A stretch of 64,000 nucleotides of DNA from NCBI RefSeq assembly GCF_017377795.1, contig NZ_JAFRDR010000010.1, positions 124,001-188,000 of the forward strand, in the 5' to 3' direction. The stretch comes from Williamsia soli (GTDB taxonomy: Bacteria > Actinomycetota > Actinomycetes > Mycobacteriales > Mycobacteriaceae). Position numbers and translations under genes: made by a program. Below, piece after piece: positions 1 to 64,000 of the stretch. The notes under the pieces are model-generated. The model worked only from the letters and a program-made list of their open reading frames with translations, did not search any database and had not been told where the DNA came from. Numbering within the stretch: position 1 is the first letter of the stretch; each line of letters starts with the position of its first letter.

Positions 1-562
1 CGGGCAAGACCCGGACACACTGTTCATCACGTGCGCCGACTCCAGGGTGGTCCCCAACGTGATCACCTCCAGTGGTCCCGGTGACCTGTTCACGGTTCGC
101 AACGTGGGCAATCTCGTTCCGGCCGCTCCGGCGACCGACACCTCGGTGGAGGCGGCAATCGAGTTCGCGATCGACGAACTCGATGTGAGTTCCGCTGTGG
201 TGTGCGGACATTCGTCGTGCGGAGCTATGAAGGCCCTTATCGCCGGCGATGCTTCGGACGACGCCGGCCCGGTGGCCAGTTGGCTGCAGAATGCAGCGCC
301 GTCACTGGCGGCGTTCCGGTCGGGCCATCCCGCAGGGCTCAGCGCCGCGCGGGCAGGGTTCGACGAGGTCGACCAGCTCGGCATCGTCAACGTCGCCCTG
401 CAGCTGCAGACCCTGCAGCGCCACCCCGTGATCGGCAGGGCTGTCGCTGACGGGCGCATGCGGGTGGCCGGCCTGTTCTTTGACATCACCACCGCTCGCG
501 TGGTGACCGTCACCACGAGCGGAGTCGAGGTGGGTGAGCCGGACGGCGTGCTCCCTCGCTGA
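1..562 (+). CDS. Beta-carbonic anhydrase, 5'-truncated by window edge
   Basis: Interconverts CO2 and bicarbonate using one zinc ion; cytosolic. The reading frame is open from base 2, before any start codon, so the N-terminus lies outside the window. The zinc-site motifs are visible: CADSR (Cys ligand plus the Asp-Arg dyad), then HSSCGAM with the His and second Cys ligands. The GNLVPAA-type segment of the family lies between them. About 186 codons are present, so only a short N-terminal part is missing. It converges with the TetR gene on the other strand. The family call is firm; physiological role is not deducible. Confidence 0.93.
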   Translation, partial: GQDPDTLFITCADSRVVPNVITSSGPGDLFTVRNVGNLVPAAPATDTSVEAAIEFAIDELDVSSAVVCGHSSCGAMKALIAGDASDDAGPVASWLQNAAPSLAAFRSGHPAGLSAARAGFDEVDQLGIVNVALQLQTLQRHPVIGRAVADGRMRVAGLFFDITTARVVTVTTSGVEVGEPDGVLPR

Positions 563-581
563 CGATGTGGTCGATTGATGA

Positions 582-1148
582 CTACTGCTGAGCTGCAATA
601 GCTTTCCGCAGACTCAGCAGTGTCATCGACTGCACCTTCAACCGGCCGGCGGCACCGGTGTTGACGTGATCGACCGAGGCATAGAGCAACGCCCACATCA
701 TGTTGATGATCCAGGCCGCATCGAGTTCAGGGTCGATGGATCCGTCGCGACGTCCGCGTTCGACGGCGTCGACGACGGTGCCGTCCGAGAAGCAGATGTC
801 CTGATCGTTGATCCCGGCGGCGAAGAACAGCACCGTCAGCATGTCACTCAGTTCGAAGTACTCCTGACACAGTCGCAGCACGGCGTCGAGACCGTCTCCT
901 GCGGCGAGATCAGCCCTGGCTCCCGCCTCGGCCATCGACTGCTCGCCGTAGCGCGCGACGGCGGTGAGCAGGTCACCGCGTTCTGGGAAGTAGCGGTGCA
1001 GCGTGGTGCGGCCCACGCGGGCGCGGTCGGCGATCTCGGACAGCGGCGCTGTCGGAGACTTCGCCAGAACGACGACCGCGGCATCGAGGATGGCCCGGCG
1101 GGTACGTTCGCGGGCGCCGGTTTCGGCGGCGGGGTGCGTCGCAGTCAT
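582..1148 (-). CDS. TetR-family repressor, probable regulator of the divergent ABC exporter
   Basis: A 188-residue TetR protein. The N-terminal helix-turn-helix is recognisable (RRAILDAAVVVLAK ... TTLHRYFPERGDL, about residues 15-65), followed by an all-helical ligand/dimer domain. The frame stays open far upstream, but the ATG at 1148 begins the homologous region. A TACACT -10 box lies 13 nt upstream of it (1161-1156, minus strand), which suggests a leaderless mRNA. The gene is divergent from the ABC transporter at 1213, and a large palindrome (1217-1246) lies at that transporter's promoter. The ligand is unknown. Confidence 0.88.
   Translation of the reverse strand: MTATHPAAETGARERTRRAILDAAVVVLAKSPTAPLSEIADRARVGRTTLHRYFPERGDLLTAVARYGEQSMAEAGARADLAAGDGLDAVLRLCQEYFELSDMLTVLFFAAGINDQDICFSDGTVVDAVERGRRDGSIDPELDAAWIINMMWALLYASVDHVNTGAAGRLKVQSMTLLSLRKAIAAQQ
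584..621. terminator. Possible stem-loop at the convergent 3' ends
   Basis: ACTGCTGAG (584-592) and CTCAGCAGT (613-621) form 9-bp complementary arms with a 20-nt loop. They lie at the end of the TetR gene and just past the carbonic anhydrase stop. There is no T-tract, so the terminator role is only suggested by position. Confidence 0.3.
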
Positions 1149-1212
1149 GGTCGGAAGTGTAGTGCAGGTTCGATTCGAAACGGTGCACCACAATTCGGAA
1201 ATAGAATAATAC

Positions 1213-3057
1213 TTGCCCGTAGTGGAACAACTGTGTTCCACTACGGAGGTGGAAACTTCCATCAAAGCGAGCGCCGCGACACCCACGACCGACGCCGGCG
1301 GGCTGCGGAACGCGAAAGTCCTCATCGGTTTCGCGCGACCGCACAAGCGCTCGATCCTGCTGGGTCTGGCATTGGCACTCAGCGGGTCGGTCACCGTCCT
1401 CGCGACGCCGATGGTGACCAAGTGGATTCTCGATTCACTGGGCACCGGCGCGTCGATGCAAGGCCCGGTATTGGTGCTGATCGCACTGCTGGTGATCGGT
1501 GCGATACTCGGCTGGGCCCAGTGGGTGGTGCTCGGGACGACGGCAGAACACATCGTCTTCGACGCCCGCGCGTCGCTCGTCAAGCGCCTGCTCGGCTCGA
1601 CCGTGCCCTCTGTGCAGTCGCGTCCGGTGGGCGAACTGGTCACGCGAGTCACCTCCGACACCGTGCTGCTGCGGGAAGCCGCATCCACTGCCGCGGTGGG
1701 GGTGGTGAACGCGACCTGCGTGACGATCGGGACCGTGGTCCTGATGGGTGTCCTCGACCTGATGCTGCTGGGCGTGACACTTGCCGCGATCATCATCGTC
1801 GGTGCGATCTTCACCGTTCTGATGCCACGAATCGCCAAGGCAGAAGCCCTGACCCAGGAATCGCTGGGTCACCTCGGCGGTGTGCTCGAGGGGAGTCTGC
1901 GGTCGGTACGCACGGTGAAGGCGGCGGGAGCCGAGGACCGGATCGGAGCCCTCATCGGCACGAACGCGAGGCAGGCGCGATTGCACGCCATTGCCGGCGT
2001 ACGCATCTCGGCCGGCGCATGGACGGTGGCCTGGACCGGGGTGCAGGGCGCCATCATCGCGATCTTGGCTCTCGGTGCCTGGCGGGTGGATTCGGGAACC
2101 CTCGAGGTGTCGGCGCTCATCGCATTCCTGCTCTATGCCTTCACCCTGATGGGACCGGTGGGGGAATTGACCACCAACATCACCGCCGTGCAGTCCGGCA
2201 TCGCCGCGGCCATGCGTATCCGTGAACTCGAGACGCTGGAGGCCGAAACCGCGACAGTCAACGTCGATGACTCACAGATGCCGACGACGACGAACGACAT
2301 GGCTTCGATCGATTTCGATGAGGTGACAGTCCGCTACGGCGCCGAGTCCGACGCTGCCCTTGATCGGGTGACGCTGCGGGTTCCGGCCGTCGGGCACACA
2401 GCGATCGTCGGACCGTCCGGAGCGGGAAAGACGTCGCTGTTCTCTGCGGTTCTGCGCTTCGTAGAGCCCGAGGCCGGAGTTGTTCGTCTGAACGACGTCC
2501 CATACCCGGATCTCGGTGTCGACGAGGTCCGGGCCAGGATCGCCTACGTCGAGCAGGAGTCCCCGCTGGTGCCCGGGACGGTGGGCGAGAACCTCCGATT
2601 CATTTATCCTGACGCCACCGATGCCGAACTCGCAGAGGTGCTCTCACTGCTGCAACTCGACGAGGTGGTCGCGGCGCAGGCGAAGGGGCTCGATACCCCG
2701 ATTCGTGACACCGATCTGTCCGGGGGTCAACGGCAACGTATCGCCATGGCACGAGCCATGATCCGTCCATCGCCGATCCTGCTACTCGACGAGGCGACGT
2801 CACAGGTGGACACGCTGACCGAGGCGGCGATCGTGGCATCGATCAAACATCGGGCCACATCCGGTGCCGTCCTCACCATCGCTCACCGGCTCTCGACCGT
2901 CCGGCACGCCGATACCATCGTGGTGATGGAGTCCGGTCGGGTACGCGCAACGGGAGATCACGAGCACCTGATGAAGAACGACGAACTGTATCGCCGGATG
3001 GTGCACGCCGGTGGGTTCGATGTCCCCGCTGCACAACTGGATGAGGTCGCGCGGTGA
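1213..3057 (+). CDS. ABC exporter half-transporter (fused membrane and ATPase domains)
   Basis: ATP-driven exporter of the MsbA/multidrug type. About residues 40-330 form the six-helix membrane domain. The ATPase domain follows, with Walker A GPSGAGKTS near residue 398, signature SGGQRQR near 501, Walker B LLLDEATS near 521 and the H-loop AHRLST near 555. One polypeptide is a half-transporter, so it probably works as a homodimer. The start is uncertain: TTG 1213 gives the longest frame, but GTG 1222 or 1249 is equally possible, and the operator overlaps this region. The next gene overlaps its stop by 4 nt. Substrate unknown. Confidence 0.88.
   Translation: MPVVEQLCSTTEVETSIKASAATPTTDAGGLRNAKVLIGFARPHKRSILLGLALALSGSVTVLATPMVTKWILDSLGTGASMQGPVLVLIALLVIGAILGWAQWVVLGTTAEHIVFDARASLVKRLLGSTVPSVQSRPVGELVTRVTSDTVLLREAASTAAVGVVNATCVTIGTVVLMGVLDLMLLGVTLAAIIIVGAIFTVLMPRIAKAEALTQESLGHLGGVLEGSLRSVRTVKAAGAEDRIGALIGTNARQARLHAIAGVRISAGAWTVAWTGVQGAIIAILALGAWRVDSGTLEVSALIAFLLYAFTLMGPVGELTTNITAVQSGIAAAMRIRELETLEAETATVNVDDSQMPTTTNDMASIDFDEVTVRYGAESDAALDRVTLRVPAVGHTAIVGPSGAGKTSLFSAVLRFVEPEAGVVRLNDVPYPDLGVDEVRARIAYVEQESPLVPGTVGENLRFIYPDATDAELAEVLSLLQLDEVVAAQAKGLDTPIRDTDLSGGQRQRIAMARAMIRPSPILLLDEATSQVDTLTEAAIVASIKHRATSGAVLTIAHRLSTVRHADTIVVMESGRVRATGDHEHLMKNDELYRRMVHAGGFDVPAAQLDEVAR
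1217..1246. promoter_or_regulatory. Perfect 13-bp-arm inverted repeat, probable TetR operator
   Basis: CCGTAGTGGAACA (1217-1229), a 4-nt centre, then TGTTCCACTACGG (1234-1246) form a perfect dyad. It lies just downstream of TAGAAT (1202-1207) / TAATAC (1207-1212) -10 candidates for the ABC exporter. A bound repressor there would block transcription start or early elongation. Such dyads between a TetR gene and its divergent target are typical TetR operators; the binding itself is inferred. Confidence 0.75.
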
Positions 3058-3977
3058 GAGTCGCGGTACTCGGTGCCAACGGGGCCGTGGGGAGGAGGGT
3101 CGTGACCAAGCTCGACGAGCGCGGTCACGACGTTCTTCGGGTCGGTCGCAATGGAGCAACGAACGATCGGGTGGTCGACCTCGGCGCGACCGACACGTCG
3201 GCCTACGCGACGGCTGTCTCGGATGCCGACATGGTGGTCAATGCTTCTGGTCTCGAGAACCCGGCGTTGGCTCAGCAGGCCGGGAACGCCAGGTTTGTCG
3301 ACATCAGCGCCACGGCCGGTTATCTGGAGAAGATCGCCGCGGCACCCGCGACGGGCGGCGTGTTGGCCTTCGTAGGTCTGGCACCCGGACTCAGCACCCT
3401 GATGGCCTCCGAGTTGGCTGCCGAGGCCGGCGATCACGTGGACGTGGCGTTGACCCTCGGTGAGGGCGAGCAGCATGGCCGGGCCGCGATCCAGTGGACT
3501 GTCGGCTTGCTCGGGTCCACCTTTGTCGACGCCTCTGGCCAGTCGGTCCGCAATCTGACCAGGCCCAGAACCCTCGAGGGCCCGGTCGGCAGCCGGAAGC
3601 GTTTCGTACGGGCAGACTTTCCGGACCACGTCGTGGCGGGTGATGACGGTAGGCTCGTGGAGAACTATCTGGCGCTGGGTTCCGCCGCCGCCACGTTGTC
3701 GCTGCGCATCGCCAATCTTGTTCCTGCGGTGGGCGGTTCGTTGCTGCGACGCGTACATCTTCCGGGTAGCGATGAGTGGTCTGTGCTCGCACGCAACCGA
3801 ACCACCGGTCGGTGGTTGCACACCTCGGGACACAACCAGTCCGAGGCAACGGCGACGATGACCGTGGCGGCCATCGAAGCGGCCGAGAATCGGATCGATC
3901 CGGTGTTGTTCACCACCGACGTTCTCGAGATACACGGACTGACCCACTGGGACATCCACATTCGCAGTGGCCGCTGA
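3054..3977 (+). CDS. NAD(P)-binding Rossmann protein of the saccharopine dehydrogenase-like type
   Basis: A 307-residue protein that opens with a dinucleotide-binding loop, MRVAVLGANGAVGRRVV, then VDLGATDTSAY and MVVNASGLENPAL, as in saccharopine reductase-like and NmrA-like proteins. No catalytic tetrad of classical SDRs is visible, so it may be a reductase or a sensor. Its GTG start overlaps the ABC exporter stop (GTGA), so the two are translationally coupled and probably act on the same compound under the upstream TetR. Substrate unknown. Confidence 0.72.
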   Translation: MRVAVLGANGAVGRRVVTKLDERGHDVLRVGRNGATNDRVVDLGATDTSAYATAVSDADMVVNASGLENPALAQQAGNARFVDISATAGYLEKIAAAPATGGVLAFVGLAPGLSTLMASELAAEAGDHVDVALTLGEGEQHGRAAIQWTVGLLGSTFVDASGQSVRNLTRPRTLEGPVGSRKRFVRADFPDHVVAGDDGRLVENYLALGSAAATLSLRIANLVPAVGGSLLRRVHLPGSDEWSVLARNRTTGRWLHTSGHNQSEATATMTVAAIEAAENRIDPVLFTTDVLEIHGLTHWDIHIRSGR

Positions 3978-4009
3978 CCCCGAACACACGGTGTGCTCGT
4001 GTCGCCAGG

Positions 4010-4870
4010 CTAAGGGAGCAGGTTCCTACGGCGGGCGCCTGCAACTGCTTCGGCCCGGGAATGTGCACCCAGTTTGCGCATGGCACTGCGGAGATAGCTC
4101 TTCACCGTCTCGGTGCCGAGGGAGAGCCTGGTGGACGCTTCGATATTGGAGCAGCCGGCGGCGACCAGGGTGAGGACATCGATCTCCCTGCGAGACAGCG
4201 AGACCGAGTCCTCGATCTCGATGTCTCCTCCGACGACTCGGGCGAGACGATCAGACAGTGCCTGAGCCTGCCGGCTCGTGACGGACTCGAGCGAGCCTGC
4301 GAGTTCGCGAAGGCCCGTATGGATGCTCCGAAGTTCTTCGAGCGTCGCCGGGTCGAGTGCGTCGCGGGTACCGGGCCGAGCAATGGAGAGCATCTCGGTG
4401 CGGCGGTCGACTTCGTCTCTGATGGCGATTTCGGTGGCCAATCGCCGACACGCCGCGACCACCGCGTCGGCGGTCATCCCGCCCATCGGTGCCCGGTCCC
4501 GACGTGCGGCGTACAGCACCGCGCGCGGAACGGAATCGACGACGACAGGCACCGCGAGCACCGACCGCAGACCTTCACCGAGGACCGGCCGGTCGTAGTG
4601 GTGGGTGATCGCGTCGGCGTTGCGGTAGTCCGAGACCGACGCGGGCCTGAGTCTGTCGATGACGCGTCCGCCGAGCCCCGACTGCGCACTGACGGCGAGT
4701 CCTCGCAGGCCGTTGGTCCGCGTTCCGGCGAATTCGGTCAGGAGCAGGGATCCGGCGTGGACCTCGCCCCCGAACAGGACCGGGACCTCCAGCACCTTCG
4801 ACAAGCGGCGCATCTCGTTCCGAAGCGCGTCGGTGTCGCGCGGTCGGAGCAACGCATCCCGGCCTGTCAT
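4010..4870 (-). CDS. LuxR-type transcription factor with an N-terminal GAF-like sensor
   Basis: A 286-residue regulator. The first ~200 residues look like a GAF sensory domain (GLGGRVI ... HHYDRPVLGEGLRSVLAVPV). Residues ~220-286 are a LuxR/FixJ helix-turn-helix (LSRREIDVLTLVAAGCSN ... LGTETVKSYLRSAMRKLGAHSRAEAV). The ATG at 4870 is preceded by a GGGGTGAG ribosome-binding site. The gene is divergent from the acyl-CoA ligase, 88 nt away, so it probably controls it in response to a small aromatic or acyl ligand; that role is inference. Confidence 0.85.
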   Translation of the reverse strand: MTGRDALLRPRDTDALRNEMRRLSKVLEVPVLFGGEVHAGSLLLTEFAGTRTNGLRGLAVSAQSGLGGRVIDRLRPASVSDYRNADAITHHYDRPVLGEGLRSVLAVPVVVDSVPRAVLYAARRDRAPMGGMTADAVVAACRRLATEIAIRDEVDRRTEMLSIARPGTRDALDPATLEELRSIHTGLRELAGSLESVTSRQAQALSDRLARVVGGDIEIEDSVSLSRREIDVLTLVAAGCSNIEASTRLSLGTETVKSYLRSAMRKLGAHSRAEAVAGARRRNLLP

Positions 4871-4876
4871 GTTCTC

Positions 4877-4892
4877 ACCCCTTTTCGGGGGT
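4877..4892. promoter_or_regulatory. Small hairpin masking the LuxR-gene ribosome-binding site
   Basis: ACCCC (4877-4881) and GGGGT (4888-4892) can pair around TTTTCG. On the minus strand this takes in the GGGG of the regulator's Shine-Dalgarno sequence. It could be a regulator half-site pair or a weak translational hairpin. Only the pairing is seen; function is speculative. Confidence 0.3.
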
Positions 4893-4958
4893 AGCGGTTG
4901 GGCAACTGTGACATGGATCCTACCTAGGAGACCGATCGCCGAGAGAACCGAGGACCGC

Positions 4959-6623
4959 ATGCCCACCACCACCGACCGTGTCAAGGAACTGCTCGCGCAG
5001 TACGACCGCCCGGATGCTTCGGCAGCTGACCTGCTGTGTGACCGGCACCCGGCCGACGCGGTGGCATTCACCGTCATCGAGACCGATGCCGACGGTGACC
5101 TGGTGTCGCTCGACCTGACCTATGGGCATCTGCGTGAGCAGTCCTGCAGATTCGCCGCGGCGCTCGCCGGACTCGGCGTCGAACCGGGGGACCGGGTCGC
5201 GACCCTGATGGGCAAGTCCGCGGACCTCATCGTCGCCGCTCTGGGGATCTGGCGGCGGGGCGCGGTGTACGTTCCGTTGTTCACGGCGTTCGCACCACCG
5301 GCCATCGCGTTTCGCCTGCAGGCCAGTGGTGCCAAAGTGGTCATCTCTGACCTCGATCAACTGCCCAAGCTCGCGGCAGGCGAGGACATACCTGCGGACG
5401 CACCGTGGCGCGTCGTCTCGGCCGGAGACGGAGCGGAGCGGAGCTCGACCGGATCCATCGGGCCGTCGACCGGCGACGATCTCGAGCTGTGGGCGCTGAT
5501 CGACGCCCACGAGGCCGACGATCCCGCCGGTGTCGCGGTCACCGTCGGTGGAGACGGCCTGCTCGTCGAGCTGTTCACCAGCGGGACCACCGGAACCCCC
5601 AAGGGTGTGCCGGTGCCGGTCCGCGCTCTCGCGTCGTTCCACGCTTATCAAGAGTTCGGCCTCGACGTTCGTGCCGATGACGTCTTTTGGAATGCCGCCG
5701 ATCCCGGGTGGGCCTACGGCCTCTATTACGCACTGCTCGGACCGATGGCCGCCGGAACACGGTCGCTGTTCCTGCACGCGGGATTCTCACCCGCCCTGAC
5801 CTGGCGCGTTCTCGACGAGTTCGGTGTCACCAACTTCGCCGCTGCGCCGACGGTGTATCGCGCTCTGCGCGCGGGCGACGGCCCTGTCCCGGAGATCAAC
5901 CTCCGGCGGGCGTCTTCCGCGGGGGAACCGCTGACGCCCGATGTCGTCGGCTGGTCTGCGGACACCCTCGGCGTGGCTGTTCGCGACCACTATGGTCAGA
6001 CCGAGCACGGCATGTTCATCGTCAACGCCTGGCACGACGAGTTGCGTGCCGACGTGCCGGCCGGATCGATGGGGCGGGCTCTGCCGGGGTGGTCGGCCGC
6101 GGTACTCCAGGAGGAGTCGGACGATCTCGCTCCGGTGGGTGCGGTCGGACGGGTGGCCATCGACACCTCGGCCAGTGAGCTGCTCTGGTTCTCGGGATAC
6201 GTGGACGCTCCGGAGAAGACAGCTGAGCGATACACCGAGGATGGTCGCTGGTACCTCACCGGCGATTCCGGTGCCACCGATGCGGACGGGTTCTTCTACT
6301 TCTCGTCGCGCGACGATGACGTGATCATCATGGCGGGATACCGGATCGGACCGTTCGACGTCGAAAGCGTCCTCGTCATGCATGACGACGTGGTCGAGGC
6401 AGCCGTCGTGGGCAAGGTCGACGAACTGCGCGGCGAGGTGCTCGAAGCCTATGTCGTGCTCCGTGACTCGGGTAGCGGATCACCTGAACTCGAGGCGGAA
6501 TTGCAACAACTTGTCAAGAAGAAGTTCGCTGCCCACGCGTACCCACGCACGGTTCATTTCATCGATGCGTTGCCCAAGACACCGAGCGGAAAGGTGCAGC
6601 GCTTCTTGCTCAGGAAACGGTGA
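4959..6623 (+). CDS. AMP-forming acyl-CoA synthetase
   Basis: A 554-residue adenylate-forming ligase that converts a carboxylic acid to its CoA thioester through an acyl-AMP. The P-loop-like A3 motif is TSGTTGTPKGVP (~residue 208). A5 is DHYGQTEHG, A7 is WYLTGDSG, A8 is SSRDDDVIIMAGYRIGPFDVE, and the A10 lysine is in PKTPSGKVQR near the C-terminus. It resembles acetyl/medium-chain or cyclic acid ligases; the exact acid cannot be told. The ATG at 4959 is divergent from the LuxR regulator. No other degradation genes follow, so it is a single-gene unit. Confidence 0.9.
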   Translation: MPTTTDRVKELLAQYDRPDASAADLLCDRHPADAVAFTVIETDADGDLVSLDLTYGHLREQSCRFAAALAGLGVEPGDRVATLMGKSADLIVAALGIWRRGAVYVPLFTAFAPPAIAFRLQASGAKVVISDLDQLPKLAAGEDIPADAPWRVVSAGDGAERSSTGSIGPSTGDDLELWALIDAHEADDPAGVAVTVGGDGLLVELFTSGTTGTPKGVPVPVRALASFHAYQEFGLDVRADDVFWNAADPGWAYGLYYALLGPMAAGTRSLFLHAGFSPALTWRVLDEFGVTNFAAAPTVYRALRAGDGPVPEINLRRASSAGEPLTPDVVGWSADTLGVAVRDHYGQTEHGMFIVNAWHDELRADVPAGSMGRALPGWSAAVLQEESDDLAPVGAVGRVAIDTSASELLWFSGYVDAPEKTAERYTEDGRWYLTGDSGATDADGFFYFSSRDDDVIIMAGYRIGPFDVESVLVMHDDVVEAAVVGKVDELRGEVLEAYVVLRDSGSGSPELEAELQQLVKKKFAAHAYPRTVHFIDALPKTPSGKVQRFLLRKR

Positions 6624-6670
6624 TACCGGCAAGGTCTAGGAGATGCGGGACTTTGTACCCCAGCGGAATT

Positions 6671-6730
6671 CGCGCCACGTGCCGATGTTCGTGCTAGATG
6701 CACCTGGCGCGTCTGCGCGTTGGTGGCGCG
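6671..6730. repeat. Intergenic inverted repeat resembling the 31.5-kb repeat
   Basis: CGCGCCAC (6671-6678) pairs with GTGGCGCG (6723-6730) across a 44-nt loop. It is preceded by GAATTCGCGCC, which also opens both copies of the repeat at 31523-31670, and is followed by the same GGTGGCGC block. It lies between the convergent acyl-CoA ligase and DUF5994 genes. It may be a diverged member of the same dispersed palindrome family. Confidence 0.4.
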
Positions 6731-6797
6731 GACTTGTGTAAGGCGGCGCGTGTTCGCTGAGCGCACGATTGTGACGACATCGGCGGAGCGAAAGGCA

Positions 6798-7265
6798 TCA
6801 GGATGGCGTTGTGGCAGCGACCACCGTGCCGCATAGTTGCTTCGTCGCCTCACGCACAATTCGACGTGCTGACACGCGGGCCTTGGCCGAGGAGCTTCCG
6901 GCGGAGGCAATTCCGGCGGTTTCTCCCAGGATTGCCACGGCGAGAGCCGACGATGTGCGATAAGGGATGACGAGCAGAGTGGCGGTTCTCTTCAATCCGG
7001 TCAACGAGATGATTCGCTGCGTCACCGGAATCAGGGAATTCCTGATGCCGTCGTAATCCACGGCGTCGAGATCGGGAAACGAGTCGGAGCGCGACCAGTT
7101 GACGGAGACGTCCCGAACGACCCCCAGCAGCGGGTTGAGAGCGCTGACCAGCAGAGGCAGTTCGTTGCCCACCCGACCTGTCTCCGGCCACCAGGCTCCG
7201 TCGATGTTGGCGCCCCGTTCGGTTGCGAGGGTGAAGCGTATGGGCGCCGACATCGGTCTGCTCAT
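6798..7265 (-). CDS. DUF5994-like protein
   Basis: A 155-residue soluble protein with no signal peptide. The first third (IRFTLATERGANIDGAWWPETGRVGNELPLLVSAL) matches the pattern I recall for DUF5994, with the invariant DGAWWP block and a following acidic helix. The middle has the family's LLVIPYR-like strand. No function is known for this family; members are common in mycobacteria and relatives. It stands alone, convergent with the acyl-CoA ligase gene. The N-terminal family call is reasonable; the C-terminal 40 residues look poorly conserved. Confidence 0.65.
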   Translation of the reverse strand: MSRPMSAPIRFTLATERGANIDGAWWPETGRVGNELPLLVSALNPLLGVVRDVSVNWSRSDSFPDLDAVDYDGIRNSLIPVTQRIISLTGLKRTATLLVIPYRTSSALAVAILGETAGIASAGSSSAKARVSARRIVREATKQLCGTVVAATTPS

Positions 7266-7911
7266 CGTCAGACCCGGTCCGAAACCGATACCGACGGAGC
7301 TTCTTGCCGTTTCGCGGCCGGATCGGTCACCAGGTCAGAGAACACAGGTTGCGGTATCCGGCCGGAATCGGCGGCTTTCTGAGGGTCTTCGGAGTGACTT
7401 CGTTCCGGGTGAGAGAAAAGATCTCGATCTTGCATGTTGTTGTCTTCTTCCTGCAGTGAACGCCGCGTGGCGTTCGAAGTATGTGTCGGGCGGTCAGGGA
7501 GTCGTGGCTCGCTCTGACGGCCGGGTAAGCGATATCTGTGTCGCCGGGTGAAACCAGTTGCTGCCTCGGACCCGCAACCGGGTCTGGTCAGCGCCGCAGC
7601 GGTGAGGATCGGCCTTTCGTTGCCGCTCGCGTGGTTGCATCGATCATCCGAACCCGGCCTTTTCGAAGCTCACCGCGTGAGTCTCCGTGGGAAAGTTGCC
7701 GGCCGGTGAATGTGTCCGACCCCTCAAGTGTACGGGTAGCTGCTTGTCCTTGGTGGGAACGGGCTCACCTGCCACGCCGACCGGTTGTCGCGAGTTCCTC
7801 TCGCCACAGCAACGTTCACCCAGATGTGTCGCAGTAGACGCGCCTGTCGCATTGACGTGTTCACGCAACAGGGAAAGCATTGATGGGGAACGTGGACAAG
7901 GAGGTTCAAAG
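7266..7911. other. 646-nt stretch without a supported gene
   Basis: Open frames here have the residue composition of shadow frames (many Arg/Ser/Pro, no domain), and none has a good ribosome-binding site. I see no tRNA, no strong hairpin and no convincing alternative-sigma promoter. The stretch must hold the promoters of the DUF5994 gene (leftward) and of the universal stress protein gene (rightward). It may include a long 5' leader or a small RNA. Confidence 0.5.
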
Positions 7912-8781
7912 GTGAGCTCAACAATTGTGGTCGGGTTCGACGGTTCGGAATCTGCTCTCGAGGCAGTGATCTGGGCAGCGAAAACTGCCAAACGACAAGG
8001 TAAATCGCTGTCTGTCCTCGGTGCGTACGAGACGCAGACCGCTGCATATGCCCCCGCGCTGGTGATCCCGCAGGACGTCATCGACGTCATCCGCGCCGAA
8101 GCCGAAGCAAACGTGCAGAAGGCGGCCACCGCTGTCGCCGAGGTCGCACCAGATGTGAAGGTGAAGGTCAAGGCAGAGGAGGGCCGGCCGGGTTCACTGC
8201 TGATCGCGGAGTCTGAAGAGGCGGACCTGGTCGTGATCGGTAGCCGCGGGCTGGGCGGTGTGCGCGGCCTGTTCCTCGGCTCCGTTGGGGTTGATCTGGC
8301 CGCCCACGCCAAGAGCCCGGTGCTGGTCCATGCAGGAACCGGTGGTCAGGGACCGGTCGTGGTGGGCGTCGATGGCTCGCCGCTGAGTGAAGGGGCGCTC
8401 AAAGCCGCTTTTGCCTACGCGGCGGAGCTGGGCACGGGCGTGCGGGTGGTCCACACCTGGACCGATCTGTCGTCGGACGCGCTCTACGGATACGGACTCG
8501 AACCGCAGCAGCTCCAGCGGCTCGCAGACGAGGCCCAGGAAGTGGTGGCCGAACGCGTCGCCGGATTCGGCTCCGATTACCCGGACGTCGAGGTCGAGCG
8601 GATCATCGTGCCGGACGGCCCGGCCGCGCAACTGGTGGAACACGCCAAGGACGCGCAGCTGCTGGTTGTCGGCAGCCGTGGGCGCGGTGGGTTCAAGGGT
8701 TTGCTCCTCGGATCCACAAGCCAGGCGGTACTGCACAAGGCGACCTGCCCGGTGCTGGTCGTCAAGACCCCTCACGAATGA
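7912..8781 (+). CDS. Tandem-domain universal stress protein
   Basis: A 289-residue cytosolic protein of two Usp domains (~residues 1-143 and 148-289). Each starts with a hydrophobic strand and Asp (IVVGFDGSE; VVVGVDGSP) and ends with an ATP-binding G-2x-G-9x-G(S/T) motif (GSRGLGG...FLGS; GSRGRGG...LLGS). Mycobacterial relatives bind ATP and respond to hypoxia or stress. The GTG at 7912 has an excellent AGGAGG about 8 nt upstream, which decides the start over a longer in-frame extension. Transcription ends at the hairpin at 8787. Confidence 0.92.
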   Translation: MSSTIVVGFDGSESALEAVIWAAKTAKRQGKSLSVLGAYETQTAAYAPALVIPQDVIDVIRAEAEANVQKAATAVAEVAPDVKVKVKAEEGRPGSLLIAESEEADLVVIGSRGLGGVRGLFLGSVGVDLAAHAKSPVLVHAGTGGQGPVVVGVDGSPLSEGALKAAFAYAAELGTGVRVVHTWTDLSSDALYGYGLEPQQLQRLADEAQEVVAERVAGFGSDYPDVEVERIIVPDGPAAQLVEHAKDAQLLVVGSRGRGGFKGLLLGSTSQAVLHKATCPVLVVKTPHE

Positions 8782-8786
8782 GAACC

Positions 8787-8825
8787 CCGCTCGCCGCCTG
8801 TCGACCATCGGCAGGCGGCGAGCGG
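8787..8825. terminator. Strong bidirectional hairpin terminator
   Basis: CCGCTCGCCGCCTG (8787-8800) and CAGGCGGCGAGCGG (8812-8825) form a perfect 14-bp GC stem with an 11-nt loop. It sits between the converging universal stress protein and MFS genes. No U-tract follows, as is usual for actinobacterial terminators. Confidence 0.8.
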
Positions 8826-8830
8826 TGTGT

Positions 8831-10324
8831 CTACCCGGCGGCGTCCGAGGCCATCGCCTCTGTCGACTTCTGTGGCGTGTCCGGTCTGGCGGCTGCGCCC
8901 GACTTCGGTAGGAGCAGTGAGACACCGAATCCGGCAATCAGCATTCCCAGCGTGAGGACGTAGGTGTCGGCGACCGCGCCGGCCAGTCCGGGCGCGGCCA
9001 CCAACCGTTCCACAGCCGGGAGTCCGAGTGCAGCGGCCATGCCGCCGTCGTCGAGCACGGGTACCCGGCTGTTGAAGTAGGCAGTCAACAGGGTCGCGCT
9101 CGCGGCTGCGCCGATCGCTGCGGCGAACTGATTGCCGGTGGTGAGGATGGTGGTGCCCGACGCGAGGTCGGGGCCGGTGATTCCGCGCAGGGCCGCGGTC
9201 ATGACCGGCATGAACGTCGAACCGATGCCGACACCCATGAGGATGCCGATACCCGCAATCGCGACGTATGACGTATCGGCAGCGAGCACCGACGTCATCA
9301 GCGACATGGCAACCACAGTGGCGCCGATGCCGAACCAGACTATTTTTCGTGGGTCGATCCGGTCGACCAATCGCGTGGCGATCTGCACCACGACGCCTGT
9401 GGTCAGGGCTTGACCGATCATCAGCAGACCTGCGGCGGTGGCACTGTCACCCCGGACCGCCTGCACGTAGATCGGCAGGATCATCATCGAGCCGAAGTAC
9501 GCCCCACCGACGAGGAGCATGCTCGTCGCACCGACGGCCAGCGAACGTCGCTGGAGCAGGCGAAGATCGAGCAGAGGTCGTGCCGACCTGGTGGTGCGGA
9601 GGGCGAACAGTGCGAGTAGTCCGACACCGAGCGCCCCCGGCACCAGCACCTGCGGGGTCAGTGGGTCGCCGTGGTCGCCGGCCCGGGAGAGACCGAAGAC
9701 GAGCAGTGCGGCTCCCGGGGCGAGCAGCAGGAGCCCCACCCAATCGAGGGGCCTGCGCTCATTGCCAGATGTTCGGGGAAACAGTTTGATCGCCAACACT
9801 ATTGCGACGATTCCGAGTGGCACGTTGATGAGGAACAGCGAGCGCCACCCGACACTGTCGATCAGTAGACCGCCGAGGGTCGGCCCGAGTACCGGACCGA
9901 TCATCAGGGGCAGACCGAGCCATCCCATCATCTTTCCGCGATGGCGTTCATCGACGAGCTGCAGGGCGATGGTCATTCCCACGGGTTGCAAGAACCCGCC
10001 GCCCAGGCCCTGGATCGCGCGAAATGCAATGAGACTTTCCACATTCCACGCGAGGCCGGCGAGGGTGGAGCCCACGACGAAGAAGGTCAGAGCGGTGATG
10101 TAGACGCGGCCTGCGCCGAAGCGGGCGATGGCCCAGGCTGCGGTCGGCATGACGGCGACCAGGGCGAGCGCATAGGCAGTGGTCACCCACTGCATGGTCG
10201 ACAGGTTGGTGTCGAAGGATTCGGTGAGCCGGGGGATCGCCACCACGGTGACCGTGATGTCGAGCATGACCATGAGAGTGCCGAGAGCGAGTATTGCAGC
10301 GACCTGCTTGGCGAGTCGGTTCAT
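8831..10324 (-). CDS. MFS drug:proton antiporter, DHA2 (14-helix) family
   Basis: A 497-residue EmrB/QacA-type efflux pump. Hydrophobic segments are consistent with 14 helices. Helix 1 carries LMVMLDITVTVVAIP (the D1 Asp motif), and family motifs GAGRVYITAL (motif A-like) and VLGPTLGGLL (motif C, antiporter signature) are present. The ATG at 10324 lies 2 nt after the FMN reductase stop, so the two are an operon. A longer frame from 10381 would overlap the reductase and is less likely. Its position under a SoxR-type promoter suggests export of redox-active compounds. Confidence 0.9.
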   Translation of the reverse strand: MNRLAKQVAAILALGTLMVMLDITVTVVAIPRLTESFDTNLSTMQWVTTAYALALVAVMPTAAWAIARFGAGRVYITALTFFVVGSTLAGLAWNVESLIAFRAIQGLGGGFLQPVGMTIALQLVDERHRGKMMGWLGLPLMIGPVLGPTLGGLLIDSVGWRSLFLINVPLGIVAIVLAIKLFPRTSGNERRPLDWVGLLLLAPGAALLVFGLSRAGDHGDPLTPQVLVPGALGVGLLALFALRTTRSARPLLDLRLLQRRSLAVGATSMLLVGGAYFGSMMILPIYVQAVRGDSATAAGLLMIGQALTTGVVVQIATRLVDRIDPRKIVWFGIGATVVAMSLMTSVLAADTSYVAIAGIGILMGVGIGSTFMPVMTAALRGITGPDLASGTTILTTGNQFAAAIGAAASATLLTAYFNSRVPVLDDGGMAAALGLPAVERLVAAPGLAGAVADTYVLTLGMLIAGFGVSLLLPKSGAAARPDTPQKSTEAMASDAAG

Positions 10325-10326
10325 CC

Positions 10327-10860
10327 TCACGCCACCCCACGCGTGACGACGGGGCGCTGGGGCTTCAACAACTCTGCCCACCAGATCAATTCATCCATGG
10401 CCTGTCGCGCCGAGTCGCCGGCGGTGTCGTCGAGGGTGAGTGTCCCGTCGTCGAGGTGCTCCCATGGCATGTGGATCACCACACCGTTGCGGGTCCCCAC
10501 CATGTAGACCTCCGCGACCACCGTGCGGAGATGTTCGACCGCTCGTAGACCACCGGACATGCCGCCGTAGGACACGAAGGTGACCGGCTTGTGCTTCCAC
10601 TCGGTGCGATGGGCGTCGATCAGAACTTTGAGTTCACCGGGGTAGGAGTGGTTGTACTCCGGGGTGACGACCACGAATCCATCAGCGTGATCGAGCAGTC
10701 GGGTGGTGGCCGCTCCGGTGGGTTCGGCGAGGTCGATGACGTCGAACTCCGCGCCCTCTGGAGGTAACTGGTCGAGGAACCACCGCGCGACGCTCGGCCC
10801 GATCCTGCCGGCGCGCACACTCGCGATGATCAGAACGAAGTTCAGATGTGTCGGTGTCAT
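10327..10860 (-). CDS. NADPH-dependent FMN reductase-like flavodoxin-fold protein
   Basis: A 177-residue flavodoxin-fold reductase. It shows the early SVRAGRIGPSVARW phosphate loop for FMN and the VVVTPEYNHSYPGELKVLID and FVSYGGMSGGLRAVEHLR motifs of the NADPH:FMN reductase / chromate-quinone reductase family. It probably reduces quinones or other redox-cycling compounds. It is the first gene of a two-gene operon with the MFS pump. The ATG at 10860 sits 14 nt from the start of the AATACT -10 box of a SoxR-type promoter, which suggests a leaderless message. Confidence 0.88.
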   Translation of the reverse strand: MTPTHLNFVLIIASVRAGRIGPSVARWFLDQLPPEGAEFDVIDLAEPTGAATTRLLDHADGFVVVTPEYNHSYPGELKVLIDAHRTEWKHKPVTFVSYGGMSGGLRAVEHLRTVVAEVYMVGTRNGVVIHMPWEHLDDGTLTLDDTAGDSARQAMDELIWWAELLKPQRPVVTRGVA

Positions 10861-10868
10861 GGTTCCTG

Positions 10869-10906
10869 AGTATTCAAGTTGAAGTGAACTTGAAGTCAAG
10901 TACCCT
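10869..10906. promoter_or_regulatory. SoxR-type operator with overlapping divergent promoters
   Basis: TCAAGTT (10874-10880) and AACTTGA (10887-10893) form an inverted repeat. On the minus strand it lies inside a 19-bp spacer between -35 TTGACT (10899-10894) and -10 AATACT (10874-10869). That over-long spacer is the hallmark of MerR/SoxR-activated promoters. On the plus strand TTGAAG (10879-10884), a 16-nt spacer and TACCCT (10901-10906) can drive soxR itself. A second dyad, ACTTGA-AG-TCAAGT, spans 10888-10901. Confidence 0.8.
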
Positions 10907-10912
10907 GTGCGC

Positions 10913-11389
10913 ATGGCGTTGAAGAAGTTGGAGATGACAGTGGGGGAATTGGCGATCCGGGCCGGGGTGGCGCCGTCCGCAGTGCGGTACTACGAAGACC
11001 GTGGCCTGATCTTCAGTCGGCGCACCACCGGGAACCAGCGGCGATATCACCGGGCGATGCTCCGGCGCGTGGCTTTCATCAGGGCATCCCAGGCTGCGGG
11101 AATCCCGTTGGCCACCATCGGGTCGGTGCTGGAGGCACTCGGCGAGCACGAGTCACCAACCAAGTCGATGTGGCACAAGGCATCGCAGCGTTGGGTCGAC
11201 GACCTCGACGAACGGATCGCACTGTTGCAGCGGATGCGCGACCTCATGGACTCCTGCGTCGGTTGTGGCTGCCTGTCGATGAAGGCGTGCCATCTGTTGA
11301 ACCCCGAAGACGCCTACGCACAACAGGGGCTGGGCTCGAACCGGCTGCTCACCGAGACATGTGAACGTAAGCTCGAGCAGGCGGATTAG
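10913..11389 (+). CDS. soxR: SoxR, redox-sensing [2Fe-2S] MerR-family regulator
   Basis: A 158-residue regulator. The MerR winged-helix is at the N-terminus (TVGELAIRAGVAPSAVRYYEDRGLI, then GNQRRYHR), followed by a dimerisation helix. The iron-sulphur motif C-x2-C-x-C-x5-C is at residues 115-126 (CVGCGCLSMKAC), as in SoxR. Oxidation of the cluster by redox-cycling compounds or nitric oxide activates target promoters. An ATG at 10913, 12 nt from the start of the TACCCT box, implies a leaderless mRNA; GTG 10907 is an alternative. The divergent FMN reductase-MFS operon is the obvious target. Confidence 0.93.
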   Translation: MALKKLEMTVGELAIRAGVAPSAVRYYEDRGLIFSRRTTGNQRRYHRAMLRRVAFIRASQAAGIPLATIGSVLEALGEHESPTKSMWHKASQRWVDDLDERIALLQRMRDLMDSCVGCGCLSMKACHLLNPEDAYAQQGLGSNRLLTETCERKLEQAD

Positions 11390-11417
11390 CGCCCGATCAC
11401 CTGCTGTGCAACAGATC

Positions 11418-11873
11418 TCAGCCGGCGGCGTCGGCACCGGCCTCGAGGTCGGCGATGATCAGCTTGTCCATGGTCATCATGGCATCCAGAGCGCCCTTGG
11501 CCCGAGCGGGATCGGGGTCGGACATCAGCTCGTAGAGCCGGGTGGGGACGATCTGCCAGCTCAGTCCGAAGCGGTCTTTGAGCCAGCCGCACCGGGACTC
11601 TTCGCCGCCCGCAGTGAGGGTGTTCCAGTAGTAGTCGACCTCATCCTGGGACGAGCAGGTGACGGTGAACGAGACCGCCTCGGTGAACGTGAACTCCGGT
11701 CCAGCGTTGATGCCGATGAACTTCTGGCCGGACACCGTGAACTCTGCCGAGAACACGTTGCCGTCGTTGCGGGTGACGTTGTCGATCGATGAATCGGGAA
11801 ACGTCTCGGTGTACAGCTTCATCGCGTCTTCGATGTTCTGGTTGAACCAGAGTGACGGGATGATCTCGGTCAT
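11418..11873 (-). CDS. PhnB-like VOC-superfamily protein
   Basis: A 151-residue protein of the vicinal-oxygen-chelate fold, in the PhnB / '3-demethylubiquinone-9 3-methyltransferase-like' subgroup. The signatures are IIPSLWFNQNIEDAMKLYTETFPDS at the start and the DEVDYYWNTLTAGGEESRCGWLKDRFGLSWQIVP block. Such proteins are usually annotated without a proven reaction, and glyoxalase metal ligands are not all conserved. It converges with soxR. Function unknown. Confidence 0.85.
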   Translation of the reverse strand: MTEIIPSLWFNQNIEDAMKLYTETFPDSSIDNVTRNDGNVFSAEFTVSGQKFIGINAGPEFTFTEAVSFTVTCSSQDEVDYYWNTLTAGGEESRCGWLKDRFGLSWQIVPTRLYELMSDPDPARAKGALDAMMTMDKLIIADLEAGADAAG

Positions 11874-12045
11874 GGCGGGCTCCTCAGCTCGAATCGGGTC
11901 GGTGCAGCGTTGCTGGTAGGTAGACCGTGCCCGCCTTGGAAACTCATCGCAGTGACCAAATCGCCGCTTTTGTTGCGATGTGCGACACCGTGTTGCGCAT
12001 TACGCTGTTGGTAGTGCGTCGACCTACGGATCGGAGGGCAATCTC

Positions 12046-13053
12046 ATGATGAGTGCACAATCGAATCCAGGATGGAACCCAGGAACGTCCTGGCCAACCG
12101 TCAAGCACGTCTCGGTGGACGAATACCAGCAGGTCATCGGCATGATCGCGCAGAATGTCCACGCCGACTCCCTGGCCGATCCGCAGGCCTTCGCCAGGCA
12201 GTCGCGACTCGCGGCGGCGCTGCTGCCGGCCGCCGTTCGTGAACTGCTGCTCGACTTCCTGGTCGATGGCGACGGTGGTCTGTTGCTCAGCGGACTCGAG
12301 GTCGGCGACATCTCATCGACGCCGGACTCCCCGGTCGACGCCCTCACCCGCCGGACCGAGATGGCCAAGCAGTCGGCGGTGTTGCTCTCGAGCATCGTGC
12401 ACCTGGTCGGCTACCGGCCGGAGTGTCGTGGAGAACTCGTCCAAACCCTGATCCCGATCCGTAGCCACCTGCGTCGGCAGACCTCCACCGGAAGCGCGGT
12501 GGACCTCGAAAGTCACACGGAGCAGTGTCACAACATGGCGTCGCGGCCGGACTTCATCGCGCTCGGGTGTCTACGAGGCGACCCGCACGCCGCGACCTAC
12601 CTGCTCTCCGCCCGCGAACTCCAACGACAGTTGCCCGCCGAGACGGCCCGGTTGTTACGCGATCCGGTCTTCTACACGCGCGTCGACGGCTCCTTCGTCG
12701 ACGGCGGTGTGCCCGACGAGGTGCGCGGACCCATCCCGGTGCTCAGCGGTTCATGGAATGATCCGGTCATCACGTACGACGAAGACCTCATGTCGACCGA
12801 CAGTCCCCAGCACGCAGCCGCGCTGGCCGCAGTCAAAGGCGTGTGGGCGACGCATCGCAGTGAGGTCGTGCTCGGCCCCGGGGACCTGTTCATCATCGAC
12901 AACAGCCGAGCCATCCACGGCCGCAGTTCTTTTGCCGCGAGATGGGATGGCACCGACCGCTGGCTGTGTCGGCTGCAGGGCCTGTGCAACCTCGCGGTCT
13001 CGCGCTTCGCGCGGCTCGAGGGATCTCCGATCATCGAGAGTGAGGGCTGCTGA
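12046..13053 (+). CDS. Fe(II)/2-oxoglutarate-dependent oxygenase, clavaminate synthase / amino-acid hydroxylase-like
   Basis: A 335-residue oxygenase. The iron facial triad is H-x-E in LESHTEQCHNM (~residue 158) with the distal His in SRAIHGRSSF and a following Arg for 2-oxoglutarate (WLCRL). The use of Glu rather than Asp in the HxE motif fits the clavaminate synthase / asparagine-arginine hydroxylase group. Those enzymes hydroxylate free or carrier-bound amino acids. The ATG (12046, with a second at 12049) has GGAGGG upstream. No NRPS or other biosynthetic gene is adjacent. Substrate unknown. Confidence 0.8.
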   Translation: MMSAQSNPGWNPGTSWPTVKHVSVDEYQQVIGMIAQNVHADSLADPQAFARQSRLAAALLPAAVRELLLDFLVDGDGGLLLSGLEVGDISSTPDSPVDALTRRTEMAKQSAVLLSSIVHLVGYRPECRGELVQTLIPIRSHLRRQTSTGSAVDLESHTEQCHNMASRPDFIALGCLRGDPHAATYLLSARELQRQLPAETARLLRDPVFYTRVDGSFVDGGVPDEVRGPIPVLSGSWNDPVITYDEDLMSTDSPQHAAALAAVKGVWATHRSEVVLGPGDLFIIDNSRAIHGRSSFAARWDGTDRWLCRLQGLCNLAVSRFARLEGSPIIESEGC

Positions 13054-13087
13054 CCGGGCCCTCTCCAGTGCGGATTCCCCACACGGT

Positions 13088-14128
13088 TCAGGCGATGTCC
13101 TCGATCGCCTGGACAGGCGTGTGCAGCGCCGGGATGATGTTCTCCCCATAGGATTCCAGCGTGGCCCGCTTGTCGTTGTGCTGGAGGTACACGGCGAACT
13201 GATCGACCCCGATCTCGCGGAGCACGGCGAGTTTGGCGAGGTGGTCGGCCGGGGTTCCGAGAATGCAGAACCTGTCCACGATCTCGTCCGGCACGTACTC
13301 GGTGTGCGATGTGCCGACCTTGCCGTGGTCGTTGTAGTCGTACCCGGCCCTGCCGACGACGTAGTCGGTGAGCGCGGCGGGGACTTCACCCTCGGTGCCG
13401 TAGCGCTTCACCAGATCGGCGACGTGGTTACCCACCATCCCGCCGAACCAGCGGCACTGGTCGCGGGCCAGCGCCATCGACTCGGGGCTGTTGTCCGTGG
13501 TCACGTACGCGGGTGCGGCAACGCAGAACTTGATCGCCATCGGATCGCGGCCGGCCGCCTCGGCCGCGGCCCGGACCCGGCCGATGGTCCAGGCCGCGAT
13601 GTCGGGGTCGCCCAGTTGCAGGATGTACCCATCGGCGACCCGGCCGGTCAGTTCGAGGGCCTTGGGTCCGTACGCGGCCACCCAGAGTTCGAGTTCAGAA
13701 CCGTGGCTCCAGGGGAAGCGGAGCCGGCGACCGCCGTAGTCCGCGGAACGTGAATTGGCCAGTTCCCGAATGACGTGAATGGCCTCGCGCAAGGTCGCGA
13801 GGGTCGCCGGTTTGCCGTTGAGGGTCCGCACGGCGGAGTCGCCGCGCCCGATACCGCAGATGCTGCGGTTTCCGTACAGATCGTTCAGGGTCGCGAAAGT
13901 GCTTGCGATGACGGTCCAGTCGCGATTGGCCGGGTTGGTGACCATGGGCCCGACCGTGACCTTCCTGGTTGCTCCGAGGATGGCGGAGTGGATCACGAAC
14001 GGTTCCTGCCAGAGCAGGTGTGAGTCGAAGGTCCACACGTGAGAGAACCCGAGGGCCTCGGCACGGACGGCGAGGTCGACAAGCCGGAGGGCAGGTGGAT
14101 CGCATTGCAGTACAACTCCGATGTCCAT
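13088..14128 (-). CDS. LLM-class flavin/F420-dependent oxidoreductase of the pyrimidine-type operon
   Basis: A 346-residue luciferase-like TIM-barrel enzyme. It shows LAVRAEALGFSHVWTFDSHL near the start, GPMVTNPANRDWTVIASTFATLNDLY, SICGIGRGDSA and LWVAAYGPKALELTGRVADGY, all typical of F420 or FMN-dependent LLM proteins. It is the last gene of a four-gene leftward operon with dihydropyrimidinase and beta-ureidopropionase. It may act on the pyrimidine or hydantoin ring, in place of a dihydropyrimidine dehydrogenase or as a RutA-like oxygenase; this is inferred from context only. Confidence 0.85.
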   Translation of the reverse strand: MDIGVVLQCDPPALRLVDLAVRAEALGFSHVWTFDSHLLWQEPFVIHSAILGATRKVTVGPMVTNPANRDWTVIASTFATLNDLYGNRSICGIGRGDSAVRTLNGKPATLATLREAIHVIRELANSRSADYGGRRLRFPWSHGSELELWVAAYGPKALELTGRVADGYILQLGDPDIAAWTIGRVRAAAEAAGRDPMAIKFCVAAPAYVTTDNSPESMALARDQCRWFGGMVGNHVADLVKRYGTEGEVPAALTDYVVGRAGYDYNDHGKVGTSHTEYVPDEIVDRFCILGTPADHLAKLAVLREIGVDQFAVYLQHNDKRATLESYGENIIPALHTPVQAIEDIA

Positions 14129-14168
14129 TGTTCTCCCGGTGCAGGTCTGTGTTTCGCGTGCGGTCTCG

Positions 14169-15590
14169 TCAGATCAGGTTCTGGGACAGGCCGCGTTTGA
14201 TGAAGCTGCCGTGTCCTTTGGTTCCCAGGTATTCACCTTGATCGATGATCACCGAGCCCTTCGAGAGGACGGTGTCGATCTGTCCGTCGATCTCGTAACC
14301 CTCGTAGGCCGAGTAGTCCACGTTCATGTGGTGAGCCTTCTCGAGTCCGATACTGGTGTGTCCGTGGGGGTCGTAGATCACGATGTCGGCATCGGCGCCG
14401 GGGGAGATGATGCCCTTGCGGGGGTACATCCCGAACATTTTCGCCGGTGTCGTCGCGCAGACGTCGACCCAGCGTTCGAGTGAGATCCGGCCGTCCTTGA
14501 CGCCTTGGAACATCAAGTCCATGCGGTGTTCCACCGATCCGATCCCGTTCGGGATGTTGGCGAAATTCCCGATGCCCATGTCTTTTTGGCCTTTCATACA
14601 GAACGGGCAGTGATCGGTGGCGACGGTCGCGACATCGCCGGTTCGGATGTAACGCCACAGCTCGTCCTGATGTCCCTCCTCCCGGGAGCGCAGCGGGGTG
14701 GAACACACCCATTTCGCACCCTCGAAACCTGGTGCGCCCAGCTGCTCTTCGAGTGAGAGGTAGAGGTATTGGGGACATGTTTCGCCGAAGACGTTCTGTC
14801 CTCTACCGCGGGCATCGGCGATCTGGGCCAGGGCCTGTTTGGCCGACACGTGGACGATGTAGAGAGGAGCCCCGGTCAGCTGGGCGAGCATGATCGCCCG
14901 ATGCGTTGCCTCTTCCTCGAGCTGCCAGGCCCGTGATGTTCCGTGGAAGTAGGGGGCGGTGTCGCCGCGCGCGAGCGCCTGCTCGACAAGCACATCGATG
15001 GCGATGCCGTTCTCGGCGTGCATCATCAGCAGTGCCCCGAGGTCGGCGGCCTCCTGCATGGCCCGCAAGATCTGGCCGTCGGTGGAGTAGAAAACGCCCG
15101 GGTAGGCCATGAAGAGCTTGAAGCTCGTGATCCCTTCGTTCACCAGCTCGGCCATGCCCTTGAGGGATTCGGCATCGACACCGCCCATGATCTGATGGAA
15201 GCCGTAGTCGATCGCGCAGTTACCTGCTGCCTTCTCGTACCAGGCTGCGACGGTGTCCTGCACCCGCATTCCGGGGTTCTGGACTGCGAAGTCGACGATG
15301 GTGGTGGTGCCGCCCCAGGCCGCCGCCCGCGTGCCCGTCTCGAAGGTGTCAGAGGCGAAGGTGCCTCCGAACGGCATCTCCATGTGGGTGTGCCCATCCA
15401 CTCCGCCGGGTATCACGTATTTTCCGGTGGCGTCGAGTGCGATGTCGGCGGAGGTGGTCAGGTCGGCGGCCAGTGCTGTCGAACCCGGCTGCAGCACAGC
15501 CACGATGGTGCCGTCGTCGACAAGCACATCGAGGAGTTGGCTACCGGTCGGTGACACGACGATGCCACCGTGGATGAATGTTGTCGGCAC
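14169..15590 (-). CDS. hydA: Dihydropyrimidinase / hydantoinase
   Basis: A 473-residue cyclic amidohydrolase that opens 5,6-dihydrouracil, dihydrothymine or hydantoins to N-carbamoyl acids. The binuclear metal site is visible: GGVDGHTHMEMPFGG (two His), the carboxylated Lys in TSFKLFMAYPG, later His residues in MMHAENG and YIVHVSA, and ATDHCPF for the final Asp. The GTG start at 15590 has GAGGAGT upstream. It lies 25 nt from beta-ureidopropionase, consistent with consecutive pathway steps. Confidence 0.94.
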   Translation of the reverse strand: MPTTFIHGGIVVSPTGSQLLDVLVDDGTIVAVLQPGSTALAADLTTSADIALDATGKYVIPGGVDGHTHMEMPFGGTFASDTFETGTRAAAWGGTTTIVDFAVQNPGMRVQDTVAAWYEKAAGNCAIDYGFHQIMGGVDAESLKGMAELVNEGITSFKLFMAYPGVFYSTDGQILRAMQEAADLGALLMMHAENGIAIDVLVEQALARGDTAPYFHGTSRAWQLEEEATHRAIMLAQLTGAPLYIVHVSAKQALAQIADARGRGQNVFGETCPQYLYLSLEEQLGAPGFEGAKWVCSTPLRSREEGHQDELWRYIRTGDVATVATDHCPFCMKGQKDMGIGNFANIPNGIGSVEHRMDLMFQGVKDGRISLERWVDVCATTPAKMFGMYPRKGIISPGADADIVIYDPHGHTSIGLEKAHHMNVDYSAYEGYEIDGQIDTVLSKGSVIIDQGEYLGTKGHGSFIKRGLSQNLI

Positions 15591-15615
15591 AGCTACTCCT
15601 CTTCGCTTGTCCTGC

Positions 15616-16464
15616 TCAGGGTTCGACCAGGCTCCCGTACGCGTCGGGTCGCCGATCTCGATAGAACGACCACCGGTCGCGGACTGTTCGGATCAGACTC
15701 AGATCGAGGTCGCGCACCACCAGTTCCGGGTCTTGGGCCGAGGCCACATCACCGACGAACTTGCCTTCTGGGTCGACGAAATAGCTTGTGCCGTAGAAAT
15801 CGTCGTCCCCGTACTCGGACTCGATCCCGACGCGGTTGATGGCTGCGATGAAGTACTCGTTGGCCACGGCCGCCGCGGGTTGCTCCAGCTTCCACAGGTA
15901 GCTGGACAATCCGCGGCTGGTGGCCGAGGGATTGAAGACGATCTGTGCGCCGGCCAGCCCCAGTGCGCGCCACCCTTCGGGGAAGTGGCGGTCGTAGCAG
16001 ATGTACACCCCGACCTTGCCGACGGCGGTGTCGAAGACCGGCCAGCCCAGGTTGCCGGGTCTGAAGTAGAACTTCTCCCAGAAGCCCTGCACCTGAGGGA
16101 TGTGATGCTTGCGGTACTTCCCGAGCAGGGTGCCGTCGGCGTCGATGACCGCGGCGGTGTTGTACAAGAACCCGTCCTGTTCACGCTCGTAGACGGGAAC
16201 GATCATCACCATCGCCAATTCCTTTGCGAGGCCGCAGAAGAGGTCGATGGTGGGACCGGGAATCGACTCTGCGAACTCGTAATACTTCGAGTCCTGCACC
16301 TGACAGAAATACGGGGCGTCGAACACTTCCTGGAATCCGATGATCTTCGCACCCTGGGCCGCGGCGTCTCGGGCGTAGGCGATGTGCGCGGCGATCATCG
16401 ACTCCCGATCGCCGGTCCAGTTCGTCTGGACGATGGCGGCCCGAACGGTCTCGTGTGCGCTCAT
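15616..16464 (-). CDS. Beta-ureidopropionase (nitrilase superfamily)
   Basis: A 282-residue carbon-nitrogen hydrolase that converts N-carbamoyl-beta-alanine (or the 2-methyl form) to the beta-amino acid, CO2 and ammonia. The catalytic triad is visible: Glu in IGFQEVF, Lys in YRKHHIP and Cys in VYICYDRHFPEGWR. The latter two segments match beta-ureidopropionases better than generic nitrilases. It lies directly upstream of the dihydropyrimidinase and downstream of a TetR gene in one leftward operon. Confidence 0.93.
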   Translation of the reverse strand: MSAHETVRAAIVQTNWTGDRESMIAAHIAYARDAAAQGAKIIGFQEVFDAPYFCQVQDSKYYEFAESIPGPTIDLFCGLAKELAMVMIVPVYEREQDGFLYNTAAVIDADGTLLGKYRKHHIPQVQGFWEKFYFRPGNLGWPVFDTAVGKVGVYICYDRHFPEGWRALGLAGAQIVFNPSATSRGLSSYLWKLEQPAAAVANEYFIAAINRVGIESEYGDDDFYGTSYFVDPEGKFVGDVASAQDPELVVRDLDLSLIRTVRDRWSFYRDRRPDAYGSLVEP

Positions 16465-16521
16465 CCGTTGATGATGCTCGCGGCAGCGTTTCGGTGCGGT
16501 TGCTTCGGCGAAAACTCGCGA

Positions 16522-17097
16522 TTACCCGGTCAGGATCCGGCGCACGGATTCGTGGACGATCTGTCGCCGATCGGAGAGAACGTCCGCGTCGAGGTCGACG
16601 TTGCCGTCGGAGCCCGGTGTGATGACCCAACTCGAGACAATGCCGAAGATCACGGCGAGGACGTCGGCCGGATCCCACTGCGGCGCAATAGCCCCGGATG
16701 ACTGTGCACGGCCGATCCCGTCGAGTCGGGCATCCCAGAGTGGATTGTCGTCGGCCTGCCGCCGGATGCGGGAGGCCTGACCCTGTAGCTGGCCCCACAG
16801 CATGAGTCGCTGCACGTGCGGTGTGTTGCGGAGGTCGTCGAAGATCGCCACCGCGTAGGTGGGCAGGTCGTCCGGATCGAAGGGGACAGCATCGAGGAAA
16901 CGCCCGAAATCGTCGTCGAGTATCGCGTGGAACAGCGATTCCTTGTCGCCGTAGTACGCGTAGAGGCGCTCCTTGCTGGCCTTTGCCGTGGTCGCAATGC
17001 GATCGATCCGCGCCCCGGCCAGGCCGTGTTCGGCGAACTCGGCTCGTGCCGCATCGATGATTCGCTGCTTCGTTGCGGACACATCTCTCGTGCTCAT
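16522..17097 (-). CDS. TetR-family regulator of the pyrimidine-type operon and divergent MFS pump
   Basis: A 191-residue TetR protein with an N-terminal HTH (KQRIIDAARAEFAEHGLAGARIDRIATTAKASKERLYAYYGDKESLF) and a C-terminal helical ligand domain. This layout resembles RutR-like regulators of pyrimidine use, but the assignment is by context. The ATG at 17097 is chosen over 17115 because a perfect operator palindrome (17113-17132) would otherwise lie inside the gene. It heads the leftward operon of ureidopropionase, dihydropyrimidinase and LLM enzyme. Confidence 0.88.
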   Translation of the reverse strand: MSTRDVSATKQRIIDAARAEFAEHGLAGARIDRIATTAKASKERLYAYYGDKESLFHAILDDDFGRFLDAVPFDPDDLPTYAVAIFDDLRNTPHVQRLMLWGQLQGQASRIRRQADDNPLWDARLDGIGRAQSSGAIAPQWDPADVLAVIFGIVSSWVITPGSDGNVDLDADVLSDRRQIVHESVRRILTG

Positions 17098-17112
17098 GGC
17101 ACTCAGCCTAAC

Positions 17113-17135
17113 CAAACGAACTAGTTCGTTTGACT
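17113..17135. promoter_or_regulatory. Perfect 20-bp palindrome, TetR operator overlapping the MFS -35 box
   Basis: CAAACGAACTAGTTCGTTTG at 17113-17132 is an uninterrupted perfect dyad. Its right end merges with TTGACT (17130-17135), the -35 of the MFS gene; TAGCTT (17153-17158) follows after 17 nt. A bound TetR dimer would block this promoter and its own. Confidence 0.8.
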
Positions 17136-17166
17136 ATTGGGGTCGCCTGGCATAGCTTTTCTCCTC

Positions 17167-18678
17167 GTGACTTCTTCTCCTTCTGACGCACCGGTGACCA
17201 CCGGACCGGCGCAGCCAGACTCGACTGACCATGACAATCCGAACCATCGACGCCGGTGGCTTGTGCTGACGATCGTTGCGCTCGCGCAGTTGATGGTGGT
17301 GCTCGATGCCACCATCGTGTCGATCGCGCTACCCGATGCCCAGGCGGAACTGAGCATCGGCGACGGAGACCGCGCGTGGGTGGTGACGTCGTACGCCCTC
17401 GCATTCGGTGCGCTGCTGTTGCTCGGTGGACGAATCGCCGACTACTGGGGGCGTAAGCGCTCGTTTGTCGTCGGCATGGTCGGCTTCGCGGTCATGTCGG
17501 GCATCGGCGGTATCGCGCAGAACGGCATCGAGCTGTTCATCGCGCGGGCAGGCCAGGGTGTGTTCGCGGCGCTGGTGGCACCGGCTGCGCTGGCGATCCT
17601 CACCACCACGTTCACCCGAAGTGCCGAGCGCGCAAAGGCCTTTGCCGTCTACGGCGCGATCTCCGGTGGTGGCGCCGCAATCGGGCTGCTGCTCGGTGGT
17701 GCGTTGACCCAGTACGTCGACTGGCGCTGGTGCCTGCTCGTCAACATCCCCATCGCCGCCATCGCGATCGCGGCTGCGGTCCCGGTCATCGCCGAGACGA
17801 AGGCGCACGGCGACACCACCTATGATCTCCCGGGCGCGTTGCTCGTCGCCGTCGGGCTGGGGTCGCTCGTGTACGGCTTCACGCGCGCCGAGCACGGCTG
17901 GCTCGAACCCGACACGCTCGGCTTCATCATCGGTGGTCTCGTTGTGCTCACCGTGTTCGTGATCGTCGAGCGTCGGTCCGCGAACCCCCTGCTGCCGTTG
18001 TCTGTTCCGTGGGATCGCAACCGCGGCGCCGCGCTGATCGGCATCACGCTCGCCGGGGTCGCGATCATCGGCAGCACCTTGTACCTTGCGATCTACCTAC
18101 AGGCGATCCTGGAGTTCAGCCCGATGATGGCCGGTGTCGCATGTCTGCCGATCACCGTCTTCATCGTCCTCGCCTCAGGACTGGCGGCGCGGCTGACGGT
18201 TACCGTCGGCGCGCGGATGCCGCTGGCCATCGGCCCCGTGGTCGCGGCTGCCGGCCTGTTGCTGCTCGCCCAGATCGACGTCGACAGCTCGTACTGGACC
18301 GGGGTGTTCCCGGGCCTGGCCGTGTTCGGCTTCGGCATGGGCCTGCTGATGGTCCCGATGCAGAATGTGGCTCTGATCGGGGTGCCGAACCACGACGCCG
18401 GCGCAGCGAGTGCGCTCTCGAGTGCCACGCTGCAGGTCGGCGGCGCGCTGGGTACGGCACTGCTGACCACCGTCTATACCTCGGCCAAGAGCGATTCGCT
18501 CTCCACGAATCCGATCACAGAGGGTCCGACGGCGTTCATCGCCGCCGAGGTCGCCGGCTACACGACAGCCTTCGCCTGGGCAGCCGGACTGCTGATTCTT
18601 GCGACACCGGTGGTGCTGATTCTCGTTCGCGTGAAAAAGGATGAGCTGCAGTCGATGACGGCTGCTCACATCGGCTGA
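17167..18678 (+). CDS. MFS drug:proton antiporter, DHA2 family
   Basis: A 503-residue transporter with about 14 hydrophobic helices. The first helix carries LMVVLDATIVSIALPDAQ, motif A appears as GGRIADYWGRKRSF, and motif C as GGGAAIGLLLGGALT. DHA2 pumps export hydrophobic or cationic compounds. A GTG at 17167 lies 14 nt from the TAGCTT -10 box, so translation is probably leaderless. It is divergent from, and probably repressed by, the neighbouring TetR. It converges with the molybdopterin oxidoreductase, with only 4 nt between the stops. Confidence 0.9.
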   Translation: MTSSPSDAPVTTGPAQPDSTDHDNPNHRRRWLVLTIVALAQLMVVLDATIVSIALPDAQAELSIGDGDRAWVVTSYALAFGALLLLGGRIADYWGRKRSFVVGMVGFAVMSGIGGIAQNGIELFIARAGQGVFAALVAPAALAILTTTFTRSAERAKAFAVYGAISGGGAAIGLLLGGALTQYVDWRWCLLVNIPIAAIAIAAAVPVIAETKAHGDTTYDLPGALLVAVGLGSLVYGFTRAEHGWLEPDTLGFIIGGLVVLTVFVIVERRSANPLLPLSVPWDRNRGAALIGITLAGVAIIGSTLYLAIYLQAILEFSPMMAGVACLPITVFIVLASGLAARLTVTVGARMPLAIGPVVAAAGLLLLAQIDVDSSYWTGVFPGLAVFGFGMGLLMVPMQNVALIGVPNHDAGAASALSSATLQVGGALGTALLTTVYTSAKSDSLSTNPITEGPTAFIAAEVAGYTTAFAWAAGLLILATPVVLILVRVKKDELQSMTAAHIG

Positions 18679-18682
18679 CGAC

Positions 18683-20845
18683 TCACACCGCGGTCACGGT
18701 CACCGGCACGCCGTTGAGGACGGCGTTGCCGGAGACAGTGTCGAGGTGCATGGGGTCGGTGACATCGTTGGCCGACGGTGCATCGACCTGACCGGCGACG
18801 GCGAGGCGGACGCCGGACCGTCGCTGCCCGAAGCCGTGGGGGAGGCTGACCACACCGGGCATGATGTCGTCCGTCTCGGCGACCGTGACCGTGACACTGC
18901 CTGCGCGCGAACGCAGCACCGCCCGATCGCCCGTGGTGAGACCGCATCCTGCGAGGTCCTTGGGATGCATCAACAGGTGGTGTCGAGCCTGGCCCTTCGA
19001 CAGTCTGGGCGAGTTGTTCATCCACGAGTTGTTCGATCGCAGGTGCCTGCGTCCGATCAACAGGAGCTGCCCCTCGGCGACGCTGACGAGGTCGGTGTGC
19101 AGACGATTGAGATCCGCGATTATCAGTGGCGGGGCCAGTTGCACGACACCGGATTTGGCGACCAGCTTGCGCCGCAGCCCTGGCCGAAGGGGGCCCAGAT
19201 CCACCCCGGACGGTGACCGGAGCAGTGCCCGCAACGTGAGGTCGCCGGGTCCGGTGCGCAGGAGCAGGGCGAGCAGTGTGCGGGGCGTCGCTCGCAAGCG
19301 GGCCGTCGACTTGACCTGGGCCGGCAGTGCTGCAGCCCGGCTCCGTAGGCCGCTGATGCCGGAACCGTGCGAGGTCGCCCGACGTCGTGCGATCGCCAGG
19401 GTCAGGTCCCGGAAGATCTCCCAATCGTGTTTGGCGCCGGCCGACTTCTCGAGGACGGCAGGGGAGAAACGGGCCGAATTGTGCACTGCGAGTTGATGGA
19501 AGATCAGATCGTAGTGGTCGCGTTCGAAGATCATCGTCGGCGGCAGGATGAGGTCGGCATGCCGAGTGGTCTCGTTGACATAGAAGTCGATGGACACCAT
19601 GAAGTCCAGGTCGGCGAGAGCCTTGTCGAGGCCATCGCCGCCGGGTGATGATGACACGGGGTTTCCGGCCACGGTGATCAACGTCTTGATCTGGCCCTTG
19701 CCCGGCGTGGCGATCTCGTCGGCCAGCGTCGAGACGGGAAGCTCGCCGCCGAACTCAGCGAGACCGCGAACTCGACTGCGCCACTTGTCGAAGTGTCCGC
19801 GACCGCTGAGTTTGCGTGCCACGAGGTCGATCTCGGGGTCGGTCAACAGGGCGCCGCCGACCCGGTCGAGGTTGCCGGTCACCGCATTGATGGTCTGGAT
19901 CGCCCACTGGCACACGGTTCCGAACTGCTGGGTGGAGACCCCCATCCGACCATAGGCGACCGCGCGCTCGGCTGCCGCGAACTCCGTCGCGATCGAACGG
20001 ATGGCGTCGGCATCGACGCCGGTGATGGGTGCCGCCCACTCGGGCGTCGTACTGCGGCACGCGGTCGCGACCTCATCGAGTCCGGCGAGCGGCAGATGCC
20101 CGATGCGCCTGTCGTCGAGGCCCACCTCATGGACCAGCACATGAAGCACTGAGAGCAGAAGGGCAGCGTCGGTCCCAGGGCGTACGTAGAGGTGCTTGTC
20201 GGCGATGGCGGCGGTTTCGGTGCGGCGCGGGTCGATCACCACCACTGTGCCGCCGCGGCGCCGCAGTTCACGCATCCTGTTGCGGAAGTCCGGTGCCGTC
20301 ATCATCGACCCGTTCGACACGACGGGGTTGGCGCCGATGATGAGCAGGTGCTCGGTGTGATCGAGGTCGGGAATCGGTATCTGCAACTGATGTCCGTACA
20401 TCAGATGTGCGGTCAGCTGGATCGGTAGCTGATCGGCCGAAGTGGCCGAGAACATGTTTCGGGTTCCCACCGCGCCCAGGAACGGTAGGCCGTGGGTGAC
20501 GAACCCCAGGCTGTGCACATTGGGGTTGCCGGTGTAGACGGCCACACCGCCTCGCCCATACCGTTCCTGGGTCGAGACGATCTTGTCGGCGACCAGAGCA
20601 GCGGCTGCTTTCCAGCTGATGTCCTCCCACCCACCGTCCGCGGTCTTGCGCAGCGGGGTACGCAGCCGATCCGGGTCGAGGTGCAGGTCGGTCAGCGCGG
20701 TTGCCTTGGGGCAGATGTGCCCACGGGACAGTGGATCGTCCTTGTCTCCACGGATGTCGGTGACCTTGCCCGCGTCGACGGTGACCTGCAGGCCGCAGAT
20801 CGCCTCACAGAGGTTGCAGACGCTGCGGGTGGTGATGGGGGTCAT
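18683..20845 (-). CDS. Molybdopterin-dependent oxidoreductase of the formate dehydrogenase/nitrate reductase family
   Basis: A 720-residue cytosolic protein of the DMSO reductase superfamily. The N-terminal [4Fe-4S] motif is C-x2-C-x3-C...C (CNLCEAICG ... GHICPK, residues ~10-46). The molybdopterin domain follows (YTGNPNVHS, LIIGANPVVSNG, VVIDPRRTETA). The C-terminal dinucleotide-binding domain starts near residue 590 (HLLMHPKDLAGCGLTTGDRAVLRS). No Tat signal is present. It has no adjacent electron-transfer subunit or FdhD-type maturase, so its partner is elsewhere. A TAGCGT box (20859-20854) lies 14 nt before the ATG. Substrate unknown. Confidence 0.88.
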   Translation of the reverse strand: MTPITTRSVCNLCEAICGLQVTVDAGKVTDIRGDKDDPLSRGHICPKATALTDLHLDPDRLRTPLRKTADGGWEDISWKAAAALVADKIVSTQERYGRGGVAVYTGNPNVHSLGFVTHGLPFLGAVGTRNMFSATSADQLPIQLTAHLMYGHQLQIPIPDLDHTEHLLIIGANPVVSNGSMMTAPDFRNRMRELRRRGGTVVVIDPRRTETAAIADKHLYVRPGTDAALLLSVLHVLVHEVGLDDRRIGHLPLAGLDEVATACRSTTPEWAAPITGVDADAIRSIATEFAAAERAVAYGRMGVSTQQFGTVCQWAIQTINAVTGNLDRVGGALLTDPEIDLVARKLSGRGHFDKWRSRVRGLAEFGGELPVSTLADEIATPGKGQIKTLITVAGNPVSSSPGGDGLDKALADLDFMVSIDFYVNETTRHADLILPPTMIFERDHYDLIFHQLAVHNSARFSPAVLEKSAGAKHDWEIFRDLTLAIARRRATSHGSGISGLRSRAAALPAQVKSTARLRATPRTLLALLLRTGPGDLTLRALLRSPSGVDLGPLRPGLRRKLVAKSGVVQLAPPLIIADLNRLHTDLVSVAEGQLLLIGRRHLRSNNSWMNNSPRLSKGQARHHLLMHPKDLAGCGLTTGDRAVLRSRAGSVTVTVAETDDIMPGVVSLPHGFGQRRSGVRLAVAGQVDAPSANDVTDPMHLDTVSGNAVLNGVPVTVTAV

Positions 20846-20989
20846 ATCAGGTCACGCTAGCCCTTCGTGGGTGCCCCAGGATCGATATCGAGGTCATCTC
20901 AAGGCCCCGATGTCGAGTCGGCACCGGATCCGCAGGCTCCTCGCCTGGGCGATTCTGGATTCGGCTCACCCCGGCGGTAGCTTTGCCAT

Positions 20990-22192
20990 GTGAAGCAGAT
21001 ACCCCGCGAGATATGGGTTCTGCTCAGCGCCAACGTCGTCATCGCCCTCGGATTCGGTCTGATCGCGCCGGCCCTGCCGGCATTCGCTCGCAGCTTCAAC
21101 GTCGGATACACGGCGGCGTCGGTCATCATCTCCGCGTTCGCCGTGATGCGACTGCTGTTCGCACCCGCCAGTGGACGGCTGGTCCGCATTCTCGGCGAGC
21201 GCCGGATCTACCTCAGCGGGTTGCTGATCGTCGCGGCATCGACCCTCGCGTGCGCCTTCGCTCAGACGTATTGGCAACTGCTGATCTTCCGAGGACTCGG
21301 CGGTATCGGTTCGACCATGTTCACCGTCTCGGCCACGGCGTTGATGATCCGCCTGGCGCCACCGGACATCAGGGGGCGGGTCTCGGGATACTTCAGTGCA
21401 GGCTTCCTGATGGGCAACATCATGGGCCCCCTGGTCGGCAGCGCGCTGGTCAGTTTCGGTCTACGGATGCCGTTTGTCGTCTACGCGATCGCGTTGCTGA
21501 TCGCCTCGGCGGTGGTCGCCACCCAGCTGCGCAGCGTCGGCGGGCGCCCGCTGCCCGGTGGTGACGGCCAGGTGGCGATGCCGTTTGCGGAGGCGCTGCG
21601 CGATAGCGCCTATCGGGCGATCCTGTCGTCGGCCTTCACCCAGGGGTGGGCCTCGATGGGCGTGCGGGTGGCGTTGGTGCCGCTGTTCATCGTCGACGGT
21701 CTCGGAGAATCGGCCGCCATCTCAGGGGTGGTGCTGGCCGTGTACTCGGCGGGCAACGTCATCGCGATCATCGCGGCGGGCCGACTGTCCGATTCGCTGG
21801 GGCGAAGGCCGATCATGTTGCCCGGACTGCTGCTGATGGGGGCTTCCACCGCCGTGCTCGGGTACAGCGGAAACATCTGGGTCGCGAGTGCGCTGACGTT
21901 CGTCGCGGGCATCGGTTCGGGGCTGTTCGCGCCGACCCATCAGGCCGCGCTCGCCGATGTCTTGTCCGGACGTGGACAGGGCGGGCCGGCGTTGGCGTCC
22001 TATCAGATGGTTGCCGACCTGGGTGCCATCAGCGGGCCCGTGATCGCGGGATTCATTGCGCAGCAGTGGGGTTTCGGCCCGGCGTTCGCGGTCACCGGTG
22101 CCGTCGCATTCGTGGCCACCATCTTCTGGATCCTCGCCCGCGAGACGCTGCCACCGCGCGGGACGGACAACTTGCGGGCGAACGAGGGCTGA
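20990..22192 (+). CDS. MFS transporter, 12-helix
   Basis: A 400-residue major facilitator with 12 predicted helices. Motif A-like loops are visible ([35 protein letters not shown]). The overall pattern is that of the DHA1-type multidrug/metabolite group. A TAGCTT box (20978-20983) lies 12 nt before the GTG start, pointing to a leaderless mRNA. It is upstream of arcA in the same direction with a 19-nt gap, but arcA has its own -10 candidate. Substrate unknown. Confidence 0.85.
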
Positions 22193-22211
22193 CCGCACTA
22201 CCGTTGACCTC

Positions 22212-23456
22212 ATGTCTGAAGTTTCGGGTTCTGGGGTGTCGAGTCCTGAGCAGCCGCTGTTGGGAGCCAACTCCGAGGTCGGCCGGTTGCGCACGGTGAT
22301 GCTGCACCGTCCGGGTGACGAATTGCGGCGGCTGACGCCTCGCAACAGCGATCAACTGCTGTTCGACGGACTGCCCTGGGTCGATCGCGCCCAGGAAGAA
22401 CACGACGCATTCGCCGACGTGCTGACCGGTCGCGGCGTCGAGGTCCTGCTCCTCGGCGATCTGTTGACGGAGACGTTCGAGACCAGCGGCGCGGCCCGGA
22501 TGCAGGGCATCGCAGCGGCGGTCAGCCCGCGTCGACTGGGACACCACCTCGCGCAGGATCTCTCCACCGAACTCAGGGGGCTGTCGGCCGACGACCTGGC
22601 CCGGGTGCTGATGGCGGGCATGACCTTCGACGAGATGCCCGAATCAGCTGCCACCGTCCGGTCCTCCCTGGTGTGGCGCATGCATCACGGTGCCGAGTTC
22701 GCCATCGACCCGCTGCCGAACCTGCTGTTCACGCGGGACAGTTCGTTCTGGATCGGAGACCGTTTCGCGATCACCTCCCTGGCGTTGCCCGCACGCGTCC
22801 GGGAGACCTCGCTGACCGATCTCATCTATGCCCACAACCCCAGGTTCCTCGGGGTGCGTCGCGCCTACGAGTCCCACACCGCGCCGGTCGAAGGTGGCGA
22901 CGTGCTGCTGCTCGCGCCGGGTGTGGTGGCCGTCGGAGTCGGCGAACGCACCACCCCTGCCGGCGCGGAGGCGCTGGCACGCAGCCTGTTCGACGACAAA
23001 TTGGCCCACACTGTGCTGGCGGTGCCCATCGAACAGCGCCGCGCCTCGATGCATCTCGACACCGTGTGCACGATGGTCGACACCGACGCCGTCGTCATGT
23101 ACCCGGTCATCCAGGACTCGTTGTCGGCTTTCACCATCCACAGCGGCGACTCGGTCTCCGTGACCGGACCACAACCCTTCGTCGAGGCGGCGGCCGAAGC
23201 GATGGGCATCGAGAAGCTCCGCGTGATCGACACCGGGCTGGATGCGGTGACCGCCGAACGCGAGCAATGGGATGACGGCAACAACACGCTGGCATTGGCG
23301 CCGGGCGTCGTCGTCGCCTACGACCGCAACGTCGAAACCAATCGCCGACTTGAGGATTCGGGCATCGAGGTGTTGACCATCGCCGGAAGCGAGCTGGGGT
23401 CGGGGCGAGGTGGACCCCGCTGCATGTCATGCCCGGTGTCGCGTGACCGGTTGTGA
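22212..23456 (+). CDS. arcA: Arginine deiminase
   Basis: A 414-residue enzyme converting L-arginine to citrulline and ammonia. It shows [20 protein letters not shown] at the N-terminus, [22 protein letters not shown], the catalytic His in [11 protein letters not shown] and the nucleophilic Cys in [12 protein letters not shown]. No ornithine carbamoyltransferase or carbamate kinase is nearby, so the ATP-yielding ADI operon is not assembled here. TACCGT (22199-22204) lies 13 nt before the ATG. The GntR gene overlaps its stop by 4 nt. The position matches M. tuberculosis Rv1001. Confidence 0.95.
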
Positions 23457-23833
23457 CCATGAGGAAAGAAGACGGTATCGGCCTCCAGCTCGACCCGGAT
23501 TCGGACGTCGCACCCTATGAGCAGGTCCGCCGCGGCGTCATCGAACTGGTCAACTCCGGACGGCTTCTCGCCGGAAGCCGGATACCCACGGTCAGGGCGC
23601 TGGCACAAGAACTCTCACTCGCGCCGAACACGGTCGCGCGGTCCTATCGCGAACTCGAGGCCGAGGATGTCATCGAGACCCGGGGACGGCAGGGATCATT
23701 CATCAAAGCCCACGCCGACTCGGCCCTTCAGCGCGCGGCACTCCTGACCGTCGAGCATGTTGCCGCCTTGCGACAATTGCGTGTCGACGACGGTCACATC
23801 AAATCCCTGCTGGACCAGGCTTTGCGCAGGTGA
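23453..23833 (+). CDS. Small GntR-family regulator (YtrA-like)
   Basis: A 126-residue protein with a winged HTH of the GntR family ([64 protein letters not shown], in pieces) and only a short helical tail. It therefore lacks the large effector domain of FadR or HutC types. That architecture is YtrA-like. The GTG start overlaps the arcA stop (GTGA); ATG 23459 is an alternative. Coupling to arcA suggests that it senses or regulates arginine use; inference. Confidence 0.85.
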
Positions 23834-23903
23834 GCGGCATGCTCGCCGTATTGAAGATGGGCGGCGAATTGGTTACGAGCAGGTAGTTAAACTTCAGCAA
23901 AAG

Positions 23904-23933
23904 TTGAACAAACGGTGCCAACACTGATGTTAT
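23904..23933 (+). promoter_or_regulatory. Promoter of the BCCT transporter gene
   Basis: TTGAAC (23904-23909), an 18-nt spacer and TGTTAT (23928-23933) lie in an unusually AT-rich leader. The start codon is 13 nt after the first base of the -10, so the mRNA is probably leaderless. An AACTT/AAGTT dyad just upstream could be a regulator site. Confidence 0.55.
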
Positions 23934-23940
23934 TGAGTTC

Positions 23941-25659
23941 ATGGCATTGAAGACCGAAACATCCGACGCAGTTCGGCCACCCGGGGAACCCGGTTCGAAA
24001 CCGAGGATCGACCTGGTGGTCTTCGGCGTAACTGCCGCTGCGGTGATCGCCTTCGTGATCTGGGGCATCGTCGACAAAGAGAGCCTCAACGCCAGGACCC
24101 AGGACATCCTGGCGTGGATCACCGACAACCTCGGCTGGGTGTTCATTCTCTCGGCGACGTTCTTCGTCTTGTTCGCGATCTTCCTCGCGGTGAGCAAGTA
24201 CGGCAAGATCCCTCTTGGCCGAGACGGCGAGAAGCCGCAGTACAACACGGTCAGCTGGATCGCGATGATGTTCAGCGCCGGTATGGGCATCGGCCTGATG
24301 TTCTACGGCGCCAACGAACCACTCACGCACTACGTCAACGCCCCTCCCGGCCAGAACGCGGACGATGTCGGAGTTGCGATGGCAACGACGATGTTCCACT
24401 GGGGCTTTCACCCCTGGGCGATGTACGCGGTCGTCGGTCTCGCGATCGCCTACAGCACGTACCGCTGTGGTCGCGGCCAACTGGTCAGCGCGGTGTTCGC
24501 GCCGATTCTCGGCCATCGCGCCAACGGCTGGGGCGGCAAGGTCATCGACATCCTCGCGATCTTTGCGACGCTGTTCGGCACCGTCGCCTCTCTGGGACTC
24601 GGTGCAGCACAGATCGGTTCGGGGTTCGTCGAGATAGGCTGGCTCAACGAGCCCTCGAAACTGTTGTTGGTCGCGATCATCGCCGTCCTGACCGCAGCCT
24701 TCGTCGCATCAGCGGTCTCGGGTGTCGCCAAAGGTATTCAGTGGCTGTCCAACACGAACATGGTGCTGGCCATCGTGCTGGCGCTCTTCATCTTCGTCGT
24801 CGGACCCACGGTCTTCATCCTCAACGTGCTGCCGACCACGATCGGCACCTACCTCAACGACATCACCTCCTTCTCCGCTCGTTCGGGCGCGACGGTCGAC
24901 GCCGAAGGCGAAACCTGGCTCGCCGGCTGGACCATCTTCTACTGGGCGTGGTGGGTGTCCTGGACCCCGTTCGTCGGCATGTTCCTGGCGAAGATCAGCC
25001 GCGGTCGCACCATCCGTCAGTTTGTGGTCGGAGTGCTGTTCGTGCCGACGATCGTCTCGCTGGTGTGGTTCGCGATCTTCGGCGGCACCGCGATCAAACA
25101 GCAGATGGACGGAAAGAACCTCGCCGACGCGAGCTCACCCGAGAGTCAGCTCTTCGACCTACTCGGGAACCTGCCACTCACCGGGATCGCCTCGGTCCTC
25201 GTGATGATCCTCGTCGCCATCTTCTTCGTGTCGGGAGCTGATGCCGCCTCCTTGGTGATGGGCACCCTGTCCGAACGCGGGGCGGAAGAACCAAGCAAGC
25301 TCATCACGATCTTCTGGGGAACGCTCACGGGTGCGGTGGCAGCGTTGCTGTTGTGGGTGAGCGGCGACGACGCGCTGGAAGGCATCAAGACCATGGCCAT
25401 CATTGCAGCGCTGCCATTCGTGATCGTGATGATCTTGATGTGTGTCTCGCTGTACATGGATCTGCGGAAGGATCCGCTGATCGTCGCGCAGACCCACTAC
25501 GAGGGCAACCTCGATCGCGATCTGCGGACTCACGCGAACATCTTGGCCGCGGACGACTCGAACGACGTGTTGCCTTCGGGTGAGTTCTCTGCGATCACCC
25601 CGGAACAACTGGCGCAGGCCGACTCGATCGATCCACCCCGGAAACCCAAAGACAAATAG
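23941..25659 (+). CDS. BCCT-family betaine/choline/carnitine transporter
   Basis: A 572-residue secondary transporter of quaternary amines with about 12 transmembrane helices. The glycine-rich helix GMGIGLMFYGANEP and the tryptophan-rich segment FYWAWWVSWTPFVGMFLAKISRGRTIR are family hallmarks; the Gly-x-Gly pattern resembles sodium-coupled BetP-type carriers. The ~70-residue acidic cytosolic C-terminus could act in osmosensing, as in BetP. It is a single-gene unit, closed by a strong terminator at 25693. Confidence 0.95.
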   Translation: MALKTETSDAVRPPGEPGSKPRIDLVVFGVTAAAVIAFVIWGIVDKESLNARTQDILAWITDNLGWVFILSATFFVLFAIFLAVSKYGKIPLGRDGEKPQYNTVSWIAMMFSAGMGIGLMFYGANEPLTHYVNAPPGQNADDVGVAMATTMFHWGFHPWAMYAVVGLAIAYSTYRCGRGQLVSAVFAPILGHRANGWGGKVIDILAIFATLFGTVASLGLGAAQIGSGFVEIGWLNEPSKLLLVAIIAVLTAAFVASAVSGVAKGIQWLSNTNMVLAIVLALFIFVVGPTVFILNVLPTTIGTYLNDITSFSARSGATVDAEGETWLAGWTIFYWAWWVSWTPFVGMFLAKISRGRTIRQFVVGVLFVPTIVSLVWFAIFGGTAIKQQMDGKNLADASSPESQLFDLLGNLPLTGIASVLVMILVAIFFVSGADAASLVMGTLSERGAEEPSKLITIFWGTLTGAVAALLLWVSGDDALEGIKTMAIIAALPFVIVMILMCVSLYMDLRKDPLIVAQTHYEGNLDRDLRTHANILAADDSNDVLPSGEFSAITPEQLAQADSIDPPRKPKDK

Positions 25660-25692
25660 TTTCGCTTGACCTGGCAAATCCACTCGTTTCAG

Positions 25693-25725
25693 TCACACCC
25701 AGGGGTCCACGACCCCTGGGTGTGA
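25693..25725. terminator. Strong bidirectional terminator between BCCT and pmt genes
   Basis: TCACACCCAGGGGTC (25693-25707), loop CAC, and GACCCCTGGGTGTGA (25711-25725) give a perfect 15-bp stem. It sits 34 nt after the BCCT stop and 24 nt from the stop of the leftward pmt gene, so it can serve both. Confidence 0.88.
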
Positions 25726-25748
25726 CCGGAACGGGTGGATTTGCTTGT

Positions 25749-27371
25749 TCAACTCCAGCTTGGAAGCCAGATCTGCATGTTCCACATCTCCCGCGAGATC
25801 GGTTCGCCCGTCAGGATCGGCCACATCCACATGAAGTTGAGCACCACCAGTCCCAGGTAGATGCTCACGCCTACGACGCTGATGATCTTCCACTCGTAAC
25901 CGTTGCGTCTGGCTCGCCGTCCCGCCGCGAGGATATCGCCCGCGCACAACGCCAGGCCCATGATCAAGAACGGGGCCATGGCTGCGGCGTAGAAGAAATA
26001 CATCTGTCGATCGAGGTTGGTGAACCACGGCAGGAATGCGGCGCCGTAGCCGACGAGGACCACGGAGTAGCGCCAGTCGCGGCGGATCACCATCCGCCAC
26101 AGCGCCCAAGTCAGCATCGGCAGGGCCAGCCACCACAGGATGGGTGTGCCGATGAACATCATCGCCCGGACGCACTCGGACTCACCGCACTTGTCGGGGC
26201 CGTATTCGATGTAGTAGAGCATCGGCCGCAAGCTCATCGGCCAGGTCCAGGGTTTCGATTCCCACGGGTGATGATTGCCCGCGCTGTTGGTCAGATTCGA
26301 GTGGAACTCGAGAACACCTGATTCGTAGTACCAGAGCGACCGCCACGCGTCGGGCACCCACGAGAAGGGCCCGCCGGTGCCGATCTGTCTGCCGACCTCG
26401 TATCGATAGACCGCGGTCTCGGAACTGAACCAGGGCGCGAAGGTGGCCAGATAGACCAAGACCGGGGTGACTCCCAACGAGAAGCCGGTGGGGATCAGAT
26501 CTCGGACTCCGGCGCCGCGCCATGGTCGCTGCACCAGGTACGCCCGCCGCGTCGCGACGTCGAAGCCCAGGGACAACAACGCGAAGGCGATGACGAAGTA
26601 GATCCCAGACCACTTCGTGCCACAGGCCAGCCCGAGGAGGATCGCGGCGGCGAATCGCCACCACCGAAATCCCAATCGCGGCCCGTAAGGTGAATCGTCG
26701 ATCCGGCCCTCCATGAAGGCCTTGTGCATTCGGGCACGCATCTGATCTCGGTCACACACGATCGCAGCGAGCGCGCCCAGGACGAAGAAGATCTGGAAGA
26801 TGTCGAGCAGGCCGGTCCGCGAGCTGACGAACGAGACGCCGTCGCAGATCATCAAGATGCCTGCTATGCCGCCGATGAGGGTCGATCTGGTCAGCCGCCG
26901 GACCAACCGGATGACGATCAAGATCATCAGCGTGCCGCAGACCGCCGACATGAATCGCCAGCCCCACGCGTCGTAACCGAAGATCCACTCGCCCGCCGCG
27001 ATCATCCACTTGCCAACAGGTGGATGGACGACGAGACCGTACGCGGGGTTGTCCTCGAGCCAGTTGTCACCGGTGAGCACCTGATACGCCTGCGGTACGT
27101 AGTGCTTCTCGTCGAAAACGGGGGTGCCCTTGTCGGTGGGCGAGCCGAGGTTGATGAACCGGGTCGCGGCACCGATCGCCGTCAGGATCAGCGCGACGAT
27201 CCAGCCGCGACGCCGGTCGGTGGCACCGAACACCGGCGCGGGGATCGTGCGGGTGCCGCCGGGGCTCGTACCGAGGTCCTCGGCGTAGACGCCGGGCAGC
27301 TCATCGGCTGCGCGGCGAGCTGAGATCGAGTTCTCCGGTGCAGAGATCACGAGCGGCGGGGCAAACGTCAC
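25749..27371 (-). CDS. pmt: Protein O-mannosyltransferase (GT39 family)
   Basis: A 540-residue polytopic membrane enzyme that transfers mannose from polyprenyl-phosphate-mannose to Ser/Thr of secreted proteins during export. The catalytic Asp-Glu motif is in the first periplasmic loop (TPVFDEKHYVPQAY). Further helices follow, with conserved WYYESGVLEFHSNLTNSAGNHHPWESKPWTWP near the middle of the protein. The GTG at 27371 is used because rsmI begins just beyond it; TACGAT (27384-27379) is 13 nt upstream. Equivalent to M. tuberculosis Rv1002c, also divergent from rsmI. Confidence 0.94.
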   Translation of the reverse strand: MTFAPPLVISAPENSISARRAADELPGVYAEDLGTSPGGTRTIPAPVFGATDRRRGWIVALILTAIGAATRFINLGSPTDKGTPVFDEKHYVPQAYQVLTGDNWLEDNPAYGLVVHPPVGKWMIAAGEWIFGYDAWGWRFMSAVCGTLMILIVIRLVRRLTRSTLIGGIAGILMICDGVSFVSSRTGLLDIFQIFFVLGALAAIVCDRDQMRARMHKAFMEGRIDDSPYGPRLGFRWWRFAAAILLGLACGTKWSGIYFVIAFALLSLGFDVATRRAYLVQRPWRGAGVRDLIPTGFSLGVTPVLVYLATFAPWFSSETAVYRYEVGRQIGTGGPFSWVPDAWRSLWYYESGVLEFHSNLTNSAGNHHPWESKPWTWPMSLRPMLYYIEYGPDKCGESECVRAMMFIGTPILWWLALPMLTWALWRMVIRRDWRYSVVLVGYGAAFLPWFTNLDRQMYFFYAAAMAPFLIMGLALCAGDILAAGRRARRNGYEWKIISVVGVSIYLGLVVLNFMWMWPILTGEPISREMWNMQIWLPSWS

Positions 27372-27378
27372 GGGGCCA

Positions 27379-27388
27379 ATCGTAGGCT
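27379..27388. promoter_or_regulatory. Overlapping divergent -10 boxes of pmt and rsmI
   Basis: The 10-nt stretch ATCGTAGGCT holds TAGGCT on the plus strand (27383-27388, 11 nt before the rsmI GTG) and TACGAT on the minus strand (27384-27379, 13 nt before the pmt GTG). The gap between start codons is only 22 nt, so both mRNAs must be leaderless or nearly so. Confidence 0.6.
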
Positions 27389-27393
27389 GTGCA

Positions 27394-28260
27394 GTGATGA
27401 ACTCTCCGCAACCGCAGGGCCTACTGGTTCTTGCCGCGACCCCGATGGGCCGCCTCGACGACGCTTCACCCCGTTTACGTGAGGCGTTGGCGACCGCCGA
27501 TGTGGTCGCGGCCGAGGACACACGGCGTACTCGAGCCCTGGCCTCCGGGCTCGACGTGAGCATCGGTGGCCGAGTCGTGAGCTACTACGACCAGGTCGAG
27601 GCCCAGCGCACACCTGCACTCGTCGACGAGGTGCGGTCCGGTGCGACCGTCCTGGTCGTCACCGACGCCGGGATGCCATCGGTGTCCGATCCCGGCTATC
27701 GGCTCGTGGTGGCGTGTGTGGAGGCCGGTCTTGCGGTGACGTGCCTGCCCGGACCCTCCGCTGTGACGACCGCGTTGGCGGTGTCCGGTTTACCGGTCGA
27801 GCGGTTCTGCTTCGACGGTTTCGCTCCGCGGAAGTCCGGACAGCGAAAAACCTGGCTGGCGGCGTACGTAGAGGAAGCGCGGACAGCGGTGTTCTTCGAG
27901 GCGCCACATCGGCTTGCCGAGTGCCTGGCTGATGCAGTGGAGGTCCTCGGGCCGGACCGGCGAGCCGCCGTCTGTCGCGAGCTGACCAAGACCTACGAGG
28001 AGGTGCGCCGCGGGACACTGGCCGAACTCGTCACCTGGGCCGGGGACGGGGTGCGTGGTGAGATCACCGTCGTCCTCGAAGGAGCGGTGGCCACCGAACC
28101 CGAGATCGACGACCTCATCGCGCGGGTCGAGCGACTGGTCGCCGACGGCATCCGGCTCAAAGACGCGTGTTCGAAGGTCGCCTCATCCACCGGCGCATCG
28201 AAACGAGACCTGTACGAAGCAGTGTTGGCGGCGAGGCAGGACCAACACGCGGCACAATGA
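27394..28260 (+). CDS. rsmI: 16S rRNA 2'-O-methyltransferase RsmI
   Basis: A 288-residue SAM-dependent tetrapyrrole-methylase-fold enzyme that methylates the ribose of C1402 in 16S rRNA. Signatures are LVLAATPMGRLDDASPRLREAL, AEDTRRTRAL, VTDAGMPSVSDPGYRLV, LPGPSAVTTAL and FFEAPHRL. The start may be GTG 27394 or the adjacent ATG 27397. It matches Rv1003 in the M. tuberculosis order and converges with pabB, with 5 nt between the stops. Confidence 0.95.
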   Translation: MMNSPQPQGLLVLAATPMGRLDDASPRLREALATADVVAAEDTRRTRALASGLDVSIGGRVVSYYDQVEAQRTPALVDEVRSGATVLVVTDAGMPSVSDPGYRLVVACVEAGLAVTCLPGPSAVTTALAVSGLPVERFCFDGFAPRKSGQRKTWLAAYVEEARTAVFFEAPHRLAECLADAVEVLGPDRRAAVCRELTKTYEEVRRGTLAELVTWAGDGVRGEITVVLEGAVATEPEIDDLIARVERLVADGIRLKDACSKVASSTGASKRDLYEAVLAARQDQHAAQ

Positions 28261-28265
28261 GGCCG

Positions 28266-29441
28266 TCAGGTCGGTTGCAGACCTATGATGGCGGCCGCCT
28301 TGTCGAGGCACTCCTGCCATTCGGCGAGGGGGTCGGAATCGATCGTGATACCACCGCCGACGCCGAGATATGCCGAACCGTTCGGGGTGATCTGCACCGT
28401 TCGGATCGCGACGTTGAGGTCGAGGCCTGCGGTGGGGGAGACGACGCCGACTGCGCCGCAGTACATTCCGCGGGGGAACGGTTCCCAGGTCGAAAGCAGT
28501 TCCTGAGCGCGCACCTTGGGTGTTCCGGTGACCGATGCGGGCGGAAACGTGGCCTCGATGAGTTCGGTGTTGGTCACGGCTGAGGTGGTGGTGGCCTGGA
28601 CGGTGGAAACCAGGTGCCAGACGCCCGGCGCGGGATGGACGTCCAGCAACTCGGTGACGATCACCGTGCCCGGGACGGCGACCCGGCCCAGGTCATTGCG
28701 GACCAGGTCGACGATCATGATGTTCTCGGCAACGTCTTTGGCGGAGTCGCGGAGCATCTGCGGGTCGAGATCGATGGGGAGGGTTCCCTTGATAGGGCTC
28801 GACGACACCACATTGCCCCGTCGCCGCAGATATGACTCGGGTGAGAAGGATGCAACCGATCCCCAGTTACCCTGGAGCAGAGCCGATTTGCGGGGGCGGG
28901 TGACCGCGACACCATCGGCGAAATAGTTTGCGACCGAACCGGCGAGCCGGCCGGAGAAACGGGTGCAGATGCAGGCCTGGTAGACCTCGCCTGCGCGTAT
29001 CGCGTCCAGACACAGCGCGACTGCTTCGACGTGTGGACGCTGAGGCGGCGGCTGCCAGTTCACCGACCACACGTGGCTGTGGTGTTCGACGAGGCAGGCA
29101 CGCACCCAGTCGGGGCAGGCCTGGCCGGTCAGCGACGTCCACCACCAGCTGCCGGTGCGATCGAGGTGCAGCACGCTGTCCGTCGTCCCGCCCGCGGAAG
29201 GCGGTAGCGGGCCCCGGTCTGCTCGATCGGGAAAGCTGCGGTAGCCGAACCAGAATTCCTGAGGGTCGTCCGGGATGTCGACGCCGGTACGCAAGGAGAT
29301 GGACGGGGCGATCACTGCGTCGGTGTCGAGCCAATCGCCGACCAACGCAGCGGGGCCGGGTATCCCGAGGCGGCGAGTGTGAAAGTCCAGCGCGCGCACC
29401 ACATCCGCGGCCGGCGCCGGACCGAGCTCAACGCTGCGCAC
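28266..29441 (-). CDS. pabB: Aminodeoxychorismate synthase component I
   Basis: A 391-residue chorismate-utilising enzyme for the first step of p-aminobenzoate and folate synthesis. Conserved blocks include GEVYQACICTRFSG, FSPESYLRR, SSSPIKGTLPID (PIKGT distinguishes PabB from anthranilate synthase), VDLVRNDLGRV, FPPASVTGTPKVRAQE and GGGITIDSDPLAEWQE. It lacks the glutamine amidotransferase domain, which must come from a separate PabA. It lies 9 nt after metG, in the same leftward order as Rv1005c-Rv1007c, but without the Rv1006-like gene between. Confidence 0.93.
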   Translation of the reverse strand: MRSVELGPAPAADVVRALDFHTRRLGIPGPAALVGDWLDTDAVIAPSISLRTGVDIPDDPQEFWFGYRSFPDRADRGPLPPSAGGTTDSVLHLDRTGSWWWTSLTGQACPDWVRACLVEHHSHVWSVNWQPPPQRPHVEAVALCLDAIRAGEVYQACICTRFSGRLAGSVANYFADGVAVTRPRKSALLQGNWGSVASFSPESYLRRRGNVVSSSPIKGTLPIDLDPQMLRDSAKDVAENIMIVDLVRNDLGRVAVPGTVIVTELLDVHPAPGVWHLVSTVQATTTSAVTNTELIEATFPPASVTGTPKVRAQELLSTWEPFPRGMYCGAVGVVSPTAGLDLNVAIRTVQITPNGSAYLGVGGGITIDSDPLAEWQECLDKAAAIIGLQPT

Positions 29442-29450
29442 GCCGACCGC

Positions 29451-31004
29451 TCAGTCCTTCGGGACTTCGAACCGGGGGAAGATAGGGGTGGGCTTAGGTA
29501 GGGTCGTCCCGGCCGTGAGGCGCTTGCCGATGGAGTCGAACGTCCGGGAATCTTGATCGACCACAAGCTGATCCAGCAACCGGCCGGTGGATTCCGGCAT
29601 GGCCGGCTGCGCCAGCAAGGTGGTGATCCGGACGACCTCGGCGCAGATGTAGAGCACGGTTCCGGTGCGTTCGAGATCGGTCTTCGCCAGCTTCCACGGC
29701 TGCTCAACGGAGATGTATTTGTTGGTGTCGCCGAGGACTTCCCAGATCGCCTCGAGAGCAGAGTGGATCGCCTGCTGATCGAATTCGAGGCGGACCCGGT
29801 CCAGCAATCCGTCTGCCTTGGCGAGCAAGTCGTTGTCGGCATCGGTGAGATTCACCGCATCGGGGAGGACACCCTCGAAGTACTTACCCACCATCGACAG
29901 GGTGCGCTGCGCCAGGTTGCCGAGCTCGTTCGACAGGTCCGCATTGACTCGCGCGACGATGGCCTCGTGGCTGTAGGAGCCGTCCTGACCGAAGGGCACC
30001 TCACGCAGGCAGAAGAACCGGATGGGGTCGAGGCCGAACTCCTCGACGAGCGCGTAGGGGTCTACGACGTTGCCCACCGACTTGCTCATCTTCTCGCCGC
30101 TGTTGAGCAGGAAGCCGTGGGCGAACACGCGTTTCGGCAATTCGATCCCGGCACTCATCAGGAACGCCGGCCAGTAGACGCAGTGGAACCGAATGATGTC
30201 CTTGCCGATGATGTGCAGATCGGCGGGCCAGAACTTCTTCCATTTCTCGGACTCGGTGTCCGGGTATCCGACCGCGGTGATGTAGTTCGTCAGCGCGTCG
30301 ACCCACACGTACATCACGTGGTCGTCGTGTCCGGGAACCTTGACGCCCCAGTCGAAGGTCGTGCGGGACACCGACAGATCGCGCAGACCACCGCGAACGA
30401 AGCTCGCGACCTCGTTGCGCCTGGTCACCGGGCCGATGAACTCGGGATGCTCCTCATAGAGCGCGAGCAGTTTGTCCTGGTAGGCCGAGAGCCGGAAGAA
30501 GTAGGCTTCCTCCTCGGTCCACTCGACTTCGGTGCCAGTATCGGAGGTGACGCGGGTACCGTTCTCGAGGACCTTGGTGTCGGCTTCGGCGTAGAACGCC
30601 TCGTCGCGGATCGAGTACCAGCCCGAGTACTTGTCCAGGTAGATGTCGCCGTTGGCGCTCATCTTCTCCCAGATCGCCTTCGACGCGACGTGGTGATCGG
30701 CGTCGGTGGTCCGGATGAAGCGATCGAAACTGCTGCCGAGGGTCTCCTGCAGCTTCTGGAAGGCCGCAGAGTTGCGGTCGGCGAGCGCGCGGGTCTCGAT
30801 GCCCTCTTTCTCTGCGGTCTGCTGCATCTTCTGACCGTGTTCATCGGTGCCGGTGACGAACAGCACCTCGTGGCCATCGAGCCGTTTGAAACGGGCGATG
30901 GTGTCGGCGGAGATGTATTCGTAGGCGTGCCCGATGTGTGGGGCGCCGTTGGGGTACGCGATGGCCGTCGTGATGTAGAACGGCGGTTTCGATGCAGAAG
31001 CCAT
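29451..31004 (-). CDS. metG: Methionyl-tRNA synthetase
   Basis: A 517-residue class I synthetase charging tRNA-Met. It contains the HIGH motif ([12 protein letters not shown]), TGTDEHGQK and the KMSKS loop ([15 protein letters not shown]). The length and the absence of Cys-x2-Cys knuckles place it with the zinc-free mycobacterial type, without the C-terminal EMAP domain. The ATG at 31004 precedes [12 protein letters not shown], the true N-terminus of the catalytic fold. TAAGCT (31020-31015) lies just upstream, so the leader is very short. Confidence 0.96.
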
Positions 31005-31095
31005 GGTGCGTGACAGCTTATCGGCCCTCGCAACGCGGGTGGACCCGGCTGTCGCAGTCACCATTCATGTCGAGCCTGGCCACTACTGTTCCGGT

Positions 31096-31506
31096 ATGGA
31101 CGCCACAGCCCGGTTCCGGTTCACTGAAGCCCGCACGGCCGTGCTCGCGACCGTCGCACCTGACCATGGCCCGCATCTGGTGCCGATCGTCTTCGCCTGC
31201 GAGGGTGACGTCATCTACACCGCGGTCGACGGCAAGCCCAAGTCGACCAACAGACTGCGTCGCCTGGCAAACATAGAGGCGCAGCCGAAGGTCGGCGTCC
31301 TCGTGGACCACTACGACGAGGACTGGCACCAGCTCTGGTGGGTCCGGGCCGACGGCGTGGCGACCGTGCACACCAGTGGTGACCGAGCCGACCGGGCACG
31401 GGAACTCCTGAGGGCAAAGTACGACCAGTACGAGTCGGTGTCGCTCGACGGCCCGGCCATCGCCATTGCCGTGACCCGGTGGTCCTCCTGGAGCTACTCC
31501 GGCTGA
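31096..31506 (+). CDS. PPOX-class F420-dependent oxidoreductase-like split-barrel protein
   Basis: A 136-residue split beta-barrel flavin/deazaflavin-binding protein. It shows [47 protein letters not shown] (in pieces), the typical start of the pyridoxamine-phosphate-oxidase-like F420 proteins of actinobacteria (Rv0121c-like). The ending [10 protein letters not shown] is also family-like. The ATG at 31096 lies 12 nt from TACTGT (31084-31089), consistent with a leaderless mRNA. Cofactor preference for F420 is inferred from the family. It is divergent from metG. Confidence 0.82.
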
Positions 31507-31522
31507 CCGAGCGCGCCCCTAC

Positions 31523-31670
31523 GTTCGCTCGCCCACCCGAATTCGCGCCGCCCATCGGTTGTGGCCGGTGGGTGGCGCAAAAACGGGTGGGGGGTTGCGT
31601 TCGTCCGCCCACCCGAATTCGCGCCGTCCATCTGTTGTGGCTGGTGGGTGGCGCAAAAACGGGTGGGGGG
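31523..31670. repeat. Two-copy, 76-bp-period intergenic repeat with internal palindromes
   Basis: Copy 1 (31523-31594) and copy 2 (31599-31670) are 72-nt near-identical units. Each starts GTTCG..CGCCCACCCGAATTC and ends in GGTGGCGCAAAAACGGGTGGGG-like sequence. Within each unit, CCACCCG-aattc-GCGCC pairs with GGCGC-aaaaa-CGGGTGG, giving a 12-bp interrupted stem with a roughly 25-nt loop. The pair fills the gap between two convergent genes, so it may act as a double terminator or be a dispersed palindromic element. Confidence 0.75.
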
Positions 31671-31685
31671 AGCGCCACTGATTGC

Positions 31686-32633
31686 TCAGCGGGCGCGGGC
31701 GAAGTTCTCCGTGAGTTCGGCGATGATCTGCGGCCAGAGCGGTTCGGGGATGTCATGACCCATGTCGTCGATGAGGACGAGCTTGGAGCCCTCGACCGCG
31801 CGGGCGATCGCCTTCCCGCCCGACGGTCGCATCAACCCGTCGACCTTGCCGTGGATGACGACGGTCGGCGCCGTGATCGCCGTCGTGTACTTCTTGAGGC
31901 TTCCCGTCCCCATCACCGCCGCGGTCTGCCGGACGATCCCGGCGGGGTCATGTGCGCGGTCGTAGGCGAGCCCTGCCCGGCGCAACGATTCCTCCCACGG
32001 CAGGGCGTACTTGGGGCTGCCGATGGTGCGCATCGCCTTCGCGGCGTTCTCGACGTACTGCTCGCGGGTCGCACCTTTTCCGGGCCCGGTCAGCAGTGCC
32101 TTCAGCTTTCGGGGATCCGGCGGCGGCAGAAACGCCTCATTGGTACTCGAGAACAGGATCGCGACCGACAGCACCCGGTCGGGATGCTTGCCCGCGAGGA
32201 CCTGCGTGATCATGCCGCCCATCGAGCCGCCGACGATGTGAGCCTGCTCGATACCGAGCGCGTCGAGTAGTCCGACGGCGTCGCCAGCCATGTCGACCAA
32301 CGTGTACGGCACGTCGCTGGGGAGCCCGAGTTCGTGTTTGGCGAGCCGGGCCAAGCCGGTCAATGCGTTGCCGCCGACACGGGTGCCGTCCAGGTGGGTC
32401 GAAAGCCCTATGTCGCGATTGTCGAAGCGGATCACGCGGTACCCCTGCTCGACGATCGACATGCAGAACTCGGTCTGCCAGAACGTCAGCTGGGCGCTCA
32501 GCCCCATGATCAGCAGGACTGCGGGATCATCCGGATTGCCCATGTCTTCATAGGCAATCGTGATCTCCCCGACCTGCGCGGTACCGATGTGATGCCTGGT
32601 CGAACCCTCGGGATGCTGCTGGGTCTCACTCAT
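31686..32633 (-). CDS. Alpha/beta-fold hydrolase
   Basis: A 315-residue serine hydrolase. The nucleophile elbow is VGGSMGGM, preceded by an oxyanion-hole LIMGLSAQLTFW. The catalytic Asp is probable in HGKVDGLM and the His in IDDMGHDIPEP. The pattern is that of esterases/epoxide-hydrolase-like proteins, including the FDNRDIGLST block common in actinobacterial family members. It is divergent from the PhzF-like gene, with a 128-nt intergenic region containing a long inverted repeat. Substrate unknown. Confidence 0.87.
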   Translation of the reverse strand: MSETQQHPEGSTRHHIGTAQVGEITIAYEDMGNPDDPAVLLIMGLSAQLTFWQTEFCMSIVEQGYRVIRFDNRDIGLSTHLDGTRVGGNALTGLARLAKHELGLPSDVPYTLVDMAGDAVGLLDALGIEQAHIVGGSMGGMITQVLAGKHPDRVLSVAILFSSTNEAFLPPPDPRKLKALLTGPGKGATREQYVENAAKAMRTIGSPKYALPWEESLRRAGLAYDRAHDPAGIVRQTAAVMGTGSLKKYTTAITAPTVVIHGKVDGLMRPSGGKAIARAVEGSKLVLIDDMGHDIPEPLWPQIIAELTENFARAR

Positions 32634-32658
32634 CCGCCCGACAGTAATGCAGACGCAC

Positions 32659-32721
32659 CCTCGAGCGTGTGGTTGACGCGAAGTCCACTCGACCGATACC
32701 GCAACAACGACACGCTCGAGG
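32659..32721. repeat. 12-bp inverted repeat with 39-nt spacer in the divergent intergenic region
   Basis: CCTCGAGCGTGT (32659-32670) is the exact reverse complement of ACACGCTCGAGG (32710-32721), and a third CTCGAGC half-site follows near 32731. The sites lie between the hydrolase and PhzF-like starts, so they could be paired regulator sites that loop the DNA, or an RNA stem. Confidence 0.5.
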
Positions 32722-32761
32722 CCGGATCACCTCGAGCAATGCCGGCAGGCACAATCTGGAT

Positions 32762-33610
32762 ATGTCCTCGCGCCCTTTCCAGCAAGTCGATGTGTTCGTC
32801 TCCGGCTCCCTCACCGGCAACCCCGTCGCTGTCGTATTCGGTGCCGACGACCTGACCGACGCTCAGATGGCGGCGTTCGCCAACTGGACGAACCTGTCCG
32901 AGACGACGTTCATCACCACCCCGCGTGATCCGGCGGCCGACTACGGGTTACGCATCTTCACCCCGGTCGAAGAGCTTCCGTTCGCGGGACATCCCACGCT
33001 TGGTTCGGCGCATGCCTGGCTGCGGTCGGGCGGGGAACCCAAAGGCGAGACCGTTGTACAGGAGTGTGGAGTCGGGCTGGTGAAGATTCGTCGTGACGGC
33101 GACACCCTGGCGTTCGCGGCGCCGCCGCTGATCAGATCGGGACCGGTCGACGACGCCGATCTCGAGGTGATCCACCGCGCACTCGATCTGCGTCCCTCTG
33201 ACGTGGTGGCCTCGAACTGGGTCGCCAACGGTCCGCGATGGATCGGCCTGCTGCTCACCTCCGCGCAGCGGGTACTGGATGTGCAGCCCGACTTCGCGGC
33301 GTTGGGTGCCCTGCACGTCGGTCTGATCGGGCCCTACCGGGAGGATGCGCCGACGCCGCTCGACCAACCCGACTACGAGGTGCGTGCGTTCGTCCCCGAG
33401 ACCGGCGTGGCGGAGGACCCGGTGACAGGCAGTCTGAATGCCGGCTTGGCGATGTGGCTGCGGGCCGAGAAGATCGCGCCCCAGAGCTATGTGGCATCGC
33501 AGGGGACAGTGCTCGGGCGGGCAGGGCGGCTGTACCTCGACGACGACGGTACGAACATCTGGGTGGGCGGCCGCAGCTCGACGTTCATCACGGGCGAGGT
33601 CGATCTCTGA
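32762..33610 (+). CDS. PhzF-family isomerase/epimerase-like protein
   Basis: A 282-residue protein of the diaminopimelate-epimerase fold. It opens with FQQVDVFVSGSLTGNPVAVV, has NLSETTFI with the conserved acidic residue, FTPVEELPFAGHPTLGSAHAWL, and the second-domain signature GVAEDPVTGSLNAGLAMWL. These are the classical PhzF motifs. Phenazine genes are absent, so the role is a generic small-molecule isomerisation, unknown. The ATG at 32762 begins the fold. tatD starts 1 nt after its stop, so the two are probably co-transcribed. Confidence 0.9.
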   Translation: MSSRPFQQVDVFVSGSLTGNPVAVVFGADDLTDAQMAAFANWTNLSETTFITTPRDPAADYGLRIFTPVEELPFAGHPTLGSAHAWLRSGGEPKGETVVQECGVGLVKIRRDGDTLAFAAPPLIRSGPVDDADLEVIHRALDLRPSDVVASNWVANGPRWIGLLLTSAQRVLDVQPDFAALGALHVGLIGPYREDAPTPLDQPDYEVRAFVPETGVAEDPVTGSLNAGLAMWLRAEKIAPQSYVASQGTVLGRAGRLYLDDDGTNIWVGGRSSTFITGEVDL

Positions 33611-33611
33611 C

Positions 33612-35682
<2,071 letters not shown>

Positions 35683-35716
35683 CGACCATTCCCCACGCCG
35701 CACCTGAAGTCGCGCG

Positions 35717-36580
35717 GTGAGCGCGACGCCGTTGTTCCTGGGCCCCGCAGAGATCCGTGAACTCGCGGCCGACCTCGACATCCGGCCCACGAAAACGCTG
35801 GGTCAGAACTTCGTGCACGACGCAAACACCGTGCGCCGCATCGTCACCGCTTCCGGTGTCGGCGGTGACGACGTCGTGCTCGAGGTCGGTCCGGGGCTGG
35901 GTTCGCTGACCCTGGGGTTGCTGGCGACCGCTCGTCAGGTGCTCGCCGTCGAGATCGATCCGGTCCTCGCCGGACGGCTACCTGAGACGGTGGCCAATCG
36001 TGCGCCGGATCAGGCGGCCGCGCTCACCGTCGTACCCGGAGATGCGCTCAAGGTCACAGCAGCCGACCTGCCTGCCATGCCGACCGCACTGGTCGCGAAC
36101 CTGCCCTACAACGTCGCGGTGCCCGTGCTGATCCATCTCATGTCCGAACTGCCCAGCATCCAGACCGCTTTGGTGATGGTGCAATTGGAAGTCGCGCAAC
36201 GTCTCGCGGCAGGCCCCGGTGGTCGCATCTACGGCGTCCCGAGCGTGAAAGCGCGATTTTTCGGAGAGGTGTCGCAGGCCGGCTCGGTCGGTCGCAGCGT
36301 TTTCTGGCCGGAACCCAAGGTCGAGTCCGGTTTGGTGCGTATCCGCCGCTACCCGGAAGCGCGGTGGCCCGTCGACGAGACGCATCGCAAGCGGGTGTTC
36401 TCGGTAGTGGACGCGGCATTTGCTCAGCGTCGCAAGACTTTACGCGGTGCCCTGTCTGGCTTGGCGGGGTCGCCGGTCAAGGCCGAGGAGTGGCTTCGTG
36501 GTGCCGGAATCGACCCGGGACTGCGTGGCGAACGCCTGGCGATCGAAGACTATGTGGCGCTTGCCGCGCAGCTCGATTAG
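35717..36580 (+). CDS. ksgA: 16S rRNA dimethyladenosine transferase
   Basis: A 287-residue SAM methyltransferase (RsmA) that dimethylates two adjacent adenines near the 3' end of 16S rRNA. The motifs are [21 protein letters not shown] (SAM loop), VLAVEID and the catalytic NLPYNVAVP, with the C-terminal [13 protein letters not shown] block. The GTG start is 34 nt after rpfB. The rpfB-ksgA-ispE order is the conserved mycobacterial operon. Confidence 0.96.
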
Positions 36581-36604
36581 GCGGGCCGCATAGACTTGGA
36601 CACC

Positions 36605-37539
36605 GTGTTGTCTGTCGTCCCCCGCCCCGTCACAGTCCGGGTACCCGCCAAGGTGAATCTGCACCTCGGCGTGGGTTTGCCACGCCGTGACGGCTATCAC
36701 GAATTGACGACGGTGTTCCAGGCCCTCTCGCTCTCCGACACCATCTCGGTGGTTCCGGCCGACGAGTTGTCGATCTCCGTCACCGGTGACAGCGCTCGCG
36801 AGGTCCCCGTCGATGGGACGAACCTGGCGTGGCGGGCAGCCGAACTCATGGCCAGGGTCGCAGGCCGCGAGCCCGCGGCCGCGATCTCGATCGCCAAGGG
36901 CATCCCGGTGGCCGGCGGTATGGCCGGCGGCAGCGCCGATGCCGCAGGCACGCTGGTCGCGCTCGCGCGGATGTGGCACCTTGACATCAGCCGCGACAAG
37001 ATGCGCGATCTGGCAGCTGAATTGGGCAGCGACGTCCCGTTCTCGCTCCGCGGCGGGACGGCGCTCGGCACCGGCCGTGGTGAAAAACTCACCACCGTGC
37101 TCTCGCGCGGCGAGTACCACTGGGTGCTGGCGGTGGCGAAAGAAGGGCTCAGTACTCCTGGCGTTTTTCGCGAGCTCGATCATCTGCGAGAGAACTATTC
37201 GTCCGCCGACGACACCGGCACCTACACAGAATCACCCGATGAGTTGCTGCAGGCACTCGCTTCCGGGGACCCGAGGAGAGTTGCGGATTTGCTGCACAAC
37301 GACATGCAACCGGCGGCGCTGTCCATGCGCCCGGCGCTGCGCCGAACCCTGCGTGCCGGGGTGGATGCCGGCGCCCTCGCGGGCATCATCTCCGGCTCCG
37401 GACCGACGTGTGCGTTCCTGTGCACCGATTCCGATGCTGCGGTCGCGACGGCCGCCGAGCTGTCCGGCGCCGGCGTGTGCCGCGCAGTCCGTACCGCGAC
37501 CGGCCCGGTGGCCGGCGCCCGACTGATCGACGGTTCGCT

Positions 37540-37543
<4 letters not shown>
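36605..37543 (+). CDS. ispE: 4-diphosphocytidyl-2-C-methyl-D-erythritol kinase
   Basis: A 312-residue GHMP kinase of the MEP isoprenoid pathway. It phosphorylates CDP-methylerythritol. It shows [22 protein letters not shown], the ATP loop [15 protein letters not shown] and the C-terminal [17 protein letters not shown] (36591-36596) lies 14 nt before GTG 36605, so I take that GTG as a leaderless start rather than the upstream TTG 36596. The ABC-F gene overlaps its stop (ATGA). Confidence 0.95.
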
Positions 37544-39348
<1,805 letters not shown>

Positions 39349-39362
39349 GAAGGAGAAGGTCG

Positions 39363-40364
39363 GTGTCATTCATCCGCACGTCGGTGGGCAACGGTGTCGG
39401 CGAGATCATCCTCGACCGGCCGAAGGCGCTCAATGCGCTCGACCAGACGATGGTCGATGACATGTTCCCCATCCTCACCGACTGGGCCGACGACCCGTCG
39501 GTGGAACTGGTACTGGTGACCTCGGCAAGCGATCGTGCGTTCTGCGCAGGTGGCGACATCCGGGCGATTCGCGACGCTGCCGTCGCCGGCGACCACGCTG
39601 CCGTGACCCGCTACTTCAGTGCAGAATACGAACTCGATCAACTGGTCGCGGAGTACCCCAAGCCGTACGTGTCCTTGATCGACGGCGCGGCCATGGGCGG
39701 CGGCCTCGGTATCAGCGTGCACGGCGAGGTGCGCGTGGTGAGCGAGAAGGCCGTGATCGCGATGCCGGAGACGGCCATCGGATTCATGCCCGACGTCGGC
39801 TCGACCTACTTCCTCCCTCGACTGCCCGCCGGTGTCGGGCTCTGGCTCGGCCTCACCGGCGCCCGCGTGCGCGGCGCCGACGCCGTCGCAGTGGGTCTGG
39901 CCACGCATTACGTGCCCAGTGCCAAGATCGGTGAGTTGGCCGACGCCATCCGCTCCGGGACCCCGCTGGCCCAGGCGCTGAACGGGCGTGCCGAAGATGC
40001 GTCCCGCACCGACCTCCCGCTGGCAAAGATCGCGGAGTATTTCAGCGACGATCCGGTGAACGCGATCGTCGGCGGTCTGCGAGGGGCGGTAGGGGACGAC
40101 TGGGCGGCCGAGATGGTCACCCTGCTCGAACAGGCCTCACCGACCAGCCTCGTGGTCACCGCGGCGATGATCGAGCTCGGCGCACGTTCCACCCTCGATG
40201 AGTGTCTCGAGCGGGAGCTGCACGCCGCCGAACAGATCACCAGGACCCCGGACTTCGCCGAAGGCGTACGTGCGGTCCTGGTCGACAAGGATCGCAACCC
40301 GGCGTTCAGTCCTGCGGACCTGCTTGATGTCGACCCCGAATTGGTCACCCGGATGATCGGCTGA
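39363..40364 (+). CDS. 3-hydroxyisobutyryl-CoA hydrolase (crotonase superfamily)
   Basis: A 333-residue crotonase-fold enzyme that probably hydrolyses 3-hydroxyisobutyryl-CoA in valine degradation. The oxyanion-hole segments are SDRAFCAGGDIRAI and DGAAMGGGLGISVHG. The Glu and Asp positions typical of HIBYL-CoA hydrolases are in AMPETAIGFMPDVGSTYFLPRL. The length (333, versus ~260 for plain enoyl-CoA hydratases) and the C-terminal extension also fit. GTG 39363 has AAGGAGAAGG upstream. It lies 14 nt after the ABC-F gene. Confidence 0.88.
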   Translation: MSFIRTSVGNGVGEIILDRPKALNALDQTMVDDMFPILTDWADDPSVELVLVTSASDRAFCAGGDIRAIRDAAVAGDHAAVTRYFSAEYELDQLVAEYPKPYVSLIDGAAMGGGLGISVHGEVRVVSEKAVIAMPETAIGFMPDVGSTYFLPRLPAGVGLWLGLTGARVRGADAVAVGLATHYVPSAKIGELADAIRSGTPLAQALNGRAEDASRTDLPLAKIAEYFSDDPVNAIVGGLRGAVGDDWAAEMVTLLEQASPTSLVVTAAMIELGARSTLDECLERELHAAEQITRTPDFAEGVRAVLVDKDRNPAFSPADLLDVDPELVTRMIG

Positions 40365-40434
40365 CGCCTACTTCTCGGGCCGGTACCGCGGTTCGGGCGG
40401 CACCAGCCGCGTTCGTCGCCTACTCTCGTTGAAC

Positions 40435-40456
40435 AACTGGGTCGTTTGACCCAGTT
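40435..40456. promoter_or_regulatory. Inverted repeat, probable autoregulatory TetR operator
   Basis: AACTGGGTC (40435-40443), spacer GTTT, then GACCCAGTT (40448-40456) form 9-bp arms. A TACTCT -10 candidate is at 40421-40426, so the dyad covers the start of transcription of the TetR-MFS-PLP-oxidase operon. Binding by the TetR encoded next is inferred. Confidence 0.72.
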
Positions 40457-40479
40457 TGGATGGGGCGGAAGGCGCGAGC

Positions 40480-41106
40480 GTGGCGAGGATCTCGGTGGAA
40501 CGGCGCAGAGACCTGCTGGTCGCGGCCGCATTCCGGGTGATAGCCGATCACGGGGTCGAAGCTGCGACCACCAGGCGTATCAGCGCCGAGGCGGATATGT
40601 CGCTGGCGAGCTTCCACTACGCGTTCGAATCCAGGAACGAACTGCTCGCCGAACTGGTCGCGCGTGGGACCTCCGATGAGTTCGCGGCCATCACCGCCCC
40701 GTTGACCCCGCCGGCCCGATCGGTCGACCCGTGGACTCTGCCGGACGATATCGGTGAGCTTCTCAAGGCGGGTCTGACGTCGTACCTCGACAGCGTCGTC
40801 GCAGACCCGGGTCGCGAAGCCGCGATGATCACCCTGGCCCAGTACGCACGTCGCACCGCGGGGCTCGAGCACTTCGCCCGGCGCCTGTACGAGCGCTATT
40901 ACGAGATCGCCCAGGCCTCGCTCGAAGCGGCCGCCGAGGCGATGGACGTCTGCTGGGCAACGGACCCGCAGGAGTTGGCACCGCTGGTGGTGGCGGCAAC
41001 GGACGGCCTCACCCTGGCCTATCTCAACACCGGTGACCGGGACGTCGCCGAGCGGATCATCGACTCGACGGTCGCCATGCTCCGCGGGCATGTGACGCCG
41101 CGATGA
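40480..41106 (+). CDS. TetR-family regulator heading the MFS-PLP enzyme-oxidase operon
   Basis: A 208-residue regulator. The N-terminal HTH is RRRDLLVAAAFRVIADHGVEAATTRRISAEADMSLASFHYAFESRNELL (in pieces); the rest is a helical ligand domain. The GTG at 40480 with GGAAGG upstream is preferred to the TTG at 40456, which lies inside the operator. The MFS gene overlaps its stop (ATGA), so regulator and targets are one operon. The ligand is unknown; it is probably the operon's own substrate. Confidence 0.87.
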   Translation: MARISVERRRDLLVAAAFRVIADHGVEAATTRRISAEADMSLASFHYAFESRNELLAELVARGTSDEFAAITAPLTPPARSVDPWTLPDDIGELLKAGLTSYLDSVVADPGREAAMITLAQYARRTAGLEHFARRLYERYYEIAQASLEAAAEAMDVCWATDPQELAPLVVAATDGLTLAYLNTGDRDVAERIIDSTVAMLRGHVTPR

Positions 41107-42356
41107 CGGTGCTCACTCCGACCCGGGTCTCGAACCGGTGGATCAGTCTCTTCGCGCTGGCGTGGGTCGGGATCTGGATGGCGCAACTGGCGCCGTTCCA
41201 GCTGTCGTTGCCTGAGCAGATCAACGACTGGCTCGGATTCGGAGACCAACTGCGCCAGGACAACTGGCAGGAGAGCGTCACCACGTTCGGCACCATCTCG
41301 GGGATGTCGGCGCTGTGCGCACTGATCACCTTTCCCTTGGCGGGTGCACTCAGTGACCGCACCACCAGTCGATTCGGCCGGCGTCGGCCATGGATACTCG
41401 GTGGCGTCCTGCTCTTTGCGGTCGGGCTCATCCTGCTCGGGATGCAAGACACCTACTGGGGTCTGGCGATCTGCTGGTGCCTGGCGCTGACCGGTTTCAG
41501 TGCCGCGTCGGCCGCATTGACCGCGATGATCAGCGACCAGGTCCAGGTGGATCAACGCGGAGTCGTCTCGAGTTGGGTGTCCGCGCCCCAGGCGATCGGC
41601 ACCATCGTCGGCATCGCGATCCTGTCGGTACTCGCGCTCGGGTTCCTCGCCGGGTACGCGGTGCTCTCGGTGCTGCTGATCGTCCTGGTGGCACCGTTTC
41701 TGTGGTTCGTCGAGGATGTGGCTGTGTCGCACCATGATCGCGCCCGGGTCACCATCCGGCACCTGCTGTCCGAACTCTGGATCTCACCACGCGAGCAACC
41801 CGACTTCGGGTGGACACTGCTCGGCCGGATTCTCGTCAACATCGGCAACGCACTGGGTACCTCACTGCTGTTCTTCTACCTGCAGTTCGGCCTCGAGGTC
41901 TCCGATCCCGAGATGTCGTTGCTGCTGCTGACCGCCGTCTACATGGTGTTCGTCATCGGGGCGTCGGTGACATCGGGTGTACTCAGTGACCGAATCGGCA
42001 GACGCAAACCATTTGTCCTGGTTGCCGGCGTACTGCAGGGGGTTGCGGCTGTGGTCATCGCGGTGGTCCCGAGTCTGCCTTCGACGATGCTCGCCGCGGC
42101 GCTCCTCGGCTCAGGGTTCGGATGTTTCCTCGCGGTCGACCAGGCACTGGCCACTCAAGTATTACCCGACGCCGATCACTACGGAAAAGATCTGGGAATC
42201 ATGAACATAGCGATGGCCGTACCGCAGGCGCTGGGACCACTCCTGGGCGCCTGGATCGTGCACGCGACGTCGGGATTCGCCGGACTCTTCGTTGCCTCCG
42301 CGATCTTCGGAGTGCTCGGCGGGATCTCGGTGCTGCAGGTCAGGAGTGTGCGATGA
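41103..42356 (+). CDS. MFS transporter
   Basis: A 417-residue protein with 12 predicted helices. Two motif A-like loops are visible (GALSDRTTSRFGRRRPWI and GVLSDRIGRRKPFVL), and the second sits symmetrically in the C-terminal half. The overall pattern resembles sugar- or glycoside-type symporters, which often carry the SDRTTSRFGRRRPWI-like loop. Overlaps by 4 nt at both ends with TetR and the PLP enzyme suggest that it imports the operon's substrate. Substrate unknown. Confidence 0.86.
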   Translation: MTVLTPTRVSNRWISLFALAWVGIWMAQLAPFQLSLPEQINDWLGFGDQLRQDNWQESVTTFGTISGMSALCALITFPLAGALSDRTTSRFGRRRPWILGGVLLFAVGLILLGMQDTYWGLAICWCLALTGFSAASAALTAMISDQVQVDQRGVVSSWVSAPQAIGTIVGIAILSVLALGFLAGYAVLSVLLIVLVAPFLWFVEDVAVSHHDRARVTIRHLLSELWISPREQPDFGWTLLGRILVNIGNALGTSLLFFYLQFGLEVSDPEMSLLLLTAVYMVFVIGASVTSGVLSDRIGRRKPFVLVAGVLQGVAAVVIAVVPSLPSTMLAAALLGSGFGCFLAVDQALATQVLPDADHYGKDLGIMNIAMAVPQALGPLLGAWIVHATSGFAGLFVASAIFGVLGGISVLQVRSVR

Positions 42357-43612
42357 CCGATCTCGATCTCGGCAGCGCGGTCATGCGGCCGCAATGGCCC
42401 TGGGACGCCGACCCCGAGAGCTATTGGGGTGCAATCGATCATGCCGTCGAAACGTACGGTGCTGTGGACAGCCCGGTGGCCGTCCTCGAGTTGACCGCCC
42501 TGCGACACAACCTTGCGGATCTTCGCGCGCGAGCCGGGGGCGTGCCGATCCGGGTGGCGTCGAAATCGTTGCGGGTGCGCTCGGTCATCGAGCAGATCGT
42601 GGCGGTCGAAGGGTTTGCCGGAGTGCTCGCCTACGACGTGGCCGAAGCGCACTGGCTGGCGACGACGGGTGGCATCAGCGATGTCTTGGTCGGATACCCG
42701 TCACCGAACCCGCGCGCCATCGCGGCGTTGGTGTCCGATCCCGTTGCCGCGGCGCGGGTCACCCTACTGGTGGACTCGGTGGAACAACTCGGGCTGATCG
42801 GGAGGGCGATCGCCGGCACGTCCGGCGACGTACGGATTGCGATCGACCTCGACGCCTCGTACAAGACGCCGCTGCTCGGTCACATCGGGGTGCGGCGATC
42901 TCCGGTGCGCACCGAGGCCCAGGCAGTGGAACTCGCGCACAACATCGTCGGCCGTGAGCGGATGACGTTGGTGGGCGTGATGTCGTACGAGGCACAGGTC
43001 GCCGGCGTCGGGAACGAGGTGCCGGGCAAGCGTCTGCGCAACAGCATAATCGGTGACATGCAGCGACGTTCGATGATCGAGCTCATCGAGCGCCGCACTG
43101 CAGTCGTGGCTGCGATCCGAGAGATCGCCGACCTGGAGTTCGTCAACGCAGGGGGCACCGGGTCGATCGAGGCGACCGCGCTCGATCCGTCGATCACCGA
43201 CATCGCCGCGGGCAGCGGCTTCTTCGGTGGTCACCTGTTCGACAACTACGCGCACTTCAAGCCTGCACCCGCGATGTCTTTTGCGCTGTCTGTGGCGCGG
43301 GTCCCCGCGCGGGGGATGGTGACCTGCCTGGGTGGGGGCTGGATCGCCTCCGGCCCGCCCGGGCCCGACCGGCTCCCGTTGCCGGTCTGGCCACCGGGCT
43401 TGGAGTACGTGACCCGCGAGGCGGCCGGAGAGGTACAGACTCCGCTGCAGGGCAAACAGGCGCGGCGGCTGACCGTCGGCGATCGGGTGTGGTTGCGCCA
43501 CACCAAATCCGGCGAGCTCAGCGAGCACGTGAACGCGGTGTTGATCGTCGACGGTGACGCGGTGGTCGGCGAGTTGCCCACGTACCGAGGTGAGGGGAAG
43601 TGTTTTCTGTGA
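42353..43612 (+). CDS. Fold-type-III PLP enzyme: alanine racemase / D-threonine aldolase-like
   Basis: A 419-residue PLP enzyme with an N-terminal alanine-racemase-type TIM barrel. The probable Schiff-base lysine is in IRVASKSLRVRSV, followed by the FAGVLAYDVAEAHWL and DLDASYKTPLLGHIGVRRSP segments. The C-terminal domain has SGELSEHVNAVLIVDGD, the His region used by D-serine dehydratase/D-threonine aldolase relatives. It is usually annotated 'amino acid deaminase/aldolase'. M. tuberculosis Rv1769 is, from memory, a relative next to an aldonolactone oxidase (Rv1771). Reaction unknown. Confidence 0.85.
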   Translation: MTDLDLGSAVMRPQWPWDADPESYWGAIDHAVETYGAVDSPVAVLELTALRHNLADLRARAGGVPIRVASKSLRVRSVIEQIVAVEGFAGVLAYDVAEAHWLATTGGISDVLVGYPSPNPRAIAALVSDPVAAARVTLLVDSVEQLGLIGRAIAGTSGDVRIAIDLDASYKTPLLGHIGVRRSPVRTEAQAVELAHNIVGRERMTLVGVMSYEAQVAGVGNEVPGKRLRNSIIGDMQRRSMIELIERRTAVVAAIREIADLEFVNAGGTGSIEATALDPSITDIAAGSGFFGGHLFDNYAHFKPAPAMSFALSVARVPARGMVTCLGGGWIASGPPGPDRLPLPVWPPGLEYVTREAAGEVQTPLQGKQARRLTVGDRVWLRHTKSGELSEHVNAVLIVDGDAVVGELPTYRGEGKCFL

Positions 43613-44931
43613 GCTCGCGTGCGCCGTCGTCTCCGGGAACATGGCGAAACTGGGGCCGTACCGAGTCGGTCGTCCCGGCGCAGGTGCGCACGCCCAGCGC
43701 GGTCGAGGACGTCGTCGCGGCGATCGCGGACGCCCGCGCCGGTGGACTGACGGTCAAGCCGGTCGGTTCGGGTCATAGTTTCAGTGCGATTGCCCTGGCG
43801 CCCGGAATCCAATTGGACATGTCGGCGTTGCGCGGACTGGTGTCGGTGGATGCGCACACCGCGCAGGCCACCTTCCGGGCGGGCACCACGTTGCGCGAGA
43901 TACCGGATCTGCTGGCACCTCACGGATTGGCGATGCCCAATCTGGGCGACATCGACGCCCAGACGCTCTCCGGTGCGACGTCGACGGGCACGCACGGCAC
44001 GGGCGCGACGTTCGGTGGAATCAGCACGCAGATCGTCGGTCTCGAGATCGTCAGCGGGACGGGGGATGTGCGAAGAATCGACAGCGGACGGCCGGAGTTG
44101 CTCTCTGCTGCCGCGCTCGGTCTCGGCGCTCTCGGGGTGGTCACGGAGATCACCCTGCAGTGCGTTCCGAGCTTCGGTTTGCACGCCCAGGAGGGGCCGG
44201 AACCGGTCGACGGCGTGATCGATTCGTTCCTGGACTCCGTTGCCGCCCATGACCACTATGAGTTCTACTGGTTTCCGCACACCGGGTTCGCGTTGACCAA
44301 GAAGAATGTCCGGGTCGGCGCTGACGTGCCTCCACAGGGGCCGGGCAGAGTTCGGCGCTACATCGACGACGAACTCCTGAGCAACGGGTTGTTCGGTGTG
44401 CTGTGCGCGGTGGGGGCCCGGGCGCCGAAGGTGGTCCCGAAGCTGAATTCGCTGGCTGCCAATGCGTTGTCGGCACGTACCTACATCGATTCGTCCACCC
44501 GGGTGTTCGTGTCGTCGCGTACTGTGCGATTCCGGGAGATGGAATATGCACTTCCGATCGAGCGGATACCTGAGGCGCTGAACCAGATTCGCGAGTTGAT
44601 CGCGCGGCGCCGGTACAAGATCAGCTTCCCGCTGGAGGTGCGGGCCGCCGCAGCGGACGACCTGATGTTGTCGACCGCCAGTGGCCGCGCGTCGGGATAT
44701 ATCGCCATCCACCGATACCACGGCGATCGGACCGACGGTTACTTCGACGACGTCGAGGAGATCATGGTGTCCCACGGTGGTAGACCGCATTGGGGGAAGA
44801 TGCACACGCGAGACGCGGGGTACCTGCGGACCGTGTACCCCCGGTTCGACGAGTTCCTCACCGTACGCGCGGACTTCGATCCGGACCGCGTCTTCGCCAA
44901 TCCGTATCTGCGCTCGGTACTCGGGACCTGA
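43609..44931 (+). CDS. FAD-linked aldonolactone oxidase (L-gulono/D-arabinono-1,4-lactone oxidase type)
   Basis: A 440-residue VAO-fold flavoenzyme. FAD is probably bound covalently through the His in VGSGHSFSAIAL. The FAD domain continues with GDIDAQTLSGATSTGTHGTG. The C-terminal substrate domain ends with the signature GGRPHWGKMHT, typical of aldonolactone oxidases. Relatives oxidise L-gulono- or L-galactono-lactone. The GTG at 43609 overlaps the previous stop (GTGA) with GAGGGGAA upstream; GTG 43600 is an alternative. Last gene of the overlapped operon. Confidence 0.9.
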   Translation: MSSRAPSSPGTWRNWGRTESVVPAQVRTPSAVEDVVAAIADARAGGLTVKPVGSGHSFSAIALAPGIQLDMSALRGLVSVDAHTAQATFRAGTTLREIPDLLAPHGLAMPNLGDIDAQTLSGATSTGTHGTGATFGGISTQIVGLEIVSGTGDVRRIDSGRPELLSAAALGLGALGVVTEITLQCVPSFGLHAQEGPEPVDGVIDSFLDSVAAHDHYEFYWFPHTGFALTKKNVRVGADVPPQGPGRVRRYIDDELLSNGLFGVLCAVGARAPKVVPKLNSLAANALSARTYIDSSTRVFVSSRTVRFREMEYALPIERIPEALNQIRELIARRRYKISFPLEVRAAAADDLMLSTASGRASGYIAIHRYHGDRTDGYFDDVEEIMVSHGGRPHWGKMHTRDAGYLRTVYPRFDEFLTVRADFDPDRVFANPYLRSVLGT

Positions 44932-44969
44932 GAACGCAGGCTCGAGAAAACACAAGGGGGAGAACGACC

Positions 44970-47036
44970 ATGGACGGTGTCGGATCGACAGCGACGCTCG
45001 GCCCGGAGATCTCGCGGCGGAAACTACTCGGTGCGGCGGCGGCCGGTACCGTGGTCGCGGGGACGGCGAGCGTGATGGGTATGGGTGCGCCCGGTCTCGC
45101 GGGCGCGGCATCGTCCGGTTACCTGGTGGGCGCGGGGCGGGCCGACATGACCGGAGCTGTCGCCGGACAGGGGATGATGGGGTACTCGCAGCCCCAGCAG
45201 ATCGCTGAAGGTCTGCACATGCGGTACTGGGCGCGGGCCTTCATCATCGTCGACAGTGCCACGGGTAACCGGGTCGTCTTCGTCACCGCCGATTCGGCGT
45301 GCCTGTTCGAGTCGATCCATCTCGGAGTGCTGCGCGCGCTGCGGAGGAAATACGGTGCTCTTTACACGGAGGCCAATGTGAACCTCAATGCGACGCACAA
45401 TCACAACTCGTGTGGCGGAACGGCGTGGGACTACGCGTACTCGCTGGCGGCCTTCGGATTCAAGAAGAACTCGTACGACGCAGAGGTGAGCGGCATCGTC
45501 GATGCCATCGACCGGGCTCACGACTCGCTCGCGCCGGGCACGATCAGTTTGGGTCGCAGCGAGTTACACAATGCCAGCGCCCAGCGATCGAGAGCCGCCT
45601 TCGATCTCAATCCCCCCGAGGACAAGAAGGTGTTCCCGGGCGCGGTGGACCCGGCCGTGACCGTCCTGCGACTGGCCCAGGGTGGCAACGACATCGGGGT
45701 GATCACCTGGTTCTCGACCCATGGCACCTCCATCGCCGATCACAACCGGTTGATCACGGTCGACAACAAGGGTTATGCGAGTCACCGGTGGGAATCCGAT
45801 GAACCCGGTGTGGTCGCGGCATTTCCGCAGACCAATGCCGGTGACATGTCGCCGAATCTGAACCTGGTGCCGTTCGATCCCTCCGGCCCCACCAAGGACA
45901 ACAGGGCGAACTGCGCGATCATCGGCGAGCGTCAATACCAGGCCGGACGCGCGGCGCTGGCGGACAGCTCGGCGATGACCCGCGCCGGCGTCGACTCCGT
46001 GATCCACTACGTGGACTTCTCCGACGTCGCGATCGATGGTTCGTACACGCCCGACGGCAAGGCGGCCAGGACCAGCCCCGCGATGATGGGTGCCGGTGCG
46101 GTCGCCACCAGCACCGAAGACAACTTCGAGCAGCCGTTGCCGTTCGTCTACGAAGGTCAGGTCAACCCCCTGGTTGCGGTGCTGGGTGGGCTCGATGCAC
46201 CGGTCTCGCCATGGATACGGGACGTGCAGGCCCCCAAGCTGGTCGCCTTCCCGCTGGGTCTGCTCCCGCCCTGGCCGTGGATCCCACAGGTCATGCCCGT
46301 CCAGATCATGCGGATCGGCGATCTGGTGCTCGCGGCGGCGCCGGCGGAGTTCACCATCGTGTCCGGGCTGCGGGTGCGACGGGTGGTCGCGAACGCGCTG
46401 CGGGTGCCCTTGGACAACGTATTGCTGCAGGGCTTCGCGAACGGGTACAGCCAGTACGTCACCACTCCCGAAGAGTATGTGTCGCAGCAGTACGAGGGCG
46501 GGGAGACCCAGTTCGGGCGGTGGACGCTACCGGCGTACATGCAGAGTTTCGACAAGCTCGCAGGTGCGCTGGCGCGCGGAACCGATCTCGGCCACGGGCC
46601 TGCGCCACTGGACAAGTCGAGCATTCAACCGGATCTGGTGCCGCCGCCTCCACCCGATGTGCCGGTGGCCGGTCGCCGATTCGGTGACGTGATCACCGCC
46701 CCGAAACCTGCGTATCGCGCGGGGGAGAGCGCGGTCGCCGAGTTCGTCGGAGCCCACCCGAACAACAACCTGCGCCGGTCGGACACCTACCTCGAGGTCG
46801 AGCAACGTTCGGCTGATGGGTGGACCCGGGTGTGCGACGACAATTCGTGGTCGACCGAGTTGCACTGGTCACGCCCGGAGGGCAGCGTCGACGCGTCGAT
46901 CATCAAGGTGCTCTGGGCGATTCCGGTGGGTACCTCGGGAACCTTCCGGATCCGATACTTCGGTGATCGGAAGAACCCGGCCGGAAAGGTCACCGGCTTC
47001 ACCGGCACCTCACGAGCGTTCGAGGTCACCGCCTGA
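44970..47036 (+). CDS. Neutral/alkaline ceramidase, Tat-exported
   Basis: A 688-residue secreted amidase that hydrolyses N-acyl bonds of ceramides. A twin-arginine signal is at the N-terminus (SRRKLLGAAAAGTVVAG). The Zn site is in LNATHNHNSCGG and the catalytic serine segment in TNAGDMSPNLN, both matching neutral ceramidases; a C-terminal immunoglobulin-like domain follows from ~residue 540. The ATG at 44970 has AAGGGGGAG upstream. The 38-nt gap after the lactone oxidase leaves open whether it belongs to that operon. Confidence 0.9.
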   Translation: MDGVGSTATLGPEISRRKLLGAAAAGTVVAGTASVMGMGAPGLAGAASSGYLVGAGRADMTGAVAGQGMMGYSQPQQIAEGLHMRYWARAFIIVDSATGNRVVFVTADSACLFESIHLGVLRALRRKYGALYTEANVNLNATHNHNSCGGTAWDYAYSLAAFGFKKNSYDAEVSGIVDAIDRAHDSLAPGTISLGRSELHNASAQRSRAAFDLNPPEDKKVFPGAVDPAVTVLRLAQGGNDIGVITWFSTHGTSIADHNRLITVDNKGYASHRWESDEPGVVAAFPQTNAGDMSPNLNLVPFDPSGPTKDNRANCAIIGERQYQAGRAALADSSAMTRAGVDSVIHYVDFSDVAIDGSYTPDGKAARTSPAMMGAGAVATSTEDNFEQPLPFVYEGQVNPLVAVLGGLDAPVSPWIRDVQAPKLVAFPLGLLPPWPWIPQVMPVQIMRIGDLVLAAAPAEFTIVSGLRVRRVVANALRVPLDNVLLQGFANGYSQYVTTPEEYVSQQYEGGETQFGRWTLPAYMQSFDKLAGALARGTDLGHGPAPLDKSSIQPDLVPPPPPDVPVAGRRFGDVITAPKPAYRAGESAVAEFVGAHPNNNLRRSDTYLEVEQRSADGWTRVCDDNSWSTELHWSRPEGSVDASIIKVLWAIPVGTSGTFRIRYFGDRKNPAGKVTGFTGTSRAFEVTA

Positions 47037-47046
47037 GCGCGCTCAG
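47033..47046. other. Perfect 14-bp palindrome covering both stop codons of convergent genes
   Basis: CTGAGCGCGCTCAG is an exact dyad. It contains the ceramidase TGA (47034-47036) and the lipoprotein TGA (47045-47043 on the minus strand). It could fold as a weak two-way stem; whether it terminates transcription is not known. Confidence 0.5.
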
Positions 47047-47687
47047 CGACTGACGGTGAACCAGCCGGACAACGCGACGGTCGGCAGCGGCGCGGACTGG
47101 CTCGGCTCGGGTTCGGCGTCGTCCAGTGGCGCAAACGGATTGCCGAAGACCCGGGTGGCGGTAGGACAGATGAACTTGCCCGCCACGCCCTCGGCCGAGA
47201 GCGCGGTGATCGTCATCGAGCAGCTGTCGCCCTGGAAGGTGTTGTCGTCCAAGGCGACCGCCACCCGAGCGTTGACCCGCGTGGCCACGGTGAGGTCGCC
47301 GACGAGCATGTCGATCGTGACGCCGTCCGCAGCCGGTCCCTTGAAGAGGAACAACAGACTGTCGAGCGGGACTGCCGGATCTGCATTGCCCCAACGCCCG
47401 AAGCTGTAGCAGTCGGCATGACCGGCCGCTCCGCTGACGAGTACCGTCGCAGACCCCTTGCCGAACGCGAAGTCCTGCAAACCGTGATCGATGGCGGCAC
47501 TCGGGGGTTCGCGTCCGCATTCACTGCTTGCGACCTTCGCGTTCGGGGCGGCTGATGGTGTCGGGGCCAGATCCGAGGACGAGGCCCCCGCCGACTCTGG
47601 CGGCTCTGACCGATCGCCACACGCGCCGAGGACCAACGCGCCGACGACGGCTGCGGTTGCCACCCGCATGACGCCGAACCGCTTCAT
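47043..47687 (-). CDS. Secreted lipoprotein of unknown function
   Basis: A 214-residue protein. The N-terminus is a lipoprotein signal (MKRFGVMRVATAAVVGALVLGAC) with the lipobox VLGAC, so Cys23 is probably acylated and the protein anchored outside the membrane. A Ser/Pro/Ala-rich linker follows, then a globular domain containing several Cys (SSECG, ADCYSF, GDSCSM, KFICP) that could form disulphides. I do not recognise the domain. The ATG overlaps the prfC stop by one base (TGATG), so it is coupled to prfC. Expression with prfC is curious. Confidence 0.8.
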   Translation of the reverse strand: MKRFGVMRVATAAVVGALVLGACGDRSEPPESAGASSSDLAPTPSAAPNAKVASSECGREPPSAAIDHGLQDFAFGKGSATVLVSGAAGHADCYSFGRWGNADPAVPLDSLLFLFKGPAADGVTIDMLVGDLTVATRVNARVAVALDDNTFQGDSCSMTITALSAEGVAGKFICPTATRVFGNPFAPLDDAEPEPSQSAPLPTVALSGWFTVSR

Positions 47688-49324
47688 CAATCCGCCGTCG
47701 CCACCAACGGTTCGAGGGTGAGGTCGCTGTGTTCCTTCTCGATGTACTGCAAGCGCCACTTGTCGCTGACGAGGGCCAGCAACGCGCCGTCGGTGCGCGT
47801 GAACACCTCGACACCGCGCTGGCGGCCCAATTCGTCCGCGCTGGCGGCATCCGTGCGCCGAGCCAGCGTGTAAGGCAGCGGCTGGAAACTGGTGTCGACG
47901 CCGAACTCGGTCTTCATCCGGGCGGTCACGACCTCGAATTGCATCGGTCCCACCGCGGCCAGGACCGGTGAGGCATCGCCGCGGATGTCGTTGCGCAGCA
48001 CCTGCACAACGCCTTCCGAGTCGAGTTGGTCGATGGCCTTGCGGAACTGCTTGTACTTGCCCGCCGACTCCGCGCGCAGCATCGAGAAGTGCTCGGGCGC
48101 GAAAGACGGGATCGGCGGGTACTGCACCTTGGTGTCGACGTAGAGGGTGTCGCCGGGCGCGAGGGCCATGGCGTTCACCAAACCCACGACGTCCCCCGGG
48201 TAAGCGGTGTCGACAGTTGCGCGGGTCTGGCCGAACATCGCCTGGGCGTACTTGGTGGCAAAGGGTTTACCGGTCTGGGCGTGCGTGACGACCATGCCGC
48301 GTTCGAACTCGCCGGACACGATGCGCATGTAGGCCAGTCGATCTCGGTGCGAGGAATCCATCCCGGCCTGGACCTTGAACACCACAGCGCTGAACGGGTC
48401 GGTGACCTCACGGACGGTCTCGTCGATCGCCTCCCGGCCCTGCGGGGGCGGCGCGAGTTCGACCAGGGTCTGGAGCAGTTGACGCACACCGAAATTGAGC
48501 ATCGCCGAGGAGAAGATCATCGGCGAGGTCTGGCCGGCCAGGAACATCTCCTGGTCGTGATCCTGCCCCATCTCCGAGAGCAGTTCACTCTCCTCGACCG
48601 CGTTGATCCAGTCGTCGCCCTCCTTCTCCAGCGCGGCGTCGGCGTCGAGGAGTTCCTCGGGGGCGATGGTCGCTCCGCCTGCGGTGCGGGTGAAGCGGAT
48701 GTAGTTGCCGGTGGTGCGATCGAGCAGGCCCTTGAAGTCGCCGGCGATACCGACCGGAACATACAGCGGAGTCGGGGTGAGGCCGATACGCTCGGAGATC
48801 TCGTCGATGAGTTCGAGCGGAGTGCGTCCCGGTCGGTCCCACTTGTTCACGATGGTGATGATGGGGATCCCGCGGTGCCGGCAGACCTGGAACAGCTTGA
48901 GGGTCTGAGGCTCGAGACCCTTGGCTGCGTCGATCAACATCACCGCGGCATCGACCGCGGTCAAGACCCGGTAGGTGTCCTCGGAGAAGTCGGCGTGGCC
49001 AGGTGTGTCGACGAGATTGATGACGGTGACGTCGTCGGAGTCGGGACCATCGAGTCGATAGTTCAACTGCAGAGCCGTCGAACTGACCGAGATACCGCGC
49101 GCCTTCTCCATCTCCATCCAGTCCGACACCGTGGAGCGCCGTCCGGCCTTGCCATGGATGGCGCCCGCTTCGCTGATCATGCGGGCGTGCAGCGCCAGCG
49201 CCTCGGTCATCGTCGACTTACCGGCGTCGGGGTGGGAGATGATGGCGAAGGTGCGCCGGCGAGCGACCTCGCGGGCCACGACCGAACGAACGGCTGTAGA
49301 TCCGGTAGCAGCAGCATCAGTCAC
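47687..49324 (-). CDS. prfC: Peptide chain release factor 3
   Basis: A 545-residue translational GTPase that recycles RF1/RF2 after termination. G motifs are visible: ISHPDAGKST (P-loop), VDTPGHADFSEDTYR (G3) and NKWDRPGR (G4). The RF3-specific block TVSDWMEMEKARGISVSSTALQ precedes G3. The N-terminal Thr/Ala-rich lead and the C-terminal domains are full length, and no frame disruption is seen. The lipoprotein gene is coupled downstream. Confidence 0.96.
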   Translation of the reverse strand: MTDAAATGSTAVRSVVAREVARRRTFAIISHPDAGKSTMTEALALHARMISEAGAIHGKAGRRSTVSDWMEMEKARGISVSSTALQLNYRLDGPDSDDVTVINLVDTPGHADFSEDTYRVLTAVDAAVMLIDAAKGLEPQTLKLFQVCRHRGIPIITIVNKWDRPGRTPLELIDEISERIGLTPTPLYVPVGIAGDFKGLLDRTTGNYIRFTRTAGGATIAPEELLDADAALEKEGDDWINAVEESELLSEMGQDHDQEMFLAGQTSPMIFSSAMLNFGVRQLLQTLVELAPPPQGREAIDETVREVTDPFSAVVFKVQAGMDSSHRDRLAYMRIVSGEFERGMVVTHAQTGKPFATKYAQAMFGQTRATVDTAYPGDVVGLVNAMALAPGDTLYVDTKVQYPPIPSFAPEHFSMLRAESAGKYKQFRKAIDQLDSEGVVQVLRNDIRGDASPVLAAVGPMQFEVVTARMKTEFGVDTSFQPLPYTLARRTDAASADELGRQRGVEVFTRTDGALLALVSDKWRLQYIEKEHSDLTLEPLVATAD

Positions 49325-49367
49325 TCGGACAAGGTTACAGACCTACCCCGAGCAGGCACTAATCCGT

Positions 49368-49430
49368 CGAGCGTGCCGAAACCACCGCCGACCGTGCCCA
49401 AACGGCCACCGAGCGTGCCGAACCGGCGGC
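49368..49430. repeat. Three degenerate 21-bp tandem repeats between fabH-like and prfC genes
   Basis: Units start CGAGCGTGCCGAAACC (49368-49388), CGACCGTGCCCAAACG (49389-49409) and CGAGCGTGCCGAACCG (49410-49430). They lie in the intergenic stretch before the prfC start. The 21-nt period equals two helical turns, so a regulator array is possible, but a simple minisatellite is equally likely. Confidence 0.55.
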
Positions 49431-49439
49431 CCGGAGTGG

Positions 49440-50456
49440 CTACTCGAAGGGAACCGGCGGGAGTTTGACGACCTGGGCGGCGTAGCTCAGTCCGGCGCCG
49501 TAGCCGAGGAGCAGCGCGGTGTCGCCGGGCTTTGCCTTGCCGCGGGAGAGCAGGTCTTCCATGGCCAGCGGGATGGAGGCCGCGGAGGTGTTGCCGGTGT
49601 ACTCGATGTCATTGGCGACCACGGCATCCTCGCGCAGCTTCAGGCCGCGGGCGAGGAGTTCGTTGATCCGCGAGTTCGCCTGATGGGGGACGAAGACGTC
49701 GAGATCCTTGGCGTCGATCTTGGCGGCGTCGAGTGCGCGCTGCGCAGCCTTGCCCATCTCGAAGGCTGCCCAGCGGAAGACGCTGGTCCCCTCCATGCGG
49801 AGGTAGGGGCGTTGTTTACGGTCACCGTTGAGGAAGGTCATCCAGTCGATGTCCTGGCGGATCGCGTCGTACTGCGAGCCGTCGCTGCCCCAGATGACCG
49901 GGCCGACGCTCTGCTCTTCGGCTGCACCGAGGACCACTGCGCCTGCGCCGTCGCCGAAGATGAAGCAGTTGCTGCGGTCGGTGGGATCGAGGGTGACCGA
50001 TAGTTGCTCGGAGCCGATGACCAGCACATTGGTGGCGCTGCCCGCACGGATCATGTCGGCGCCGAGGCCCATCGCGTAGCCGAAGCCGGCGCAGCCGACG
50101 GTGACGTCGAATGCCGGTACACCGTTGGCGCCGAGTGCGGTGGCGACAGCGGTCGCCGCAGCCGGGGTCAGCAGTAGGTGGGTGTTGGTCGCGACAATGA
50201 CGGCGTCGATGTCCGAGCCGCTGATCAGCGCGTTGGCGATGGCTTTGCGGCCGCAGTCGACGGCCATCGTGGTGGCCGATTCATCGGGCGCGCAGAACCG
50301 GCGGGTCTTGATACCTGTGCGGGTGTAGATCCATTCATCGCTGGAGTCGATCTGCTGGCAGATCTCTTCGTTGGTGACAACGCGGTCCGGTCGATAGGCG
50401 CCGATTCCGAGAATCCCGACGTTGTTGATTCCGGTCTTGTCAGCGATGACAGGCAT
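49440..50456 (-). CDS. fabH: 3-oxoacyl-ACP synthase III (FabH-like condensing enzyme)
   Basis: A 338-residue thiolase-fold enzyme that starts fatty-acid chains by condensing an acyl-CoA with malonyl-ACP. The catalytic Cys is in [12 protein letters not shown], the His in VPHQANSRI and the Asn in [11 protein letters not shown], as in FabH. The N-terminal [16 protein letters not shown] and RTGIKTRRF are also canonical. In mycobacteria it feeds meromycolate chains; here the acyl specificity is unknown. It lies 97 nt downstream of pth, not in a fatty-acid operon. Confidence 0.92.
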
Positions 50457-50553
50457 AGCGTTCCTCTTTTCATTACGGCTTGCACGATGTATCGGTCGGC
50501 CGGCACAGCTTGTAACAGGTTAGTTCAGAGCGGCGGCGAAATCTGCGAGCAGG

Positions 50554-51129
50554 TCACCACGCGTGGACTTGATTCTGGGCATCGTCGAGACTGCGGCCGA
50601 TCAACAATTCGATCGCATCGGCGGCGTTCTCCAGCAGTAGCGGTACGTCCGGCCGCTCGGTGGTGGAGAAGGGCTTGAGGACGAAGTCGGCGGGATCCTG
50701 GCGACCCGGCGGCCGTCCGACACCGAGCCTGACCCGCAGGTAGTCCTTGCTGCCGAGAGCCTGCGAGATCGACCGCAGGCCGTTGTGGCCGCCCTCGCCG
50801 CCGCCGCGCTTGAGCCGGACTGCACCGAAATCGATGTCGAGTTCGTCGTGCACGGCGATCAGCGACTCCGGTCCCGTCGAATAGAACGCGGCCAGCGGGC
50901 CCACCTGGCGACCGGATTCGTTCATGAAACACGTCGGCTTCGCCAGGACCACCGAAGTGCCACCGAGCCGTCCGACAGCGACCTGCGCGCCGGACTTCTT
51001 GTGGGTTTTGAACTTCTCTCCGAGCTTGGCCGCGAGATGATCGACTGCCATCGCCCCCACATTGTGGCGGGTCTTCTCATATCGGCTGCCGGGATTTCCC
51101 AGGCCGACAATCACGATCGCATCGGTCAC
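50554..51129 (-). CDS. pth: Peptidyl-tRNA hydrolase
   Basis: A 191-residue esterase that frees tRNA from prematurely released peptidyl-tRNA. The signatures are [18 protein letters not shown] (Asn and catalytic His), [10 protein letters not shown] and [29 protein letters not shown]. Full length. The start codon overlaps the TetR stop (ATGA), so it is translationally coupled to that upstream regulator. Confidence 0.96.
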
Positions 51130-51728
51130 GCGGCCATTCTGTCATCCAGGCCCAGCAGCACCTGCGCGGTGCGTCGGGCGATGTCCGCGGCGTCGACCTG
51201 TGCACCCGCCGTTCTCGCGACGATACTGCCTTCGTGAAGCAGCATGAGCTGGCCGGCGAGATAGGCGGGATCCGGATAATCGGCTGCGGCGCAGGTATAT
51301 TCGAAGAGGTCACGTACCCAGGTCTTCTCTTCGACGATAATCGCGACACCAGGGTGCTCGGTGCCGCCGAGTTCCGCGTACGCGTTGACGAAACCGCAAC
51401 CGCGACCCCACGACGCCATCCAATGATCGGTGGCGTCGAACACTGCGAGGCACTGCTGGCCTCCGACCGCCTTGTCGGCGATGAACTCGAGGACCAGCGT
51501 CCGCCAACGCAGGCTGCGCCGGTGCAGATACGCAACGATGAGGCCGTCTTTGGAGCCGAAGCGGTCGTAGATGGTCTTCTTGGTGGTGCCGGCCGCCTCC
51601 GCGATCGATTCGACCCCGACCGCGCGAATTCCGTGCCGATAGAACAGGGTGCCTGCCGCGGAGAGGATGCGTTCGGCCGCGGGTGTCAACGGGGCCTCGA
51701 CGGGCAATGACAGAGTCGCTGAATCCAT
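51126..51728 (-). CDS. TetR-family regulator, divergent from an EamA transporter
   Basis: A 200-residue regulator with an HTH ([47 protein letters not shown], in pieces) and a C-terminal domain of the TetR_C_33-like sort. ATG 51728 is preferred to 51764, which would put the operator dyad inside the gene; GGAGC precedes the ATG. It is divergent from the EamA gene and coupled to pth at its 3' end. It probably represses the EamA exporter; ligand unknown. Confidence 0.87.
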
Positions 51729-51754
51729 GGTGGTCGCTCCTTGAAGGCCGAAGA

Positions 51755-51780
51755 TATACTGCAAGTATACCGACCGGTGT
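51755..51780. promoter_or_regulatory. Inverted repeats in the TetR-EamA divergent promoter
   Basis: TATACT-GCA-AGTATA (51755-51769) is a perfect 6-bp-arm dyad that also supplies -10-like TATACT on both strands. A second near-dyad, ATACC-GACC-GGTGT, overlaps its right end (51767-51780). TTACCT (51783-51788) lies 12 nt before the EamA ATG. The compact arrangement fits a TetR-controlled divergent promoter. Confidence 0.6.
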
Positions 51781-51794
51781 GTTTACCTGTCCGC

Positions 51795-52727
51795 ATGTTC
51801 AAAGCTTCGGTGATCTTGGTCTTGATGTGGAGCTCGGGATACCTGGGCGCCGAGATGGCTGCCAGGTATTCGTCGTGGCACATGCTGCTCAGTTGCCGGT
51901 TCGCCGTTGCGGCCGTTCTCCTGATCGGCTTCTGTATGGTAAGGCGGCTGCGCATCACGCGTGCCGGGATCGCGCGCCAGGTGGGTCTCGGCGTCGTGAT
52001 GCAGGGGCTCTACCTCGGCGCCATCAGCGCCGCGGTGGGTGCGGGTCTGAGTCCAGGGATCACCGCCCTCATCTGCTCGCTCCAACCACTTGTCGTCGCG
52101 GCTGTTGCAGTGCCGATCCTCGGTGAGCGGATCGGCCCACGGGAATGGCTCGGACTTGCCGTCGGAATCGTCGGCGTCGGTCTCGTCGTCGGTGGGAAGA
52201 TGAACTCGGGCGGGGCCCCGTGGTGGGCCTACCTGATGTGCGTGGGCGGCATGCTCGCCCTGGTCAGCGGAACACTGACGCAACGACGAATCCATGCTCC
52301 CGAATCGATGGCCGCTGCACTGGCTGTGCAGTGTGTGGTGGGCGCCGTCATCTTCTGGGGCGTCAATGTCATTGTGGGCGACATGGTTCCACCGATGACC
52401 TTCGATTTCGCTTGGTCGTTGGCTTGGGCGGTCGGTTTTGCGACCTTCGGTGGTTGGGGCGCCTACATGTGGGTCAACAGGGAGGCGGGGCCCATGCATG
52501 CGAGCACCCTGTTGCTACTCGTCCCGCCGGCCACGATCCTCATCTCCTGGCCGATGTTCGGTGACGCGATCGGGCCATGGGAAATCGTCGGTGTGGCGGT
52601 GAGCGCTGTCGGTGTGGCCATCAAACTGATCGGCGGGCGGGCGCATCCGGGAGTCCTACAGACTGACCCACGACGAACTCCGGCCCGCGACACCGAAGTG
52701 CGCGGACCGGAGTTGGTGCGTGAGTGA
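51795..52727 (+). CDS. EamA-family (drug/metabolite) transporter
   Basis: A 310-residue protein of ten hydrophobic helices in two EamA repeats. The first repeat has MWSSGYLGAEMAARYSSWHMLLSCRF and the second GWGAYMWVNREAGPMHASTLLLLVPPATILISWPMFGD. EamA proteins usually export metabolites such as amino acids or nucleobases. The C-terminal 25 residues are polar and variable. The ATG at 51795 is probably leaderless. It is divergent from the TetR gene that probably controls it, and converges with rplY. Confidence 0.88.
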   Translation: MFKASVILVLMWSSGYLGAEMAARYSSWHMLLSCRFAVAAVLLIGFCMVRRLRITRAGIARQVGLGVVMQGLYLGAISAAVGAGLSPGITALICSLQPLVVAAVAVPILGERIGPREWLGLAVGIVGVGLVVGGKMNSGGAPWWAYLMCVGGMLALVSGTLTQRRIHAPESMAAALAVQCVVGAVIFWGVNVIVGDMVPPMTFDFAWSLAWAVGFATFGGWGAYMWVNREAGPMHASTLLLLVPPATILISWPMFGDAIGPWEIVGVAVSAVGVAIKLIGGRAHPGVLQTDPRRTPARDTEVRGPELVRE

Positions 52728-52735
52728 CGCGGTGA

Positions 52736-53368
52736 CTACTCGCTGTCGGTCGAGGTCTCTTCGCCCTCTTCGGCAGGCTCCTCGGCGTCGGTATCGGACT
52801 CGGTCTCGGCCTTCTGCGCCTCGTTGACCGCGAGGATGAGCGACTCGGGATCGGAGACCAGGGTGACGCCTTCCGGCAACGTGAGTTCTGCGGCGGTCAC
52901 GGTGAAGCCGGCAACGGCATCTTCCACGTTCACGACGATCTGCTCGGGGATCGAGAGCACGTCGGCCTCGATCTCGACGACGCTGGCGTCCTGGGTGACC
53001 AGGTTGCCCGGAGCGGCGTCACCCTCGACGACGATGGTGACCTCGACGGTCACCTTCTCGCCACGGGTGATGACCACGAAGTCGGCGTGTTCGATGTAGT
53101 TGCGGATCGGGTGCACGTCGACCTGCTTGGTCAGCGCGAGCTGCTCACCTTCGCCCTCGATCTTCAGGTCTACGACGGCGTTGAGGCCGTTGTTACGCAG
53201 GACGGCTGCGAAGTCGCGGGCCGGAACCAGCAGGTGGCGCGGGGTCGAGCCGTGGCCGTAGAGCACGGCGGGCACGTTGCCTTCGCGGCGGGCGCGGCGC
53301 GAGGCGCCCTTGCCGCTCTCGGTGCGGAGCGAAACGTTGATAACGCTGGCCTGATTGGCATTTGCCAT
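52736..53368 (-). CDS. rplY: 50S ribosomal protein L25/general stress protein Ctc
   Basis: A 210-residue L25 of the long, two-domain Ctc type that binds 5S rRNA. The N-terminal domain carries the RNA-binding [22 protein letters not shown] segment; the C-terminal beta domain has [18 protein letters not shown]. An acidic tail ([16 protein letters not shown]) ends it. The ATG at 53368 starts [12 protein letters not shown]. The pth-rplY neighbourhood matches Rv1014c-Rv1015c, except that the TetR/EamA pair is inserted between them here. Confidence 0.94.
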
Positions 53369-53601
53369 GGTGGTGTCTCCTCGGGTGATGCGGGTCTGGG
53401 TTCTGCGGGTCACGGCATACGTCGGTAACAGCCACAGCCCACCCTGAGGAAGACCACGCCGCGCCGATCACGGTGACCCAGGGTCACCCTCGCCGAGACA
53501 ACGGGCCAAACTATACCGCGCCGGCAGAAATATCCTCAATCGCCCATCGCGACCAGCAGATATCTGCCTGCTCGGCACGCCATCAAGGTAGCGTCGCGCC
53601 C

Positions 53602-54060
53602 ATGGCAGAAAAGTCCCCCGCAGAGATCTCGCAACTGTTCCTCGAGGCACTGGCCCTCGACGACCCGACGACCGCGCTGACCTTCGTCGACCCAGACATC
53701 GCGTACACAAACGTCGGGTTCGCGCCCATCCACGGCAAACGGCGCGTCGCGAAATTCTTCAAGGTGATGGAGAATCCGCGGGTCGGCTTCGGAGTCCAGT
53801 TCATCAACGTCACGGCTGATGGTTCGGTAGTGCTGACGGAACGGATCGACGAACTCAGTGTCGGCAGGTTCCGACTGCAGTTCTGGGTCTGCGGCCGGTT
53901 CGAGGTGCACGACGGACTCATCACCGTCTGGCGCGACTACTTCGACTTCTTCCAGTTCTTCGTGAAAGCGCCCCTTCGAGGCCTGGTCGCCCTCGCGCTG
54001 CCGGGGACGCAGAAACCACTTCCCAAGCCCACCGTGACCGGCGTCGCGTCGATCGGCTGA
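53602..54060 (+). CDS. Limonene-1,2-epoxide hydrolase-like / SnoaL-fold protein
   Basis: A 152-residue cone-shaped alpha+beta barrel protein. VVLTERIDELSVGRFRLQFWVCGRFEVHDGLITVWRDYFDFFQF, in pieces, has the Asp-Arg-Asp pattern of limonene epoxide hydrolases (Rv2740 type). That supports an epoxide hydrolase, but only activity data could settle this. TAGCGT (53589-53594) lies 13 nt before the ATG, so the message is probably leaderless. It stands alone between rplY and arsC, convergent with arsC. Confidence 0.8.
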   Translation: MAEKSPAEISQLFLEALALDDPTTALTFVDPDIAYTNVGFAPIHGKRRVAKFFKVMENPRVGFGVQFINVTADGSVVLTERIDELSVGRFRLQFWVCGRFEVHDGLITVWRDYFDFFQFFVKAPLRGLVALALPGTQKPLPKPTVTGVASIG

Positions 54061-54073
54061 ACCACGGTCTGCG

Positions 54074-54415
54074 CTAAAGGATCTCGTCGACCGATTCGAC
54101 CGGCCGCGTGAGCCGGGTGCCCTTGTCGGTGACGACGAAAGGCCGCTCGATCAGGATCGGGTTGGTCGCCATTGCGTCGAGCAGCTGGTCGTCGGTGGCG
54201 TCGGCGAGATCGAGTTCCTTGTACAGCGTCTCCCGTTTGCGCACCGCTTGCCGCACCTCGAGGCCGGCGTCGGAGATCATTTGCTCCAGCGCGACGCGAC
54301 TCGGCGGGGTTTCCAGGTACTTCACGATCGTCGGCTCCACACCTGCGTCCCGCATGCGCTGCAGGGTCTTACGCGAGGTCGAGCACTTGGGGTTGTGATA
54401 GATCGTCGCGGCCAT
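54074..54415 (-). CDS. arsC: ArsC-family (thioredoxin-fold) reductase-like protein
   Basis: A 113-residue thioredoxin-fold protein of the ArsC/YffB group. The active-site stretch is IYHNPKCSTSRKTLQ with the single catalytic Cys, and the anion-binding Arg is in ATNPILIERPFVV. A true glutaredoxin-linked arsenate reductase needs this set, but no ars operon is nearby, so an alternative thiol role (YffB-like) is possible. ATG 54415 has TAGGAG upstream. It lies 13 nt downstream of prsA in the same direction. Confidence 0.88.
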   Translation of the reverse strand: MAATIYHNPKCSTSRKTLQRMRDAGVEPTIVKYLETPPSRVALEQMISDAGLEVRQAVRKRETLYKELDLADATDDQLLDAMATNPILIERPFVVTDKGTRLTRPVESVDEIL

Positions 54416-54428
54416 GAGGCTGTGGCTC

Positions 54429-55409
54429 CTACGCGTTTCCATTGAAAAGGCTTGTCACCGAACCGTTTTCGAAAACCTCGCGAATGGTGCGGCCGAGCAG
54501 GGGGGCAATCGAGAGGACGGTCAAGTTCTCGAACTGCTTGTCCGGGCCGATCGGCAGGGTGTCGGTCGCGATGACCTCGCGGGCTCCACAGCTCGCCAGA
54601 CGCTCGGCTGCCGGGTGGGAGAACACACCGTGGGTGGTGGCGATGACGACGTCGCCGGCGCCGGCGTCCTTGAGGACCCGGACCGCTCCGGCGATGGTGC
54701 CGCCGGTGTCGATCATGTCGTCGATGAGGACGCAGGTGCGACCTTCGACATCACCGACCACACGGTTGGACTTCACCTGGTTGGGCACCAGGGGATCACG
54801 GGTCTTGTGGATGAAGGCCAGCGGCGCGCCGTCCAGTGCATCGGCCCACTTCTCCGCCACGCGCACACGGCCGGAGTCGGGCGAGACGACGGTGATGTCT
54901 TTGGTGCCGTACTTGTCTTTGACGTATTCGGCCAGCTGCCCCTGGGCATGCATGTGATCGACGGGGCCGTCGAAGAAGCCCTGGATCTGATCGGTGTGCA
55001 GGTCGACCGTGATGATGCGGTCGGCGCCTGCGGTCTTGAGGAGATCAGCGACCAGACGTGCCGAGATCGGTTCGCGGCCACGGTGTTTCTTGTCCTGGCG
55101 GGCGTAGGGGTAGAACGGCAGGATTGCGGTGATGCGCTTGGCTGATCCGCGCTTGAGCGCATCGATCATGATCAGCTGTTCCATCAGGTGCTTGTTCAGC
55201 GGCGCCGGGCAGCTCTGCAGCACGAAGGCGTCGGAACCACGGACCGACTCCTCGAAGCGCACGAAGATCTCGCCGTTGGCGAAGTCACGCGCTGTCTGGG
55301 GGGTCACCTTGATGTCGAGCTCGCGCGCGACGGCGTCGGCCAGTTCGGGATGTGCGCGACCAGAGAACAGCATCAGGCTCTTCTGGTTGTCAGTCGTGGT
55401 CCAGGTCAC
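54429..55409 (-). CDS. prsA: Ribose-phosphate pyrophosphokinase
   Basis: A 326-residue PRPP synthetase that makes PRPP from ribose-5-phosphate and ATP; PRPP feeds nucleotides, histidine, tryptophan and, in this group, arabinogalactan precursors. It shows [59 protein letters not shown] and the PRPP loop [14 protein letters not shown]. Its GTG start overlaps the glmU stop by 4 nt, giving a glmU-prsA-arsC operon. Confidence 0.96.
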
Positions 55410-56899
55410 TGGGTGTCTCTTTCTTGTTGCGTGTTCTCGGCGACTGGGGCGCCCCGTGCTTCGGCAGCGGCCCGGGCTGAGGGCGTACCGGGTCGCTTGG
55501 ATTGCACCCAGCCGTCGATGTTTCGTTGTTTGCCGCCGGAGATCGCCAAGGCGCCTGCGGGCACATCCTGCGTCAAAACCGTACCTGCTCCGGTGTAGAC
55601 GCCATCACCGACATTGAGTGGTGCGACGAACATGGTGTCCGAACCGGTGCGACAGTGCTTTCCGATCACGGTTCGGGTCTTCTTGACGCCGTCGTAGTTC
55701 ACGAAGACGCTGGACGCCCCGATGTTGGTGCCCTCGCCGATGGTCGCGTCGCCGACATAGGTCAGATGGGGCACTTTCGCACCCCGGCCGATGTCGGAGT
55801 TCTTGGTCTCGACGAAGGTGCCGATCTTGCCCTCGTCCCCGAGTACGCTTCCCGGCCGCAGAAACGCGAACGGTCCGACCTGGGTGCCGGATCCGATCAC
55901 CGATTCGCTGGCCTGCGTGCGGATGATCGTTGCGCCCGTGCCCACCGTGACGTCGGTGAGGGTGCTGTCCGGACCGATGCGGGCGTCCGTCTCGATGCTC
56001 GTCCGACCGTGCAGTTGTGTCCCGGGCAGGATCGTGACGTCCGACGCGATCGTGACGTCGACGTCGATCCAGGTGCTGGTGGGGTCGATGATCGTGACCC
56101 CGGCCAGCATGTGGCGGGCCAGTGTGCGCCGGTTGAGTTCAGCGCCGAGGTCGGAGAGCTGCAGACGGTCGTTGCAACCGGCCACCAGTGCCGCGTCGAC
56201 GATGTGCTTGGCGCGCACCACTTTCGAGTGGCGGTTCGCGATCTCGATCACGTCGGTGAGGTAGAGCTCGTGCTGTGCGTTGTCAGGGGACAACTCTGCG
56301 AGCGCACCGCGCAGGGTGCGGCCATCGAACGCGTAGACCCCGGAGTTGACCTCGGTGATCTGTCTTTGCTGTTCGGTCGCATCCTTCTGTTCGACGATCG
56401 CGGTCACGGCTCCGTCCTGGGTGCGCAGCACGCGGCCGTACCCGGTCGGGTCTGCGACTGTCGAGGTCAGCAGCGTGACGGACGCCGGGGGCGAGGAGGT
56501 GTGCGCGGCGATCAGGTCACGCAACGTCGGACCATCGAGCAGCGGGACGTCGGCGGCCGTGACGAGGACGGTGCCGTCGAAGTCGTCGGGTAGTGCGGAA
56601 AGGCCGGTCCGCACGGCGTCGCCGGTGCCGTTCTGTTGCTCCTGGACCGCGGTCAGGACCTCACGGTCGAGGGTGGCAGCCACATCTGCGCAGGCCGCGC
56701 CCACTTTCTCGCGGTCGTGGCCGACGACCACCACCAGGTGATCGGGCTCGATGTCGGCGGCCGCATGCAGAGCATGGGAGAGCAGCGACCTCCCACCGAT
56801 GCCGTGCAGAACTTTCGGGGTCGCCGATTTCATGCGGGTGCCGGCGCCTGCAGCGAGCACGAGGACGGCCGTCGGCCCTGACTTGGACGCCACGGACAT
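55406..56899 (-). CDS. glmU: Bifunctional UDP-N-acetylglucosamine pyrophosphorylase / glucosamine-1-phosphate acetyltransferase
   Basis: A 497-residue bifunctional enzyme that acetylates glucosamine-1-phosphate and forms UDP-GlcNAc for peptidoglycan and linker-unit synthesis. The N-terminal uridyltransferase has [25 protein letters not shown]; the C-terminal left-handed beta-helix starts at ~residue 260 with hexapeptide repeats and ends with [30 protein letters not shown] in pieces. A variable Arg/Ala-rich tail of ~25 residues follows. Position as Rv1018c. Confidence 0.96.
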
Positions 56900-57058
56900 A
56901 GGACTCCCTTGCCGGGTTGGAAGCGGGGGAACGGCCCGATCCTACGCACCTTCAGAGGGCACTTGATACAACTGGTGGGGTTCGCCAGCGGCATCGGCCC
57001 GAGTTGTCCACGGTGTCTTCCGGCGATTGATCCGGGTTTCTTCGACAAGGGAGTTGAT

Positions 57059-57814
57059 GTGAGCGAGCAGAGAACAGCGATTGTCACCGGCGCGGCGCGT
57101 GGGATCGGAGCCGCAGTGGCCAAGAAACTGGCTGCAGACGGGTTGGCGATCGCGGTCCTGGACCTCGACGAGGCCAGCACCGCCGATACCGTCAAGGCGA
57201 TCACCGACGCCGGCGGCCGTGCGTTGGGAGTCGGCGCCGATGTCTCCGAGGAAGATTCCGTTGCCGCTGCAGTCGAGAAGATCGCCAAGGAACTCGGCGA
57301 TCCGACGGTGCTGATCAACAACGCCGGTATCACCCGGGACAACCTGCTCTTCAAGATGCCGGTGTCCGATTGGGATGCGGTGATGAACGTGCACCTGCGC
57401 GGTGCCTTCCTGATGACGCGTGCTGTGCAGCAGTACATGGTGGCCGCGAAGTTCGGGCGCGTCGTCAACCTGTCGAGCACCTCGGCCCAGGGCAATCGAG
57501 GCCAGGTCAACTACTCCGCCGCCAAGGCCGGTATGCAGGGCTTCACCAAGACCCTTTCCATCGAACTGGGCAAGTTCGGCGTCACCGCGAACGCCATCGC
57601 GCCCGGCTTCATCGAGACGGAGATGACCGCCGCCACCGCAGAACGCGTCGGTGTCTCGTTCGAGGACTTCAAAGCGGCAGCCGCATCTCAGATCCCGGTG
57701 GCCCGCGTCGGTCAGCCCGACGACATCGCGAACACCGCTGCCTTCTTCGTCAGCGAGGGCGCGGGCTTCGTGTCCGGCCAGGTCATCTACGTCGCGGGTG
57801 GCCCCAAGGACTGA
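57059..57814 (+). CDS. Short-chain dehydrogenase (FabG-like 3-oxoacyl reductase)
   Basis: A 251-residue SDR. The cofactor loop is VTGAARGIGAAVAK, the NNAG motif is INNAGITRDNLL, the catalytic Ser is in NLSSTSAQGNRGQ, and YSAAKAG gives Tyr and Lys. VLDLDEAS after strand 2 suggests NAD(H) preference (acidic residue). The sequence is close to FabG-type reductases, with a possible role in fatty-acid or polyhydroxyalkanoate metabolism. GTG 57059 has AAGGGAG upstream. Divergent from glmU; ended by the terminator at 57826. Confidence 0.9.
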   Translation: MSEQRTAIVTGAARGIGAAVAKKLAADGLAIAVLDLDEASTADTVKAITDAGGRALGVGADVSEEDSVAAAVEKIAKELGDPTVLINNAGITRDNLLFKMPVSDWDAVMNVHLRGAFLMTRAVQQYMVAAKFGRVVNLSSTSAQGNRGQVNYSAAKAGMQGFTKTLSIELGKFGVTANAIAPGFIETEMTAATAERVGVSFEDFKAAAASQIPVARVGQPDDIANTAAFFVSEGAGFVSGQVIYVAGGPKD

Positions 57815-57825
57815 TGTGCAGGCGG

Positions 57826-57857
57826 GTGGTGGGTGCGTGTTCTCTCGCACCCACCAC
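57826..57857 (+). terminator. Hairpin terminator after the FabG-like gene
   Basis: GTGGTGGGTGCG (57826-57837), an 8-nt loop and CGCACCCACCAC (57846-57857) form a perfect 12-bp stem. It starts 12 nt after the stop codon and precedes the tRNA gene. Confidence 0.8.
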
Positions 57858-57881
57858 TCGTGGCACAATCGTTTTGCACAA

Positions 57882-57953
57882 TCCGCCATGGTGTAATCGG
57901 CAACACTCCTGATTTTGGTTCAGGTATTCTAGGTTCGAGTCCTGGTGGCGGAG
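57882..57953 (+). tRNA. tRNA-Gln(TTG)
   Basis: A 72-nt cloverleaf. The acceptor TCCGCCA (57882-57888) pairs with TGGCGGA (57946-57952), with discriminator G57953. The anticodon arm CCTGA-TTTTGGT-TCAGG gives anticodon TTG, reading CAA. The T-arm has GGTTCGAGTCC. CCA is not encoded (GCAAAC follows), so it is added enzymatically. The D-loop is intact. Confidence 0.95.
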
Positions 57954-57998
57954 CAAACACGCTGGTGAGGCCAACAAAATGTCCTTGAGAAGGGGCCC

Positions 57999-58537
57999 AT
58001 GGACGGCGTGAGCGACTACAGCGGCGGACCTGGAAACACTGCGCGTTCAAGAACATTGATCTGGTTGCTCGCCGCAATTCTCGGCACCGTCCTGGTGGCC
58101 ACCGCGGTTGTTCTCGCGTTCGTGTTCGTCGATTCGTCGGATGCCGAGCCTTCGGCGGCATCCACCACCACAATCACCCTGCCTCCGCCGGTGACCGAGA
58201 CAGTGACTCAACAAGCACCGGTGCCGCAACCGATCGTTCCTACTGTCGCAGAGCCGACTGTCGAGGAACCCGCGGCGCCGCAAGCCGCTGTCGGTACGAC
58301 GTGCGATACCCCGGGTTATGTGGGTTTCGATGCCTCCGGGCCGAACTGGTCTGCCAGTACATGGGGGCCGGCGGTGGGTACAGATGGGTGAACATCGTGG
58401 CGTCGTCTGGACCCGGCGAACTCGGAGGCCCCTGCGATCCGGCAACGCAGGCGACTGCTCGTACATCTGATGGCCAAGCGCTGCTGTGCTCGCCTGGCCC
58501 GAACGGGGAGCCTGGTATCTGGATGGACGGTCCGTAG
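57999..58537 (+). pseudogene. Membrane-anchored or secreted small protein, apparently frameshifted
   Basis: The first frame (57999-58391, 130 codons) has an N-terminal helix IWLLAAILGTVLVATAVVLAFVFV (residues ~21-44), a Thr/Pro/Val-rich linker and the beginning of a Cys-containing domain (TTCDTPGYVGFDASG). It then stops. The domain seems to continue in the -1 frame as YRWVNIVASSGPGELGGPC ... SDGQALLCSPGPNGEPGIWMDGP to 58537. This CDP..SDGQ..LLCSPG pattern is familiar from actinobacterial exported proteins. A five-G run (58363-58367) is a likely site for one missing base. It could be a true mutation, a read error or programmed slippage. Confidence 0.65.
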
Positions 58538-58608
58538 CGTGCCGGTCGAGCCCTCAAGGCCGTTGACCGGAATCCCTTTTCGCCTGACCGTTGCGCGTAG
58601 CGCGCCGC

Positions 58609-58683
58609 GACAAATACACATCGTTCAGTCAAAAGCAAATGTTGCAGCAGGTGCTTTTGACTGAACTGTGTGCATTTGTTGTC
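58609..58683. repeat. Long AT-rich palindrome with 15-bp perfect core arms
   Basis: The core arm GTTCAGTCAAAAGCA (58623-58637) is exactly complementary to TGCTTTTGACTGAAC (58652-58666), with a 14-nt loop. Outer sequences GACAAATACACA and TGTGTGCATTTGTTGTC extend the dyad imperfectly to about 58609 and 58683. It is clearly more AT-rich than its surroundings. It lies between the frameshifted gene and a TetR gene; it may be a terminator, an operator array or the remnant of a mobile element. Confidence 0.65.
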
Positions 58684-58772
58684 AGCACCAGCCCAGCCGC
58701 CGGAGCGGTTCCGGCATCGGCGACCGGCCTATAGTGAGCCGCACAAGGTCAGGGTTCGTAACAGGAGGGACA

Positions 58773-59462
58773 GTGGTGGCAGTCGACCGTCCCACGGCGC
58801 AGGAAGAAAAGGTCCAACGGGCGCCGCGGGCGCGAATGACCGGCACCCAGCGGCGGCACCAGCTCATCGAGGTCGCCCGGGGACTGTTCGCCGAGCGCGG
58901 CTTCGAGGGCACGTCGATCGAGGAGATCGCCCAGCGGGCCGGGGTCTCGAAACCTGTTGTCTACGAACACTTCGGTGGCAAAGAAGGCCTCTACGCGGTG
59001 GTTGTCGACCGCGAGATGGAAACCCTGTTGGAGATGGTCACGTCGTCTCTGACCAAAAACCGATCTCGCTACCGCGTTCAGCAGGTGGCACTTGCGTTGC
59101 TGACGTATATGGAAGACCGCACCGAGGGCTTCCAGATCCTGGTGCGAGGTACGCCGACCTCAGGGGATTCAGGTCGCTATTCCAGTCTGTTGACCGATGC
59201 GATCAGTCAGGTGGAGCATCTGCTCGCCAGTGACTTCCAACGCCGTGACCGCGACCCCGCGCTGGCCCCGCTCTACGCGCAGGCGCTCGTCGGAATGGTC
59301 ACGGCAACCGCGCAGTGGTGGCTCGACGTCCGCGAACCGTCCAAGGAGGTGGTTGCGGCGCACCTGGTCAACCTCTGCTGGAACGGGCTGATGCACCTCG
59401 AGCAGGATCCACATCTGGTGGGACCCAACGAGCGGCAGGATGACGAGGGCACGGAGTCCTGA
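58773..59462 (+). CDS. TetR-family regulator upstream of mfd
   Basis: A 229-residue regulator with HTH (QRRHQLIEVARGLFAERGFEGTSIEEIAQRAGVSKPVVYEHFGGKEGLY, in pieces) and a C-terminal domain with an acidic tail. The gene position, between glmU and mfd, matches Rv1019. GTG 58773 and GTG 58776 are both possible; AGGAGG at 58763-58768 suits the second slightly better. A long palindrome lies about 100 nt upstream. Targets are unknown. Confidence 0.88.
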   Translation: MVAVDRPTAQEEKVQRAPRARMTGTQRRHQLIEVARGLFAERGFEGTSIEEIAQRAGVSKPVVYEHFGGKEGLYAVVVDREMETLLEMVTSSLTKNRSRYRVQQVALALLTYMEDRTEGFQILVRGTPTSGDSGRYSSLLTDAISQVEHLLASDFQRRDRDPALAPLYAQALVGMVTATAQWWLDVREPSKEVVAAHLVNLCWNGLMHLEQDPHLVGPNERQDDEGTES

Positions 59463-59468
59463 CAGTGG

Positions 59469-60257
59469 TCAGGTCAGCTGCAGACTGCGTTTGCTCAGAC
59501 CCATCCAGAATCCGTCGATGACCTGCTTGCCGACCTGTTCGGCGTCGTCGCTGGCACCCAACGCCACGAACAGAGGCGACCAGTGCTCGGCGGTGGGGTG
59601 GGCGTACGGCATTCCGGGCGCTTCGGTCTGGAACCGGATCAGCGATTCCACGTCGCCGGCCGCGAAGCGTTCTCCGGCCCAGACGTCGAACTCCTTCGAC
59701 CAGGCAGGTGCGGCGGCATCGGGACGCCAGTCGCGCAGAAATGGCAGGCCATGGGTGGTGAAGCCCGACCCGACGATCAGCACGCCCTCGTCGCGCAACG
59801 GCCGCAGTCGTCGGCCGAGATCGAGCAACTTCTCCGGGTCGAGCGTCGGCAGCGAGATCTGCAGCACCGGGATCTGTGCCTCCGGGTACATGACGGTCAG
59901 CGGTACGTAAGCACCATGGTCGAGTCGACGGTGCGAATCGTGATGCACCGCTTGTTGATCGGGCATCAGCGCGGCAACCTTGGCGGCCAGGTCGACGGCA
60001 CCGGGCGCGTCATACCGGACGCGGTAGTAGTGCTCGGCGAATCCGCCGAAGTCGTACGTGAGAGGCACCGAGGGGTCGGTTGCGCCGATGGTCAGCGGCG
60101 CGGACTCCCAGTGGGCCGACACCATCAGGATCGCCGTGGGTGTGGGTAGGTCCGTGGACCACTGATTCAATTCGGACACCCACCGGGCATCATCGACCAA
60201 CGGGGGAGCGCCGTGGCTCAAATACAAGGCCGGCATACGCGTCATGGACATGATCAT
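59469..60257 (-). CDS. LigB/DodA-type extradiol dioxygenase
   Basis: A 262-residue class III extradiol ring-cleavage dioxygenase related to YgiD/plant DOPA 4,5-dioxygenase. Likely Fe/Zn ligands are in LYLSHGAPPLVDD (His), VSAHWES (His), DHGAYVPL (His) and GSGFTTHGLPFLR. Substrate could be a catechol, but no aromatic pathway genes are near. Several in-frame ATGs make the exact start uncertain within 12 residues. It converges with the TetR gene. Confidence 0.88.
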   Translation of the reverse strand: MIMSMTRMPALYLSHGAPPLVDDARWVSELNQWSTDLPTPTAILMVSAHWESAPLTIGATDPSVPLTYDFGGFAEHYYRVRYDAPGAVDLAAKVAALMPDQQAVHHDSHRRLDHGAYVPLTVMYPEAQIPVLQISLPTLDPEKLLDLGRRLRPLRDEGVLIVGSGFTTHGLPFLRDWRPDAAAPAWSKEFDVWAGERFAAGDVESLIRFQTEAPGMPYAHPTAEHWSPLFVALGASDDAEQVGKQVIDGFWMGLSKRSLQLT

Positions 60258-60307
60258 ACAAACACGGACCGCGGTCCGCTTGATTCCCGAGGGTGTGAAG
60301 GCGCAGC

Positions 60308-60832
60308 TCAGATGGGTGGTGTGTCCGAATCATCGACGTCGAACTGCATCAGGATGCAATCGACCCAGATCCCGTGCTTGAAGCCCACCCGTGTGAGTCG
60401 GCCCACGTCCTCGAAGCCCGCCTTGGTGTGTAAAGCGATCGATCCGGTGTCGGCGACGTCCGCGATCACCGCGACGATCCTGCGGACCGGGGTGTCGGCA
60501 ACAGCGTCGAGCAGGCTCCGCAGCAGCGCCTTGCCGTACCCCTTGCCGGTGTGGTCCGGACTGAGGTAAATGGTGTTCTCCACGGTCCAGTCGAAGGCCC
60601 GCTTCACCCGGTATTGGCCGACGTAGGCGAAGCCCACGACCGCACCGCTGTCGTCCTCGGCGACCAGGAACGGCAGTCGAGCGGCATGTAGGTCGGCGCG
60701 CTTGACCTTCCACTCGGCGGCAGTCGGGGCGTCGTAGTCGAAGGTGATCACGGTGTTGTCGACGTAGTACTTGTAGATCTCGGCCACCGCGACGCAATCG
60801 GGCGCAGTACCGGGACGAATGGTGACGGTCAC
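60308..60832 (-). CDS. GNAT acetyltransferase, phosphinothricin-acetyltransferase-like
   Basis: A 174-residue GNAT-fold N-acetyltransferase. The acetyl-CoA loop is LSPDHTGKGYGKALLRSLLD, and the earlier GFAYVGQYRVKRAFDWTVENTIYL and later IADVADTGSIALHTKAGFEDVGRLTRVGFKHGIWVDCILMQ (in pieces) are typical of the Pat/Bar group. The substrate could be phosphinothricin, methionine sulfoximine or another amine. GTG 60832 overlaps the SDR stop (GTGA), so the two are co-translated. Confidence 0.9.
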   Translation of the reverse strand: MTVTIRPGTAPDCVAVAEIYKYYVDNTVITFDYDAPTAAEWKVKRADLHAARLPFLVAEDDSGAVVGFAYVGQYRVKRAFDWTVENTIYLSPDHTGKGYGKALLRSLLDAVADTPVRRIVAVIADVADTGSIALHTKAGFEDVGRLTRVGFKHGIWVDCILMQFDVDDSDTPPI

Positions 60833-61722
60833 AGGGCGAACCTGGTGCCTGTCGCACTCTCGGCGAGCTCCCACAGCAGACCCGCCGTGCGGAAGTCGCA
60901 GGCAGCTGGGGTGCGCCCGACGAATGTCGGTCCACCGCGCAGGCCGAATCTACCGTCGGGTCCCACATACGCACCCGAGGGCACGTCGGGTGTGAGGGCG
61001 TAGAGCGTCAATGCCGCGCCTTCGGCAGGGCTGTTCGCCAGGACGTTCCCGGCCCCCTCGATGATCTTGTCGACCGGACCGATCCCCGTGAGCCCTAGGA
61101 TGCCGGTGGTTGCCCAACCGGGGTGCGCGATCGCCGTCGACACCCCAGAGCCCGCCGCCCGCAGACGGCGGTCGAGCTCGAGCGCCCACAACATGTCTGC
61201 GAGTTTCGACTGTGAATAGGCCTTCGGTCTGCTCCACGCTCGTCGTTCGAAGTGCGGGTCATCGAGTCTGACCGTGCCGGTCTTGTGTGAGGTCGACCCG
61301 ACGATCACCACACGATCGGCAATGTGCGGCAACAGGAGATTGGTGAACGCGAACGGGCCCAGAAAGTTTGTGCCCAAGCACATCTCGAAGCCGTCGACGG
61401 TCCGGGTGTGTTCGCGGGCCATCACCCCCGCGTTGTTGATGAGGCTGTCGATCTGCCCCAGTCCCTCGGCGCACCGTCTGACCGATGCCAGATCGGCGAC
61501 ATCGAGCTCGACCACTTCGGTACGGGCCCCTGCGGTTTCGGACGCAAGCTGAGCTGCGCGCTCCTTGCCCCGCTCGAGATCCCGGACGGCCAGCACCACC
61601 TGGGCGCCCACTCGTGCGAGACCACGAGCGGTTTCCCAGCCGATCCCGTTGGTCGCGCCGGTGACGACGATGCGCTTGCCGTCCATTCGTGGCAGGTTCG
61701 CCGCCGACCAGCGTGATGTCAT
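60829..61722 (-). CDS. Short-chain dehydrogenase/reductase (retinol-dehydrogenase/oxidoreductase-like)
   Basis: A 297-residue SDR. It has VVTGATNGIGWETARGLA, VVELDVADLASVRRCAEGL, INNAGVMARE, VIVGSTSH (Ser) and AYSQSKLADML (Tyr-Lys), then HPGWATTGI. The longer C-terminus and the NAGVM/YSQSKLAN pattern place it with protochlorophyllide-reductase-like or retinol dehydrogenase-like SDRs common in mycobacteria. Substrate unknown. It is translationally coupled to the GNAT gene. Confidence 0.89.
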   Translation of the reverse strand: MTSRWSAANLPRMDGKRIVVTGATNGIGWETARGLARVGAQVVLAVRDLERGKERAAQLASETAGARTEVVELDVADLASVRRCAEGLGQIDSLINNAGVMAREHTRTVDGFEMCLGTNFLGPFAFTNLLLPHIADRVVIVGSTSHKTGTVRLDDPHFERRAWSRPKAYSQSKLADMLWALELDRRLRAAGSGVSTAIAHPGWATTGILGLTGIGPVDKIIEGAGNVLANSPAEGAALTLYALTPDVPSGAYVGPDGRFGLRGGPTFVGRTPAACDFRTAGLLWELAESATGTRFAL

Positions 61723-61772
61723 GCGGTCAGCTTAGTGGAGGTCGCCCTGCCGTCATCGCCGCGGCGATCGAC

Positions 61773-63311
61773 TCAGACGATTCCGCTGGGTGCTCGCCGG
61801 CTGCCGGGCTCCTGCGTCGGCATGCTGTTGGCGGGCACGGGATACGGAGAGCCGAGGCCCACAAAGCCTGCGCCGACGTTCGGCCCGCATTGCGCCGCCG
61901 CCAGCTCGACTTTGGGCGCGGGATCGCTGAACCGTGGCCGTCTCGCGTCTGGGGACGCCGCGAAGTCGAACGCCGACGTCATGTCCCCGGTGACGCTGCG
62001 TCGCCACGGGGTCAGATTGGGGACGTCGACGCCGAATCTGGTTTCTATCAGGCGCAGCTGGGACGTGTGGTCGAAGGTCTCGGAAGCAATCAGTCCGCCG
62101 CGGCTGTACGGGGAGATGACGAACCCCGGCACTCGATAGCCCAGACCGATCGGCCCGCGTACACCCTTCGACGACGCCACCGAGTTCAGATTCGGGACCC
62201 TCACGTATTCGCCCGGGGTGCCTTCGGGCGCGGTCGGCGGGGTGACGTGATCGAAGAATCCGCCGTTCTCGTCGTAACTGATGATCAACGCCGTCTTCTC
62301 CCACACCTTCGGGTTGGACGTCAGGATGTCGAGAAGTTGCACGATCCCGACGGCGCCGAGCGCGGCAGGAAGTGCCGGGTGCTCGCATTCGAGGAGGTTC
62401 GGGACCACCCACGACACCGAGGGCAGTTTGTCCGCGGCGACGTCTGCTGCGAAATCGTTCGGATAGGTGGGCACGATGCCGCGCTGATTGAGTTCGGAGT
62501 TCACGTCGGCCGCCTGCGTGAAACAGGCCATCATGCCGTCGAGGATCACCGACGACAGTGGCCCGAAATCCTTGTTGTTGTAGATCTTCCAGCTCACCCC
62601 GGCGTCGCGCAGGTTATCGGGCATGGTGCGCCACGAGTACGTGAACTTCGGGAGCTGGGTGGGCGTCTCGAGGAGCGGTCCACCGGCGACGCCGTCGGGG
62701 TCGATCGAGGCGCTCATCCAATACAGGCGGTTCGGGTCCGTGGGCCCGATCACGGACGCGTGATAATTGTCGCACAGCGTGAACGCGTCGGCGAGTTCGT
62801 AGTGGACAGGTATGTCCTCGCGTTGGTAGTAGCCCATCAGCGCGGGCCCGTTCGCGGGCCCCACCGACTTGATCGACATCGGCAGCCAGCCGTCGTTGCG
62901 ACCACCGTTCCATGCGGCGTGCAGGCCCGCCCACGAGTGATCGGGGTCGTTGATGCACTCGCCGTCCAGGCTCGGTCCGCGGGTGGTGTCGAGGCGGAAC
63001 GGCATCGTGTAGCCGGTTGTGGTCGGCCCTACGTTCGGCGCCCAGCCATGTTGCTTCCAGGCGTCGGACGGGTCATCGAAGCCGCGCACGCCCTGGAGGG
63101 TCCCGAAGTAATGATCGAACGACCGGTTCTCCTGCATGAAGAACACGAAGTGCTCGATGTCGTCGAGCGAACCGGAGCCGCCTGGGTCGGCGGCGTACGC
63201 CCGGTCGATGATCGGGTTCGCCCACGACGCGAGGAATGCAGTGCCGCCGACTGCTGCGACCTTGGCGAAGAACTCGCGCCGGTTCATTCCGGCAAAGGGG
63301 CTGGTGGACAC
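61773..63311 (-). CDS. Tat-exported phospholipase C / acid phosphatase-family esterase
   Basis: A 512-residue secreted phosphoesterase. The twin-arginine signal is at the start ([21 protein letters not shown]). The catalytic signature is [25 protein letters not shown] in pieces, with further metal/active-site blocks [15 protein letters not shown] and [13 protein letters not shown]. These match bacterial non-haemolytic-type phospholipase C/AcpA proteins. GTG 63311 has GAGGAGG 8 nt upstream and defines a clean signal peptide. It is divergent from mfd. Substrate head group unknown. Confidence 0.9.
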
Positions 63312-63460
63312 GGTAGCGCCTCCTCGGTTGGGGCAACTCGACAACTGTAGGTCCGGTCATGGTCGGGTGACCGGCGTTTGGAGAGCTCGGGTGATCGCGT
63401 ATCGGTCCGGACCGGAGCCAGCTGCGTGAACGATTGTCACCGGGCACCCGTAAACTGATT

Positions 63461-63466
63461 GATGTG
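63461..63466 (+). promoter_or_regulatory. -10 box of mfd
   Basis: TAAACT begins 13 nt before the GTG start of mfd, with no Shine-Dalgarno between them. A leaderless transcript is likely. No convincing -35 is seen at 16-19 nt; TTGTCA (63434-63439) is 21 nt away. Confidence 0.5.
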
Positions 63467-63473
63467 ACTGGGC

Positions 63474-64000
63474 CCTCTGCTGCATTTTTCACGGGACAGC
63501 TGTCGGGACTGGCACAGATCGCGGCGTCCGACGCCGCGCTGACCGGTCTCGTGGCCAAGCTCGGAACACCGGAACAAGAGTTCGTGGGGCCGCCCGCGGC
63601 GCGGCCGTTCGTGATCGCCGCGATGGCCGCCGCTGCGCCCGGTCCGATCCTCGTGGTCACGGCCACCGGGCGTGAGGCCGACGAACTCACCGCGCAGCTG
63701 CGCGACATGGTCGGTAAGACGGTCAGTCAGTTCCCGTCGTGGGAGACGCTGCCACACGAGCGGCTGTCCCCGTCTGCGGACACCGTCGGTCAGCGCCTGC
63801 GCGTGCTGCATCGCCTCCGGCACCCCGAAGAAGAGAGCTACGGCCCACCGCTCAAGGTCGTGGTGACCACCGTCCGCTCGCTGGTCCAGCCGATGGCGCC
63901 CGGTCTGGGCGATTTCGATGCGATCACCCTGCAAGAGGGCGCCGACGTCGATTTCGACGACCTCATCGCAAAACTGGTGGAGCTCGCGTACACCCGGGTC
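63474..64000 (+). CDS. mfd: Transcription-repair coupling factor Mfd, 3'-truncated by window edge
   Basis: The first 175 codons of Mfd, which removes stalled RNA polymerase and recruits UvrA for repair. The frame opens at GTG 63474 (VTGPSAAFFTGQL) and is open to the window end. The UvrB-homology module is visible: ILVVTATGREADELTAQL, SQFPSWETLPHERLSPSADTVGQRLRVLHRL and VVVTTVRSLVQP. The order TetR - mfd matches Rv1019-Rv1020. The helicase motors lie beyond the window. Confidence 0.9.

Follow-up and report, generated by a model that had tools for sequence, protein, structure and literature searches.

The operon considered here lies in a 64,000-nucleotide stretch of Williamsia soli DNA (the window) and raises the question of what substrate could pass between a fold-III PLP enzyme and an ALO-type FAD oxidase that are encoded together with a TetR-family regulator and an MFS transporter. 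A preliminary description of the DNA had read the set as a self-regulated operon for a pathway joining aldonolactone oxidation with amino-acid deamination or aldol cleavage, an interpretation that is supported in part by the analysis given below.

Organisation and regulation of the locus

Inspection of the sequence confirmed that four genes are locked together by 4-nt stop/start overlaps, with ATGA at 41103 joining the TetR and MFS genes, ATGA at 42353 joining the MFS and PLP genes, and GTGA at 43609 joining the PLP and ALO genes. The extent of the gene set, however, had been drawn too short: a fifth gene, specifying a neutral ceramidase, was overlooked. It is on the same strand and begins 38 bp after the ALO stop (Table 1). 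The predicted protein scores 527.6 bits to PF04734 (cut-off 32.1) and 160.5 bits to PF17048 (cut-off 30.5), matches the P. aeruginosa neutral ceramidase (2zws) over its full length (468.6 bits), and has a twin-arginine leader, SRRKLLGAAAAG, recognised by eye. Against the neutral ceramidase equivalog NF041649 it scored 530.5 bits, below the cut-off of 1200.

Table 1. Features of the operon and the evidence for them
Feature	Position (nt)	Strand	Evidence
Operator dyad	40435..40456	none	Core TGGGTC-GTTT-GACCCA at 40438-40453
TetR-family regulator	40480..41106	+	PF00440 (40.8 bits), PF13977 (30.8 bits); gene call
MFS transporter	41103..42356	+	PF07690 (139.8 bits), PF13347 (61.1 bits)
Fold-III PLP enzyme, SphD-like	42353..43612	+	Alignments, trees, predicted fold
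ALO-type FAD oxidase (VAO family), SphC-like	43609..44931	+	TIGR01679, SphC comparison, motifs
Neutral ceramidase, twin-arginine leader	44970..47036	+	PF04734, PF17048, 2zws match

The operator dyad noticed earlier is present upstream of the set as AACTGGGTC-GTTT-GACCCAGTT, a perfect 9+9 dyad. Such dyads (spacer up to 8) were found in 113 of 12,783 sampled 85-bp stretches of the window, so the dyad by itself is uncommon but not decisive, and the decisive part is its conservation. The core, TGGGWC-N4-GWCCCA, is conserved at TetR starts in other genera: 22 of 41 such starts carry an exact core, five a core with one mismatch and 14 none. Only 30 exact matches occur in 2.78 Mb of loci (the window segment included), and the 22 that fall inside the 41 TetR-start stretches of 260 bp (10,660 bases) represent an enrichment that is partly circular, as the core was derived from some of the same sequences. 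With up to one mismatch allowed, the core has a single match in the window, yet 62 of 100 shuffles likewise yield one. The TetR start is unsure: TTG at 40456 would overlap the dyad, and GTG at 40480 is the better choice. A promoter scan of nt 40300-40560 found no promoter. The regulator is probably autoregulated.

Co-inheritance of the PLP enzyme and the oxidase

Across the order, the PLP enzyme is deeply partnered with the ALO-type oxidase. Both were detected (E ≤ 1e-40) in 176 of 298 sampled genomes, the PLP enzyme only in 2, the oxidase only in 22 and neither in 98. In 75/80 loci of one set and 65/78 of a second, an ALO gene lies no more than 5 kb from the PLP gene, in tandem, divergent and convergent orders, and an ALO match was found somewhere in 24 of the 25 genomes then searched. 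The conserved pairing suggested in the preliminary description is seen in these counts, and the rare co-occurrence that would have told against it was not seen. A metal-type D-threonine-aldolase-like enzyme is present in 18 of 23 oxidase-only genomes versus 0/19 with the pair and 0/21 with neither (here, as in the other association counts, genomes are taken as sampled, ignoring relatedness), and in one locus the metal-type gene overlaps the oxidase gene by 4 nt. That the two enzymes act in sequence is argued by their close co-inheritance and by the way in which a second enzyme of D-threonine aldolase (DTA) type takes over from the PLP enzyme.

A GcvT gene near the pair in Tsukamurella was considered as a hint of a glycine product. 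It carries little weight, given the gene order pepB-gcvT-ilvE, which we take to be that of related genomes.

Properties of the two enzymes

The PLP enzyme is predicted to consist of a fold-III barrel plus beta domain; by alignment, its Schiff-base lysine is Lys71, and it carries the sequence R382-H-T-K385-S-G-E388. The corresponding RHxKxGE motif is missing from only three of 158 PLP-family gene calls. This fold is that of the metal-dependent D-threonine aldolases and D-serine dehydratases. Profile search and alignment gave no match in the window enzyme to PF14031, the domain that supplies HxD or HxC as metal ligands, and the PxHx[CD]P motif occurs in 0/158 family members. A wider metal pattern, which recovered 5/5 D16, 2/2 BhcC, 14/15 PF14031, 1/1 own-genome and 0/2 DSD1-labelled control rows, matched 3/158, probably where other members have Arg in place of His. 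With the metal motif of D-threonine aldolases missing, Lys385, His383 and Glu388 may replace the metal at the beta-hydroxyl. The score to NF045642 (3-hydroxy-D-aspartate aldolase BhcC) was 46.9 bits, against a cut-off of 690. Annotated records seen name the protein alanine racemase or amino acid deaminase/aldolase. Simple paralogy to alanine racemase, which had been named as grounds for abandoning the earlier proposal, was rejected, as alanine racemases are not its closest relatives over the whole chain. In trees the window family groups with three SphD-type proteins against the DTA, DSD and BhcC types (support 100/99), although the SphD proteins sit on a long branch whose placement the tree tool flagged as possibly wrong; the GG-x-W motif common to SphD is found in just 15 of 32 window-family rows.

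The oxidase contains GSGHS at residue 53, a gate glycine within NLGDI at residue 111 and, as first noticed, the HWGKMH signature (residues 394-399). The VAO-type flavoenzyme character and the HWGK signature are common to L-galactono/L-gulono-1,4-lactone oxidoreductases and alditol oxidase. It scores 404.9 bits to TIGR01679 (bacterial FAD oxidoreductase; cut-off 292.25), and no export signal was seen at its N-terminus, VSSRAPSSPGTWRNW. Annotated records seen call it D-arabinono-1,4-lactone oxidase. The gate residue is Gly in all 172 ALO proteins examined (168 by pattern, four by eye); GxGHS was unmatched in 13 of them, where gene starts may be cut. SphC has Ala at the gate, and Ruegeria and Yoonia enzymes adjoining cytochrome c genes have Pro. 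According to the available text of PMC11505616, dehydrogenases have Ala at this position and oxidases Gly or Pro, but the Gly-bearing M. tuberculosis enzyme was without oxidase activity, its recombinant form lacking flavin; for this reason it is no more than likely that the window enzyme uses O2.

Comparison with P. aeruginosa and other systems

The closest parallel of the window pair is SphC-SphD of P. aeruginosa, in which an ALO-type oxidase is paired with a fold-III PLP enzyme and both are sphingolipid-induced with the neutral ceramidase (PMC3900636, PMC5150637, available parts). There, sphBCD specifies a cytochrome c, the ALO homologue and the PLP enzyme, and is induced with cerN (PMC5150637). 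The available text of PMC11893366 reports that sphBC is required for sphingosine metabolism, that the SphC product was not identified and direct SphBC action is unproven, that sphD was dispensable under the conditions used, and that STRING co-occurrence hits in Actinobacteria include some that are perhaps orthologues and others likely unrelated. Our literature searches nowhere found the actinobacterial pair assigned to sphingosine; PMC13293705 and PMC3350403, in their available parts, have no bearing on it.

With the SphC and SphD sequences of a P. aeruginosa record as reference, the window oxidase shows 34.9% identity to SphC across 430 aa (240 bits, BLAST), and its best solved relatives by phmmer, whose scores are not strictly comparable, are 8qnc (ancestral galactonolactone dehydrogenase variant, 132 bits) and 2vfr (xylitol oxidase, 116 bits). 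The PLP enzyme shares 21.6% identity with SphD over 426 aa (53 bits); in the tree it groups with SphD, subject to the long-branch warning, and, unlike D-threonine aldolase and BhcC, is without the canonical metal motif. A neutral ceramidase is linked to the pair by regulation in P. aeruginosa; in the window its gene adjoins the oxidase gene and may be co-regulated. SphC has a Tat signal and a cytochrome c partner; the window oxidase shows no such signal and its gene set has no cytochrome c, and CxxCH (SphB-type cytochrome c) was found in none of 895 gene calls shorter than 220 aa from 159 loci. TetR and its dyad stand in place of SphR, for which no match (E ≤ 1e-15) was found in the genome of the window, and the MFS protein is a further difference. 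SphR-like AraC genes do lie beside the pair in two Mycolicibacterium loci and in Tsukamurella (L301, together with L187, placed there by likeness); in Burkholderia one is found three genes away. In two genomes the gene by the pair is the sole match to SphR at E ≤ 1e-15, and in five others the best match lies at a distance from the PLP gene. In the Mycobacterium Rv1769-Rv1771 type, represented by M. riyadhense, the PLP and ALO proteins are 45% and 42% identical to those of the window, but an M28 peptidase gene separates their genes and no TetR, MFS or ceramidase is annotated in the stretch shown.

The ceramidase gene adjoins the pair in the window and three further Williamsia or same-genus loci, is placed, in two genomes from another family, between the gene for the MFS protein and that for the PLP enzyme, and is near the ALO genes of one further genome. 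Full-length ceramidases occur in 52/178 PLP-positive versus 7/120 PLP-negative genomes. Among the 59 order-sample genomes with a full-length ceramidase it stands beside the pair in three, a count made by eye from listings in which some PLP or ALO places are missing, and it lies within 5 kb in 2/80 and 3/78 loci. This rarity weighs against a role in sphingolipid breakdown.

A possible sphingolipid pathway and its alternatives

By analogy, the operon may serve sphingolipid catabolism in actinobacteria in the manner of SphC-SphD plus CerN, a reading on which we are evenly balanced. For its substrate, order of steps, products, transport and TetR ligand we infer the following scheme. The exported ceramidase would free a sphingoid base from ceramide outside the cell, and the base would be taken up, perhaps via the MFS protein. 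The ALO-type flavoenzyme would oxidise the C1 primary alcohol twice, to a carboxylate, and the PLP enzyme would then split the oxidised molecule. The TetR protein would repress its own operon at the dyad until released by a substrate-derived signal. Sphingosine is 2S,3R; by our reasoning, the CIP priorities change once C1 has become a carboxylate, which would give a 2R,3R beta-hydroxy-alpha-amino acid. Such acids, of the D-allo series, are the kind of substrate on which low-specificity D-threonine aldolases act. More tentatively, and with less than even confidence, this may be a widespread actinobacterial route for lipids of the 2-amino-1,3-diol type, namely sphingoid bases, which GH1 enzymes may release from glucosides in some lineages. 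The lipids would be oxidised at C1 to D-beta-hydroxy-amino acids and cleaved in retro-aldol fashion by a metal-free D-threonine-aldolase-like subfamily with a conserved lysine at the metal place, evolutionarily interchangeable with the metal-type enzyme.

A sugar-like MFS protein and GH1 neighbours speak against the sphingolipid reading. The MFS protein is nearest to GPH-type sugar symporters, in keeping with the earlier call of a sugar-type importer, but at 43.4 bits it is far below the TIGR00792 cut-off (231.35). GH1 genes lie within 5 kb in 21/158 loci, sometimes together with an MFS gene; simple patterns found NEP/NEQ in 18 and N[FW]EW in 18 of 22 GH1 proteins, with TENG in only seven and TEGG in six. 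The pair might therefore serve amino sugars, the MFS protein importing a glycoside from which GH1, where present, frees the amino sugar, and the oxidase acting at C1. The product would be a 2-amino-aldonate of the D-glucosaminate type, which is 2R as well, for dehydration or cleavage by the PLP enzyme. The chemistry of the pair would be the same and the substrate alone different. This appears rather unlikely in view of the SphC-SphD precedent and the ceramidase genes in this operon and in another family; GH1 is equally compatible with glucosylceramide or glucosylsphingosine. Literature searches found no record of D-glucosaminate as a substrate of a D-threonine-aldolase relative, PMC12343721 (available part) dealing with other enzymes. 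We also regard as unlikely a broad-specificity housekeeping clean-up of amino alcohols, with ceramidase, GH1, MFS and regulators as additions in lineages that supply it from different sources (sphingolipids in Williamsia). It would suit the many genomes where the pair has none of these genes nearby and the variety of regulators and transporters (TetR, AraC, different MFS proteins), but the sphingoid base is the only substrate with regulatory or genetic support. The aldonolactone pathway first proposed, taken here to mean that the oxidase yields a compound of ascorbate type while the PLP enzyme works on an unrelated amino acid, is improbable. It is favoured by the ALO family name and by the available text of PMC11505616, which reports L-gulono-lactone dehydrogenase as the identity of Rv1771, the homologue in M. 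tuberculosis (a point that also counts against the sphingolipid reading), but co-inheritance and the swap of the PLP enzyme argue for sequential action, and the window oxidase scores 220.5 bits to TIGR01678 (sugar 1,4-lactone oxidase), under the cut-off of 396.8.

Significance

The SphC product could not be identified in the work of PMC11893366. The swap between two aldolase-type enzymes alongside the same oxidase offers independent support for oxidation followed by cleavage. It also points to enzymes of environmental actinobacteria that have neither export signal nor cytochrome partner and whose two steps are open to direct assay. If true, the sphingolipid reading would also explain an enzyme pair carried by 176 of the 298 genomes sampled from the order.

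Organisation of the operon

Among the matches returned, Williamsia muralis was the closest named relative of the genome carrying the operon (6.07 Mb, 25 contigs), with 75% identity in the PLP protein. Re-reading of the sequence bore out the preliminary description in its four genes (TetR, MFS, fold-III PLP enzyme and ALO-type FAD oxidase), their 4-nt overlaps and the dyad. A fifth gene specifies a neutral ceramidase: its product matches the two Pfam domains of that family (profile search), carries a twin-arginine leader as read from the sequence, and gives a full-length match of 468.6 bits to the solved Pseudomonas aeruginosa enzyme.

Coordinates of the operon and of genes discussed from comparison loci (L-numbers)
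Feature	Location	Strand	Remarks
Operon	window, 40435-47036	+	dyad, TetR, MFS, PLP, ALO, ceramidase
PLP enzyme	window, 42353-43612	+	fold-III
ALO	window, 43609-44931	+	FAD oxidase
Neutral ceramidase, fifth gene	window, 44970-47036	+	same strand as other four; start 38 bp past ALO stop
D-serine-dehydratase-type enzyme, PF14031	L297:8039-9070		own genome, contig 24; NHVC motif
Stretch with ALO-type gene, Sinorhizobium meliloti pSymB	L305:6367-8506		ALO-type gene flanked by two genes annotated sensory rhodopsin transducers
Stretch with ALO-type gene, Paracoccus yeei	L306:6944-9467		ALO-type gene followed by gene annotated eutH, ethanolamine utilization

The dyad was conserved at other loci, its core (TGGGWC-N4-GWCCCA) being kept at TetR starts across several lineages: other Williamsia, Microbacteriaceae and one Hamadaea-labelled MAG. 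The pattern was picked after some of its sites had been seen. In the loci searched (2.78 Mb) it occurs 30 times without mismatch, and 22 of these occurrences fall in the 260-bp stretches taken at 41 TetR starts; five more of these starts carry it with one mismatch and 14 lack it. This recurrence supports autoregulation, in which the TetR protein would act from the dyad.

Co-occurrence and linkage of the PLP and ALO genes

The suggested co-occurrence was upheld within the order. Among 298 genomes drawn from it (the order sample), 178 gave a match to the PLP protein at E ≤ 1e-40 and 198 a match to the ALO protein, with both in 176, PLP only in two, ALO only in 22 and neither in 98 (raw counts, kinship ignored). 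The link persists while gene order changes between lineages: no more than 5 kb separates the ALO and PLP genes in 75 of 80 named loci (the best 80 of 587 confirmed) and in 65/78 loci of a second set, hand-chosen from the matches listed at about one per genus with a few repeats. Arrangements are tandem, divergent or convergent. An M28 peptidase gene separates the two in L183, L184 and L307, the last a M. riyadhense locus on a linear plasmid; the L183 and L184 proteins share 79-82% identity with their annotated counterpart from M. riyadhense.

An ALO match was present somewhere in 24 of 25 genomes chosen mostly for separated PLP and ALO genes or for membership of genus g92, which we take to be Streptomyces. 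At six of seven loci of that genus (L240-L246) the ALO gene stands beside another MFS-like gene in conserved order, with the PLP gene elsewhere; in Streptomyces triticirhizae (L096) the PLP and ALO genes adjoin.

A metal-type enzyme in ALO-only genomes

In genome G024, which gave no match to the window-type PLP family at the search threshold, there is a 4-nt overlap between the ALO gene and the gene of a 339-aa enzyme with a PF14031 metal domain and HVD motif. When 63 genomes were searched at E ≤ 1e-50, this type turned up in 18 of the 23 that have ALO only (G024 and 22 from the order sample), in 0/19 with the pair and in 0/21 with neither, the last including G018 with a partial ALO match (1.8e-25). 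It lies 0 to ~5.3 kb from the ALO gene in eight (G024, G068, G189, G177, G201, G132, G153, G046) and on a separate contig, some of them short, in six (G065, G077, G125, G159, G195, G031); for G210, G239, G268 and G288 the ALO position is not listed. The other five (G033, G082, G089, G193, G246) had neither enzyme type at the thresholds used. Thus the oxidase is mostly accompanied by a D-threonine-aldolase-type enzyme, and either of two kinds can fill that place.

A compact PF14031 enzyme (330-340 aa, HxD metal motif) replaces the window-type enzyme near the ALO gene at L255, L257, L258, L284, L285, L290, L291, L292 and L296. The Williamsia genome has a separate PF14031 enzyme of its own (L297), around which a 16-kb stretch gave no ALO match.

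Comparison with SphC-SphD of P. aeruginosa

The idea of sphingoid-base cleavage came from the ceramidase and from stereochemistry; the literature was consulted afterwards. In P. aeruginosa, an ALO-type oxidase (SphC), a fold-III PLP enzyme (SphD) and a cytochrome c (SphB) are induced by sphingolipids together with a neutral ceramidase (PMC3900636, PMC5150637), and a plasmid record shows the same sph gene order with an annotated sphR (AraC regulator) adjoining. According to PMC11893366, sphBC matter for sphingosine metabolism, sphD was dispensable under the conditions used and the product is unknown. The SphC of the plasmid record and the window ALO share 34.9% identity over 430 aa; its SphD, which like the window PLP enzyme lacks the metal motif, is 21.6% identical to the latter over 426 aa. 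Two trees grouped the window PLP family with three SphD-type proteins against 25 and 17 others (100/99, with a long-branch warning both times). A GG-x-W motif occurs in 3/3 SphD-type, 15/32 window-family and 0/25 other rows.

At loci from Williamsia or the same genus (window, L058, L063, L162) a ceramidase gene adjoins the pair. In two family-f2 genomes (L174, L295) it has the MFS gene on one side and the PLP gene on the other, and in G022 (L172, L259) it is near two ALO genes. The PLP enzyme was found in 52/59 order-sample genomes with a full-length ceramidase versus 126/239 without (raw counts, kinship ignored). Read by eye, with some positions unlisted, the ceramidase gene is a neighbour of the pair in just three of these 59 genomes (G000, G025, G054); it is within 5 kb in 2/80 and 3/78 PLP-ALO loci, most loci having none.

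Mycolicibacterium (L071, L072) and Tsukamurella (L301) have SphR-like AraC genes adjoining the pair, L187 being similar; in Burkholderia (L299) one lies three genes away, past genes that by eye look like those of an MFS protein and a porin. The pair-associated gene is the sole SphR match at E ≤ 1e-15 in G259 and G213. The best match is distant from the PLP gene in G236, G035, G076, G229 and G340, its distance is not given in G182 and G302, where the PLP position is unlisted, and G000, G016 and G027 had no SphR match.

Proposed substrate and reaction scheme

Counted against a sphingoid substrate are the sugar-like MFS protein (profile search), the lack of a ceramidase gene near most PLP-ALO loci, the report of Rv1771 as a gulono-lactone dehydrogenase in PMC11505616, and a GH1 gene no more than 5 kb from the PLP gene in 21/158 loci. 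The GH1 gene could point to sphingoid-base glycosides or to a different compound. These GH1 beta-glucosidase genes (L078, L080, L082-L084, L086, L088, L097, L099, L100, L112, L114, L130, L131, L177, L191, L194, L197, L198, L201, L207) often lie directly 3' of the ALO gene or together with an MFS gene.

The preliminary reading, a pathway joining aldonolactone oxidation with amino-acid deamination or aldol cleavage, was partly right; its observations of genes, overlaps and dyad stood. Because it lacks the cytochrome c, an exported oxidase and SphR, the window module is best called a variant of SphC-SphD, which by analogy would work like that system with ceramidase. Sphingoid bases are its putative substrate, at about an even chance; the broader scheme, in which an oxidation precedes a PLP-dependent cleavage or deamination, is more probable than that.
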